Of a stretch of 49,142 bases of DNA, positions 1 through 49,142 are shown piece after piece. Position numbers and translations under genes: made by a program. Each line of letters opens with the position of its first letter. Within the stretch, counting starts at the first letter, position 1. Under the pieces are notes generated by a model. It saw only the letters and a list, made by a program, of their open reading frames with translations. It was not told the origin of the DNA and did not search any database. The stretch spans positions 1-49,142 of the forward strand of contig JAGAYH010000052.1 of the NCBI GenBank assembly GCA_017940565.1, given 5' to 3'. This DNA is from Bacteroidaceae bacterium (GTDB lineage Bacteria; Bacteroidota; Bacteroidia; Bacteroidales; Bacteroidaceae).

Positions 1-90
1 GAAACGCCGCTTTTGCGGGCCGAAACGCCGGCTCATTTTCGGGAAATGTTAAAACCGCGCGTTAACATTGTTAAGGCGGGCGTAAAAAGC

Positions 91-121
91 GAGGCGCCTC
101 CCCTGCACAGGGAGGCGCCTC
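91..121 (-). terminator. Rho-independent terminator of the aquaporin gene
   Basis: Perfect 12-bp stem (91-102 with 110-121) around a 7-nt loop. Read on the minus strand it lies just after the aquaporin stop codon and is followed by a short U tract (A run at 84-88 on the plus strand). Confidence 0.8.
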
Positions 122-149
122 CAGGTATTAATTGTAAATGAAAAAAGAA

Positions 150-845
150 TTAGTCTTCTTTCTTGCACTTGCAGCAGCATTCACCGCTGATGAGCGTCCA
201 AACGCAAGCGGCTACGGCTGCACCTACGAGCGGGGCAACGATGAATACCCAGAGGTCCGTCAGGGCCTGGCCGCCTTCGAAGAGAGCGGGGCCGATGGAG
301 CGGGCGGGATTCACGCTGGTGCCGGTGTAGTGGATACCCACGAGGTGGATGAGAATGAGGGCGAGACCGATGGCCAGACCGGCAAAGTTGTTGGTGGCAC
401 CGTTGGTCTTCGAGGTGGCGCCGAGCACTACGAGCACGAAGATGAATGTCAGGAAGCATTCAACGATGAAACCGTTCAACTGGCCGGCAGCGCAGGCGTT
501 GGCGCCGGTGGTGGTACCCTCGGCCAGACCCGGAGAGGTGGTTACGAACAGATAGAGGGCGGCGGCGGCGAGGATGGCGCCGATGACCTGGCCAACGATG
601 TAACCGCAAGCGTCCTTACCGCTCATGCGGCCGCTGAGGAGCACGCCAAGGGTGATGGCGGGATTGATGTGGCATCCGCTGATGCCGCCGATGGCATAGG
701 CCATGGCTACTACGGTAAGACCGAAGGCTACGGCTGTACCTATTACGGAAGCCGTGTCGGCACCGCAATTCAGACTAACGGCTGCACCGCAACCGAGGAA
801 CGTGAGCACGAATGTGCCTACCAATTCTGCTAAATACTTTTTCAT
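150..845 (-). CDS. aqpZ: Aquaporin Z-type water channel
   Basis: Major intrinsic protein of 231 residues, the usual length for bacterial AqpZ; it should form an inner-membrane tetramer passing water. Six hydrophobic segments and both NPA boxes are visible (HINPA around 61-63, SVNPAR at 177-182). The likely selectivity-filter residues Phe41, His167, Thr176 and Arg182 match the water-specific AqpZ set rather than the wider glycerol-facilitator set. The C-terminus ends in an unusual cysteine cluster (GECCCKCKKED, 221-231) that classical AqpZ lacks; it may bind metal or be a redox site, which is inference. The gene lies 86 bp after the nuclease gene on the same strand and has its own terminator. 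The overlapping plus-strand frame is a shadow. Confidence 0.93.
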   Translation of the reverse strand: MKKYLAELVGTFVLTFLGCGAAVSLNCGADTASVIGTAVAFGLTVVAMAYAIGGISGCHINPAITLGVLLSGRMSGKDACGYIVGQVIGAILAAAALYLFVTTSPGLAEGTTTGANACAAGQLNGFIVECFLTFIFVLVVLGATSKTNGATNNFAGLAIGLALILIHLVGIHYTGTSVNPARSIGPALFEGGQALTDLWVFIVAPLVGAAVAACVWTLISGECCCKCKKED

Positions 846-931
846 ACACTTAATTGTTTAGGGGGTTATCAGTTATCTTTTTCTTTCTAACGTGAAAAGT
901 CGGTTTTTATTGTCAAGATTCCGGCCAATTT

Positions 932-1774
932 TCAGTGCGTCCAGTCTCTGAGGTTGCGCTGAGCCTCAAGCTCTTTCTGCTGTTTGGCGGGCAGCGAGTG
1001 GAAGAGGTCGAAGCCGGTGAGCTGCTCCACCTCGTCGATAGTCATGGTATAGCTGTCCATCGGGCGGGAGCCGGCCACATTGTCATAGACGAAGGCGATG
1101 CCGCGCTCACGGCCGGCGTCGAGACAAACCAGGGCTTTGAAGAAACCGTCGGGGATGCGCACCCGCTTTTTCATCCACCGCGGCGGAGCATCGGTGAAGA
1201 TGGGGCCGGCGATGATGTAGATGCTCTCTTTCTTGCGGCTCACCCAGGCACGGCAGGCTTCTTCGAGTATGCGCCAGTCGCCGCCGTTGAGCGTATGGTT
1301 CTGCGGACAGATGTTCGACATGATGAAGCAGTCGAGCATGGCCGTGGTGCTCCACTTGTTGTCACCGGCGGGACACATGTGGCCGCGGTCGAAACCCGAA
1401 CCGCTGTAGTCGCCGAAGTACACTTTCTCGTTGCTTGCCAGTTCGGGGTCTTCAAAGAACTGGGCGCGCTTGGCCGAGCCGCGCATGCGTTCGGGCGTCA
1501 GTTTCCAGGCCACATAGTTGGCAATACGGTATTTGGTGTTATACGAAACGGTGTATCCCTCACGTTTAATAAGTTTTTCTCCCCGGATGGGGGCGGCCAG
1601 CAAAGGCACGCCGGCCACACCGTCTGCCTGCTGGAGGCTGCGACGGGGAGCGGTGCGGCGCTGGCCGTCGGCAAGGGCGCTGCTCTGCCCGTTTCCGCTG
1701 CGCGGCGACTGCCACAGCGAGCAACCGGCCAGCAGGAGGGCCAGAACAGGTATCACATGGGTGTGTATCTTCAT
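932..1774 (-). CDS. DNA/RNA non-specific endonuclease lipoprotein
   Basis: Extracytoplasmic nuclease of the beta-beta-alpha-Me (NUC1, Serratia nuclease) family, 280 residues. A lipoprotein signal ends at LLLAGC (Cys18), so the enzyme is probably anchored in an envelope membrane. The catalytic signature DRGHMCPAGD lies at 129-138 with His132 as general base. Downstream SNICPQN (153-159) and TLNGGDW (161-167) hold the expected metal-binding Asn and motif neighbours. The likely role is degrading extracellular or periplasmic nucleic acid for nutrients or defence. The start codon lies 2 nt after the stop of the penicillin-binding protein gene, so the two are almost certainly cotranscribed. Family assignment is firm; the physiological role is inferred. 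Confidence 0.92.
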   Translation of the reverse strand: MKIHTHVIPVLALLLAGCSLWQSPRSGNGQSSALADGQRRTAPRRSLQQADGVAGVPLLAAPIRGEKLIKREGYTVSYNTKYRIANYVAWKLTPERMRGSAKRAQFFEDPELASNEKVYFGDYSGSGFDRGHMCPAGDNKWSTTAMLDCFIMSNICPQNHTLNGGDWRILEEACRAWVSRKKESIYIIAGPIFTDAPPRWMKKRVRIPDGFFKALVCLDAGRERGIAFVYDNVAGSRPMDSYTMTIDEVEQLTGFDLFHSLPAKQQKELEAQRNLRDWTH

Positions 1775-1776
1775 AA

Positions 1777-4227
1777 TTATTCTATGGTTTCTATTATTTC
1801 GTCCATGCGTTCGTGAACACTGCCGTCGGCACTGCGCACAGCGCGGTGGGTGGTCGTGTCGCTACCGCCCACATAGGAGAAGTCGAGTGAATCGAGTTCG
1901 AACGAATCAGGATCGGCACGATAGTAACGGGCACAGGTGTAGCACTCCGCGGGAATGTCTTCCTTGGGCTTGGAGAATTTTTGGCGGTAGTGCTTGAACT
2001 TCGGGTCGTTCAATACCGACTGGATGAAGTAGCCGAAGATGGGAAGTGCCGTACGGCTGCCTTGCCCCAGGGCTCCGGTGCGGAAATGGATGCTGCGGTA
2101 TTCTCCGCCCACCCAGGCGCCGCCAATCAGAGCGGGAGTGACACCCACGTACCAGGCATCGCTGTGGTTGTTGCTCGTACCCGTCTTGCCGCCGAAGTCG
2201 GTGGTACGGTCGAACTCTCTGACATAGGTCCACAGGGCCATGGAGGTGGCTCCGGGCTCGGTCAGACCAGCCCGCAACATTTCCTGCATCAGATAGGCCG
2301 AGCGGTAGGGCAAGCCTTGCACGGGCTTCGGGGCATCGCGCCGGGCATCGTAGATGACACTGCCATAGCGGTCCACTATCTTGGTGACGAACTGGGGATC
2401 GCACATCTCTCCGTCGGCCACGATGGTGGCATAGGCGTTGACCAGTTCCAGCAGTTGCATGTCGGAAGAGCCCAGTGTGAGCGACGGCGTATTGTCGAGT
2501 TTCGACTTCACGCCCATGCTGTGGGCGGTCTGGATGATGTTGTCGATGCCCACTTCCATGCCGGTCTTCACGGCCACACTGTTGATGCTCTGGGCAAAGG
2601 CGGCGCGCAACGTCATGGAGTCGCCGGTGAAGTAGCCGTTGGCGTTGTGGGGCGTCCAGGGCATTTCCTTCTTCTTGCGGGCATCGTAGACCATGATGCG
2701 CACATAGCTGTCGCGGCGACGGTCGCAGGGAGTGAAGCCCTGGTTCATGGCAGCAGCATAGACGAAAGCCTTGAATGTGGAACCCGGCTGACGCATGGAA
2801 GTCACTTTGTCGTATTTCCACGAATTGTAGTCAATGTCGCCCACCCAAGCCTTGATATGGCGTGTCTGCGGCTCCATGGCCACAAAACCGGTGTGCATGA
2901 AGCGAACCATGTAGCGGATGCTGTCCATGGTGCTCATCACGGCCTGACGGGGACCGTCGTAGTCGAAGAGCGTCACCTCATGGGGCAGATTCAGGTAGTA
3001 GTCGATGGAGTCGGCGTTGCCTTCGAACTTGCGGCTCAAGGCCTTGTAAACGGGCAGGCGGCTGGCTATGTCTTCTATGAAATGGGGTACGGTCTGGTGA
3101 TGCTCGTCCTGCCAGGGGTCCATACCTTGCCAGTGGCTGTTGAAGCGTTGCTGGATAACGCGCATCTGCTTCATCACCGCGGCCTCGGCATAGGCCTGCA
3201 ATTTGGAATTGAGCGTAGTGTAGATTTTCAGGCCGTCGGCATAGAGGTCCACGTCCAAACCGCGCTTCTCAAAGAGTTCCTTGAGGTGTTTGGCCAACTC
3301 CTGGCGGAAGTAGAGCGCCTGGCCGTCATAATTGTTCTCCACGCTGTAGTTGAGGTCGATTGGCAACGCCTTGAGCGAGTCGCAGGCTTGGGGCGTCAGG
3401 TCACCGTGGGAGCACAGGTTGTCGAGCACCACGTTGCGGCGGCGCAGGCTGTTTTTGGGATTGATTTTCGGATTGTAGGTTGACGTGGCTTTGAGCAAGC
3501 CCACCAGCACAGCACACTCCTCCGTCTTCAATCGGGCCGGTGTAGTGTCGAAATAGGTCTTGGCCGCCGTCTTGATGCCGTAAGCGTTGCTGCCGAAATC
3601 CACCGTGTTCACGTACATCGTCAGGATGTCTTCCTTCGAGTAGCGGCTCTCCAACAGGATGGCCAATATCCACTCCTTCGTCTTCATAATGACCATGCCC
3701 ACGCCGGGTATCTTGCCCAGCAGGCCGTTGGAGTATTTCGTCCGCATGCGGAACATGTTCTTCACCAACTGCTGCGTCAGGGTCGATGCACCGCGCGCAT
3801 TGCCGTGCATCATGTCCTTCACCGCAGCAAACAGCCCCTGAATATCCACTCCGCGGTGGCTGTAGAAGCGCTCGTCTTCCGTATCAATGAGCGTGGCGTA
3901 AAACATGGGAGCCACCTCTTTGTAGGTCACCGGCGAACGGTTTTCGTTGAAATATTTTCCGATGAGCACCCCGTCCTCCGTGTATATTTCCGAAGCCAGA
4001 CTGTTCTCGGGGTGCATGATTTCGTCTATCGTCGGCGACTTGCCAAACAACCAGAACAGGTTCACATAGACGGCAAACAGATAGAACACAAAGAAGCCCA
4101 GCAGCGAGGCCAGTCCCACCAGCCACTTCTTCCACCACGGTGCGCCGCGATAGAGCCCTTTGTACCAGTGCCACGCCCTTTGGGGCAAGCGCACAATATA
4201 GCGTAACCACGTTTTAAGGTATTCCAT
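1777..4227 (-). CDS. Class A penicillin-binding protein 1A (transglycosylase/transpeptidase)
   Basis: Bifunctional peptidoglycan synthase of 816 residues. A short cytoplasmic tail is followed by one membrane anchor at about 35-62. The GT51 glycosyltransferase domain has the catalytic EDERFYSHRG (117-126) and GASTLTQQLVKN (146-157). The transpeptidase domain has STFK (483-486, acyl-enzyme Ser483), SIN (547-549) and KTGT (681-684), so both activities look intact. The enzyme polymerises lipid II and cross-links the strands in the periplasm and is a beta-lactam target. It begins an operon with the nuclease gene. Its promoter lies in the divergent space with the zinc-ribbon gene. Symbols such as mrcA or ponA are used for the family; I leave it blank because the paralogue is not certain. 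Confidence 0.95.
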   Translation of the reverse strand: MEYLKTWLRYIVRLPQRAWHWYKGLYRGAPWWKKWLVGLASLLGFFVFYLFAVYVNLFWLFGKSPTIDEIMHPENSLASEIYTEDGVLIGKYFNENRSPVTYKEVAPMFYATLIDTEDERFYSHRGVDIQGLFAAVKDMMHGNARGASTLTQQLVKNMFRMRTKYSNGLLGKIPGVGMVIMKTKEWILAILLESRYSKEDILTMYVNTVDFGSNAYGIKTAAKTYFDTTPARLKTEECAVLVGLLKATSTYNPKINPKNSLRRRNVVLDNLCSHGDLTPQACDSLKALPIDLNYSVENNYDGQALYFRQELAKHLKELFEKRGLDVDLYADGLKIYTTLNSKLQAYAEAAVMKQMRVIQQRFNSHWQGMDPWQDEHHQTVPHFIEDIASRLPVYKALSRKFEGNADSIDYYLNLPHEVTLFDYDGPRQAVMSTMDSIRYMVRFMHTGFVAMEPQTRHIKAWVGDIDYNSWKYDKVTSMRQPGSTFKAFVYAAAMNQGFTPCDRRRDSYVRIMVYDARKKKEMPWTPHNANGYFTGDSMTLRAAFAQSINSVAVKTGMEVGIDNIIQTAHSMGVKSKLDNTPSLTLGSSDMQLLELVNAYATIVADGEMCDPQFVTKIVDRYGSVIYDARRDAPKPVQGLPYRSAYLMQEMLRAGLTEPGATSMALWTYVREFDRTTDFGGKTGTSNNHSDAWYVGVTPALIGGAWVGGEYRSIHFRTGALGQGSRTALPIFGYFIQSVLNDPKFKHYRQKFSKPKEDIPAECYTCARYYRADPDSFELDSLDFSYVGGSDTTTHRAVRSADGSVHERMDEIIETIE

Positions 4228-4267
4228 GCGTTATCTCATTTTTAGGGTCAGCAGACCTACTATTGTA

Positions 4268-4275
4268 CAAAATTA
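4268..4275 (-). promoter_or_regulatory. Candidate -7 box for the PBP1A operon
   Basis: Minus-strand TAATTTTG fits the TAnnTTTG box and would place transcription start about 34 nt before the ATG at 4227. No clear TTTG box is seen upstream. Confidence 0.4.
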
Positions 4276-4340
4276 CGCATTTCGCGGCATTCATAAACGT
4301 TCCTCCCTCTTAAAAATCGTTGTCTTTCGCCCTTTCCTCT

Positions 4341-4360
4341 CAAATTTAAGTGTAAATTTG
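4341..4360. promoter_or_regulatory. Back-to-back -7 boxes in the PBP1A/zinc-ribbon divergent space
   Basis: CAAATTTA and TAAATTTG form a perfect 8-bp inverted repeat with a 4-nt spacer. The right half is a plus-strand TAnnTTTG box 22 nt before the ATG at 4382; the left half is the same box for the minus strand. The two promoters would overlap, so one polymerase could exclude the other. Confidence 0.5.
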
Positions 4361-4381
4361 CACCTATAAACCCGTCAAATC

Positions 4382-5236
4382 ATGAAATACAACGTCCGTT
4401 GCCACCATTGTGGCCAACTCTTCCCTGTCGATGGCCAACCCGGGCAGCACAGCGAAGCCACCTGCCCCCACTGCGGCGCCAAGCTCCAGTTTACCGCCCC
4501 CGAAACAGCCGGACAGCCCTCCGCTGACGACACGCCAGAGTCCAATAAAAAACTTATCATTCTGGTGGCCGTGCTGGCCCTGCTTACCGTCGCCGTCTAT
4601 GTGGGCCACACCTTCTACGACAGTTACCTCGACCGGCAGCACCGGCACCAGATGGCTCGCCTGCTCCAGCTCGACTCCGCCCGCACCGTCGAAGCTGAAG
4701 CCGCCGAACACGCTTATGCCATACAAAAATCCCGCGAAGACTCCATTCTCCGGCACAGCGAGCAATTCATCAAAGAGCATGTGGAAGAAATCTATGCCAT
4801 TGCCTTCGCCGAAATCAACGGAGCCCCCAACGACACCATTGACATCAGCCGCGACTTCTTCACACCGTCCTTCAGCGAAGCCATCACCGCCGCACGCAAC
4901 CGGGCCCGCCGCGACTCGCTCGCCGTGGCCCCGCCCAATTTCTGGACTCAAGGCTACAGCCAAGGTCTGATGCTGCCGGCGCGCGCCGTATCCGTAAGCC
5001 ACATCACGGCCGACAGTGCCCAGGTATTCCTCAAAGCCGAACAGCGTCGCAGTCGTCCCGACGAGCCTTTGCGCACCGCCTCCTACCTCGGCACGCTCCG
5101 TCTCGCCTTCACCAACGGCCGTTGGCTCATCGACGACTTCATCAACGAACGCCGCGGCTCCTTCCGCCGGTTACTCAAGCCACGGCCAACTCCCGTGGAA
5201 GCTGAAACCGAGGCTGAGCCCCAAGACACCGAATAA
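4382..5236 (+). CDS. Zinc-ribbon protein with one membrane segment
   Basis: 284-residue protein of unknown function. The N-terminus is an MJ0042-like zinc ribbon with Cys7-x2-Cys10 and Cys28-x2-Cys31, preceded by a short MKYNVR start. A single transmembrane helix runs about 58-76, so the ribbon faces the cytoplasm and about 200 residues are extracytoplasmic. A charged, probably helical stretch follows (85-125). The C-terminal part (about 215-265) has short strands ending in NGRWLIDDF, which resembles small NTF2-like or DUF4878-like periplasmic folds; that likeness is a guess. The gene is divergent from the PBP1A operon, which hints at an envelope role without proving it. Confidence 0.8.
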   Translation: MKYNVRCHHCGQLFPVDGQPGQHSEATCPHCGAKLQFTAPETAGQPSADDTPESNKKLIILVAVLALLTVAVYVGHTFYDSYLDRQHRHQMARLLQLDSARTVEAEAAEHAYAIQKSREDSILRHSEQFIKEHVEEIYAIAFAEINGAPNDTIDISRDFFTPSFSEAITAARNRARRDSLAVAPPNFWTQGYSQGLMLPARAVSVSHITADSAQVFLKAEQRRSRPDEPLRTASYLGTLRLAFTNGRWLIDDFINERRGSFRRLLKPRPTPVEAETEAEPQDTE

Positions 5237-5284
5237 CGTTTCCAGAACAACCAGTATCTACAGAAACTCTAGAATGACTAGAAT

Positions 5285-5375
5285 CTCTAGTATCTCTCTC
5301 CTCCCTAAACAGAAGCGCCCGGCCATTCAGGCCGGGCGCTTGCTTATCGGGAAATCTTCTGTGATTTCTTAACAG
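5285..5375 (+). repeat. 91-bp inverted repeat, left arm
   Basis: The outer 28 bp (5285-5312) are identical to the reverse complement of 9970-9997. The inner 34 bp (5342-5375) match the reverse complement of 9907-9940 with two differences. Between them is a 12-bp stem (5313-5324 with 5330-5341) with loop ATTCA. The loop has the same plus-strand orientation in both arms although the flanks are inverted. The hairpin may also end transcription of the zinc-ribbon gene. Confidence 0.9.
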
Positions 5376-5480
5376 GTGCAGAATTACGAAGAATCATCCT
5401 TTTCGGCCAAATTTTCGCCGGTATTTTTAAGAAATATTATTAAAGCCGGCCCTTTTTCTTCCGTCAAGGGTTGCACCATT

Positions 5481-5625
5481 CCAAAAAAATTTGACAAACG
5501 GCCGACAGACGTCCCACATCGGCGTTCACAAGTGGGACTTCGTCGCGCAGAAACGGCGTTTCAAAATTCCGAAGCGCCGCTTCTGTTTGGCCGCATCTGA
5601 GACCCGATGAAAATCAGCGGATTAG
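5481..5625 (+). repeat. Dispersed intergenic repeat, copy 1
   Basis: About 145 bp matching the reverse complement of 21104-21250, with an identical 42-nt core (5519-5560 versus 21171-21212). Inside it palindromic 13-mers are centred at 5535, 5556 and 5577, exactly 21 nt apart (CAAGTGGGACTTC, GAAACGGCGTTTC, GAAGCGCCGCTTC). Confidence 0.85.
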
Positions 5626-5773
5626 CAAATCGTCAAAAACATTCCAAAAATTTTTGACATTTTCGTCCGTCGGGCTGCTTTTACCACCCGTCTTTGGAGA
5701 GACGACCGGCCGGCTCTCCGGCGACCGGAGACGGAGGCATTTCAAGGAGCCAAAGAAAAAATATTAATAAAAA

Positions 5774-5806
5774 TTTGGCCGGTATGTGAACAAGTTCGTA
5801 TCTTTG
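5774..5806 (+). promoter_or_regulatory. Promoter of the large secreted protein gene
   Basis: TTTG (5774-5777), 21 nt, TATCTTTG (5799-5806), a good match to the Bacteroidetes housekeeping promoter. Start of transcription near 5813 leaves a leader of about 190 nt that opens with a CGCGC/GCGCG hairpin (5816-5844) around an AT-rich loop. Confidence 0.75.
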
Positions 5807-6000
5807 CAACTCAATCGCGCTATACATATATATATTAACGCGCGTGAAGAGACGGTTAATTACAATAAACTACTAAAATCCAAAGAAAAAAAGGACAGAA
5901 GCAGTATATAGCGAAAGCCAAGGCATGTCCCTGTGTGCCGACACGCCCTCGGGCAACTGAGACTGAAAAAGAAACATTATTAATTATTATACATTACAAA

Positions 6001-9000
6001 ATGAAACATTTTACGCGATTTTTGAAGAAAGGCATGGTGGCCGTTGCCGCCCTGCTGATGTGCGCCCCCACCCTGACGGTGCAGGCGCAGAATGTGACCG
6101 TGAGCCCGAGTACGGGAAGCCTCATTGCCGCGTTGACTACAGGTAGTGAGAGCGGATTCGAGGCTGGATACTCTGCCATGTGGCGTCACGAGCAATTGCC
6201 TCTGACATTTACGGTTTCTGACTTCTGTAACCTTACGGAAGGCGGAGAATTCGTTCAACCCGCAGGCAATATGACAGCGAATGGTAATTATCTGGTAGTC
6301 GATGGTGGTAGTTCTCCAGACTCATACATGTGTCTGTCTCTCCCCAAAGGCTACAGATTTACCGGTTATACGATAGTGCTTGCCAATAATTTGGTTGGTC
6401 AAACTGTTAATGGGACTAATCATGGCAGTTCGGCTCAGAAGATTTTCTATGAGACAAATGACTTGTCGCGTCATGCCTCTACGACTTCCATGGATTATGA
6501 CAATGTGTCAGACCATAACCAGTACAACACCATTTTAAGTGAGATACAAGCAAATAATCCTAATTATCCTGCTGTCGCCAAGAAGAGTAATGACTCCTAT
6601 GTAATGCCGGCAAGTAATGAGACAGGTGAGTCAAACTACTATACGATTACCCGCACGAGCCAGTCGGAAGAAGATATGGGCAATCACCTGTATTTTAGAA
6701 TGTCTCATAGCAGTAGTTCCGGCATCTACGGCGTGACAATCATTTCTTTCGAGGTTTATTTCACGGCTGAAGGCACTTTTGCAGCAGATGTAAAGCCTGA
6801 AGAGATTGGACAGGCCCGTAGTGTTGTGACCTCTCCGTTTACTACCAGTAAGATTGATATTGGTAATTTGACACGCCAGACAAAGAATGGTAAAACCTAT
6901 TTCGCTTACAGCTACCAGAACGTAAGAGATTTGGTGGGTTATACCTGGTTGTATCAGCAAGATGCTGTAGCGGACGGCGTTCCTTCTGATGTGGCAGAGA
7001 CCAAGCACATCTATCCGGTCAAGGTGGATGGCAACAATCTCTATGCATTCGGCAATGACATCTATTATATCGAGACGCCTGTACAGGTTCACACACAGTC
7101 CGGTTTGGAATCTCCCGTAGGCTATCGTATCGTAGGTGCCAGATTCAATTACCTGTGGGGAACAGCCACTGAGGGTGAAACACAGACCCTGACCAATTAT
7201 TATGTAACATACACCTCTGGTGGAACTACTTATTACCTAAACGACCAATTACATTTTACAACCTATAAGTTTCCCTGGTTGAGTGATGGCAGTAATTTAT
7301 ATACTGGAAGCGGTGATAATATCAGGTACTTAGCTTGTACAAGAAGTGGCAATTCACGTACTGTATCATTTAGCTCTAACCCAAATGGATATTATAATTT
7401 GGAGGTATTTACAAGGAATGGTAATACCTATTTAGGATGGTCAGAATGGAACACTATTGGAGGAGAAAGACAAGGTTATGTGATAGGAACTACTAATGCA
7501 GGTCAAACTGTTACGATGCAGAGAAATAACGGAGCTCCCAACGATGCAGCCCATGTTAGCAGTGAAACTGAAACCATTACTACTATCCCGGCTTTCACTC
7601 CTGGCACTTATACGCTGAACGTCTATGACAAGACCGGAACGACCATTGAGAGGACGATTGACGTTACGGAAAGCAATGCCGGTGGCATCCTTGAATTGGA
7701 CAGCCTCAACAACGACGCCGTGAAGTTCTCCATCACAGGACTGGAAGAAGGCAAGCAGGCTTTGGTATCCGTAACCTTGGAAATGCAGGCATTGAACCCC
7801 TACATTGACAAGATGGACATCGTTTGCCACGACCCCGACAACCAGTTGACGTTGTCGCAGCCGTTCACGGCCAATGACTTCTCGGTAAGTGGTGGTACAT
7901 TTACGTTCTATATTCCCGAAGATTATTTGGATACCGAACTGACCTTCACGTTCTCTGACCTGTATAGCCATGATGGTGACAAAACCTATTACGCTGGCAC
8001 GGCTGACCAGAAGAATGGCAATTCCCGTTACAGTTTTGTAACGTCAGACTACTTCTTCCCCGTTAACGGCAACGGTAATGACGGATTGTATGACAATGCT
8101 TACGACCCCAATGCTACTTATACAAATAAGGTGTTCACGTCCACAGCCGGTAACATCCGCTTCAAGTTCAACAATGCTGAGGATTTGAGTAATACAGGTG
8201 CTGGAACTGCCTCTTATCTTGAGGAAACACCGTTCTCTGTTGCTGCCTATTTGACCTCTACTGATCCCGACAATAGTGGTGCAACAGGTGAATTCATCGA
8301 TTGTAAGTTGAAGGCTTCGGACGCAACGCTAAAGAGTGGTATCTACTATGTGTTCACCGCTGACGAAACGCGCTACAACATTGCGCCGACCAAGGCCTGG
8401 CAGCATCGCTACTATGCCTTCTACCGTATGGAAATCGAGTTGGAGGCTAAGAGATATACACCCGACCTGACCTGGACGAAGGTCTATGATCAGAGTCTTT
8501 CCGTTGATGAAAGCGGTAATCCTGTAACGAAATCCCAGTGGGGTCTGAAACTCGGTACGAAGGACGGCAACGAATCTGTTACGGGTTACCTGACTGTAAA
8601 GGAAATCAACGATGCCATTGCTGAACAGATTGCTAACGAGAACATCGAAACGCCCGAATCTGCTGACCAGATTCTCTATGTCGATGCCAGCGAATTGTAT
8701 TCCATCGTCAGCAGTACAGACATTACTTTGGAGCAGTTGAAGAATACGTTGGGTGCCAATGCCCTGTTCTATCTGCCGGCCAATACGACCTCTACGCTTG
8801 ACAACTTTGCTTACAAGACAACGTCCGGTAGTTTCAGAGCCGGTAAGGATATCGTGCTGACGGACAAGAAGCCGTTCTACGCTCCGTATGACATCCAAGT
8901 GAATACAGCCAACGTTGCCAAGTTCAACCGTGAAGTTACGGTGGACAAGTATGGCAAGACGGATTATGTTTCGATGATCCTGCCGTTCGGTCTGACGACA

Positions 9001-9702
9001 GTGGGCGGAACACATACGAACACCACCGCCGATGGTTGCAAGTTTAAGTTGTATCAGATGAATGAAAACGACTGCCTGGAGATTACTCAGGAACAGGTAA
9101 CCGAAGGCAACAACTACTTCTCTTCTGAAGGTCTGGCAACGCAGACGGCGTTTGCTTATGACCTGGCACCTGCCAATACGCCGTTCCTGGTGGATGTGGA
9201 GCAAGGCAGTGAAGAAGACGGTACCATCTTCGTGGTGGCTCAGGAAGGTGCTCTGGTTAAGGCTACCAGCGCCATGGGCAGCGACTACACCTTCACGGGT
9301 GAAACGGGTAACGGTACTTACCTCGGTAACGCCATCTCGTTCACGAACCACGGCGGTTTTGCCGGTACTATCCTGGACGTAGCCGGTCACAATCAGGGCT
9401 ACTACTACATTGGCAGAGCCAACAAGTTGGTATGCTCCGACAACCTGCGTGCCGATATGACAGAATTGAAACTGCTACCGTTCCGTACATACTACACTTC
9501 CACGAAGAGTGGTGCCGGTTCGAATGCTCTGATGCAGTTCAACATCGTATTCGGCAAGAATGAGAATAGCGACCAGACGGGTATCAGCCGAATTGAGAAT
9601 GTCAAGGAGAATGGTGCCGTCTATGACCTGCAAGGCCGCCGCGTTGTGAACCCGACGAAGGGTCTCTACATCGTGAACGGTAAGAAAGTAATGGTTAAGT
9701 AA
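6001..9702 (+). CDS. Large secreted/surface protein with Bacteroidetes C-terminal tail
   Basis: 1233-residue protein of unknown function. I place the start at the ATG at 6001 because it begins a clear signal peptide (MKHFTRFLKK, a hydrophobic core, then VQAQ); an upstream GTG at 5935 would add an unlikely extension. The body is rich in Thr, Asn, Ser, Tyr and Gly and looks like stacked beta-sandwich modules, as in surface adhesins or glycan-binding proteins, but no catalytic motif is recognised. The last 40 residues (YDLQGRRV, then KGLYIVNGKKVMVK) form the short tail common on secreted Prevotella and Bacteroides proteins, resembling a type IX sorting tail. Codons 400-520 (about 7200-7560) are visibly more AT-rich than the rest, suggesting a recombined segment. 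A 62-residue ORF follows after 19 nt. Confidence 0.85.
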   Translation: MKHFTRFLKKGMVAVAALLMCAPTLTVQAQNVTVSPSTGSLIAALTTGSESGFEAGYSAMWRHEQLPLTFTVSDFCNLTEGGEFVQPAGNMTANGNYLVVDGGSSPDSYMCLSLPKGYRFTGYTIVLANNLVGQTVNGTNHGSSAQKIFYETNDLSRHASTTSMDYDNVSDHNQYNTILSEIQANNPNYPAVAKKSNDSYVMPASNETGESNYYTITRTSQSEEDMGNHLYFRMSHSSSSGIYGVTIISFEVYFTAEGTFAADVKPEEIGQARSVVTSPFTTSKIDIGNLTRQTKNGKTYFAYSYQNVRDLVGYTWLYQQDAVADGVPSDVAETKHIYPVKVDGNNLYAFGNDIYYIETPVQVHTQSGLESPVGYRIVGARFNYLWGTATEGETQTLTNYYVTYTSGGTTYYLNDQLHFTTYKFPWLSDGSNLYTGSGDNIRYLACTRSGNSRTVSFSSNPNGYYNLEVFTRNGNTYLGWSEWNTIGGERQGYVIGTTNAGQTVTMQRNNGAPNDAAHVSSETETITTIPAFTPGTYTLNVYDKTGTTIERTIDVTESNAGGILELDSLNNDAVKFSITGLEEGKQALVSVTLEMQALNPYIDKMDIVCHDPDNQLTLSQPFTANDFSVSGGTFTFYIPEDYLDTELTFTFSDLYSHDGDKTYYAGTADQKNGNSRYSFVTSDYFFPVNGNGNDGLYDNAYDPNATYTNKVFTSTAGNIRFKFNNAEDLSNTGAGTASYLEETPFSVAAYLTSTDPDNSGATGEFIDCKLKASDATLKSGIYYVFTADETRYNIAPTKAWQHRYYAFYRMEIELEAKRYTPDLTWTKVYDQSLSVDESGNPVTKSQWGLKLGTKDGNESVTGYLTVKEINDAIAEQIANENIETPESADQILYVDASELYSIVSSTDITLEQLKNTLGANALFYLPANTTSTLDNFAYKTTSGSFRAGKDIVLTDKKPFYAPYDIQVNTANVAKFNREVTVDKYGKTDYVSMILPFGLTTVGGTHTNTTADGCKFKLYQMNENDCLEITQEQVTEGNNYFSSEGLATQTAFAYDLAPANTPFLVDVEQGSEEDGTIFVVAQEGALVKATSAMGSDYTFTGETGNGTYLGNAISFTNHGGFAGTILDVAGHNQGYYYIGRANKLVCSDNLRADMTELKLLPFRTYYTSTKSGAGSNALMQFNIVFGKNENSDQTGISRIENVKENGAVYDLQGRRVVNPTKGLYIVNGKKVMVK

Positions 9703-9706
9703 ACAG

Positions 9707-9713
9707 AAGGAGG
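9707..9713 (+). promoter_or_regulatory. Strong Shine-Dalgarno sequence before the 62-residue ORF
   Basis: AAGGAGG, 8 nt before the ATG at 9722. Bacteroidetes genes rarely carry a canonical Shine-Dalgarno, and other starts in this window are preceded by A-rich sequence, so this supports real and possibly high translation of the short ORF. Confidence 0.6.
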
Positions 9714-9721
9714 AACGCCAT

Positions 9722-9910
9722 ATGAAAAAGATGTATGTAACCCCCGTAGTGAGTGTGGTGAACATTGAAAGCACATCTCAGTTGCTGGCTCATAGTGACG
9801 ACTGGATTAACAGCAAGAAGTTCAAGGGAACGAATTTCGGCAGCGAAAGCAGTTTCCAGAACGACGGCACCTTCGGCGGCCAGAAGTCGCCCTGGGAAGA
9901 GAACGACTGA
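9722..9910 (+). CDS. Small companion protein of the large secreted protein
   Basis: 62 residues with no known domain. The N-terminus (KKMYVTPVVSVVNIE, then SQLLAHSDDW) follows a pattern I associate with many short Bacteroidales ORFs: Lys/Tyr/Pro start, alternating Val/Ile, then Leu-Leu-Ala-x-Ser. The C-terminal half is polar, Gly/Asn/Phe-rich and ends acidic (WEEND). There is no clear membrane segment or lipobox. It is probably cotranscribed with the 1233-residue gene 19 nt upstream. Its stop codon lies inside the right arm of the 91-bp inverted repeat, so the repeat takes part in the gene end. It could be a leader-like or secreted peptide; nothing in the sequence proves a function. Confidence 0.65.
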   Translation: MKKMYVTPVVSVVNIESTSQLLAHSDDWINSKKFKGTNFGSESSFQNDGTFGGQKSPWEEND

Positions 9911-9997
9911 TAAGAAATCACAGAAGATTTCCCGATACGCAAGCGCCCGGCCATTCAGGTCGGGCGCTTCTGTTTAGGGAGGAGAGAGATACTAGAG
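9907..9997 (-). repeat. 91-bp inverted repeat, right arm
   Basis: Inverted partner of 5285-5375. It contains a GC-rich hairpin (stems 9941-9952 and 9958-9969, one G-U pair in RNA, loop ATTCA) followed by CTGTTTA, which may act as the terminator of the upstream plus-strand genes. Confidence 0.9.
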
Positions 9998-10086
9998 ACA
10001 CTTGATGTGCCAGAGATTCTAGCGACTGAGGATCCGACAGGTTTTTGCAACCGGATTGCAAAAACAATGGATTTCGACCCGAAGGG

Positions 10087-10118
10087 TTTGGAAAGAAGTG
10101 AAAGCCGTTGTAACTTTG
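10087..10118 (+). promoter_or_regulatory. Promoter of the permease-fur operon
   Basis: TTTG (10087-10090), 20 nt, TAACTTTG (10111-10118), an excellent Bacteroidetes promoter. The predicted leader before the ATG at 10149 is about 24 nt. Confidence 0.8.
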
Positions 10119-10148
10119 CAGCACCATAGACAAAATAGAAAAAGAACG

Positions 10149-11249
10149 ATGAACGAAATTCTGCATTTAATCAATCAGATGTCGCCCTACCTGCTCCTCG
10201 GTTTCTTGCTGGCCGGCATCATGCACGCCTTTATTCCCAAGCGCTATTTTACCCGCTACTTGTCGAAACCCGACTTGCGCTCGGTTGTCAATGCCGCCCT
10301 GCTGGGCATACCTCTGCCGTTGTGTTCATGCGGCGTGCTGCCCACGGCCATGTCGCTGCGTAAGGAGGGAGCATCAAAGGGAGCAGCCACGTCATTCCTA
10401 ATAGCCACACCGCAGACGGGAGTGGACTCCATCATTGCCACATTCTCGCTGATGGGACTGCCCTTCGCCGTCATCCGACCTATCGTGGCTCTCGTCACAG
10501 CCCTGTTCGGCGGGACACTGGTCAATGTAATTGACAAAGAGAAACCGGAAAAGGCCGAAGAAGCCGAACACTGCTGCTGTCACCACGAGGAAGAGGAAGC
10601 CGGGTACTGCTGCTGTCACCACGAGGAAGAGGAAGCCGGGCACTGCTGCTGCCACCACGAAGCCGATGCTAAGCAAACGACGTTTTTGGGAAAATGCCTG
10701 GTGGCTTTGCGCTACGCTTTTGTTGACATGATAGCCGACATTGGCAAATGGCTGGTGCTGGGTCTCGTCATTGCCGCACTCATCACCGTACTGGTGCCCG
10801 ACACGTTTTTTGCCGTCTTTGCAGACAACACATGGCTATCCATCCTGCTCGTTCTGGCCATCAGTATTCCCATGTATATCTGCGCCACAGGTTCCATACC
10901 CATTGCCGTAGCTCTCATGCTCAAGGGGCTGACACCGGGGGCTGCCCTCGTGTTGCTCATGGCCGGACCGGCTGCCAACTTTGCCAGCATATTGGTCATC
11001 CGCAAACAGATGGGTCTGCGCACCCTCATGGCTTACCTTGCAGCCATCGTGGGCGGAGCCATCGGCGGCGCTCTGGTCATAGACTACCTGTTGCCGCGCG
11101 CCTGGTTTACCGACCATCTGGTCCAGATGTCGGCCCACTGCGTGGAAGGGGCATCGTGGTTCCAGTGGACATGCACCGCAGTGCTGCTTCTGCTCTTGGG
11201 CTATGCTTTCTATAAAAACAGAAAAAAGAAATCATGCACTTGCCATTGA
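10149..11249 (+). CDS. SO_0444/ArsP-like heavy-metal efflux permease (DUF318)
   Basis: 366-residue inner-membrane permease with two blocks of hydrophobic helices (about 10-130 and 185-355). The first block has the family motif PLCSCGVLP (57-65) and the second a similar PMYICATGSIP stretch, as in Cu/Zn efflux transporters called SO_0444 family and in ArsP. The loop at 141-170 holds three CCCHH clusters separated by EEEEAG, encoded by a 36-bp tandem repeat, and the protein ends in SCTCH; both look like metal-binding sites. The ATG at 10149 fits the promoter; an upstream start at 10056 would lie before the promoter. The last 16 nt overlap a Fur-family gene, so metal control of metal export is likely. 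The exact metal is not shown. Confidence 0.87.
   Translation: MNEILHLINQMSPYLLLGFLLAGIMHAFIPKRYFTRYLSKPDLRSVVNAALLGIPLPLCSCGVLPTAMSLRKEGASKGAATSFLIATPQTGVDSIIATFSLMGLPFAVIRPIVALVTALFGGTLVNVIDKEKPEKAEEAEHCCCHHEEEEAGYCCCHHEEEEAGHCCCHHEADAKQTTFLGKCLVALRYAFVDMIADIGKWLVLGLVIAALITVLVPDTFFAVFADNTWLSILLVLAISIPMYICATGSIPIAVALMLKGLTPGAALVLLMAGPAANFASILVIRKQMGLRTLMAYLAAIVGGAIGGALVIDYLLPRAWFTDHLVQMSAHCVEGASWFQWTCTAVLLLLLGYAFYKNRKKKSCTCH
10572..10663 (+). repeat. 36-bp in-gene tandem repeat coding for CCCHH clusters
   Basis: About two and a half copies of a 36-bp unit inside the permease gene, each coding for a CCCHH cluster and the acidic linker EEEEAG. The copies are almost identical at DNA level, so the number could change by slippage or recombination. 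Confidence 0.85.
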
Positions 11250-11665
11250 GCGACGAACAGACACTGCTGAACGCCGGCATCCGCCTTACGGCCGTGCGGC
11301 TGATGGTATGGCAACAGATCCGCCACGCCTTTACCGATGCGTTCAGCCTGGCCGACCTGGAAGCAGCGTTGTCCACCGTGGATCGCTCCACGCTGTTCCG
11401 CACCCTCACGCTCTTCACCGAGTCGCATCTGTTGCACGAAATAGACGACGGCAGCGGGGCACAGAAGTACTGTGTTTGTCACCTCGATGACACGCGCCAG
11501 TGCCAAGGCCACGTCCACCTGACCTGCCGCATCTGCCACCGCACCTATTGCCTGACCAACGTGAGCATACCACAGGTGGCTCTGCCAAAAGGCTTCGAAC
11601 CGGAGGAGACGGAATACGTGGTCAAGGGGCTGTGTCCACGGTGTGCCGCAGCCAAAGGGAAATAG
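11234..11665 (+). CDS. Fur-family metal-responsive transcription regulator
   Basis: 143 residues, the normal length for Fur, Zur or PerR. The N-terminal winged helix includes a recognition segment around SLADLEAALSTVDRSTLFRT (38-57). The dimerisation domain holds HVHLTCRICH (93-102) and a second CPRC (134-137); together the Cys98-x2-Cys101 and Cys134-x2-Cys137 pairs form the structural zinc site. The start overlaps the end of the permease gene by 16 nt, so translation is probably coupled. The context suggests control of zinc, copper or related metal export. I cannot choose between Zur, Fur and PerR from the sequence, so no symbol is given. Confidence 0.88.
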   Translation: MHLPLSDEQTLLNAGIRLTAVRLMVWQQIRHAFTDAFSLADLEAALSTVDRSTLFRTLTLFTESHLLHEIDDGSGAQKYCVCHLDDTRQCQGHVHLTCRICHRTYCLTNVSIPQVALPKGFEPEETEYVVKGLCPRCAAAKGK

Positions 11666-11730
11666 CTCAAAAAAGCGCGCGGCCCAATAATTATTTCCAC
11701 AAAAGGAAGGCTTGTTACAGAATAAAATTG

Positions 11731-11738
11731 TAACTTCG
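11731..11738 (+). promoter_or_regulatory. Candidate -7 box for the DUF3127 gene
   Basis: TAACTTCG, one base from the TAnnTTTG consensus, 25 nt before the ATG. No well-spaced TTTG box is present. Confidence 0.35.
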
Positions 11739-11763
11739 CAATCGTAAAATCAGAATAAAACGT

Positions 11764-12129
11764 ATGGATATCACAGGTAAAATCATTGCCGTTCTCGAGC
11801 CCCGCGGCGGCGTGTCCAAGAGCTCTGGAAACCCTTGGAAAGTACAGGAATATGTTATTGAGACGCACGATCAATATCCCCGCAAATGCGCTTTTGAAGT
11901 ATTTGGTGAGGAGCGCATCAAGCAATTCAACATTCAGGTCGGCCAGGAACTGACCGTTTCGTTCGACGTTGACGCCCACGAATACAACGGCCGCTGGTTC
12001 AACCAGCTGCGCGCTTGGCGTGTTATGCCCGTCCAGACGGGAGCCCAGGATGCGGCACCCGTACCTCCGGTCCAGGAATTTAAGCCGACCGACGACGCAC
12101 CGGTAGAAACCGACGACCTGCCCTTCTGA
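11764..12129 (+). CDS. DUF3127 protein, OB-fold with SSB-like acidic tip
   Basis: 121 residues, matching the Bacteroidetes DUF3127 family. The first 95 residues have the alternating strands of a small OB-like fold (MDITGKIIAVLEP, WKVQEYVIET, CAFEVFGEE, GRWFNQLRAWRV). A Pro/Ala-rich linker follows, then an acidic tail ending DDLPF. That tail closely resembles the C-terminal tip of single-stranded DNA-binding protein (consensus DDDIPF), which recruits DNA repair and replication enzymes. I infer a nucleic-acid-related role. It has its own terminator at 12165-12190 and is probably monocistronic. Confidence 0.85.
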   Translation: MDITGKIIAVLEPRGGVSKSSGNPWKVQEYVIETHDQYPRKCAFEVFGEERIKQFNIQVGQELTVSFDVDAHEYNGRWFNQLRAWRVMPVQTGAQDAAPVPPVQEFKPTDDAPVETDDLPF

Positions 12130-12164
12130 ACATAACACGGCACAAGAGTTGTTGACATATGATT

Positions 12165-12197
12165 TTAGGCATCTCGCAGGAGATGCCTAAGATTTTT
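12165..12197 (+). terminator. Terminator of the DUF3127 gene
   Basis: Perfect 11-bp stem TTAGGCATCTC/GAGATGCCTAA with loop GCAG, followed by GATTTTT. Confidence 0.88.
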
Positions 12198-12207
12198 CGC
12201 TAAAAGT

Positions 12208-12238
12208 TTTGCCGTAGAGGAAATTTATTATACCTTTG
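12208..12238 (+). promoter_or_regulatory. Promoter of tRNA-Cys
   Basis: TTTG (12208-12211), 19 nt, TACCTTTG (12231-12238), ending 28 nt before the mature tRNA. Confidence 0.75.
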
Positions 12239-12266
12239 CATCCGCAAAGCGCGAAAGTGCAATCAT

Positions 12267-12337
12267 GGTACCTTGACCGAGTGGCTAGGTAGCGGTCTGC
12301 AAAACCGCGTACAGCAGTTCGAATCTGCTAGGTACCT
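12267..12337 (+). tRNA. tRNA-Cys (GCA)
   Basis: 71-nt cloverleaf. The acceptor stem GGTACCT (12267-12273) pairs with AGGTACC (12330-12336). The anticodon is GCA at 12299-12301 in loop CTGCAAA. The T-arm contains GTTCGAATC. The discriminator at 12337 is T (U73), the identity base of tRNA-Cys. No CCA is encoded, so the 3' end must be added by the CCA enzyme, whose gene is the convergent neighbour. Confidence 0.96.
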
Positions 12338-12350
12338 CTCCCCATCCCCG

Positions 12351-12388
12351 ATCGCCCCGTTATGGCCGTCTGCCGCGGGGCGATTTTT
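12351..12388 (+). terminator. Terminator of tRNA-Cys
   Basis: Stem ATCGCCCCG (12351-12359) with CGGGGCGAT (12376-12384), 16-nt loop, followed by a T run. Confidence 0.7.
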
Positions 12389-12409
12389 GTATCTTGTCGT
12401 TAAGGGAAG

Positions 12410-13831
12410 TCAGATAAGTTTCATTTCTTTGGCCTTCTGCATCATGAAGGCAAAAGCCGCATCGTGCTCGTTGGGTATGATGCCGTCGAGGATGGCGTCC
12501 TTGATAGCCGTCTTCAGTTCGCCCACAGCACGGCAGGGTGTCAGGGAGAAGGTGCGCATGATTTCCTCGCCGTCAACGGGCGGCTGGAAATTGCGGATGC
12601 GGTCTTTCTCCTCGATATCCTTGAGTTTCTGGCGCACGGCATGGAAATTGTCGGTGAACCGTTGCTTGCGCAGTTCGTTACGGCTGGTGATATCGCTTTC
12701 GCAGAGCGTCATGAGGTCGTCGATGTCGTTGCCGGCGTCGAAAAGCAGGCGGCGCACGGCGCTGTCGGTCACTTCGTCGTCGGCAATGGCGATGGGCCGC
12801 ATGTGGAGCGCCACGAGTTTCCGCACATACTTCATGCGTTCGTCAACGGGCAACTTCAGACGCCGGAAGATGCGCGGCACCATACGTTCGCCGACAATGT
12901 TGTGATTGTAGAACGTCCATCCGGCCTGCGGGCTGAAGGCCTTGCAGGCGGGTTTCCCCACGTCGTGGAGCAGGGCCGCCCAGCGCAGCCAGAGGTTGTC
13001 GGAGCGGCGGGCCACATTGTCGAGCACTTCGAGCGTGTGGTAGAAGATATCCTTATGGCTTTGGCCGTTACACGTGGAACGGCCTTCGAGGGCAGCCACT
13101 TCGGGCAGGACGAGCCTCAGGAGGCCACAGCGTTGCAGATCGACGAAACCCTTGGAGGGCACGGGTGAGGCCATGATTTTGTTAAGCTCAGTGGCGATAC
13201 GCTCGCCGCTGATTATTTTTATACGCTCGCAGTTGCGTTCCAGAGCGTTGAAGGTTTCGTCGTCAATAAAGAAATTGAGCTGTGTGGCAAAGCGGATGCA
13301 CCGCAACATGCGCAGGGGGTCGTCGCTGAAAGTGATGTCCGGGTCGAGCGGCGTGCGTATGATGCCGTCTTCAAGGTCATAGAGGCCGTCGAAGACATCG
13401 ATGAGTTCACCGAAGCGGCTTTCATTGAGGCAAAGCCCCATGGCATTGATGGTGAAGTCGCGCCGGTTGAGGTCGTCCTCAAGGGTGCCGTCTTCCACGA
13501 TGGGCTTGCGCGAGTCGCGTTGGTAGCTCTCGCGCCGTGCTCCGACAAATTCTATCTCCATGCCCTGCCACTTCACCTGGGCCGTGCCGAAGTTGGCATA
13601 GACGGCCACGTGCCTGTGGCCGACAGCCTCGGCAAAACGCCGGCCCATCTCCACGCCGCTGCCCACGACGACGACGTCGACATCGTTGGAAGGGCGCTCC
13701 AGAAAGAGGTCACGCACGAAACCACCGATGACATAGCACTCGTAACCCAGCGCGTCGGCCGTTTGGCCCAGCGTGTGGAAGAGCGGCGTGTCGATTTTGG
13801 CCACCAATTCGTCGTGAGAAAGTATTTTCAT
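12410..13831 (-). CDS. cca: CCA tRNA nucleotidyltransferase with HD domain
   Basis: 473-residue class II enzyme that adds or repairs the CCA end of tRNAs. The N-terminal polymerase-beta-like domain has GGFVRD and the metal-binding NDVDVVVV. The neck and body follow (GTLEDDLNRRDFTINAM, then DPLRMLRCIRFATQL). The C-terminal half is an HD domain (LRWAALLHDVGKP), as in many bacterial forms with added phosphohydrolase activity. I start at the ATG at 13831 (MKILSHDEL) because the upstream 12 codons overlap the promoter region. The gene converges on the tRNA-Cys locus, whose product lacks an encoded CCA. Confidence 0.94.
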   Translation of the reverse strand: MKILSHDELVAKIDTPLFHTLGQTADALGYECYVIGGFVRDLFLERPSNDVDVVVVGSGVEMGRRFAEAVGHRHVAVYANFGTAQVKWQGMEIEFVGARRESYQRDSRKPIVEDGTLEDDLNRRDFTINAMGLCLNESRFGELIDVFDGLYDLEDGIIRTPLDPDITFSDDPLRMLRCIRFATQLNFFIDDETFNALERNCERIKIISGERIATELNKIMASPVPSKGFVDLQRCGLLRLVLPEVAALEGRSTCNGQSHKDIFYHTLEVLDNVARRSDNLWLRWAALLHDVGKPACKAFSPQAGWTFYNHNIVGERMVPRIFRRLKLPVDERMKYVRKLVALHMRPIAIADDEVTDSAVRRLLFDAGNDIDDLMTLCESDITSRNELRKQRFTDNFHAVRQKLKDIEEKDRIRNFQPPVDGEEIMRTFSLTPCRAVGELKTAIKDAILDGIIPNEHDAAFAFMMQKAKEMKLI

Positions 13832-13856
13832 TGCCTGGCACTCGATATTTCTCATA

Positions 13857-13894
13857 CAAAAGTACAACTTTCAACGCATAAATTTGTACTTTTG
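13857..13894. promoter_or_regulatory. Symmetrical divergent promoter of cca and the small lipoprotein
   Basis: A perfect 11-bp inverted repeat, CAAAAGTACAA (13857-13867) and TTGTACTTTTG (13884-13894). Each half contains TACTTTTG, a TAnnTTTG box, reading outward to cca (minus) and to the lipoprotein gene (plus). Leaders would be about 18-19 nt on both sides. Confidence 0.6.
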
Positions 13895-13918
13895 CCCGAC
13901 AACATTAAGAAAACAGCC

Positions 13919-14308
13919 ATGAATAAACTGATTTCACTGCTATTGGGCTCTCTCCTGCTCCTTGCCTGCAGCAACCGTGAGCAAGCGCCCGAAGCCGAGG
14001 GGCAGCAATGCCTTGCCCGGGCCCGTGTGGCTCTGATGAACAACGACTATGCCTCGGCCAAGGCTCAAATCGACACCCTCCGCAACCGTTATCCCCGTGC
14101 CCTCCGTGCCAGAGCCGAAGGCATCCTCTTGCTCGACTCCATCTGTCTGGCCGAAGCCCACAGCGAGCTCGACAGCCTGCGCCGCTTCAGCGAGACGGCG
14201 CAGTTAGACCGCATCGGCCGCGACTCGGTGGACTACAACCTGGACGTGCTGACACAGAAGGTGCGGTTCTTCGAGAAGAAACTCTCCATAGACAAAGAAA
14301 AGCGCTAA
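13919..14308 (+). CDS. Small helical lipoprotein of unknown function
   Basis: 129 residues. A lipoprotein signal ends at LLLLACS (Cys17). The mature part is helical: CLARARVALMNNDYASAKAQ looks like one TPR-type helical hairpin, and the rest (about 75-125) is a charged coiled-coil-like stretch. Many Bacteroidales genomes hold such short lipoproteins with a tetratricopeptide-like start. No catalytic motif is seen. It is expressed divergently from cca through a symmetrical promoter region. Confidence 0.8.
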   Translation: MNKLISLLLGSLLLLACSNREQAPEAEGQQCLARARVALMNNDYASAKAQIDTLRNRYPRALRARAEGILLLDSICLAEAHSELDSLRRFSETAQLDRIGRDSVDYNLDVLTQKVRFFEKKLSIDKEKR

Positions 14309-14346
14309 CGCCGACAGCAAAATGCCACGCCCGGGCAACGCCAGCC

Positions 14347-14413
14347 CGGATTTGGTGCCGACCAAATCGGATATAAACATGCCGAAAACGGATATAGGCC
14401 AAACTATATCCGT
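14347..14413. repeat. 21-nt-period array in the lipoprotein/rseP space
   Basis: CGGAT recurs at 14347, 14368 and 14389, exactly 21 nt apart, and its complement begins near 14410. Units include the palindromes ATTTGG/CCAAAT (14350-14367) and ACGGATATA/TATATCCGT (about 14388-14413). Confidence 0.65.
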
Positions 14414-14420
14414 CTAATGA

Positions 14421-14462
14421 TGCGCAGGGCGGCATCTCACGGGTGAGATGCCGCCCTGCGCA
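14421..14462. terminator. Large perfect hairpin between convergent genes
   Basis: A 20-bp perfect stem (14421-14440 with 14443-14462) around GG, between the ends of the lipoprotein gene and rseP. It is probably a bidirectional transcription barrier, although neither side has a long T run. Confidence 0.6.
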
Positions 14463-14482
14463 ATGTTCTTGGCCCGTTACCG

Positions 14483-15877
14483 TCAGAAGAGGTCCTTCAG
14501 CAGGAACCGGAAGATGTCGTTGCCCACGGCATAAATCATCAGGGCAATGAGAATCCACATGCCGGCGAGCTGGGCACGCTCCATGAACTTTTCCGAAGGT
14601 TTGCGGCGCGTCACGATTTCGCACAACAGGAAGAACACGTGGCCGCCGTCCAGAGCGGGGATGGGCAGGATGTTCATGAAAGCCAGGATGAGACTGATAA
14701 AGGCGGTAAGTTCCCAGAAACGCTTCCAGCTCCACACGTCGGGAAACATGCTGCCGATGGTGCCGAAGGAACCGATGCTCTTGGCACCGTCCTTGGTGAA
14801 GAGATATTTCAGGTCGTTCACATAGCCGGCAAAGACCTTCCAGCCGTAACGCACGCCGGCAGGAACGGCCTCGAGGATGCCGTATTTCTTGGTGGTGTGC
14901 GGATAGATGGCATAGGCGTTGCTCTGGCCTATGCCCATGAGGAGGGCGGAGTTGAGCATGAGAGGCACGGTGTCAACCTGTCCGGTGGCAGGACGGTCCA
15001 CCCAGAGGGTAACATGGCGCGCGGCCAGGCTGTCGTCTGTGGGAGCATCCTTCAGACTCTCGTGCAAGCGGGCCATGAGTACATTGTATTCGTTCCACGA
15101 CTTCAGCGGCGTACCGTTGAAGCCCACCAGAAAGTCGCCCTTGCGGATGCCGGCCTTGTAGGCAATGCCTTCGGGCACCACACTGTCGATACGCGAGGGG
15201 ATGTAGGGCATGACAAAAGGCGGCACGGAGCGGAACATGTCGAGCATGTTCATGCCTTCGGCGGGCAAGGCGATGTCCATCTTGCGGCCGGCGCGGATGA
15301 CATGGGCCGTCTGACCGTTGGAGAGATCGCGGTAGATGTTCTGCAGGGTTGTGTTGTCGAAACTGCGGAACGTCTTGTCGTCCACGCCCAGCAGGATGTC
15401 GCCGTCGCGGAAGCCCAGAGCCTTGGCCTGTTCGCTGAAGGCCATGCCCTGTTTCATGCTTGCCATAGGTACATAAGTCTCGCCCCAGACAAAGAGCACC
15501 ATGGCATAGATGAACAGCGCCAGCAGGAAATTGACTAGCACGCCACCTATCATGATGAGCAACCGTTGCCATGCCGGCTTTGTGCGGAACTCCCAAGGCT
15601 GGGGCGGCTGTTTCATCTGTTCGCGGTCCATCGACTCGTCAATCATGCCGGATATCTTGACATAGCCGCCCAAGGGGAGCCAGCCAAGACAATATTCGGT
15701 GTCGGAGTTTTTCGGTTTAAACTTAAACAGCGTCTTCCACGGGTCGAAGAACAGGCAGAATTTCTCCACACGCACTTTAAAGAGTTTGGCGAAGAAGAAG
15801 TGGCCGCCCTCGTGGAGCAAAATAAGGATGGAGAAACAGAGTATCAGTTGCAGGGCTTTTATGAGAAATGCATCCAT
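14483..15877 (-). CDS. rseP: RseP-like site-2 zinc metalloprotease
   Basis: 464-residue intramembrane protease. The N-terminal helix holds the zinc motif HEGGH (22-26) and the C-terminal membrane block holds PALDGGH with Asp410, the third zinc ligand. One or two PDZ-like domains lie between (about 120-330; GDILLGVDD and GIRKGDFLVGFNGTPL are typical). In E. coli, RseP cleaves an anti-sigma factor in the envelope stress pathway; in Bacteroidetes it may process anti-sigma factors or leftover signal peptides. It is the last gene of the murA-rimM-dxr operon, 35 nt after dxr, as in many Bacteroidales. Confidence 0.94.
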   Translation of the reverse strand: MDAFLIKALQLILCFSILILLHEGGHFFFAKLFKVRVEKFCLFFDPWKTLFKFKPKNSDTEYCLGWLPLGGYVKISGMIDESMDREQMKQPPQPWEFRTKPAWQRLLIMIGGVLVNFLLALFIYAMVLFVWGETYVPMASMKQGMAFSEQAKALGFRDGDILLGVDDKTFRSFDNTTLQNIYRDLSNGQTAHVIRAGRKMDIALPAEGMNMLDMFRSVPPFVMPYIPSRIDSVVPEGIAYKAGIRKGDFLVGFNGTPLKSWNEYNVLMARLHESLKDAPTDDSLAARHVTLWVDRPATGQVDTVPLMLNSALLMGIGQSNAYAIYPHTTKKYGILEAVPAGVRYGWKVFAGYVNDLKYLFTKDGAKSIGSFGTIGSMFPDVWSWKRFWELTAFISLILAFMNILPIPALDGGHVFFLLCEIVTRRKPSEKFMERAQLAGMWILIALMIYAVGNDIFRFLLKDLF

Positions 15878-15912
15878 TGGAGTTGTAAGTTATGAATTGT
15901 GAATTATGAATT
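15878..15912. repeat. Low-complexity GAATTATGAATT-type tract
   Basis: Short degenerate repeat of TTATGAATTGTGAATTATG type in the dxr/rseP gap. A similar loose tract (GAGAGTGGAGAGTTGAGGAT) lies at about 20948-20975. Such tracts recur in Bacteroidales gaps; no function is evident. Confidence 0.5.
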
Positions 15913-17070
15913 CTAAATTAAATCTTCCGCCACGCGCTGCGCCTCGGCATCGGTGGCAATGTAGGTTTCAAAGGTCGGTGCGGCTTCAAAGGGCACACGG
16001 TCCATGGTGCGCTCGATGTTGCGGAAAATATCATTGTAACCGATGCGTCCCTGGCGGAAGGCGAGGTTCATCACCTCGTTGGCCCGGTTCATGACACAGG
16101 CGGCATTGCCTCCGCGGCGTAAGGCCTCGAAGGCCAATTCCAGGCAGGGGAACTTGTCGCGGTCAGGCCGCTCGAAAGTAAGCTGTCCGAGACCGAAGAG
16201 GTCTATCCGTTCGCCTGAGAGAGACATGCGGTCGGGATAGGTCAGCGCGTACTGGATGGGCAGACGCATGTCGGGCACGCCAAGCTGTGCCTTGACGGCT
16301 CCGTCGCAAAACTGCACTGCGCTGTGGACGATGGACTGCGGGTGGACCAGCACTTCTATCTGTTCGGGCTTCACGCCAAAGAGCCAACGGGCCTCTATGA
16401 CTTCAAAGCCTTTGTTCATCATCGTGGCCGAGTCGATCGTGATTTTGGCACCCATGTCCCAATTTGGGTGGCGCAAAGCTTGTTCGGGTGTGACATCACG
16501 GAGCTGTTCCTTCGTGAACGTACGGAACGGGCCGCCGGAAGCCGTGAGAAGTATTTTGTCTATTCTATTGTTTCCTTCGCCAGCCAGACACTGGAAAATG
16601 GCCGAGTGCTCACTGTCAACGGGCAGGATGGGTGCGCGGAAGGTCTGGGCCAGTTGCGTGACCAGTTCGCCGGCCACCACGAGCGTTTCCTTGTTGGCCA
16701 GGGCAATGAGTTTGCGGGCACGTATGGCATGTATGGTGGGCAACAGGCCGGCAAAACCGACCAGCGCCGTCAGCACGACGTCCACCTCTTGGCTTTCGAC
16801 CACCTGACACAGGGCGTCACTGCCGCTGTAAACTTTAATGGGCTGGTCGGCCAGGGCTTCACGCAGTTCCGGATATTTGCTCTCGTTGGCGATGACCACG
16901 GCATTGGGCTGAAACTGGCGGGCCTGGGCAACGAGCAAATCCACGCGGTTGTTGGCCGTCAGCACCTCCGCCTCAAACAGGTCGGGATGCTCGGCTATCA
17001 CTTGCAGAGCCTGCGTTCCTATCGAGCCTGTGGAGCCCAATATGGCTATTCGTTTCTTTTTTCTTTCCAT
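15913..17070 (-). CDS. dxr: 1-deoxy-D-xylulose 5-phosphate reductoisomerase
   Basis: 385-residue NADPH-dependent enzyme converting DXP to 2-C-methyl-D-erythritol 4-phosphate, the committed step of the MEP isoprenoid pathway. The N-terminal nucleotide-binding motif is ILGSTGSIGTQAL (9-21). The central catalytic segment has NKETLVVAGE and DSEHSAIFQCL, and the substrate loop region has HPQSIVHSAVQF. Length and motifs are normal, so it should be active and a fosmidomycin target. It lies 9 nt after rimM in the operon. Confidence 0.96.
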   Translation of the reverse strand: MERKKKRIAILGSTGSIGTQALQVIAEHPDLFEAEVLTANNRVDLLVAQARQFQPNAVVIANESKYPELREALADQPIKVYSGSDALCQVVESQEVDVVLTALVGFAGLLPTIHAIRARKLIALANKETLVVAGELVTQLAQTFRAPILPVDSEHSAIFQCLAGEGNNRIDKILLTASGGPFRTFTKEQLRDVTPEQALRHPNWDMGAKITIDSATMMNKGFEVIEARWLFGVKPEQIEVLVHPQSIVHSAVQFCDGAVKAQLGVPDMRLPIQYALTYPDRMSLSGERIDLFGLGQLTFERPDRDKFPCLELAFEALRRGGNAACVMNRANEVMNLAFRQGRIGYNDIFRNIERTMDRVPFEAAPTFETYIATDAEAQRVAEDLI

Positions 17071-17079
17071 CTTGTTGCG

Positions 17080-17607
17080 TCAGTTGTTCAAATTGAGAAG
17101 GCCTTCGGGCAGTTTCAAAGTTATCCGGCGCGCTTTCTCATCAATCGCGGCCAGAAAATCCTCATGGAAGGGCAAGAGCACCTCTCCCCCATCCTCGCGC
17201 CTGACACTCAGCAGCAGGTTGGCATTGCGGTCGTCCACATAGTCCACCGTGCCTATCACGCCAGTCGCCACATCTTCCACGAGAAAACCGGTCAGGTAGT
17301 TCCATGTCAGCGGAGCCTCGTCGCGCTCCGGTACATCGGCCAAGGGGAAATACACGTCAGCGCCGCAAAGCGTCTGGGCGCGCTCCACTGTGTCTATCTC
17401 ATCAAACTTCATGATGGCCGTGGAACCGTTTTTGAAACGGTAAGAGTCAATAAAGAAAGGTACGGGCAGGCCGTCAAGCATCAGAAAGAGGCAGTCGGTC
17501 TCAGCACGGTCGAACACGTCGTCGGTAAAGACAAAGTCCACCTCGCCGGCCAAGCCATGCACGCGGGCCACATATCCTATCTTGAATATTTCGTCGGGGC
17601 GTATCAT
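17080..17607 (-). CDS. rimM: 16S rRNA processing protein RimM
   Basis: 175 residues. The N-terminal RimM barrel begins with FKIGYVARVHGLAGEVDF and the C-terminal PRC-barrel contains LTGFLVEDVATGVIGTV. RimM binds ribosomal protein S19 and helps 30S head maturation. The gene sits 12 nt after murA and 9 nt before dxr, a gene order common in Bacteroidetes. Confidence 0.94.
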   Translation of the reverse strand: MIRPDEIFKIGYVARVHGLAGEVDFVFTDDVFDRAETDCLFLMLDGLPVPFFIDSYRFKNGSTAIMKFDEIDTVERAQTLCGADVYFPLADVPERDEAPLTWNYLTGFLVEDVATGVIGTVDYVDDRNANLLLSVRREDGGEVLLPFHEDFLAAIDEKARRITLKLPEGLLNLNN

Positions 17608-17619
17608 GTCTGTGTGTGC

Positions 17620-18924
17620 CTACTCACGTTTTATGTTTGCACCAAGCGCATTGAGACGCTGGTCTATATGTTCATAGCCGCGGTCTATCTGCTCCACATT
17701 GTCTATACGGCTTACCCCTTCGGCACTCATGGCCGCAATGAGCAGGGCAATGCCGGCACGAATATCGGGTGAAACCATGCGGCGGGCACGGAGACGCACT
17801 GCCTGGTCGTGTCCCACGACAACGGCGCGGTGAGGGTCGCACAGGATGATTTGTGCGCCCATGTCGATGAGGCGGTCCACAAAGAACAGACGGCTCTCGA
17901 ACATTTTCTGATGAAAGAGCACGGACCCCTTGGCTTGTGTGGCCACAACGATGAGCACGCTCAGCAAGTCGGGAGTGAGACCCGGCCACGGGGCATCATC
18001 GATGGTCATGAACGAGCCGTCCATGAAGGTTTCTATCTCGTAGTGATCCTGTCGCGGCACCACGATGTCGTCGCCTCGAACTTCAAGGCGGATACCCAGG
18101 CGCTGGAACGAGCGGGGGATGTTGCCCAGATTATACACCGAGGTATTCTGAATGGTAAGTCCGCCGCCGAGCATGGCCGACATGCCGATGAAACTGCCCA
18201 CTTCGATCATATCGGGCAGGATGACGTGTTGTGCGCCGTGGAGTGACGACACGCCTTCGATGGTCAGCAGGTTGCTCGCCACGCCTTCAATGTGTGCTCC
18301 CATGCGGTTGAGCAGGCGGCAGAGCTGTTGCACGTAAGGTTCGCAGGCGGCATTGTATATCGTTGTCGTACCTTTGGCCAAGGCAGCGGCCATCACGATG
18401 TTGGCCGTACCGGTGACAGAGGCCTCGTCAAGCAGCATGTAGTCTCCCTGCAGGCGCTCGGCCCGGAGGGTGTAGCGGGTGTGGTCGGCATCGACGTCGA
18501 GCGAAGCGCCCAGCTGCTGCATACCGCTCAGATGGGTGTCCACACGCCGGCGGCCTATCTTGTCACCACCGGGCTTAGCCAACACGGCTTCGCCGAAACG
18601 CGCCAGCAGCGGCCCCACGAGCATGACTGAACCGCGCAGGGCGGCACACTTCTTCATGAAGTCGTCGCTCCGGGCATACGACAGGTCCACCCGGTCGGCG
18701 CGGAAGGTATAGTCGCCGGCAGCGAGGCGGTTCACCTCTACCCCCAGATGGCGGAGCAGATCGATGAGGTGCTGCACGTCCAATATTTCGGGTATATTGG
18801 TGATGCGCACTTCCTCTGCCGTCAGCAGGGTGGCACAGATGACCTCGAGCGCCTCGTTCTTGGCGCCCTGCGGCACGATGGTGCCTTCCAGACGGTGTCC
18901 ACCTTCGATGATAAACGATGCCAT
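17620..18924 (-). CDS. murA: UDP-N-acetylglucosamine 1-carboxyvinyltransferase, Asp-type
   Basis: 434-residue enolpyruvyl transferase for the first committed step of peptidoglycan precursor synthesis. The substrate Lys/Asn pair is in QGAKNEAL (Lys22, Asn23). The active-site loop reads PGGDKIGRR: Asp121 (codon 18562-18564) occupies the place of the Cys (Cys115 in E. coli) that fosfomycin alkylates. The same Cys-to-Asp change is known in mycobacterial and chlamydial MurA and gives fosfomycin resistance while keeping activity. The protein is slightly longer than the usual 418-420 residues. It is the hub of the operon, between DUF4290 and rimM. Confidence 0.95.
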   Translation of the reverse strand: MASFIIEGGHRLEGTIVPQGAKNEALEVICATLLTAEEVRITNIPEILDVQHLIDLLRHLGVEVNRLAAGDYTFRADRVDLSYARSDDFMKKCAALRGSVMLVGPLLARFGEAVLAKPGGDKIGRRRVDTHLSGMQQLGASLDVDADHTRYTLRAERLQGDYMLLDEASVTGTANIVMAAALAKGTTTIYNAACEPYVQQLCRLLNRMGAHIEGVASNLLTIEGVSSLHGAQHVILPDMIEVGSFIGMSAMLGGGLTIQNTSVYNLGNIPRSFQRLGIRLEVRGDDIVVPRQDHYEIETFMDGSFMTIDDAPWPGLTPDLLSVLIVVATQAKGSVLFHQKMFESRLFFVDRLIDMGAQIILCDPHRAVVVGHDQAVRLRARRMVSPDIRAGIALLIAAMSAEGVSRIDNVEQIDRGYEHIDQRLNALGANIKRE

Positions 18925-18957
18925 GGGGTTTGACTCTATCAGATCAGAAATGGTCTT

Positions 18958-19557
18958 TTACTGTTTGTTGCGACGGCGGCGCATCTGCACCCTTTGCGTC
19001 TGGTTGCCGTTGGGCACGGAACCGCTGTAGCGCACCTGGCCCGTTTCCAGTTGGACGTGGCCGTCGGTATAGTGAGCGAAGTCGTCAGCAATTTTTTCTT
19101 CGTTGAGCGAGTCTTTGTTCCAATAGTAAAGATCTTTGCGCATCTGGTTGGCCGTCAGTTCCACCAGACGGTCGCGCTCCTGTGAGGGTTCCATGTCGCC
19201 GGTACGGCGCATCAGTTCCTCGAGCAGATAACCATAATGGCGGCGCTCGATGGTCTTCATGGGATAAGGCAGCGGCGACGGCTTCTTGGTAGCCTCGTCT
19301 TCGCGAATGATTTCCACGGGATAGTCGATGTCAAGCTCATAGTGCGACAGCCGGGCCAGGTGGTCCCAATAGACGCGGCGGGCGTCGGAGGCATCCATGT
19401 CGATGGGAAACATGTGTTGCATGAGGTCCACGATGGTTTCAGCACAACGCTGGCGTTCGCTACGGTCGGTCAGTGTCATGGCATAGTCCACCATGTTCTG
19501 CACCGTGCGGCCGTATTCCGGCAAGATAAGCAATTCGCGGTCGGTATTGTAATCCAT
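18958..19557 (-). CDS. DUF4290 family protein
   Basis: 199-residue protein of a Bacteroidetes family with no known function. The start MDYNTDRELLILPEYGRTVQNMV (positions 1-23) has the conserved Tyr-Asn-Thr and PEYGR features I associate with DUF4290. It is mostly helical, without signal peptide or membrane segment, so cytoplasmic. The C-terminus is basic (MRRRRNKQ) and could touch nucleic acid. It is cotranscribed with tsaB (6 nt) and murA (33 nt). Confidence 0.85.
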   Translation of the reverse strand: MDYNTDRELLILPEYGRTVQNMVDYAMTLTDRSERQRCAETIVDLMQHMFPIDMDASDARRVYWDHLARLSHYELDIDYPVEIIREDEATKKPSPLPYPMKTIERRHYGYLLEELMRRTGDMEPSQERDRLVELTANQMRKDLYYWNKDSLNEEKIADDFAHYTDGHVQLETGQVRYSGSVPNGNQTQRVQMRRRRNKQ

Positions 19558-19563
19558 ATATTA

Positions 19564-20259
19564 TTAAAACAGTTTTTTCGGTTGGGTAGCTACAAATTCT
19601 TTCAGATAGAAGGGCTCGAAATAGGCCACGTCCTCGGTTTTGCCCTGCAGGTAGTTGCGCTCTGCCAGAGGCATCATGTTTTTGGCCAAAGGCTCTATGC
19701 CGTCCACGAAGATGGCGTTGGGGTGATGGCCGAGCAGGGGTTTGCACTTCTCGGCGCCGTTGCCGAAGAAGAGGACGGGGCCGCGGTCGAGATATTCGCC
19801 ATACGACTGTTCGTCGATGATATCGGCCGACACGGGTTTATACGCTTTCAGGCCACGGTCGTAGATGGCCGAATAGACCTCCATGCGGCGGGCGTCGAGC
19901 ATGGGGCACAGCAGGGCATTGTCTGGCACATCGGCGCGGTAGAGCAGCAGGGGCACGCAGAGCAACTGCAGCGTGGGCACCGACACCAGTTTCAGGTGAC
20001 GCCCGTAACACAGGCCCTTGGCGGTGGATACACCGATGCGCAATCCGGTGTAAGAGCCCGGACCGCTGCTCACGGCCACGGCATCGAGGGGGATGGCGTG
20101 GCTGTCGGCAAACGACACGGCCTCGTCAACGTAGGGACCCAGCACCACGCCGTGCGACGGTCCCTCGTGGCACTCTCGCGACAGCAGACACTCGCCGTCC
20201 AGGCTGAGAGCCACGGAGCAAACTTGGGTTGAAGTTTCTATATGTACGATACAAGCCAT
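19564..20259 (-). CDS. tsaB: tRNA threonylcarbamoyladenosine protein TsaB
   Basis: 231 residues from the ATG at 20259 (MACIVHIETSTQVCSVAL). It belongs to the ASKHA-fold partners of TsaD. The N-terminal IETSTQVCSVAL, SHGVVLGPYV and SSGPGSYTGLRIGVSTAKGL (around 70-90) are diagnostic. TsaB, TsaD and TsaE make t6A37 on tRNAs reading ANN codons. An upstream in-frame extension of 11 codons exists but is not preceded by better signals. The start lies 29 nt after the DUF3256-like gene. Confidence 0.93.
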   Translation of the reverse strand: MACIVHIETSTQVCSVALSLDGECLLSRECHEGPSHGVVLGPYVDEAVSFADSHAIPLDAVAVSSGPGSYTGLRIGVSTAKGLCYGRHLKLVSVPTLQLLCVPLLLYRADVPDNALLCPMLDARRMEVYSAIYDRGLKAYKPVSADIIDEQSYGEYLDRGPVLFFGNGAEKCKPLLGHHPNAIFVDGIEPLAKNMMPLAERNYLQGKTEDVAYFEPFYLKEFVATQPKKLF

Positions 20260-20288
20260 ACTTCTTTTTTTATTGTTTGACCGGGTTT

Positions 20289-20918
20289 TCACTGGCGTTC
20301 AAAGCGGCGGTCGCGCCAGACATAGGTGAGCTGTTCACAGAACCACTCGCCCAATTCCTTGCGCCGTTCGGGGTCGCCCCCGTCGGCATGGAGCACGAAG
20401 CGCAGCGTAGCCCCGTCGGCCGACAGACGGGCTTCCGTCAGGGCACCCTCGGCGGCTGCCAGGGCGGTACGGCGGTCGGTGTCGGACAGCCCGGGGCGAA
20501 GGAAAGCGGAGGCCGCGGGCAGTTTCACGAAACGTTTCGCAGCCAGCGGTTGCCAGCTCAGGCTGTAGAATTGCACCACGCTCATCGGTTCGGGCGTGAG
20601 GTAGGTGTGGACCAGACAGACCAGCGTGTCCTTGCCGGCACTGAGCAGTTTCAGCTCGGCCCGGCTGGCGGCGGAGAGGTCCCACGCCGCGTAGGTGTCA
20701 GTCAGGGCAGTGAGCACGCTGGTCTCGCCCATGCGGTTCTTCACGGCGGCCCGCATACGGCTGTCGTGGAAATCGACGGCATCGAGCACATTCTCGGCCG
20801 ACAACAGGGGCAACACCTCACGCGGCATCTGCACCAGCACATGCCTCAACGTCCGTCCTCCGGCCCCGATGGAAACCAGGAACAGACACGCCATTAGGAT
20901 GAAAGCGTTCTTGCGCAT
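20289..20918 (-). CDS. DUF3256-like exported protein
   Basis: 209 residues from the ATG at 20918 (MRKNAFILMACLFLVSIGAGG). The N-terminus is a signal peptide or anchor, so the protein should be exported. The rest shows repeated strand-helix units (MPREVLPLLSAENVLDAVDF, VCLVHTYLTPEPMSVVQFYS, LRFVLHADGG). I believe this is the Bacteroidetes DUF3256 family, from the MPREVLPLL and LDAVDF features; this is moderately sure. It starts the operon that continues with tsaB, DUF4290 and murA. The start lies only 9 nt after a -7 box, so its mRNA may have almost no leader. Confidence 0.7.
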   Translation of the reverse strand: MRKNAFILMACLFLVSIGAGGRTLRHVLVQMPREVLPLLSAENVLDAVDFHDSRMRAAVKNRMGETSVLTALTDTYAAWDLSAASRAELKLLSAGKDTLVCLVHTYLTPEPMSVVQFYSLSWQPLAAKRFVKLPAASAFLRPGLSDTDRRTALAAAEGALTEARLSADGATLRFVLHADGGDPERRKELGEWFCEQLTYVWRDRRFERQ

Positions 20919-20927
20919 TTCAGTGTA

Positions 20928-20935
20928 CAAAAATA
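20928..20935 (-). promoter_or_regulatory. Candidate -7 box of the tsaB-murA-rseP operon
   Basis: Minus-strand TATTTTTG, 9 nt before the ATG at 20918, suggesting a leaderless or nearly leaderless message. Confidence 0.45.
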
Positions 20936-21103
20936 CGAATATAAATTGAGAGTGGAGAGTTGAGGATTGAGATTTTTCATTTTGAAAGTGCGAGTCTCCC
21001 CCTATTCGAGCCTGAAGGGGCCGACCTATGGAAGAAACCGGTCTCATCGGATGCCTGAAAGCCTCTGGAAATGTCAAATTTTTTCGCCATCTTCCCGGCC
21101 GTT

Positions 21104-21250
21104 CTGCAATCCGCTGTTTTTCATCGGGTCTCGAATATAGTCAAACAGAAGCGGCGCCTCAAAATTCCGGAACGCCGTTTCTGCGCGACGAAGTCCCACT
21201 TGTGAACGCCGAAACGGGACCACTTTCGAGGATTTGTCAAGATTTTTTGG
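21104..21250 (-). repeat. Dispersed intergenic repeat, copy 2 (inverted)
   Basis: Inverted relative of 5481-5625, sharing a 42-nt identical core at 21171-21212. Palindromic 13-mers are centred at 21154, 21175 and 21196, exactly 21 nt apart. Confidence 0.85.
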
Positions 21251-21312
21251 AAAACGGTTTGGGTCGCCGGCCGGCTTCACGGGCGGGGCAGCGGGGCGAA
21301 GCGCACCGGCCA

Positions 21313-21353
21313 CAAAAAAAACGTCCGGCGTACAGGATGCTGTACGCCGGACG
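21313..21353 (-). terminator. Strong terminator of the FAS1-SusC-SusD operon
   Basis: 14-bp perfect stem (21322-21335 with 21340-21353), loop of 4 nt, followed on the minus strand by a run of eight or more T (A run at 21314-21321). A textbook Rho-independent terminator 28 nt after the last SusD gene. Confidence 0.93.
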
Positions 21354-21381
21354 CAGTCAGAGAGTGTAAGACGCGCTGCGC

Positions 21382-23619
21382 TTACTTGCGCGTGGGCAGG
21401 GAGAAGTACCAGTTCTTCTCGTCCTGCATCTTGCTGTAGAGCGAAGCGTCGTATTGGTTGGCGTCGTCGGTTACCTTCTTGTTGCGGCGGCCCATCTTCC
21501 ATCCGAGCCAAGCCTTGCCGTCGGTCTTGTGACCGGCGATGCGGAGGAGGTCGGTGAAGCGGTGGCCTTCGAAAGCAGTTTCGAGGGCGCTCTCGTCGAC
21601 GATGAGGTCTTCAACGGCATTGATGATTTCGTCCTGATCGGTTACCAAGAGCTGGTCGCCGCTATAGAGCGTTTCAGCCAGGGCCACCTGGTCGGAATAG
21701 CTGAGGCCTTGCAGACGGGCACGGTTCTCTGCCACCTTCTGGGCTACCATGCGGGCGTAGGTGTAAACGGTGTCCTGCAAACCGCCGGTGTTGCCGCAAC
21801 CGCGGCCGTGGATACCGGCATAGGAACGGCTGCTCTCGGCATCGGTGCGGCTCCATACTTCGCTGGTGGTGAAGTCGAGGAACGGATAGTTCTTCATGCG
21901 CTCCATCTCATCGAAGGTGATGTAGTAGATACCACCGGTGATTGACGTGGGACGGCTTACCCAATAGGGGGCGTTGAGCAGGCTGGCGTCGGGCTCGGCG
22001 CCGTCGGCATAGTAGAGGGTGTCGAAGAGTTCCTCACCGGTTTCTTCGTCAATGCCGGCGGAAACGACTACACCGACCGTATCAATGCGCATGTCAATCT
22101 GCTGACCGGCATCATCGCGGATGGTGTCGTACTTGAGGCAGTAAACATTGGCATCATGATAGCCCAGCGTGGGGAAGTTCTGACGGAACAGACCGTCCTT
22201 CAGCACGGCAAAGGCCAGCTGGGGGAAGCCCATGCGGTTGACGGCCTCGGCATAACGGAGGAGCACCTGCGACTTGCGGTAGAGAGGAATCGTATAGTTC
22301 ATGGAGAAACTGTAGGCATTATTTACAAACAACGACGTGGGCACGCCAACTACGGTAAATTTGCTGATGATGCGCGAGCGGTCGTCCTGCGAGTTGCTGG
22401 TCGACCAATAGGGAGCGGTGCCGTAGAGACGGCCGTCGCCTACGCCTACCAGATACTCACGGATGTCGGTGCTTCCCTCACTGCGGTAGTCGCAGAACTT
22501 CTGGGCCTCGTTGAGGGTAACATAGCTCTCGGAGGGAAGTATCTCCTGATACTGCTCGTTGGCCGTTACAGTGGTGCTGCCCGCCGTTGCGGCAGAACTG
22601 TTATCGTCACCTTCAGTGGCATAGGTGAACACCGAAGACGTGGTCTGGAAACCGAACACGTGCTGCACGGCATTGAGGGTGGTACCGATGGTAGAGTTGG
22701 CGGCACCGACGATGATGGCAGCCTGCTCATCGCGATCGTAATTAGACAAGGCTCTTGCCCATGAACTGGCACTAACACCTTTCGACTCGATGTTATTACG
22801 ATTCATCGTAAGCTTCGAGCAGGAATACCGCAGGTTGTTGTCGTTGGGGCTGAGTCTGAAGAGGTAGTCATAGTAAAGCTCGGCGGCCTTGGCATAGTTG
22901 TTGGCCATGAGGTAGGCGTCGCCCATCACCAGCTGAACGGGGATGAAGCAAGCCGACGACTCGTAGGAGCCACTGCCGTAGTTGAGCGGACCATAGTTGG
23001 TGGGCATGCCCCACTGGGTCTGCAACTCCCAGGCACGGCCGAGACCGGCCTGAATCAGGTTGTCAATGAGGTTGTCCTTGTTCACACGGGGTGCGGACTT
23101 CTCCAGTTCAAGGGCCGTCTGGGCATCGCCGATGGGCTCAGTGACGAAAGGCACGCTGCCGTAGAAGCGAACCAGCTGTATGTATGCCCAGGCGCGGATG
23201 GCCTGAATCTGGGCCGTTTCGCGCAGCATCTCGTTCTTGCCGTTCTTCTGCGTTACCGTGTCAACGCGGGACAGATAGAAGTTGCAGGAATTGATGATGT
23301 GATAGTAGTCGGCCACATTGAGCAGTGCATTGTCACCGTCCTGCGGGTTCTCGAAGTTTGCCAGGGCTTTGATGGAGTCGGTGGTGTAGGTGCCTACCGT
23401 GGCCAAGTCGCTGCGGGCTGCATCGAGAATGACGGAACGTTCACCAACGGACTGGATGCTCTTGAGTATTCCGAATGCGGAGAAGACGGAGTCTTGGGCA
23501 TAACGGTCAACAGTAGCATAACGGTCCAGGTCGGGTGTCAGCATGTCCTCGCAAGAGGAGAACATGCAACTGGCAGCAAGAAGAATGCTCAGTATTGAGA
23601 GAATTGTTCTATTTTTCAT
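21382..23619 (-). CDS. SusD/RagB-family outer-membrane lipoprotein (second triplet)
   Basis: 745 residues, longer than the usual 500-620 for the family. A lipoprotein signal ends at FSSCED (Cys23). The SusD N-terminal fold is visible: NSCNFYLSRVD, then ETAQIQAIRAWAYIQLVRFY with the typical helix and GSVPFV turn. The C-terminus contains ETAFEGHRFTDLLRIAGH, the family's conserved 'E..EGHR..DL.R' motif. The protein should cap the SusC partner from outside and bind ligand. It is the last gene of the operon, 12 nt after susC, followed by a strong terminator. The extra length falls mostly in the middle (about 290-560) and may shape a special ligand site. Confidence 0.9.
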   Translation of the reverse strand: MKNRTILSILSILLAASCMFSSCEDMLTPDLDRYATVDRYAQDSVFSAFGILKSIQSVGERSVILDAARSDLATVGTYTTDSIKALANFENPQDGDNALLNVADYYHIINSCNFYLSRVDTVTQKNGKNEMLRETAQIQAIRAWAYIQLVRFYGSVPFVTEPIGDAQTALELEKSAPRVNKDNLIDNLIQAGLGRAWELQTQWGMPTNYGPLNYGSGSYESSACFIPVQLVMGDAYLMANNYAKAAELYYDYLFRLSPNDNNLRYSCSKLTMNRNNIESKGVSASSWARALSNYDRDEQAAIIVGAANSTIGTTLNAVQHVFGFQTTSSVFTYATEGDDNSSAATAGSTTVTANEQYQEILPSESYVTLNEAQKFCDYRSEGSTDIREYLVGVGDGRLYGTAPYWSTSNSQDDRSRIISKFTVVGVPTSLFVNNAYSFSMNYTIPLYRKSQVLLRYAEAVNRMGFPQLAFAVLKDGLFRQNFPTLGYHDANVYCLKYDTIRDDAGQQIDMRIDTVGVVVSAGIDEETGEELFDTLYYADGAEPDASLLNAPYWVSRPTSITGGIYYITFDEMERMKNYPFLDFTTSEVWSRTDAESSRSYAGIHGRGCGNTGGLQDTVYTYARMVAQKVAENRARLQGLSYSDQVALAETLYSGDQLLVTDQDEIINAVEDLIVDESALETAFEGHRFTDLLRIAGHKTDGKAWLGWKMGRRNKKVTDDANQYDASLYSKMQDEKNWYFSLPTRK

Positions 23620-23631
23620 TGTTATGCAATT

Positions 23632-26600
23632 TTACAAGTTAATAGTAACACCAAAGTTGAAGGAACGCGACTGCGGCAGCATGCCGGCATCTACGCCCTG
23701 GTAGAGCACACCATTGCCCACGGAGACTTCGGGATCGAGGCCTCTGTACTTGGTGAGAGAGAATACATTGTTGGCTTCACCCCAGACGGTGAGTCCCTGC
23801 AACCACGAGAGGGAGAGCGGGAGACGGTATGTGAGGCGAACTTTCTTCATCTTCAGGAACGAACCGTCTTCAATCCAACGGTCGGAGAAGCGCTCGTTGT
23901 TTACCCACTGGTCGCTGGAGGTGAGGACGGCACGCGGCATGTCGGTAACCTGGCCGTTGTAGGTCCAGCGGTTCAGCACGGCTGTGGTCTGGTTCCAAAG
24001 GTTGTTCTCGCCTTCCATCTGGGAAGCCTGATAGTTGAACACATCGTTACCCAAGGAGTACTTGAACAGTACGTCGAGCGTGAAGTTCTTCAAGAAGTTG
24101 AAGCTTGTGAAGATGTTACCATAGATATCGGGGTTGGGGTCACCAATCTCTACGAGGTCGGCGTCGGAAATCCAGCCGTCACCGTTCTGGTCAACGAAGT
24201 GAACGTCACCAGCGCGGAAGTTGCGGTAGGGGTCGCCCGTGTAGCCCGTAGGATAGCGGAGGTAACCGTACTTGCCGGCATTGGCAGCATCGGCATCGGA
24301 GGTGAAGATTCCGGCGGTCTTGTAACCGTAGAATACACCGGCAGCGTTGCCGACACTGGTCAGCACATTGCCTACACCGTAGATGGAGGAGGTGTAACCC
24401 TCAACGGTTCTGTAAACACCGGCATTTTCGCCGTTGGCATCGAGGTTGTAGTACGTCAGCGTGGACGTCGGCAACTTCGTGATTTCATTGGTGTAGTGAC
24501 CGATGCTGAAGCCCAGTTGCCACTTGAAGTTCGGGGTGTTGACGAGAACGCCGTTGGCGTGGATGTCGAGACCCTTGTTGGTCAGCTGACCGTTGTTGCC
24601 CCAGATGGAGGGAAGACCGGTGAGGTAGCTCAGCGTTTCTTTCGTGAGCAGGTTGGAGGTCTTGCTCCAATAGAGGTTCAGGCCAAGAGACAAACGGTTG
24701 TCGAGCATGCTGGTCTCCAGACCGGCATTGAAACGACGGGTGGTTTCCCACTGGATGGCCGTGTTGGAAATGTTGGCCAGGCGGAGAGCCGTTGCACGCT
24801 GGAAGAACTTGGCGTTGGCGAAGTAGGTGCGGGCGGCGTAGTAGTCGATGTTGTCGTTACCCGACTCTTCGTAACCGGCGGAGAGCTTCAAGGAGTTGAT
24901 GGCCTTGGCATCGAACCACGGTTCGGAAGATATCAGCCACGATGCACGCAAGGCGGGGAAGATGCCCCACTTCACACCGAAGAGCTTCAGGCCCTCGGAA
25001 GCTTTCTTACCAAAGCGTGAGGACGACTCGGCCGATACGGTGGCATCGATGAAGTAGCGGTTCAAGTAGTTGTACTGGGCATCCAGATAGTAGGCCATGT
25101 TGAGCCACTTGTCGTTAGTACCGCCATAGGTGAGGTACTGCAGAGCGTAGCTTACGTTAGGCATCTTGTCGTTGTCATTGTTGAAACCGCGCACGTAGCT
25201 GTCGGAGTAGCTGTAGGAGTTGAGACGGAAGCCACCGGTAGCTGTAAGCGTGTGGGCACCCATGTGACGGTTGAACTGCAGGTAGAAGTTGTTGTAAATG
25301 GTATTTTCTTCACCGAACTGGGAACGTACGGAACTGTAAACTTCACCGAGACCTTCAACTGACTTGTGAGGGGTACCGTTGACGGGGAGGTAGTAGAGTT
25401 CCGAAGTACGGTTGATCAGGTAAGCAAAGCGGTCGCCAACAGAGAGCCACGGCGTGATGTTGTAGTGCGGGTGGATGTTGAGCGCGAACTGGGTTTGCTC
25501 CTGATAGTTCTTGTTGTCGCCCTGACCATTTTCAAGAATCCAGTAGGGATTGGCCAGAGCTGCCGTTCCATAGTTTTCACCGAAGCGGAAGGGGTTGTTG
25601 TTGTCGGTATAGTTCTTACCGGCAAGCACCTTGTCGGAGAAGGTGATGGCATTTTGCTTGTTCACGGCATCCCAGTAGAGGAAGTAACCGTATTTGTTAA
25701 TCATCGGGCTGTTGATGAGACCCAGTACATTGGGCGAAGAGATGTTGGCCTGGCTGTAGTCGGCGGCCCAACCATTGTCACGCAGGTTGTAGTTGACCTG
25801 GCTGTAGGCAATGTCGAACGATGTAACAAAGTTCTCAAACATGTTGATGTCCGTATTGAAACGGATGTTCAGACGGCTGAAGTCATTTTTACGGGCCGTA
25901 GCGTCAGACTTGGTGTAACCCAGCGAGAGGGCATACAAGGCGATTTCGTCACCACCCTGTACGTTAACCTTATAGTTCTGGGTGAAAGCCGTATGGTAAA
26001 GGTCCTTCTGCCAATCCTGGTTGTTATGATACTGAGGATAGAACGTGTAGCTCTTGTCTTCATTCATAAAGGGCAGGCTGGCAATGCCGTTCAGATAGGA
26101 CAGCCGGTTGGTAGCATTGGCGGGCACGTATGTACCGAGTATCTCAGAGAGATAGTTACGATGCTGTTCACCGTTCATTACGTCCAATGTGTTCGGAGTA
26201 GTTTCAAAACCACCATAGAGGCGCACACCGATGCGTGTGGCACGGCTCTTACCGCGCTTCGTGGTGATTTCGATGACACCGTTGGCACCTTTGGCACCAT
26301 AGATGGCTGTACCGGTATTGCGAACGCGAACGTTGTCGATGTCTTCTACGTCAATGGTGTTAAGCACATTGTTGAAGAAGCCGTCGTGAAGCGTCGTGCG
26401 GTCGTACTGCATGTCCCAGGGCACACCGTCGATGACAATCAGAGGCTGGGCAATGGCGTTGAGCGACGTGAGACCATTGATGAACATGGCTGCGCCTTGG
26501 GCGGGAAGCCCACCGCGGCTGATGGTGCGTACGGCTGCGTTCAGCGAATTCTCAATGTCGTTTTCAACGGTCAGGGCTGACGTATTGTCCAGGTCTGCTT

Positions 26601-27048
26601 CCTGATTGGTGAATGTCACATTGGCGTCCTTATAGAATCCCTTGAATACGGAACTTACCATGTTGGTCGTCTGAGATTCGGGACGAACCGGCAGTTGCAC
26701 GGCATTGTAGTCGGGAGTGGACAGATACAATGTGGTTACGAATACAGGAACAGAAAGTGTATAACGTCCCTCTTCGTCGGTCATGGCTGACCAGCGGATG
26801 TCGTTGAGAGGTTGCACACGCACACCGGCCAGAGGCTGGTGAGTGGCGGCATCGAACACTTGGCCTGTCACTTCCTTCATCTCATACGTCGGTAGCACTG
26901 CCTGCTTGCGCTTTTTGACAACTACCTCTTCTTCTTCAGAGGTGTCGTCGTCTTGAGCCATAGCGGGAGTCAGACCGGCGCACAGAAAGAGGCACAAGCC
27001 GACACCGAAGGCTCTTCTCAAGAAAAAGTTTCTACTTATATGTTTCAT
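23632..27048 (-). CDS. SusC/RagA-family TonB-linked outer-membrane transporter (second triplet)
   Basis: About 1138 residues from MKHISRNFF, chosen because it begins a normal signal peptide (LCLFLCAGLTPAMAQ); a start at 27087, overlapping the previous stop, would add 13 residues. After the signal comes an acidic-basic stretch (DDDTSEEEEVVVKKRKQ), a carboxypeptidase-regulatory-like domain (TGQVFDAATHQPLAGVRV), then the plug with VIDGVPWD and YGAKGANGVIEITTKRG. The rest is the 22-strand barrel, ending SFNFGVTINL. It should import a TonB-energised ligand with its SusD partner. Ligand unknown. Confidence 0.93.
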   Translation of the reverse strand: MKHISRNFFLRRAFGVGLCLFLCAGLTPAMAQDDDTSEEEEVVVKKRKQAVLPTYEMKEVTGQVFDAATHQPLAGVRVQPLNDIRWSAMTDEEGRYTLSVPVFVTTLYLSTPDYNAVQLPVRPESQTTNMVSSVFKGFYKDANVTFTNQEADLDNTSALTVENDIENSLNAAVRTISRGGLPAQGAAMFINGLTSLNAIAQPLIVIDGVPWDMQYDRTTLHDGFFNNVLNTIDVEDIDNVRVRNTGTAIYGAKGANGVIEITTKRGKSRATRIGVRLYGGFETTPNTLDVMNGEQHRNYLSEILGTYVPANATNRLSYLNGIASLPFMNEDKSYTFYPQYHNNQDWQKDLYHTAFTQNYKVNVQGGDEIALYALSLGYTKSDATARKNDFSRLNIRFNTDINMFENFVTSFDIAYSQVNYNLRDNGWAADYSQANISSPNVLGLINSPMINKYGYFLYWDAVNKQNAITFSDKVLAGKNYTDNNNPFRFGENYGTAALANPYWILENGQGDNKNYQEQTQFALNIHPHYNITPWLSVGDRFAYLINRTSELYYLPVNGTPHKSVEGLGEVYSSVRSQFGEENTIYNNFYLQFNRHMGAHTLTATGGFRLNSYSYSDSYVRGFNNDNDKMPNVSYALQYLTYGGTNDKWLNMAYYLDAQYNYLNRYFIDATVSAESSSRFGKKASEGLKLFGVKWGIFPALRASWLISSEPWFDAKAINSLKLSAGYEESGNDNIDYYAARTYFANAKFFQRATALRLANISNTAIQWETTRRFNAGLETSMLDNRLSLGLNLYWSKTSNLLTKETLSYLTGLPSIWGNNGQLTNKGLDIHANGVLVNTPNFKWQLGFSIGHYTNEITKLPTSTLTYYNLDANGENAGVYRTVEGYTSSIYGVGNVLTSVGNAAGVFYGYKTAGIFTSDADAANAGKYGYLRYPTGYTGDPYRNFRAGDVHFVDQNGDGWISDADLVEIGDPNPDIYGNIFTSFNFLKNFTLDVLFKYSLGNDVFNYQASQMEGENNLWNQTTAVLNRWTYNGQVTDMPRAVLTSSDQWVNNERFSDRWIEDGSFLKMKKVRLTYRLPLSLSWLQGLTVWGEANNVFSLTKYRGLDPEVSVGNGVLYQGVDAGMLPQSRSFNFGVTINL

Positions 27049-27079
27049 TGTCTTCTTATTTTTTAAGTTAGAAAGAGCC

Positions 27080-28858
27080 TTATTCATCCTTACCTCTAAG
27101 AATGAAACAGTTGATATTGTATGTATTGGTCACCTGACGCTGCTGGAAAGTCTTCTGAGTTGTCAAGGCAATCACAGGATAGCAGTTGGGTACACCTTCG
27201 TAACAATAATCAAACTTAAAGTTCTCGAACAACAGGATGGTGTCGATCTTGGTAGGATCGGAGACGAACGGTTCTGTGGACGGGGTGGACACAGTCTTGT
27301 TCCATACACCCTTTGTTCCATTCAAATCGTAGTCGTACATCAGAGACGCACTGAACTGATTGTACATGTGCTTGTTGTTGGTCTTGTCAATCATGCACTC
27401 GGGTGCCAGCACTACGTAGATGTCGTAGGTTCCTGCCAACACGTTCGGCAGATTGAAAGCTACAATATTCTTTGACGTTGCGTTGAAAGGAGTGAGTTCC
27501 TGATAACGGTCGCCATAAAGAATACCTGAAACGGAGTCGTTGCGGTTGGCTTCAGTCACATAGCGCGTCACGCCACGGGGGTTGGTCGTACTCATGAATT
27601 TCGACTCATTGGCATTGAAGAGGTTGGAACGGGTGACATCGACGATAATTTCATGTTCCCATGCCTGGTTGGCCTTGAAATTGAAATGGTCGGTGATGAA
27701 AGCATAACCGTTACTTGCCACTTCAGGAGTCTTGCCTTCGGTGAGCTGGTTACAGTCGGGGGCGTGCTGATGGTAGCGCTTGTCCGAATTGTAATAGCTC
27801 GTGGAAACCAAAGAGTCGCTCGTTTCAAAGAAGTTCTTGACGGTTTCAGGAGTAGCATTCTCTACGTCCGTGAAAGCGGGTTGCTCATACAGACTGTAGA
27901 ACATGTTCTTGAAGAGAGCCTGCATGGTGTAGAGCTCCTTCAGAGAGTCGGTATCGATGGTATCGGTCACGATGGTCTTCGTTTCCTCATCGAGGAATCT
28001 GTAGACGCGGTCGGGACGGTACTGATACTGTTGACCTATCTTTTCGACAGCTTCCTGGAAAGCAGCGTTAGAGGGGATGATGGCTCCGCAGAGTGAGTCT
28101 TCATTATTGATGACATTGGTCACGTCGTTGGGCATCATCTTGTTTCTCTTGAAGAAGAAGGAGTCCACATATTGGATTTCACCGTCAACGGTTGCACCGA
28201 TAACAGACAGGCCGGACATGAACATCAATGTGTCGGTCTTTTCCAAATAGTCGCTCAAATCGGTCAATGAAGGATGAGCATCAATCAACTCGCGCAGGTT
28301 ATATTCGAACGGAGCTGCACCTTCCAAGAGGTGGATGGTACCGTTGGTCGAAGCGATGTTCTTGTAGCGCGGGTCATTGGAGATGGCTACATCTTTAAAG
28401 GTATTCTGACCTACATCGTAGGTAGCATACTTGGAGTTATACAGCACCAACTGCTCGGCAACCGGAGTGGCACCAGTATAGTTGAAATTGGCCATGTGGT
28501 TGCGAATAAACTGTGTTTCCACCAGTTCGTTCTCGCCCTTCTCCAACAGGTCGAGCCAGTACTTGGCATTATAGGTGCCGTCTTTCGGAGCCCATACGGT
28601 CATTACACGACCAGACTGCAGGAGACCTTTATAAGTTAACGTCTTGGGAATGCCATAGGACTTTTTACCCACGATGGTCTTTTCAAGAATCATTGCAAAC
28701 GAATCCACCTGATGGGTTGCCACCAGATTCTCCCAGACAGAGCCGGAAGCATTCGTTGTGTTTAGATCGAAGTGGTCGTCAGAACAAGAAGCTATACCAA
28801 AAACGGCAATCAGTCCTATCAGACCTCCTTTGAACCATTTGTTTTTTATCATTTTCAT
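27080..28858 (-). CDS. Fasciclin (FAS1) domain lipoprotein (second triplet)
   Basis: 592 residues. Lipoprotein signal ending at GIASCSDD (Cys25). Two FAS1-like modules are suggested by TVWAPKDGTYNA with NGTIHLLEG (about 80-185) and GAIIPSNAAFQEAVEKI (about 255-275). The second half (about 370-592) is a beta-rich region with LPNVLAGTYDIYVVLAP, which I do not recognise. FAS1 domains usually mediate adhesion or ligand binding. The protein is probably a surface partner of the SusC/SusD pair encoded directly downstream. Its stop overlaps a possible upstream susC start. A 5-bp hairpin lies in the 80-bp gap before it. Confidence 0.85.
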   Translation of the reverse strand: MKMIKNKWFKGGLIGLIAVFGIASCSDDHFDLNTTNASGSVWENLVATHQVDSFAMILEKTIVGKKSYGIPKTLTYKGLLQSGRVMTVWAPKDGTYNAKYWLDLLEKGENELVETQFIRNHMANFNYTGATPVAEQLVLYNSKYATYDVGQNTFKDVAISNDPRYKNIASTNGTIHLLEGAAPFEYNLRELIDAHPSLTDLSDYLEKTDTLMFMSGLSVIGATVDGEIQYVDSFFFKRNKMMPNDVTNVINNEDSLCGAIIPSNAAFQEAVEKIGQQYQYRPDRVYRFLDEETKTIVTDTIDTDSLKELYTMQALFKNMFYSLYEQPAFTDVENATPETVKNFFETSDSLVSTSYYNSDKRYHQHAPDCNQLTEGKTPEVASNGYAFITDHFNFKANQAWEHEIIVDVTRSNLFNANESKFMSTTNPRGVTRYVTEANRNDSVSGILYGDRYQELTPFNATSKNIVAFNLPNVLAGTYDIYVVLAPECMIDKTNNKHMYNQFSASLMYDYDLNGTKGVWNKTVSTPSTEPFVSDPTKIDTILLFENFKFDYCYEGVPNCYPVIALTTQKTFQQRQVTNTYNINCFILRGKDE

Positions 28859-28938
28859 AAATCTGAATTTTTTAGGTTATGATTTTCTCCGATTGCGGCA
28901 AAGCCCTTGCGGGCTGTGCCTGCAACCTTAGCTTCTTT
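28859..28938 (-). other. 80-bp gap separating the two triplets
   Basis: It contains a small hairpin, AGCCC/GGGCT near 28908-28920, but no long T run. This might be an RNA-processing or partial-termination point between the first SusD and the second FAS1 gene. Confidence 0.35.
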
Positions 28939-30720
28939 TTAGTTTCTGACTATTGTTTCATCGGTTATCCAAGCCGGATTCTGAACCAATGCCGGATTGA
29001 CTTTCATTTCTTCTCTGTAAACCGGGTTGTACAAGGAGTTCAACGTGGCCAACTTGGCCTTGATGGCCGATGAATTGGACGTGTATTTCTTTGTCAACAG
29101 GTTCAGCATACCGTTAGTACTACCTTCACGCATGGCCATACGAACCAGATCGAACCAGCGCTTGCCTTCAGCGAAGAATTCGCGCTGACGCTCACGCATC
29201 ACCAGTTCGAGGATGTCTTTTGCCGTAGCATAGTCAGACTGCTTGATGTCTTCCGTGGTTGAAATCATAGGATTCGAACGGTCGAAGATAGCCTTGACCA
29301 TATCGAACACTTTCACCAGTTCGAGCGAGTCGGGATTTGCCAATGAGGCAGTAGCTTCGGCACGCATCAGCATGATTTCAGTCATACGGTAGATAATCCA
29401 GTTACAGTTCATTTGTGAGCGGCCAAAGGCAGGAGTATATTCAACATTGTTGAGTTCCTGTGACCAGACATTCTCAGCGTCACGGATATTGATTTGCGTC
29501 GGCAAATACTTGAAGATCGGATAAACCGTGATGGCGGAACCGGAACTGTACTGATAACGGATGCTTCCTACCATACGGAGGTCGGTACGGCTGAAGAGAT
29601 GGTCTTTTGAGTCAGCCTTGTTCTCCACGGTCTGAGCAATGGTCGAGGCGGCCAAGCTACCGATAGTGAAGCTACTACCGCCGGTGCCATAGAATGTGCC
29701 TACGATAGGATTATTGTTCGTGCTACCGTCGAATTGCAATTCGAAGAGACTCTCTTCTGAATTGCCGGCACCAAAGATTTCGAGATAAGCTTCATTAGAG
29801 CCTGAAGAGAAGCGCTTTGAGAGGGCCTCGATGATTGGATAGGGCGTCTTCGCAGGATCGTCTGAACCCCAATAGGAGTAATGATGCTTTTTAAAATACT
29901 GAATGCGGTTGTCTATCAGATAGTCGCAGTACTCAATGCACTTCTGGTAGTCGCTTTCGGCCATGCCGGGATACTTGGCCACGGAGTCGGGCGAAGAGTT
30001 CTTGGCAGCACGCCACAGATACATGTCAGCCAACAGGGCATAGATGCCGTTCTTTGTGAAACGGCCGCGATTGTATGTTGAGTTACCATAATTGGTCATA
30101 CCATCGTCCTTGCATCCTTCCAGATCATTAATCAGATAGGTCAGAATATACTGTGAAGGCATCTGGGGCATCGGGTCACGGGCACCTTCGCTGGTGTCGG
30201 AACTTGTCACGTTGAAAGGCACGTCGCGGAAAGCGCGAACCAGATAGAAATAGTAGAGGGCGCGGAGAGCCTTACACTCGGCGGCGATGGGCAGCCAGTC
30301 ACCTTCGTTAAAGCTCGGGTCTTTCTCTATCACTTCTTCGCCTTTGGCAAGCACCAGATTGCAGTAGCCTATGCCTTTGTAGAATCCGCTCCAGTCGAAC
30401 CAGCCGTTCGTGGGGAGCAGGTTGGCGTTCATGATGTTCAAAATGTCTTCATTACTTTCACTATTCAGAATGAAGTTGTCGGAACGTACTTCACCCCATA
30501 CCAACATACGCTGGGCAACATTGGAGCTCAACATTTGACGGTAACAGGAAGCGAGCACGGCGGTCAAGTCATTCTTGTCCTCCCAGAACTGTTCGCCGGT
30601 AATCTGATTGGTCGGATAGACGGTCAGATAGTCGTCGAACATGCTGCAAGAGGAAAACAATCCTACCAGGGCCAGGCAGCCCGGGAGAATGAACTTATTG
30701 AATATTCCTATTTTTTTCAT
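28939..30720 (-). CDS. SusD/RagB-family outer-membrane lipoprotein (first triplet)
   Basis: 593 residues, typical for RagB/SusD. Lipoprotein signal ends at LFSSCSM (Cys25). Family features are YPTNQITGEQFWEDKNDLTA near the start, ECKALRALYYFYLVRAFRDV with the turn VPF, and the C-terminal ELVMRERQREFFAEGKRW, which carries the conserved 'R..E..GEG.RW..L' signature. It should form the lid of the SusC barrel 17 nt upstream and take part in ligand capture. Only 35-40% likeness by eye to the second SusD; the two triplets do not look like recent copies. Confidence 0.92.
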   Translation of the reverse strand: MKKIGIFNKFILPGCLALVGLFSSCSMFDDYLTVYPTNQITGEQFWEDKNDLTAVLASCYRQMLSSNVAQRMLVWGEVRSDNFILNSESNEDILNIMNANLLPTNGWFDWSGFYKGIGYCNLVLAKGEEVIEKDPSFNEGDWLPIAAECKALRALYYFYLVRAFRDVPFNVTSSDTSEGARDPMPQMPSQYILTYLINDLEGCKDDGMTNYGNSTYNRGRFTKNGIYALLADMYLWRAAKNSSPDSVAKYPGMAESDYQKCIEYCDYLIDNRIQYFKKHHYSYWGSDDPAKTPYPIIEALSKRFSSGSNEAYLEIFGAGNSEESLFELQFDGSTNNNPIVGTFYGTGGSSFTIGSLAASTIAQTVENKADSKDHLFSRTDLRMVGSIRYQYSSGSAITVYPIFKYLPTQINIRDAENVWSQELNNVEYTPAFGRSQMNCNWIIYRMTEIMLMRAEATASLANPDSLELVKVFDMVKAIFDRSNPMISTTEDIKQSDYATAKDILELVMRERQREFFAEGKRWFDLVRMAMREGSTNGMLNLLTKKYTSNSSAIKAKLATLNSLYNPVYREEMKVNPALVQNPAWITDETIVRN

Positions 30721-30737
30721 AATCTAACTAACTTTCT

Positions 30738-33700
30738 TTAGAACGAGAAATTCAAACTAAACGTAATCGAACGCGAGCGCGGTGTCTGCGAACTGTCGTA
30801 GGCGGGGTTGTAACCGCTGGCGGAGTGTTCGGGGTCAACACCGGAGTACTTCGTGAAGAAGAACAGGTTGTTGGCAGAGCAAGCGAACGACAGGGCTTTC
30901 AGACCGAGGCCCATGCGCTTGAGCACCTTGTTGTCGAAGGTGTAGCTCAGCTGCATGTACTGCAAACGGATGAAGTCGCAAGGCTCCACGTAGCGGTCGC
31001 TGGCCAGAGCGTTATAGGAAACGCCGGCGTTGGTGTTCATGGCACGCGGGATTTCGGTGAGGTCACCGTTCTTGCGCCAGCGCCAGTTCACGGCGCGACT
31101 CTGGTTGTTGTTGGAGCGCATGTTTTCAGCATTCATACGGGCCATGTTAACAATCTTGGCACCGGTACGGATGTTGAAACTGGTCTTCAGTGTCCAGCGG
31201 CCGTACATCAAGTCGATACCGAAACCACCGTTGAACTTCGGGTTGGAGTTGCCCAGGTAAACGATATCCAGTTCGTTGATTTGACCGTCGTGGTTAATAT
31301 CTTCATAGATGGCATCACCACCGGCGAAACGGTAGTTGGTGCCGCCATAGTTGAAGAACATGCGGAGCGGGTTGCCCTCGGCGTCGAAGATAATGTTGCC
31401 GTTGGCATCGCGGGCTACAGGAGTGGTGGCCACTTCGCCACGTGCGGCGGCAGCGGCGGCTGTGTTATCGCCGTAAAGGGCATTCTTCGCATCATCAGCG
31501 AAGTAACCGCTGTGGTCGTAGTCGTAGCGGTAAACTCCTTTGTAACGGAAACCGTAGATGGAGTACAGGGCATTACCCACCTGAACGCGGCTCAGATAGC
31601 CGGCCTTGCCGTTAGCTACACGCTGGTCGGTATTCAGGTAGTCAAAGTCGTCGTTCAGTCCGGAGAGCACGCTGGCGTCCATGGAGGTCACGCGGTTGCG
31701 GTTCTGGGCGGCGTTGAACTTAAGTTTCATTGAGAACTTGCCCACCTTCATGATAGGCTTGGTGTAAACGTAAACGTCCCAACCGTCGTTCTTCAGGGTA
31801 CCTACGTTTTCGTAATCCAACGAGGAGAAACAAACGGATGAAGGAATCTTCACACCGCTCTGCAACAGGTCAGACGTGCGCTTTTCGTACACGTTGAAGT
31901 TGATGCAGATGAGGTCTTCGAGGAAGTTGAGGTTGAAACCGAGGTTCCATGACTTTGTCTTTTCCCAGCGAACCGTTGTCAGTCGCAGGTTGTTGGGAAT
32001 GATGGCAGACATGCCGGCGTACTGTTCCCATGCGCTGTACTTGTTGTACATAATGGAGTTGGTGGAGGGGCTGTTACCCGTGATACCCCAACCGGGAGCG
32101 AAGGAGAACATGTTGATGACTTTCTTCAACGGACGGAAGAAGATTTCGTCGCTGATATTCCAACGGCCGGAAACACTGGGGAAGTAACCCCAACGGTTGT
32201 CCTTACCGAAGGCTGTGCTACCGTCGGCACGCAACGAGAAGTCAAGCACATACTTGGACTTGAAGGCGTAGTGGGCCGTTGTAGAGAAGTTCAAGCCGTG
32301 GCTCTTGGAAGTACTCGTAATCGTTTTGGGACCTTCCAGATAGCCGTCCACGGTCGGGTCGGTGATGCCACCTACCAAACCGGATGAACTCAGGCTCTGT
32401 GAATTTCCGTTGTAGGAGGTCAATTCACCGCGGCCGAGCATGGAGAAGGAGTGGTTCTTCGGCATCTTGGGCATGAAGGTCAGATAGTGTGTGGTGGTGA
32501 AGGTCAGACCGCGGCTGTTTTCGTTAGCAGCACGGTTGATACCACCGGAAACGCTGTACGTTTCGGAAGAAAGTACACCAGGATAGTAAGCATCGGAATT
32601 ATAAGAGGTGGCGTTCATGTAAACTTCACCCTTATAGTCGAGCTGGGTCTTACTTTCGTCTTTGCCGAGGAGTTTGTAGGTAAGTTCGAACTGCGGTTCA
32701 ATCTTGTACTGGCCTACTTTACTCCAGGAGAGGTTGGCGATAGCAACGGGGTTGCCATTGCCTACCATGTCTCTTAAATAATAAGAGGTATAACCGTCAG
32801 CAACCTCACCGGCCGACGAAGCGGCGGGATACATCTTATAATATTCGCCCGTGTCGTAGTAGGAGTCCGTTGTCGGGTCGTACTCGTAGCGGGTGACACT
32901 CATGTTAGGCATGGCCTTATATGCGCGTGCCAAGATGTCGGTGTAGTTACGGTTGTTCTTCGTATAAGTCAGAGCGAAGTTCGAGGCGAACTTGATACGG
33001 TCAGACACGGTGTAGTCCAAAGTCATACGTGTGCTGAAGCGGTCAAGGCTCTGCTTGATGATGGTACCGGTTTCGTGGTCGTAACCACCGGAGATACGGA
33101 ACTGAGCCTGTTCACCACCACCCTGCAAGCTGACATAGTACTTGTGGGATTGTCCGAACTGTGTAACGGCGTCAATCCAGTCGGTGTTCTTGTCAAAGTT
33201 GCCGTAGTAGGCGGTACGGTTGCGCTTGTAGGAGAGCTCCACGATGTTGGATGCGAGGTCGCTCTGGCGCGGGTTGAAGTAGGCTTCTTTCATCATCATG
33301 GTGTAACCGTCACCGTTGAGCATCTTCATGCCAGCGGGCTGCCAGCTGCCGGTGAAGAAGTAGTTACCCGAAATACGGGTCTTACCCTTGGCACCACGGC
33401 GGGTGGTAATTTCGATAACACCGTTAGAACCACGGGCACCCCACATGGCGCAGGCACCGGCGTCCTTCTTAACTTCAATGCTCTTGATGTCCTCCACGTT
33501 TACGCTCAACAGGTTGGCAAACTGTTCGGTGTTGTCCATGTCCTGGAGGTCGACGTCGGTGGTAGTATAGTTCTCAAGGATGTGTCCGTCAACGACAATC
33601 AACGGTTCCTGGCTACCACTGATGGTGGTAACACCACGCAGACGCATGCTCATACCGGAACCGAGGTTACCGGAATTGGCCACGATGTCAAGACCGGCGA

Positions 33701-34175
33701 TTTGTCCCTGCAGAGCCTGGTCGGCCGATTCGAAGGAGAGACCCTTCATTTCGTCCATATCCAATTTCTGGGTGGCTACTGACACCTCACGTTCGGGAAT
33801 GGAGAGTCCGCTGGATTTTACCATGCGGTGACCCACCTTTTTAACTTCGCCTAGTTGGCGGGTGTTGTCGAGCAACTGTATTTTAAAGGTAGTGGCGGTA
33901 CCAATCTTGCCCTGCCAAACCTTGTAGCCTACGAAAGCGACTTTCAGGGTGTTGTTGGGGTTTTTGATTGTCATGGAGAAGTTACCGCTCATATCGGTCT
34001 GTGAAGAAGAAACGACACGGTTGTTGGCATCGATCTCCAGCACATTGGCCATCATGATAGGACCGTCCTTGGGGCTATAGACGTGTCCCGAAATTCTTTT
34101 CTGTGCATAGGTCAGAGAGACGCATCCGCACAGGAGAAGCAACAGAAGATACTTTATCTTATTCATAGCATTCAT
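30738..34175 (-). CDS. SusC/RagA-family TonB-linked outer-membrane transporter (first triplet)
   Basis: 1145 residues. Signal peptide from MNKIKYLLLLLLCGCVSLTYA. An N-terminal carboxypeptidase-regulatory-like domain (ISGHVYSPKDGPIMMANVLE) is followed by the plug (IVVDGHILENY, WGARGSNGVIEITTRRG) and a large barrel ending ITFSLNFSF. The first codon overlaps the stop codon of the upstream FAS1 gene by one base (TAATG), so translation is likely coupled. It should work with the SusD 17 nt downstream. The substrate cannot be read from the sequence, and no glycoside hydrolase lies in the operon. Confidence 0.93.
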   Translation of the reverse strand: MNAMNKIKYLLLLLLCGCVSLTYAQKRISGHVYSPKDGPIMMANVLEIDANNRVVSSSQTDMSGNFSMTIKNPNNTLKVAFVGYKVWQGKIGTATTFKIQLLDNTRQLGEVKKVGHRMVKSSGLSIPEREVSVATQKLDMDEMKGLSFESADQALQGQIAGLDIVANSGNLGSGMSMRLRGVTTISGSQEPLIVVDGHILENYTTTDVDLQDMDNTEQFANLLSVNVEDIKSIEVKKDAGACAMWGARGSNGVIEITTRRGAKGKTRISGNYFFTGSWQPAGMKMLNGDGYTMMMKEAYFNPRQSDLASNIVELSYKRNRTAYYGNFDKNTDWIDAVTQFGQSHKYYVSLQGGGEQAQFRISGGYDHETGTIIKQSLDRFSTRMTLDYTVSDRIKFASNFALTYTKNNRNYTDILARAYKAMPNMSVTRYEYDPTTDSYYDTGEYYKMYPAASSAGEVADGYTSYYLRDMVGNGNPVAIANLSWSKVGQYKIEPQFELTYKLLGKDESKTQLDYKGEVYMNATSYNSDAYYPGVLSSETYSVSGGINRAANENSRGLTFTTTHYLTFMPKMPKNHSFSMLGRGELTSYNGNSQSLSSSGLVGGITDPTVDGYLEGPKTITSTSKSHGLNFSTTAHYAFKSKYVLDFSLRADGSTAFGKDNRWGYFPSVSGRWNISDEIFFRPLKKVINMFSFAPGWGITGNSPSTNSIMYNKYSAWEQYAGMSAIIPNNLRLTTVRWEKTKSWNLGFNLNFLEDLICINFNVYEKRTSDLLQSGVKIPSSVCFSSLDYENVGTLKNDGWDVYVYTKPIMKVGKFSMKLKFNAAQNRNRVTSMDASVLSGLNDDFDYLNTDQRVANGKAGYLSRVQVGNALYSIYGFRYKGVYRYDYDHSGYFADDAKNALYGDNTAAAAAARGEVATTPVARDANGNIIFDAEGNPLRMFFNYGGTNYRFAGGDAIYEDINHDGQINELDIVYLGNSNPKFNGGFGIDLMYGRWTLKTSFNIRTGAKIVNMARMNAENMRSNNNQSRAVNWRWRKNGDLTEIPRAMNTNAGVSYNALASDRYVEPCDFIRLQYMQLSYTFDNKVLKRMGLGLKALSFACSANNLFFFTKYSGVDPEHSASGYNPAYDSSQTPRSRSITFSLNFSF

Positions 34176-37156
34176 TATTTATTCGTAAGACGATACCTTG
34201 AGACAAATTTCTTTGCTTTGGCAGTCGTACTCCACTCGGAATCATATCTGCCTTTTTCCAAGGGCTTGAAGTTAAGAACACCGTCGATCTGATGCAGCAC
34301 GGCATAAGAAGACGTTTCTATCAAAGTCTTTTTTCTATCCTGCTGGATATCGCGGGTCATCATGTTGTAGTGACCATCGGCAGTGATGACATTGCGCACG
34401 TCGCCGGCCTTGTCTTGTACGGTGAGCGTGTGGTTGCCTTCTGACCAAACTTTCAGGGTAATGTAACGGTTGGTGACCGTGTCGATGCAGGCAGACTCAT
34501 AGTCTTGGGCCGGCTGCGGCTTCAGGTCGGCAAACACCGAGTTATCCTGGAAGTGATACTTGACAAAGTTCAGCAGGCAGGTAATCATGGCCTGGGCCTT
34601 GGTCTTGTATTCTTCGGTGATGGCTGTAATCTCTTCATCGGAGAGGTAGGCTTCGTTCTCTGCCAGATATTCCTGACGTTCGGTGAGGTAAGCTGAAATG
34701 GTATTCCAAGTAGGAAGACCATTCTTAGTGATAGCCTCCTGCACGCTGGCGTTGGTCGGGATGTAAACCGTGTAGCGGTAGGTATTGAAGAAGCGGACAT
34801 TCTGGTCGATGGGATAGTTGTCGGAGGTAAAGATGGCATACTTACCCAATGCCTTCGTAATCTCATTCTCGCTCTTCTTCTGAGCAATCAGGTCGTCAAC
34901 AAAACCGGCTGTTCTCAGCACGTCGAGGTCAACCAGACAGAGATCCATGAACTGGCGGTAGGGCGATTCTTCGTCACCGTCGTCGTTCATGATGGTGTAA
35001 ACTGACTTGTTGGTCGATTGGATGGGTTTGTCGAGAGCGTAGGTCATACCGTTACCATAACCATTGGTCTTTTCAGACTGGTCGTAGATGTCCTGAACGG
35101 TGCAATAATCGTTTTTCTCCATCTGGTAGGCACCTTGTACCTTGAAACCAATACCCGTTTCGGGCTTGATGACGCGGAAGGGCGCACCGGACTTTGAAAT
35201 AAAGAATTCATTGCCCGTGTAGATACCGGTCTTTTCATCGGTGGGATCTACGTATACGTGGTCGTTCAACATATCCTTCAAACGGTTGGCAACCGTTTTC
35301 TTATCCTTTTTACGTCCCTTATCCTGGGGCTCGGTGGAAATTTCACCAGTAACGGGGTCATAGTCGTAACCGATGGCCGACACCTGGTTAATCGTCGACA
35401 GAGAACCGTCAAATTCAAATTCGAACACGGTAGCAGACAGCGGATCGAAGTATTTTCTCAAGGCGCGGTCAGTCGGAAGGAAGAGTCCGAAGTTGGAGCT
35501 CATGGCCTGCAGATAGGTCTGCATGTACTGGCACGGACGCTTGTCTGTATCGAGGTTCGGGTCTTGGATGTATTTGCTTTCGTTGTCAATACGGATGGCC
35601 CAGTTGAAGATGTGGAAACTGTCGCCCACCAGAGCGGGAGCGGCAACACAGGCGTAGTCGGCCGGCGAATACACATCATTCATTATATATACAACACCGT
35701 TACAGCCGATAAGGCAGGTGTCAATCTTTGCGGTGAAGTCTTCCACGGTCTCACAGTTGGAGAACATCGGGTCGCGGGCGTCGTTCATGATGGAGATGTA
35801 CTTGCTCGGAACGGACTCAACGAATGAGGGCTTCATAAAGTTCTTCACCATCGGCTGGATGATGCTCAGAGGAATCTGGTCGAGATTGCGCATCAGGTTG
35901 TCCTTCGTCACCGGTTTTTCGGTTGCAAAGGCATCCATCAGGAAGCGACCGCCACCGTCTTCATCCAAGAAATATTTGTAGAGGGCTTCGTCGGAAGGAA
36001 TGAACATGGCAGCCATGTCAACCTGCACGCCGTGTCCTGTACTATAATAGGTATTCCATCCCGGGTCGTACGGAAGAACGGAGAAACCGACGTCTGCACC
36101 CATGCCGCCGTGGTTGTTCGGCGCTTTGGACAACTCGGTGCCGCCCTGCGAGCGGGCAGAGAGATAACGCTTCTCGAACACGGAGTCAACGCCGGGCACC
36201 AGTTGCTGATAGGCACGGGTAAGGGAGGCGTTGTAGTAAGGTGCGCTAAAGCGGTCGAGCATGTGACTGAACAGATTCGTCTTACCGCTGATGCGAATTT
36301 GCTCCGCCATATTATAAGGTGTGGTGAACACGTTGTCAAGCACGTTGACATAACCGTTCTGGCAGGTGATGTCCTGCTCTACGACCTTACTGCCGAAGAT
36401 ATACACATCGTTGGGCTGGCGTTCGCGTCCCATGATGGTAGCGAAGTCCTGGTCCGTGATTTTCTGTTCGCCCATCTGTCCGGCAATCCAGTGAATCATG
36501 AGGGGCACCGTGGCGTCGGTTGCCATGCGGATACCGCCCTTTTCCTGCGTGCGGAAACGGGCCCAATAGTCTTCATCGGGCTTAGGCTGACCTTCCTTGG
36601 CTCCCGGATTCTTTATACCCAAATTGTAGGTACGGGGAATGGCCGGGCTGTCCCAAGAGTAGAAAGCAATGGTGTCAGTGGCTGTCAATGATGTAGGCTG
36701 ACGCAAGCACATGTTCTTGTCCAAGTACTTACCGTCGGAGTTCATCGTTGATGAAGAGGTGCTCGACATCATCTCAAGCAGATAGGCGTTGTCAAGCATG
36801 CTGCCGTAGAGCAACATTTTCTTTTGCGACTGTGTCAAGTCGGAATACGACTTCACACCCCAACCATTGTTGGCATAGAAGCGATTGTAAGCGGCATCGT
36901 CGGCCACGAATAAGGTTTTGCTACCTGTTCGCGACAGAATCGTGTCCAGCTTCAAATCCTGAATCAGTTTGACGGTGTTGGTGTAGTTTCCCTTGTCTTG
37001 CAGATAGCCGAGAATGCTCGAGCCGAGCCAACTCGGAGACTTGTCAGGCAAGTCATAATCATCTGAACAAGAGTACATCATTCCGCCAATCAACAGCAGG
37101 GACATTGCTCCTGTGAGCAGCCTGCGCAGTCTGAAAAAACGGTCTTTCATACACAT
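34175..37156 (-). CDS. Multi-FAS1 domain lipoprotein (first triplet)
   Basis: 993 residues. Lipoprotein signal with Cys30 (GGMMYSCSDD). At least four FAS1-like modules can be seen from the recurring hydrophobic-F-x-P/A-T/S/D-D/N-x-A motif: TLFVADDAAY (81-90), AAMFIPSDEALYKYF (382-396), FGLFLPTDRALRKYF (556-570) and YTVYIPTNASVQEAI further on. Matching module ends are GYVNVLDNVF (268-277) and NGVVYIMNDVY (486-496). It starts the six-gene operon, before a SusC/SusD pair, and is probably displayed at the surface as a binding or adhesion component. The start may instead be two codons later (37150). Confidence 0.88.
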   Translation of the reverse strand: MCMKDRFFRLRRLLTGAMSLLLIGGMMYSCSDDYDLPDKSPSWLGSSILGYLQDKGNYTNTVKLIQDLKLDTILSRTGSKTLFVADDAAYNRFYANNGWGVKSYSDLTQSQKKMLLYGSMLDNAYLLEMMSSTSSSTMNSDGKYLDKNMCLRQPTSLTATDTIAFYSWDSPAIPRTYNLGIKNPGAKEGQPKPDEDYWARFRTQEKGGIRMATDATVPLMIHWIAGQMGEQKITDQDFATIMGRERQPNDVYIFGSKVVEQDITCQNGYVNVLDNVFTTPYNMAEQIRISGKTNLFSHMLDRFSAPYYNASLTRAYQQLVPGVDSVFEKRYLSARSQGGTELSKAPNNHGGMGADVGFSVLPYDPGWNTYYSTGHGVQVDMAAMFIPSDEALYKYFLDEDGGGRFLMDAFATEKPVTKDNLMRNLDQIPLSIIQPMVKNFMKPSFVESVPSKYISIMNDARDPMFSNCETVEDFTAKIDTCLIGCNGVVYIMNDVYSPADYACVAAPALVGDSFHIFNWAIRIDNESKYIQDPNLDTDKRPCQYMQTYLQAMSSNFGLFLPTDRALRKYFDPLSATVFEFEFDGSLSTINQVSAIGYDYDPVTGEISTEPQDKGRKKDKKTVANRLKDMLNDHVYVDPTDEKTGIYTGNEFFISKSGAPFRVIKPETGIGFKVQGAYQMEKNDYCTVQDIYDQSEKTNGYGNGMTYALDKPIQSTNKSVYTIMNDDGDEESPYRQFMDLCLVDLDVLRTAGFVDDLIAQKKSENEITKALGKYAIFTSDNYPIDQNVRFFNTYRYTVYIPTNASVQEAITKNGLPTWNTISAYLTERQEYLAENEAYLSDEEITAITEEYKTKAQAMITCLLNFVKYHFQDNSVFADLKPQPAQDYESACIDTVTNRYITLKVWSEGNHTLTVQDKAGDVRNVITADGHYNMMTRDIQQDRKKTLIETSSYAVLHQIDGVLNFKPLEKGRYDSEWSTTAKAKKFVSRYRLTNK

Positions 37157-37222
37157 TAAAGTTTTAATTTTTTATATTTTTTCGTTTTTAAATTTTCGAC
37201 ATTTCTGTCTTCGAGTCTTTAC

Positions 37223-37259
37223 TATATAGGTCACAAAATTATGAAAACTTACCTATATA
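37223..37259 (-). promoter_or_regulatory. Promoter/operator of the FAS1-SusC-SusD operon
   Basis: Minus-strand TAATTTTG box at 37234-37241, about 78 nt before the ATG. It lies between the arms of a perfect 9-bp inverted repeat, TATATAGGT (37223-37231) and ACCTATATA (37251-37259). A regulator bound there would cover the promoter. Confidence 0.5.
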
Positions 37260-37507
37260 AATTCACATCGGGAGAAGAAAAATCCATGCGATTAACATTT
37301 CTTATATCTTTTAACAGTCCGACGGGGGCATTTTTTGTGAGTTTGTCATTAAACCCCGTGCCAAATGCGGGTCATTTTTTATAAAAATCGCACTAAAGCG
37401 CACGAATCGCTGTGTGGCGAGCCCGGTTTTGACCAAAAGCCCCTCCTTTGGGGCAGAGCGGCCCACTCCACCCCACAGCTTCACCTCACACACGGCCTTG
37501 TTTCGCA

Positions 37508-37583
37508 AAGGTCGGACCTCGTCACGACGAAACGCCGTTTCAGTTTTACGAGGCGCCGTTTCGTAAATTTGAAACGGCGCCTC
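37508..37583 (+). repeat. 21-nt-period palindromic array (dispersed repeat, diverged copy 3)
   Basis: Four 13-mers centred at 37514, 37535, 37556 and 37577, each exactly 21 nt apart: AAGGTCGGACCTC, GAAACGCCGTTTC, GAGGCGCCGTTTC, GAAACGGCGCCTC. It aligns loosely with copies 1 and 2. Confidence 0.8.
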
Positions 37584-37590
37584 GTTTTTT
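37550..37590 (+). terminator. Orphan plus-strand terminator-like hairpin
   Basis: Perfect 13-bp stem (37550-37562 with 37571-37583), 8-nt loop, then GTTTTTT. No plus-strand gene ends here, so it may close an unannotated RNA. Confidence 0.6.
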
Positions 37591-37734
37591 CCTACGGACG
37601 ACAGAAGCGCGTCCCAACAAAAGCAAGAAATACAAGTCTTGGCATTTTTGTTTTTTTATACTATCAGACCATGAAATTATGCATTTTTATATTACACGGC
37701 CAGATAATCAAAGAATTTTAACTGAACACCTCAA

Positions 37735-37779
37735 CAAAAAAATCCGTCGCCGAAGGCACAAAGTCCACCGGCGACGGAT
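37735..37779 (-). terminator. Terminator of the ridA-like/beta-galactosidase operon
   Basis: 11-bp stem (37742-37752 with 37769-37779) with a 16-nt loop, followed on the minus strand by a T run (A run at 37736-37742). Confidence 0.8.
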
Positions 37780-37804
37780 GAATTACAGGCAGCCTGAATG
37801 GCCG

Positions 37805-40912
<3,108 letters not shown>

Positions 40913-40933
40913 TTATATAAGGTATAAATGTTT

Positions 40934-42019
40934 TTACTTTTTATCCGTCGCCGGCACTGACGCCATCGTCTCAACTTCTATCAGCCACTGCGGGCGGCAC
41001 ACGGGGGCCAGCACCACGATGCGGGGCACGTTCGGGAAACGCCCGTTCAGATATTCATTGACCACGCCACAGTCCGACAGGTCGCGCAGATATACCGTCA
41101 TCCACACCAGGTCGTCCAGCGTGGCCCCGCCGTCGGCCAACAGGTGGCTGATGTTTTCAAACAGGCGGTCGGCCTGGCGCGGCACATCGTTCTGATGGAT
41201 ACAACGGCCATGGCGGTCAATGCTCGCCGTACCGGAAATATAAAGAGAGGCACCGCCGTCACCGGTCGATACCCGCACCCCGCGCTCAAAGGCCACGCCG
41301 TACTCGTGTGTGGGGTTCAGCCATTCCAAAGCCTGCAGATAGTGCTGGCTCAGGGCTGGGGCATCCACGCTCCAGAAGTCCACGGCCACGGCTGCACCGG
41401 CCACATCGGTCTGTCCGCCGATGCCGGTCGAAGCGATAAAATGCGTATCCTTCGTCAGTCCCTCGCGGGCAAACACCGCATTGCGGCCTTCCACCACACC
41501 ATGATAGTTGTGGTCAATGTCGCGCACGTAAAGCCATGTGCGCACGCAGTTGTCCGCCAGCGACAACCCTTCCGCTTTCAGCCAGTCGATGTGGCGGCCG
41601 AAGGCTTCCTCCGTCTGTTCCTTCGACGAGAGGCCGGCCACCTCGTCGGCCGTGAAGCGCACACTGTGATACAGGCGTTTCACGCCTCCGCAGGCCACAA
41701 CACAGCGGTCGGGGGTGCCGCTTACCGTCACGCTGTCGGTTGTCACCGTCAGAATCAGCGTGATTTTACTGCCGTCCAGCGGCGGTTGCTCCACCCACGA
41801 GAAAGCTCCGCGCGAGAGCACGTCGGCATAGAGCACGCTCGCCCTAAGCAGCGGCAACTGGTTGGCCGCATCGCTCAAGAAAGCCCGGCACCACACCAGT
41901 GTCACCCTTTCTTCGTCCCTGCCGGAAAGCACGTGGCGCACTTCGCGCTCCAACGCCGACAGGCGCGAAACGAAATCACCCGTCACGGGAGCCGGCAATA
42001 CGAATGTTCTTTCTTTCAT
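40934..42019 (-). CDS. RidA/YjgF-related protein, chorismatase-like
   Basis: 361 residues from the ATG at 42019, placed just after a strong promoter; the longer frame begins upstream of that promoter. Three parts look YjgF-like: an N-terminal piece (VTLVWCRAFLSDAANQ, WVEQPPLDGSKI), a middle piece (TWLYVRDIDHNYHGVVEGRN, then THFIASTGIGG) and a complete C-terminal RidA domain (GTASIDRHGRCIHQ, LDDLVWMTVYLRD, PNVPRIVVLAPVCRPQWLIEVE). The C-terminal Arg and Glu fit a RidA pocket. The whole resembles chorismate-cleaving FkbO/XanB2-type enzymes, which have this fold at this length, but I cannot confirm the activity. It is cotranscribed with beta-galactosidase, an odd pairing. Confidence 0.78.
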   Translation of the reverse strand: MKERTFVLPAPVTGDFVSRLSALEREVRHVLSGRDEERVTLVWCRAFLSDAANQLPLLRASVLYADVLSRGAFSWVEQPPLDGSKITLILTVTTDSVTVSGTPDRCVVACGGVKRLYHSVRFTADEVAGLSSKEQTEEAFGRHIDWLKAEGLSLADNCVRTWLYVRDIDHNYHGVVEGRNAVFAREGLTKDTHFIASTGIGGQTDVAGAAVAVDFWSVDAPALSQHYLQALEWLNPTHEYGVAFERGVRVSTGDGGASLYISGTASIDRHGRCIHQNDVPRQADRLFENISHLLADGGATLDDLVWMTVYLRDLSDCGVVNEYLNGRFPNVPRIVVLAPVCRPQWLIEVETMASVPATDKK

Positions 42020-42038
42020 TCTTTTTACTATTTGCTGA

Positions 42039-42070
42039 CAAAGATACGAATAAATGAGGGCAAAGTCAAA
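42039..42070 (-). promoter_or_regulatory. Promoter of the ridA-like/beta-galactosidase operon
   Basis: Minus-strand TTTG (42067-42070), 20 nt, TATCTTTG (42039-42046), an excellent match. The leader is about 13 nt. Confidence 0.8.
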
Positions 42071-42130
42071 GAGAAAACCGATTTTCTTTTGGCATGGCCC
42101 CATGAAAGCCTTCCACGCCAAGAGACCGTC

Positions 42131-42152
42131 TTCCGCCAATTCCGTGGCGGAA
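42131..42152. promoter_or_regulatory. Palindromic operator candidate
   Basis: TTCCGCCA, 6 nt, TGGCGGAA: perfect 8-bp arms over 22 bp, a size and symmetry typical of MarR-family operators, between the two divergent promoters. Confidence 0.5.
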
Positions 42153-42189
42153 TTACCAGTCGAATCGGAAATTTCTCACCGGACAATTT

Positions 42190-42238
42190 GTTTCAAAATT
42201 GTTTCAATAATGTTTCAAAATTGTTTCAGCAATGTTTC
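42190..42238 (+). repeat. Five GTTTC repeats in exact 11-bp phase
   Basis: GTTTC begins at 42190, 42201, 42212, 42223 and 42234, each followed by mostly A/T, and an inverted GAAAC follows at 42242. The array ends about 49 bp before the marR -7 box. Confidence 0.85.
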
Positions 42239-42286
42239 TTGCGAAACTTTTTGCCTGTAACCGCTTTCTGTTCCGTCACTTTTCAT

Positions 42287-42294
42287 TAACTTTG
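42287..42294 (+). promoter_or_regulatory. -7 box of the marR gene
   Basis: TAACTTTG, 28 nt before the ATG at 42323; the TTTG box upstream is poor, which fits a promoter needing an activator. Confidence 0.6.
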
Positions 42295-42322
42295 CGGCCA
42301 GAAACCAAGAAAAAAGCCCGAC

Positions 42323-42844
42323 ATGGATACCAGTATAGACTACCGTCTTGTCTTTGCGTTGATGAACGGCAAAGTGGCCGATGCCTTCAACCGCAAGCTC
42401 AGTGAATACTTTGCCAAAGCGCAAGTGCCCCTCACGGCCGAACAGTGGAACGTGCTCCTCACCCTGAGCATGCGCGAAGTGGCCACCCAACAGCAGATCT
42501 GCGACGACACTTCGTTCAGCAAAGCCACCATGACCCGCCTCGTCGACCAACTTGAAACCGAAGGCATTCTCGAACGTTTCAAAGCCCGCGTCGATTGGCG
42601 TTCCAATTATCTGCGCATGACACGCAAGGGGCTCGTCATCCGCGACAAGGGCCTCTACATCGCCTCGCGCACCCTGCGCGCCGCTCTTAAAGGGCTCACC
42701 AACGAGCAGGTCAGCACCACGCAGAACAGTCTCAACACCGTGCTCGAAAACCTCAAGCAGCACGACCACGTGACACCGCCCGAGGAAATAGCCGAGCTCA
42801 TGAAATTCTACAACCTGCGGAAGAACAAAGGCCTGCGCCGATAA
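42323..42844 (+). CDS. MarR-family transcription regulator
   Basis: 173 residues, slightly longer than the usual 140-150. The winged helix is clear: LTAEQWNVLLTLSM, then QQQICDDTSFSKATMTRLVD (recognition helix about 62-78) and the wing LERFKARVDWRSNYLRMTRKG. Flanking helices at both ends should form the dimer. MarR proteins typically repress divergent or own genes and respond to small phenolic ligands. It is divergent from the RidA/chorismatase-like gene, whose possible product type (aromatic acid) would suit a MarR ligand; that link is inference. A palindrome and phased repeats lie in the shared control region. Confidence 0.9.
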   Translation: MDTSIDYRLVFALMNGKVADAFNRKLSEYFAKAQVPLTAEQWNVLLTLSMREVATQQQICDDTSFSKATMTRLVDQLETEGILERFKARVDWRSNYLRMTRKGLVIRDKGLYIASRTLRAALKGLTNEQVSTTQNSLNTVLENLKQHDHVTPPEEIAELMKFYNLRKNKGLRR

Positions 42845-42897
42845 GCACAAACGTCCGGCAACCAGCCCGCAATCATCCGGCCACCACCCTGTTTTTA

Positions 42898-42960
42898 CGC
42901 ACGGGTGGCATGACTTTTCGCACAGGTGGCATGACTTTTCGCACGGACGGCAGGCAAAAT
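42898..42960 (+). repeat. 21-bp direct repeats
   Basis: Three units begin CGCAC at 42898, 42919 and 42940. The first two are identical over 20 of 21 bases (CGCAC, G/A, GGTGGCATGACTTTT); the third is diverged. Confidence 0.85.
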
Positions 42961-43005
42961 CTCCCGCACGCCGCCTGAAATTACAAAAACGACGGATAAA
43001 ATGAA

Positions 43006-43089
43006 AATAAAGGCTTTATTTGTACAAATAAAGCCTTTATTTATACAAATATAAGTTTTATTTCTCCGAATAAAAGCTTTATTCGCATT
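43006..43089. repeat. Four exact 21-nt palindromic units
   Basis: Units start at 43006, 43027, 43048 and 43069. Each is a 15-nt core followed by 6 nt: AATAAA-GGC-TTTATT, AATAAA-GCC-TTTATT, AATATA-AGT-TTTATT, AATAAA-AGC-TTTATT. The first two together form a perfect 38-bp palindrome (43005-43042). Confidence 0.92.
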
Positions 43090-43353
43090 TTAAGCAGCAG
43101 CACGGCGGTTTCGGGCAGCGCGCGGAAAATTTTAGGCGGGGCTTCGGAAGTATTCGGCGGCGCGCGGAAGGTTTTTGGTATCATGCAGAACGTTTTAACC
43201 GGGGCCGGAATCAATAAAAATTGAAATTTTGCCGTCGCGGAGGGAAAAAGGGGCGATTTTCATGTTACAAAACGGCAAGGGCGCCGTTTTACATTTAGAA
43301 TGCAATTCTATTTCTGACGCCAATTATCCGTTTTGACTCGTAAATTATCCGAC

Positions 43354-46290
43354 ATGAAACAGAGAAAACGACATTACTTAAATATGGCCACGCTGGTGCT
43401 GGCCTTCCTCATGGGTATGCCAACAACGACGAAGGCGCAGGACGGCAAATACATTGCCTACGGCATCGTCGTGGACCACGTGACGCGCAAGCCCGTCAGT
43501 GAGGTGCGCGTCTATCGCTGCACAACGGACAGCACGGTGGTAGATTCGTCCATGACCGACCCCGACTTAAATGTCGGGCAGCTCCACAACATTTATGTTT
43601 TCTATCCCCAAAAGTCGGGCGGGCTGGGCCTGCTGCGCGCAGAGAAAGAGGGTTACGAGACGGTGTGGGTGCCGCTGACGATACCGGCCTACAAAGGGCG
43701 TAAGTTCATGCACCGCCTGCCTGACATCGTGATGAAGCGCCGGCCCAAGGAGGTACATTTGGGCGGGGCCGTGGTGAAAGCCACGAGAATAAAATTCTTC
43801 AACCGCGGCGATACCTTAGTATATAATGCCGACGCCTTCAACCTGGCCGAGGGCTCCATGCTCGACGCCCTCATCCGCCAGTTGCCCGGCGCGGAACTGA
43901 ACGCCAACGGCGAAATCAAGGTAAACGGCGAGAAGGTGGAGAGCCTGATGCTCAACGGCGAAGACTTCTTCAAGGGGAACAACCAGCTGATGCTCGACAA
44001 CCTGCCATCGTACACGGTGAAAGACCTGCAGATCTATCGCAAGCGCGACAAAATGTCGGAGTTTGCAGGGCGCGACCTGGGAGAAAAGGAACTGGTGATG
44101 AACGTGAGGCTGAAGAAGGAGTACAACACCGGTTGGCTGGCCAACATCGAGGCCGGCAGCGGCACGGAAGCGCGCTACCTGGGCCGCCTGTTTGCCATGC
44201 GCTTCACGGACCACAGCACACTGAGCCTCTTTGCCAACCTGAACAACCTGAACGACCGCCGCCGCCCGGGCGAAAACGGCGGGTGGACACCGGAGCAGAT
44301 GCCCGAAGGCCGCCTGGCCACGAAGATGGCGGGAGCGAACTACCTCATCAAGGACCGCATGCACCGCTTTAAGCTCAACGGCAATGCCGTGGCGAAGCAC
44401 AGCGGGGGCGACAACCGCAACTCGACCAGCGGCGAGAACTTCCTCAAACAGGGCAATACCTTCCGGCGCGGCGAGGACCTCGGCCGCACCCGGCAGACGA
44501 CGTTCAGCACCTACCACGGATGGGAATGGGGCGCGGACGCCATCGTGAAGCAGATGTTCGACCTGGATTTCTGGATAACCCGCTGGCGCAACGGCAACGA
44601 CATCGTCGCGGCCACTTTCGCCGACAATCCTTTCAGCTACGGTACCGCCCTGCTCGACTCCATGCGCCAGGTGAACGCCGGCGCCCTGCTGCGACGCTCG
44701 GCCCTCAACCGCACGCTGAGCCAAACGTTGAACAAAGGCGATGAATACAGTTTCAGCGCTCAGCCGCAAGTGGGACTGAAAGCAACGGGCTCCGACTTTC
44801 TGTTCCTCACCGGCGAAGTGAAACTCACGGGATGGACGGAACAGCAGTTTGCCTCCCACCTGTACGACTACCCGAAGAGTCCGGGCACGGCCGCTGACTA
44901 CCGCCGCAACTACATTGACAACAGCCGGCACCGGCAGGAATACAGCGCGGGCGGCGCGTACTTCTTCGTGTTCCCCGGCAATCTGATCATAAGACCACAA
45001 TACACACTGACCCATACGCGCTGGCATGACAAGAACCCCCTCCACCGGCTTGACCGACTGGAGGGCTGGAGTGCCGACGACGAGCACGACGTGGACGAGT
45101 TACCCTCCACAACCGACTGGCGCATGCAGACGCTTGACCAGACCAACAGCGACTGGCGGCACTCTACAATGACAACACACGAGTTCAGCCTGCAAGAGCA
45201 GTGGAACACCTATAAGAATACCAAAAATCACTGGACACAAATCAGAGCGCAGCTCACCATCAGGCTCGTCAACGAGCAGATGGACTACCGGCGCGACACC
45301 TACAACGGCCGCACAAAACGGAACTTCACGGAAGTGCAGCCCAACGTCCTCGTGACACACAACTGGGACCATTACCAGCACGGCATGGTCTTCCGCTACT
45401 TCACCAATATCTACCAGCCTGACATGGTCAACCTGCTGTCGCTGACTAACACCGCCGACCCCCTCAACATCTACCTCGGCAACCCGCAACAGCAGACAGC
45501 CACGAAACACACCTTGACCTACCGCCTCTGGAACAATATCAAGAAGACGCAGCACCAGTGGAGCCTGAACGCCACCTACGCTATTCGGCACAACGCCCAC
45601 GCCATGGCCTACAGCTACAACCGCCAGACGGGCGTGCGCACCTGGCGGCCCGACAACGTGAACGGCAACTGGACGGCCGAACTGTCGTTCCGCTATTCCC
45701 TGCCACTGGACAAGGCCAAACGACTGACACTCTCAACGAATACGGAGGGCCTTTACAACCATGGTGTGGACCTGCTGGCCGACAGCGACGGCGACATTGA
45801 ACACCCCGCCCGCTCGTCAGTGAAGACAACGGGGCTGACCGAAAATCTGAAACTGGAATACAAATTTGGGAAATCCACTGTCGGGCTGCGCGGCAATGCG
45901 GCTTGGAACGGCGCCCGTTCCCATCGCGAACAATTCACGACAGTGGATGTATGGGACTTCAACTACGGGATTACCGGCACCGTGGAACTGCCGCTCGGCC
46001 TGCAACTCTCCACCGACCTTACCATGTACTGCCGGCGCGGCTACGACCTGCCCTCGGCCGACACGAACGACCTGGTGTGGAACGCCCGACTCTCGAAACG
46101 GTTGCCGAAACAGCACCTGACGCTGATGATAGACGGCTTCGACATCTTGCATCAGCTGTCGAACATGACGCAGACACTCAACACGCAGGGACGCATTGAA
46201 ACCTACCGCAACAGCCTGCCCAGCTACGTACTGTTACACGCCATCTACCGTTTCCAGATGAAGCCTAAGCACGAGCGTAACCAACGGTAG
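43354..46290 (+). CDS. TonB-receptor-like outer-membrane beta-barrel protein
   Basis: 978 residues from the ATG at 43354; a TTG seven codons upstream is less likely. Signal peptide MKQRKRHYLNMATLVLAFLM with cleavage near TKAQ. The N-terminal part (about 28-130) is a carboxypeptidase-regulatory-like domain (AYGIVVDHVTRKPVSEVRVY). A plug-like domain follows, with DALIRQLPGAELNANGEIKV and GEKVESLMLNGEDFF, then a barrel with alternating aromatic strands. This layout fits the 'outer membrane beta-barrel' receptors (PF14905-like) of Bacteroidetes rather than SusC, and no SusD gene is nearby. The C-terminus ends basic (KPKHERNQR) rather than in the usual aromatic residue, which is unusual for a barrel. 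The ligand is unknown. Confidence 0.85.
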   Translation: MKQRKRHYLNMATLVLAFLMGMPTTTKAQDGKYIAYGIVVDHVTRKPVSEVRVYRCTTDSTVVDSSMTDPDLNVGQLHNIYVFYPQKSGGLGLLRAEKEGYETVWVPLTIPAYKGRKFMHRLPDIVMKRRPKEVHLGGAVVKATRIKFFNRGDTLVYNADAFNLAEGSMLDALIRQLPGAELNANGEIKVNGEKVESLMLNGEDFFKGNNQLMLDNLPSYTVKDLQIYRKRDKMSEFAGRDLGEKELVMNVRLKKEYNTGWLANIEAGSGTEARYLGRLFAMRFTDHSTLSLFANLNNLNDRRRPGENGGWTPEQMPEGRLATKMAGANYLIKDRMHRFKLNGNAVAKHSGGDNRNSTSGENFLKQGNTFRRGEDLGRTRQTTFSTYHGWEWGADAIVKQMFDLDFWITRWRNGNDIVAATFADNPFSYGTALLDSMRQVNAGALLRRSALNRTLSQTLNKGDEYSFSAQPQVGLKATGSDFLFLTGEVKLTGWTEQQFASHLYDYPKSPGTAADYRRNYIDNSRHRQEYSAGGAYFFVFPGNLIIRPQYTLTHTRWHDKNPLHRLDRLEGWSADDEHDVDELPSTTDWRMQTLDQTNSDWRHSTMTTHEFSLQEQWNTYKNTKNHWTQIRAQLTIRLVNEQMDYRRDTYNGRTKRNFTEVQPNVLVTHNWDHYQHGMVFRYFTNIYQPDMVNLLSLTNTADPLNIYLGNPQQQTATKHTLTYRLWNNIKKTQHQWSLNATYAIRHNAHAMAYSYNRQTGVRTWRPDNVNGNWTAELSFRYSLPLDKAKRLTLSTNTEGLYNHGVDLLADSDGDIEHPARSSVKTTGLTENLKLEYKFGKSTVGLRGNAAWNGARSHREQFTTVDVWDFNYGITGTVELPLGLQLSTDLTMYCRRGYDLPSADTNDLVWNARLSKRLPKQHLTLMIDGFDILHQLSNMTQTLNTQGRIETYRNSLPSYVLLHAIYRFQMKPKHERNQR

Positions 46291-46381
46291 GATATGTTTC
46301 CCAATTTTTTTTAATAATTTCACCGGCAAGAGTTGTCGGAACGCATTAACTATTTAACGTTGCAATTCCAAAAATTGACAC

Positions 46382-46443
46382 TTAAACGCCGTTTTCTATA
46401 TTTTAAGTTACGATTTTGATAAGTTAATCTCCCGTTTTCGTTA
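46382..46443 (+). repeat. 21-nt-period units before rprX
   Basis: TTAA starts at 46382, 46403 and 46424, exactly 21 nt apart, each followed by a CG-x-TTTT segment (ACGCCGTTTT, TTACGATTTT, CTCCCGTTTT). Confidence 0.75.
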
Positions 46444-46479
46444 AAGATTGGCCCAGACGCGCGAAAACGGGAAATTAAC
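46423..46479. promoter_or_regulatory. 18-bp inverted repeat abutting the rprX promoter
   Basis: Arms 46423-46440 and 46462-46479 are complementary except one base (GTTAAT-C/T-TCCCGTTTTCG), spaced 21 nt, ending 2 nt before the TTTG box. It may be an operator or the terminator hairpin of the upstream gene. Confidence 0.55.
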
Positions 46480-46481
46480 AT

Positions 46482-46512
46482 TTTGTGGCTAAAAAAGGTG
46501 TGGTTATCTTTG
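46482..46512 (+). promoter_or_regulatory. Promoter of rprX-rprY, leaderless
   Basis: TTTG (46482-46485), 19 nt, TATCTTTG (46505-46512). The ATG at 46520 lies 7 nt after the box, where transcription itself should begin, so the mRNA should be leaderless. Confidence 0.75.
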
Positions 46513-46519
46513 CAATGAG

Positions 46520-48043
46520 ATGAAAAAACGGACCATTTGGATTATAGCCATTGTGATGGGCGTCAGTTTCTGCGCCCTTCTGGTACTGCAACTGCGCTAC
46601 TTCGAGCAGATGATACGCCTGCACCGCGAGCAGTTCGACAGCAGTGTGAGCCGTAGCCTGACCCACGTGACGCGCCAGCTGGAGATGGACGAAACGATGA
46701 AAGCCCTTCGCGCCGACGTGGCCAGCAATCTGCCCGACACGGTGGTGCTGGCCTCCGACCCCGCCACACAGCTGGGGAGCATCGGTGTGCACCAGGACTT
46801 CCTCGCCACCCCCGGCGACACAGCCTCTTCGCGCGTGAGCACGGGGCAGAGCGGCCTGTTCCTGAAGGCGCCCAACTTGCGTTCAGTCTACAATGTGTCG
46901 CAGCAGATGCGCAACGAACTGCGCTCACGCTATCTCTACCAGCGCGTACTGCTCGACAAGGTCATCTACGACATCCTCTACACGCAGAGTGAGAAGCCTA
47001 TTGAGGAAACCATCAACTTCAAAGCGCTCGACCAGCGGCTGAAGGCCGAACTGAAGCGCAACGGAGTAAACCTGCCCTACCACTTCCGCGTCACCTCACG
47101 CTCCGGCACGGTGCTCTACACCTGTCCCGACTATTCCCCCCAAGGCGAAGACCAGGCCTACAAGCAGGTGCTCATGCCCAACAATCCCCCGCAGAACACC
47201 GGTATCCTGCTCATCCATTTCCCCGACATGCAGCGCTACATCTTCCGCAGTGTCAAACTGTTGTTGCCTGCCATCATTTTCACGCTCGGCCTGTTCATCA
47301 CCTTCCTCTTCACCATAGTCATCATATTCCGCCAAAAGCGCATCAGCGAAATTAAGAACGACTTCATCAACAACATGACCCACGAGCTGAAGACGCCCGT
47401 CTCCAGCATCTCGCTGGCCACACAGATGTTGCTCGACCCTGCCGTGCCCAAGACGGAAAAGATGACAGCCCACCTCAGCGGCATCATCAGCGACGAGACC
47501 AAGCGCCTGCGCATGCTCATTGAGAAGGTGCTGCAAACTTCCATGTTCGAAGGCCGCAAGGTGCAATACAAGAATAAGGAAATCGATGTCAACAAACTGG
47601 TGGCTGACGTGGCCGACACCTTCAGCATCAAGGTGAAGAAGCTCGGCGGCACGCTCGACACCGACATCCAGGCCGCCGACGCCATCGTCTTCGGCGACCA
47701 GATGCACATGACCAACGTGCTGTTCAATCTCATGGACAATGCCGTGAAATACCGCCGTGAAGACGTGGACTTCCATCTCAGCGTGGCCACCTCGAACGAG
47801 CACGACAAGCTCCACATCACCATCGCCGACAACGGCATAGGCATCAAAAAGGAAAACCTCAAAAAGGTGTTTGACAAATTCTACCGTGTACATACCGGCA
47901 ACCGCCACGACGTGAAAGGCTTCGGCCTCGGCCTGGCCTACGTCAAGGGCATCGTTACCGCCATGCACGGCACCATACACGCCGAAAGCGAACTGGGCAA
48001 AGGAACTAAATTCATTATTATATTACCCATCATTAAAGACTAG
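46520..48043 (+). CDS. rprX: RprX-type sensor histidine kinase
   Basis: 507 residues. Two membrane helices (about 6-24 and 250-273) bracket a periplasmic sensor domain of about 225 residues. The cytoplasmic part has the H box MTHELKTPVSS with His288 as phosphorylation site, the N box NLMDNAVKY, and G boxes DNGIGI and GFGLGLAY. Sequence and gene order match Bacteroides RprX/RprY, first linked to altered outer-membrane porin and tetracycline phenotypes. It should phosphorylate the response regulator encoded 6 nt downstream. The start is fixed by the promoter, which leaves no room for a leader. Confidence 0.93.
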   Translation: MKKRTIWIIAIVMGVSFCALLVLQLRYFEQMIRLHREQFDSSVSRSLTHVTRQLEMDETMKALRADVASNLPDTVVLASDPATQLGSIGVHQDFLATPGDTASSRVSTGQSGLFLKAPNLRSVYNVSQQMRNELRSRYLYQRVLLDKVIYDILYTQSEKPIEETINFKALDQRLKAELKRNGVNLPYHFRVTSRSGTVLYTCPDYSPQGEDQAYKQVLMPNNPPQNTGILLIHFPDMQRYIFRSVKLLLPAIIFTLGLFITFLFTIVIIFRQKRISEIKNDFINNMTHELKTPVSSISLATQMLLDPAVPKTEKMTAHLSGIISDETKRLRMLIEKVLQTSMFEGRKVQYKNKEIDVNKLVADVADTFSIKVKKLGGTLDTDIQAADAIVFGDQMHMTNVLFNLMDNAVKYRREDVDFHLSVATSNEHDKLHITIADNGIGIKKENLKKVFDKFYRVHTGNRHDVKGFGLGLAYVKGIVTAMHGTIHAESELGKGTKFIIILPIIKD

Positions 48044-48049
48044 AACATT

Positions 48050-48748
48050 ATGAACGACAAAATGAGAATTCTGTTGTGCGAGGACGATGAAAACCTCGGC
48101 ATGTTGCTCCGCGAGTATCTCCAGGCCAAAGGCTACGAGACCGAACTCTTTGCCGACGGCGAGGCTGGCTACAGAGGCTTCGTCAGAGGCCGTTACGACA
48201 TCTGCGTGCTCGACGTGATGATGCCCAAGAAAGACGGTTTCACCCTGGCACAGGAAATCAAGCAGGCCGACAAAGACATGCCTATCGTATTCCTCACCGC
48301 CAAGACCCTCAAGGAAGACGTCTTTGAAGGCTTCAAGCTCGGTGCCGACGACTACATCACCAAGCCCTTCTCCATGGAAGAGCTCACCCTCCGCATCGAG
48401 GCCATCCTGCGCCGCGTGCAAGGCAAGCACCGCACCGAAAACGCCATCTTCAAAATCGGTTCATATACCTACGACCCGCACAAGCAAACCCTCCAGCGCG
48501 GCGAAGAGAAAACCAAGCTCACCACCAAGGAGAGCGAACTGCTCACCCTGCTCTATCAGCACGCCAACGACATCCTCCAGCGCGAATATGCCCTGAAGAG
48601 CATCTGGATTGACGACAACTACTTCAACGCACGCTCCATGGACGTATATATCACCAAGTTGCGCAAACACCTGCGCGACGACGAAGATGTGGAAATCCTC
48701 AATGTCCACGGCAAAGGCTACAAGCTCATCATTCCTGAAGAAGAATAA
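48050..48748 (+). CDS. rprY: RprY-type response regulator (OmpR/PhoB family)
   Basis: 232 residues. The receiver domain has the acidic pocket LLCEDDE (9-14), phosphorylated Asp55 in ICVLDVMMPKKDG and the Lys of FLTAKTL. The C-terminal winged helix (about 135-230) shows LTTKESELLTLL and SMDVYITKLRKHLRDD, ending with VHGKGYKLIIPEE, typical of the OmpR/PhoB class. The sequence is strikingly close to my memory of Bacteroides RprY (CEDDENLGMLLREYLQAKGY). It is cotranscribed with rprX and ends in a strong terminator. Confidence 0.95.
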   Translation: MNDKMRILLCEDDENLGMLLREYLQAKGYETELFADGEAGYRGFVRGRYDICVLDVMMPKKDGFTLAQEIKQADKDMPIVFLTAKTLKEDVFEGFKLGADDYITKPFSMEELTLRIEAILRRVQGKHRTENAIFKIGSYTYDPHKQTLQRGEEKTKLTTKESELLTLLYQHANDILQREYALKSIWIDDNYFNARSMDVYITKLRKHLRDDEDVEILNVHGKGYKLIIPEEE

Positions 48749-48777
48749 CATCCCGAGAAGTTCTCATAATCATCCCG

Positions 48778-48814
48778 ACGGCGCCCAACAACACTGGGCG
48801 CCGTCACTTTTTTT
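48778..48814 (+). terminator. Terminator of rprX-rprY
   Basis: 10-bp stem ACGGCGCCCA/TGGGCGCCGT (48778-48787, 48795-48804), 7-nt loop, followed by a T run at 48808-48814. Confidence 0.92.
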
Positions 48815-48881
48815 CACCAAACCCGCACCACCGGCAACGGAAGACGAGGGAAACGGGAGAAGGCACGCGACCCCCGCAACA

Positions 48882-48965
48882 CCAACGCCGTTTTCGGCAC
48901 GCCTAAATCCGATTTAGACATTTCCAACGCCGTTTTCGTCTCGACCAACTGCGCTTTCGTCATCA
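48882..48965. repeat. 21-nt-period array after rprY
   Basis: CCAACGCCGTTTTCG at 48882 and again at 48924 (42 nt later), CCAACTGCGCTTTCG at 48945 (21 nt later), and the palindrome CTAAATC-C-GATTTAG at 48903-48917 in the slot between. Four units in one register. Confidence 0.8.
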
Positions 48966-49110
48966 AAGACACGCCTCGCCGACGCCGGAAGACCGTTCCT
49001 CTTCCGTCTGTCCCGCCCTGAAAGCAAAAAAGTTGTGGGAAAATCCCTGTCGTTCCGTTCAAAATGACTAACTTTATCCCACCAAAAAACTCAATAAAAC
49101 TTTTACTCCG

Positions 49111-49142
49111 ATGAAAATTCTCAAAAAGAGCCTTTTACTGAC
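49111..49142 (+). CDS. Start of an exported protein, cut by the window end
   Basis: ATG at 49111 followed by MKILKKSLLLT, a signal-peptide start. A weak -7 box TAACTTTA lies 34 nt upstream. Only ten complete codons are present, so no function can be given. Confidence 0.5.
   Translation, partial: MKILKKSLLL

Follow-up and report, generated by a model that had tools for sequence, protein, structure and literature searches.

Phased arrays of two-fold symmetric sites between the genes of a Bacteroidaceae bacterium: possible nucleation sites for a dimeric DNA-bending protein

Background

What might a short, exactly phased array of palindromic units be doing between two genes of a Bacteroidaceae bacterium? 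The question is raised by four units of 21 bp in the window, by which we mean the whole stretch of DNA analysed (49,142 nucleotides, contig JAGAYH010000052.1 of assembly GCA_017940565.1). An earlier note, made from this sequence alone, offered three readings of the array: sites lined up on one side of the DNA for a dimeric DNA-binding protein, a string of RNA mini-hairpins, or a minisatellite-like element.

Porphyromonas gingivalis belongs to the same bacterial order as the source of the window. In the available portion of its description, the BrickBuilt element of this species is an intergenic MITE with a 23-nt tandem repeat, present in 19 copies in one genome, which has a leader and a tail, small inverted ends and a repeat number that expands and contracts between strains (PMC4596501). 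The REP and BIME sequences of enterobacteria, Stenotrophomonas and others are, in the excerpted account, dispersed and species-specific extragenic palindromes, found in many copies and in regular clusters, for which roles in chromosome organisation have been suggested and of which BIME-2 arrays reportedly bind gyrase (PMC2817692). The nucleoid-occlusion sites of Noc (NBS) and SlmA (SBS) are dispersed palindromes that, as the excerpted source has it, are under-represented near the terminus (PMC4726725). Within the literature searched, where subscription journals are thinly covered, we recognised no description of phased dyad arrays with a 21- or 22-bp pitch.

Results

The array in the window

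The units start at 43006, 43027, 43048 and 43069 in the exact 21-nt register that the earlier note had claimed, and its perfect 38-bp palindrome of the first two units is likewise present, at 43005-43042. The motif AATAAA-NNN-TTTATT, which it had ascribed to every core, is found in three of the four, the third core being AATATA-AGT-TTTATT. Its extent of 43006..43089 holds for the core but is too narrow for the element, as the 21-bp register continues into the flanking rows and a lag-21 stretch spanning 42836-43219 surrounds the core. The features of the locus are as follows.

42323..42844, + strand: upstream neighbour, a MarR-family regulator gene with its 3' end toward the element
42894-42946: 21-bp tandem array, from the repeat listing
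42922..43005, no strand: left arm, rows -4 to -1, GC-rich, 21-bp register
43005..43042, no strand: perfect 38-bp palindrome of units 0 and 1
43006..43020, + strand: core unit 0, AATAAA-GGC-TTTATT
43015..43032, no strand: linker-centred dyad TTTATT-TGTACA-AATAAA, half a pitch off the unit dyads
43027..43041, + strand: core unit 1, AATAAA-GCC-TTTATT
43048..43062, + strand: core unit 2, the odd unit, AATATA-AGT-TTTATT
43069..43083, + strand: core unit 3, AATAAA-AGC-TTTATT
43090..43152, no strand: right arm (rows +4 to +6), sharing the register of the left arm
43354..46290, + strand: downstream neighbour, a long ORF without a Pfam match

The 38-bp palindrome is the longest in the window, the runner-up having 16 bp. 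Lag-21 identity over 43003-43089 is 0.71, a value reached by 0 of 5000 dinucleotide shuffles with all lags from 8 to 39 allowed, and the longest palindrome across 5000 such shuffles of this segment was 26 bp. A tandem repeat finder calls the core as a 3.8-copy array, and for the window copy the folding energy is -25.4 kcal/mol (z -5.15). The earlier note was right that this is not a CRISPR: the units are of 21 bp and the 6-bp linkers recur between copies, so that CRISPR-length repeats with unique spacers are lacking in the array. An Rfam search of the whole window gave a tRNA at 12267-12337 as its sole match at the gathering score, and no known structured RNA at the array.

The long downstream ORF begins 270 bp beyond unit 3 and, by impression, encodes an outer-membrane protein. 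Two further repeats were observed in the window: an 11/22-bp repeat of TTGTTTCAAAA at 42188-42238, between a divergent L-PSP-domain gene and the marR gene, a possible operator for the MarR protein, and a 36-bp tandem repeat of 2.8 copies with 92% matches at 10560-10660.

Copies and anatomy of family A

The draft genome from which the window comes (G000, 1.79 Mb, 63% complete) has 24 occurrences of the pattern AATAAANNNTTTATT (control 0). All 24 occurrences sit in eight clusters with 21-bp steps, each completed by a fourth, odd unit, and these clusters are the eight copies of what we call family A, with four core dyads in 8/8 and a single AATATA unit in every copy. A model built from the eight copies recovers these copies in the same genome and, at E 1e-6, a partial variant of the array (L077), one unit of which has both dyad arms altered together, AACTAA-GGC-TTAGTT. 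Across the 19 genomes of the genus, G000 included, two further clear copies were found, in G018 only, and the exact two-unit pattern is present in 1 of 301 genomes of the family, namely G000.

When the eight copies are aligned in 21-bp rows, GC-rich rows appear on both sides in the same register. At lags of 21, 42 and 63 the identity is.47,.41 and.37 in the left arm and.46,.42 and.42 in the right, against.27-.32 one base off. Identity between copies is.81-.88 in the core and decays outward row by row (.58/.54,.49/.58,.45/.39 and.36/.30 on the two sides, then background), with no sharp border despite the inversion of the arms: the reverse-complemented left arm matches the right arm at.395, the right arms match one another at.413 and the wrong-strand control gives.215.

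Pyrimidine-purine steps recur at fixed places. In the first linker (43015..43032 in the window) they stand at three places in 8, 8 and 6 of the 8 copies; the first two linkers carry them at matching places in 6-8 of 8 copies, as do the best positions of the arms, and the third linker, which adjoins the odd unit, has an irregular pattern. From the core to the arms the transition fraction drops, with.65 in the core against.49 (right arm) and.36 (left arm); since the left-arm value is near that of unrelated sequence, the purine/pyrimidine signal is mainly a property of the core.

Other phased families in the same genome

At least two more motif families, B and C, occur in G000 at the 21-bp pitch. 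Family B is a 137-bp element with 13-bp dyads of the GAAAC-GGC-GTTTC type, of which the sampled part of the genome holds 22 near-full copies. Changes on both sides of a pair in these 22 copies number 11 cells in the unit-to-unit palindrome (19 pairs), as against 3 in the unit dyads (12 pairs). The window contains the following members of the two families.

5490..5624, - strand: family B copy
21107..21243, + strand: family B copy
37496-37591: family B copy
48852..48994, no strand: family C stretch, CTAAATCCGATTTAG / CGTTTTCG, lag-21 identity 0.55

By eye, two of the family B copies in the window are bordered by short direct TGTCAAATTTTTT-like repeats. Stretches resembling family C also lie in L109, L114 and L122, and in L020 rows of the A, B and C types appear, again by eye, to succeed each other in one register. 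A sister contig, L016, has the same MarR gap, its MarR protein being 97% identical to that of the window in the best segment; there is no family A copy in that gap, and a family B copy occupies it at 1724-1860, where the window has family A. This is turnover of the element at a single site.

How common the periodicity is between genes

The gap sample of G000 comprised 95 gaps of at least 110 bp left after masking of long ORFs, 29.6 kb in all from about 390 kb, and a gap was scored as positive if it held an 84-bp stretch with a lag-21 identity of at least 0.5. Twenty-one of the 95 are positive, against a mean of 0.02 over 50 rounds of dinucleotide shuffling, and in the same gaps lags of 18, 19, 20, 22, 23 and 24 give 1, 0, 0, 0, 1 and 1. 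Perfect palindromes of at least 16 bp occur in 6 of the 95 (1.2 expected). The earlier note had made its reading depend upon an excess of 21-nt periodicity or dyad symmetry over shuffled sequence in other gaps of the genome, and both excesses are present.

Over lags of 12-40 with long ORFs masked, the lag excess of G000 is 26 at lag 21, the next being 2. It is 27 at lag 21 and 10 at lag 22 (next 5) in 569 kb from 17 congeners, for which several stretches were chosen around weak model hits and are thus biased toward arrays, and 11 at lag 22 and 7 at lag 21 (next 3) in 443 kb from 28 genomes of other genera of the family, sampled blindly, 3 of the 28 yielding only N. Samples of 3-40 kb from 9 of the 17 congeners gave no lag-21 stretch, one of these samples being all N, and four 50-kb stretches of E. 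coli K-12 (29.9 kb unmasked) gave nothing at lag 21 or 22. A test of dyad symmetry against column permutation, with at most 5 of 100 taken as a pass, was passed by 22/31, 17/35 and 7/18 arrays. Two very long 21-bp arrays, unlike the short cores elsewhere, were also seen: one of about 28 rows at 18560-19150 of L165 (G015) and one of about 18 rows with a small pitch drift at 9648-10036 of L088 (G016).

The same pitch with other motifs

Two congeners, G001 (GGAAYRTAYRTTCC) and G014 (TGAACRTAYGTTCA), carry mutually similar motifs of the GAAYRTAYRTTC type at a 21-bp pitch, with 202 and 183 adjacent 21-bp pairs respectively and 0 each for the reversed-pattern control; no such pairs were found in the remaining 17 of the 19 genus genomes. 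Another genus supplies 17 arrays of CGACTTAAGTCG in G050 and 12 of CGACCTAGGTCG in G023, both at a 22-bp pitch, the two motifs being related to each other (CGACYTARGTCG type; reversed-pattern control 0) and present in 2 of the 28 genomes searched. The load runs from 8 arrays per genome to an estimated 40-100.

Comparing different loci rather than alleles of one locus, G050 has four core dyads in 15/17 arrays, G001 has 2-4 (three in 14/20), G014 has 3-6 (five in 10/18, end half-dyads counted) and G023 has two in six arrays and three in six, so that, with G000, two of the five genomes counted (G000 and G050) show a nearly constant core size. Exactly one dyad that is not TTAA-centred occurs in 16/17 arrays of G050 (L203-L217, L260 and L261), at a varying position, for which the chance probability is 1e-5 if odd dyads are independent. 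One odd dyad per array was considered as a general rule, given 8/8 copies in G000 and 16/17 arrays in G050, and was rejected on account of L099 and L101 of G001, which have two.

In G050, G001 and G014 each flank of the arrays is similar to the reverse complement of the opposite one (.391,.354 and.352 vs.254,.260 and.246). Periodicity of the arms is clear in G000, less so in G050 (.38 at lag 22) and borderline in G023 (.34-.35 vs.30-.34 at adjacent lags); G001 and G014 show none.

Centres of the sites

The centre triplet of family A is R-N-Y in 43/43 units, the two G018 copies and one variant array included, with outer bases of G-C in 18, A-T in 10, A-C in 8 and G-T in 7. The six centre bases of G014 follow Y-R-Y-R-Y-R in 54/53/54/54/52/54 of 54 sites of a ranked sample whose search pattern favours this outcome, and within each class C and T, or A and G, are mixed freely. 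Because the pattern itself permits the Y-R class, the count was redone on stretches fetched before the pattern was made: the class is kept at 11/10/11/11/10/11 of 11 such sites in G014 and, more loosely, at 13/9/13/13/9/13 of 13 in G001.

Complementarity was measured at the two variable centre pairs against the column expectation. The ranked sites come from the 20 G001 and 18 G014 arrays at the top of a mismatch-ranked list, which biases their centre statistics toward the search pattern; they are complementary in 23/54 (31.1 expected) and 14/54 (25.6) in G014 and in 22/50 (24.3) and 11/50 (16.0) in G001. The unselected sites give 7/11 (6.6) and 1/11 (4.6) in G014 and 2/13 (6.5) and 4/13 (5.8) in G001. 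Complementarity in these two genomes is thus at, below or barely over expectation, and not clearly above it. In family A the centre triplets of units 0 and 1 are fully complementary in 4/8 copies (the window, C5, C21 and C52). The centres keep their purine/pyrimidine class rather than their bases.

The half-sites are mostly base-specific within a genome: AATAAA/TTTATT, GAA/TTC and CGAC/GTCG, some of these sites having been picked by pattern. Largely constant half-sites around a flexible centre coded by purine/pyrimidine class would be the expected footprint of dimeric DNA-bending proteins.

Gene context and chromosomal position

Five of the eight family A copies lie in tandem gaps, two in divergent gaps and one in a convergent gap; the seven sister-copy contexts were assigned with Pfam, and most neighbours of the eight copies were checked in this way. 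The five copies in tandem gaps, oriented by the odd unit, point with transcription. By ORF-based calls, in which strand errors are possible, the arrays of G000 number 6 per 15 convergent, 8 per 28 divergent and 12 per 43 tandem gaps of at least 150 bp, and those of the congeners, with the same proviso, 12 per 26, 8 per 37 and 12 per 58. Gaps of every gene orientation are occupied over all arrays (ORF-based).

The -7 box is a promoter element of the Bacteroidetes. Such boxes were sought by eye downstream of some copies, and a promoter role was dropped because copies also lie between convergent genes. In a pattern scan the window hairpin was found on the minus strand only, and terminator-like matches in 40000-46600 show no excess (9 vs 8.9 in shuffles).

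Conservation of array position between G023 and G050 is slight, the two having one two-gene neighbourhood in common (L181/L210), and one gene pair is common to L023 of G000 and L214 of G050. On the complete chromosome of G023 the 12 arrays leave 1.34 Mb array-free with the terminus inside. The nearest array is at least 0.49 Mb from the terminus (p 0.014) and the largest gap has p 0.038, both values being post hoc and coming from 12 arrays of one genome, with the terminus placed roughly from 20 skew samples.

Candidate binding proteins

The ORFs within 2.5 kb of the arrays, or within shorter flanks in G001 and G014, include no gene that recurs across all the genomes compared. HU-HIG genes adjoin one array of G000 and lie 52 bp from one array of G050 and 1514 bp from one of G023, a proximity that may be due to chance.

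The octamers of the Lrp/AsnC (feast/famine) family bind several dyads along one face of the helix, and the four dyads of the core, as a comparable arrangement, might suggest such a binder. Sixteen of the 19 genus genomes have a single Lrp gene, G011 has two, and none was found in G007 and G018. The recognition helix of Lrp, VSRAVVHQRV, is identical in the five genomes read (G002, G006, G011, G015 and G016) while the array motifs of G002 differ from those of G015 and G016; the helix does not follow the motif, and Lrp was rejected as the binder. A REP transposase was rejected as well: PF01797, the REP-transposase family, was found in 4 of the 19 genus genomes, and G000 (63% complete), G001, G014, G016 and G018 are not among them.

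Discussion

The dispersed copies, their register and symmetry, a core size near-fixed in two of five genomes, the conservation of purine/pyrimidine class and a pitch that recurs with changed motifs are what the interpretation has to account for. From these we infer a protein, its bending of DNA, its cooperativity and a chromosomal role: we give an even chance to the reading that the arrays serve as nucleation sites for a dimeric protein that binds cooperatively and bends DNA, is possibly nucleoid-associated and has a role that is chromosomal rather than gene-specific. The array in the window would form the core of one of the copies of a dispersed intergenic element, made of two-fold symmetric protein sites two helical turns apart and so presented on one face of the DNA, with weaker in-phase rows flanking the core, in G000, as inverted arms. 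A dimeric protein would read the mostly constant half-sites and bend the flexible pyrimidine-purine centres; it may nucleate on the core of about 3-4 dyads, after which binding would extend outward cooperatively and in register, or the protein would wrap the DNA. Such nucleation and extension would account for a phase that persists outward from the core even as conservation declines. As the elements are not tied to one promoter or terminator type of gap, a part in chromosome structure or domain marking, nucleoid-associated and by analogy BIME-like or Noc/SlmA-like, seems likelier than control of single genes. Of the three readings in the earlier note, the array for a dimeric protein, the binder being putative, is the best supported, by the exact phase and the two-fold symmetry of the units and of the whole element, together with a nearly constant core size in two genomes (G000 and G050) and the purine/pyrimidine-conserved centres.

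The main rival, a possibility that we consider real but doubtful, is a selfish REP- or MITE-like repeat, in which a transposase or recombinase reads the dyads and copies the element, any host function being incidental. Clade-specific motifs, array numbers from 8 up to an estimated 40-100 per genome and the small conservation of position all fit this, as do the 22 near-full copies of the 137-bp family B and its occupation of the L016 gap where the window has family A; BrickBuilt, a MITE with a 23-nt tandem repeat in the available part of its description, provides a precedent (PMC4596501). Family A, however, has no sharp ends, its identity decaying by row, and PF01797, confined to 4/19 genus genomes, was found neither in the own genome nor in G001, G014, G016 and G018. 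A passive repeat would also not be expected to show strict phase and purine/pyrimidine coding.

A second alternative, which we think improbable, is that the DNA is mechanically special, its phased pyrimidine-purine steps favouring wrapping of the gyrase or HU type without base-specific recognition. Pyrimidine-purine steps do stand at fixed positions in the core and, at the best positions of the arms, in 6-8 of 8 copies, the centres are conserved mainly by class, and the excerpted source reports gyrase binding for BIME-2 arrays (PMC2817692). Shape alone, though, does not need half-sites that are largely base-specific within a genome, and the left-arm transition fraction of 0.36 is about that of unrelated sequence.

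Very unlikely, in our estimation, is a function in RNA, whereby the palindromes would be transcribed as the hairpins of terminators, attenuators or mRNA ends. The fold of the window copy (-25.4 kcal/mol, z -5.15), the relative frequency of arrays in convergent gaps (ORF-based calls) and the 11 both-side changes in the unit-to-unit palindrome of family B, against 3 for its unit dyads, are in keeping with it. Hairpins would nevertheless require complementarity, and the centres of G014 and G001, at or below expectation, show none in excess; in family A no more than 4/8 copies have full complementarity between the centres of units 0 and 1, and 2/8 copies lie between divergent genes, the hairpin of the window was found on the minus strand only and terminator-like matches are as frequent as in shuffles (9 vs 8.9). 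The mini-hairpins of the earlier note are accordingly disfavoured. A plain, functionless minisatellite arising from slippage is scarcely credible, for although the 3.8-copy call, the more variable unit number of G001, G014 and G023 and the very long arrays of G015 and G016 have that character, the unit number is nearly constant in G000 (4 in 8/8) and G050 (4 in 15/17), the arms of G000 show no phase drift, the flanks are inverted and the copies are dispersed.

The nucleation arrays proposed here may be compared with the known systems as far as the excerpted accounts describe these. They resemble REP/BIME as dispersed extragenic palindromes in regular clusters, but differ in that PF01797 was not found in the own genome and in a 21-22 bp pitch that recurs while the clade sequences change (PMC2817692). 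BrickBuilt is likewise an intergenic tandem repeat of similar unit length, the likeness being one of description, and by its description it is set apart from family A, in which the ends are not sharp and each copy has four units (PMC4596501). The under-representation of NBS and SBS near the terminus has a parallel in the 12 arrays of G023, which avoid the skew-estimated terminus region (one genome, post hoc), but these sites are not described, in the portion available, as phased arrays (PMC4726725). A fixed two-turn pitch with turnover of sequence is absent from the accessible descriptions of all three, and phased dyad arrays are possibly a new class.

Conclusions

A wider proposal, to which we give rather less credence than to the nucleation arrays themselves and which we put forward tentatively, is of a family-wide class of elements defined by geometry and read by a predicted, fast-evolving nucleoid protein, which would nucleate, spread and mark regions of the chromosome, motif and protein co-evolving into clade-specific versions; by analogy with nucleoid-occlusion sites, the class possibly keeps clear of the terminus. 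Elements whose spacing is conserved while their sequence is turned over escape ordinary homology searches, so that similar ones may be missed elsewhere. The arrays are phased and easily predicted and would therefore serve as direct bait for the protein, giving a route to the question of how these chromosomes are organised or protected. If the interpretation is correct, a sizeable share of the intergenic DNA here would consist of docking arrays for an undescribed chromosome protein.
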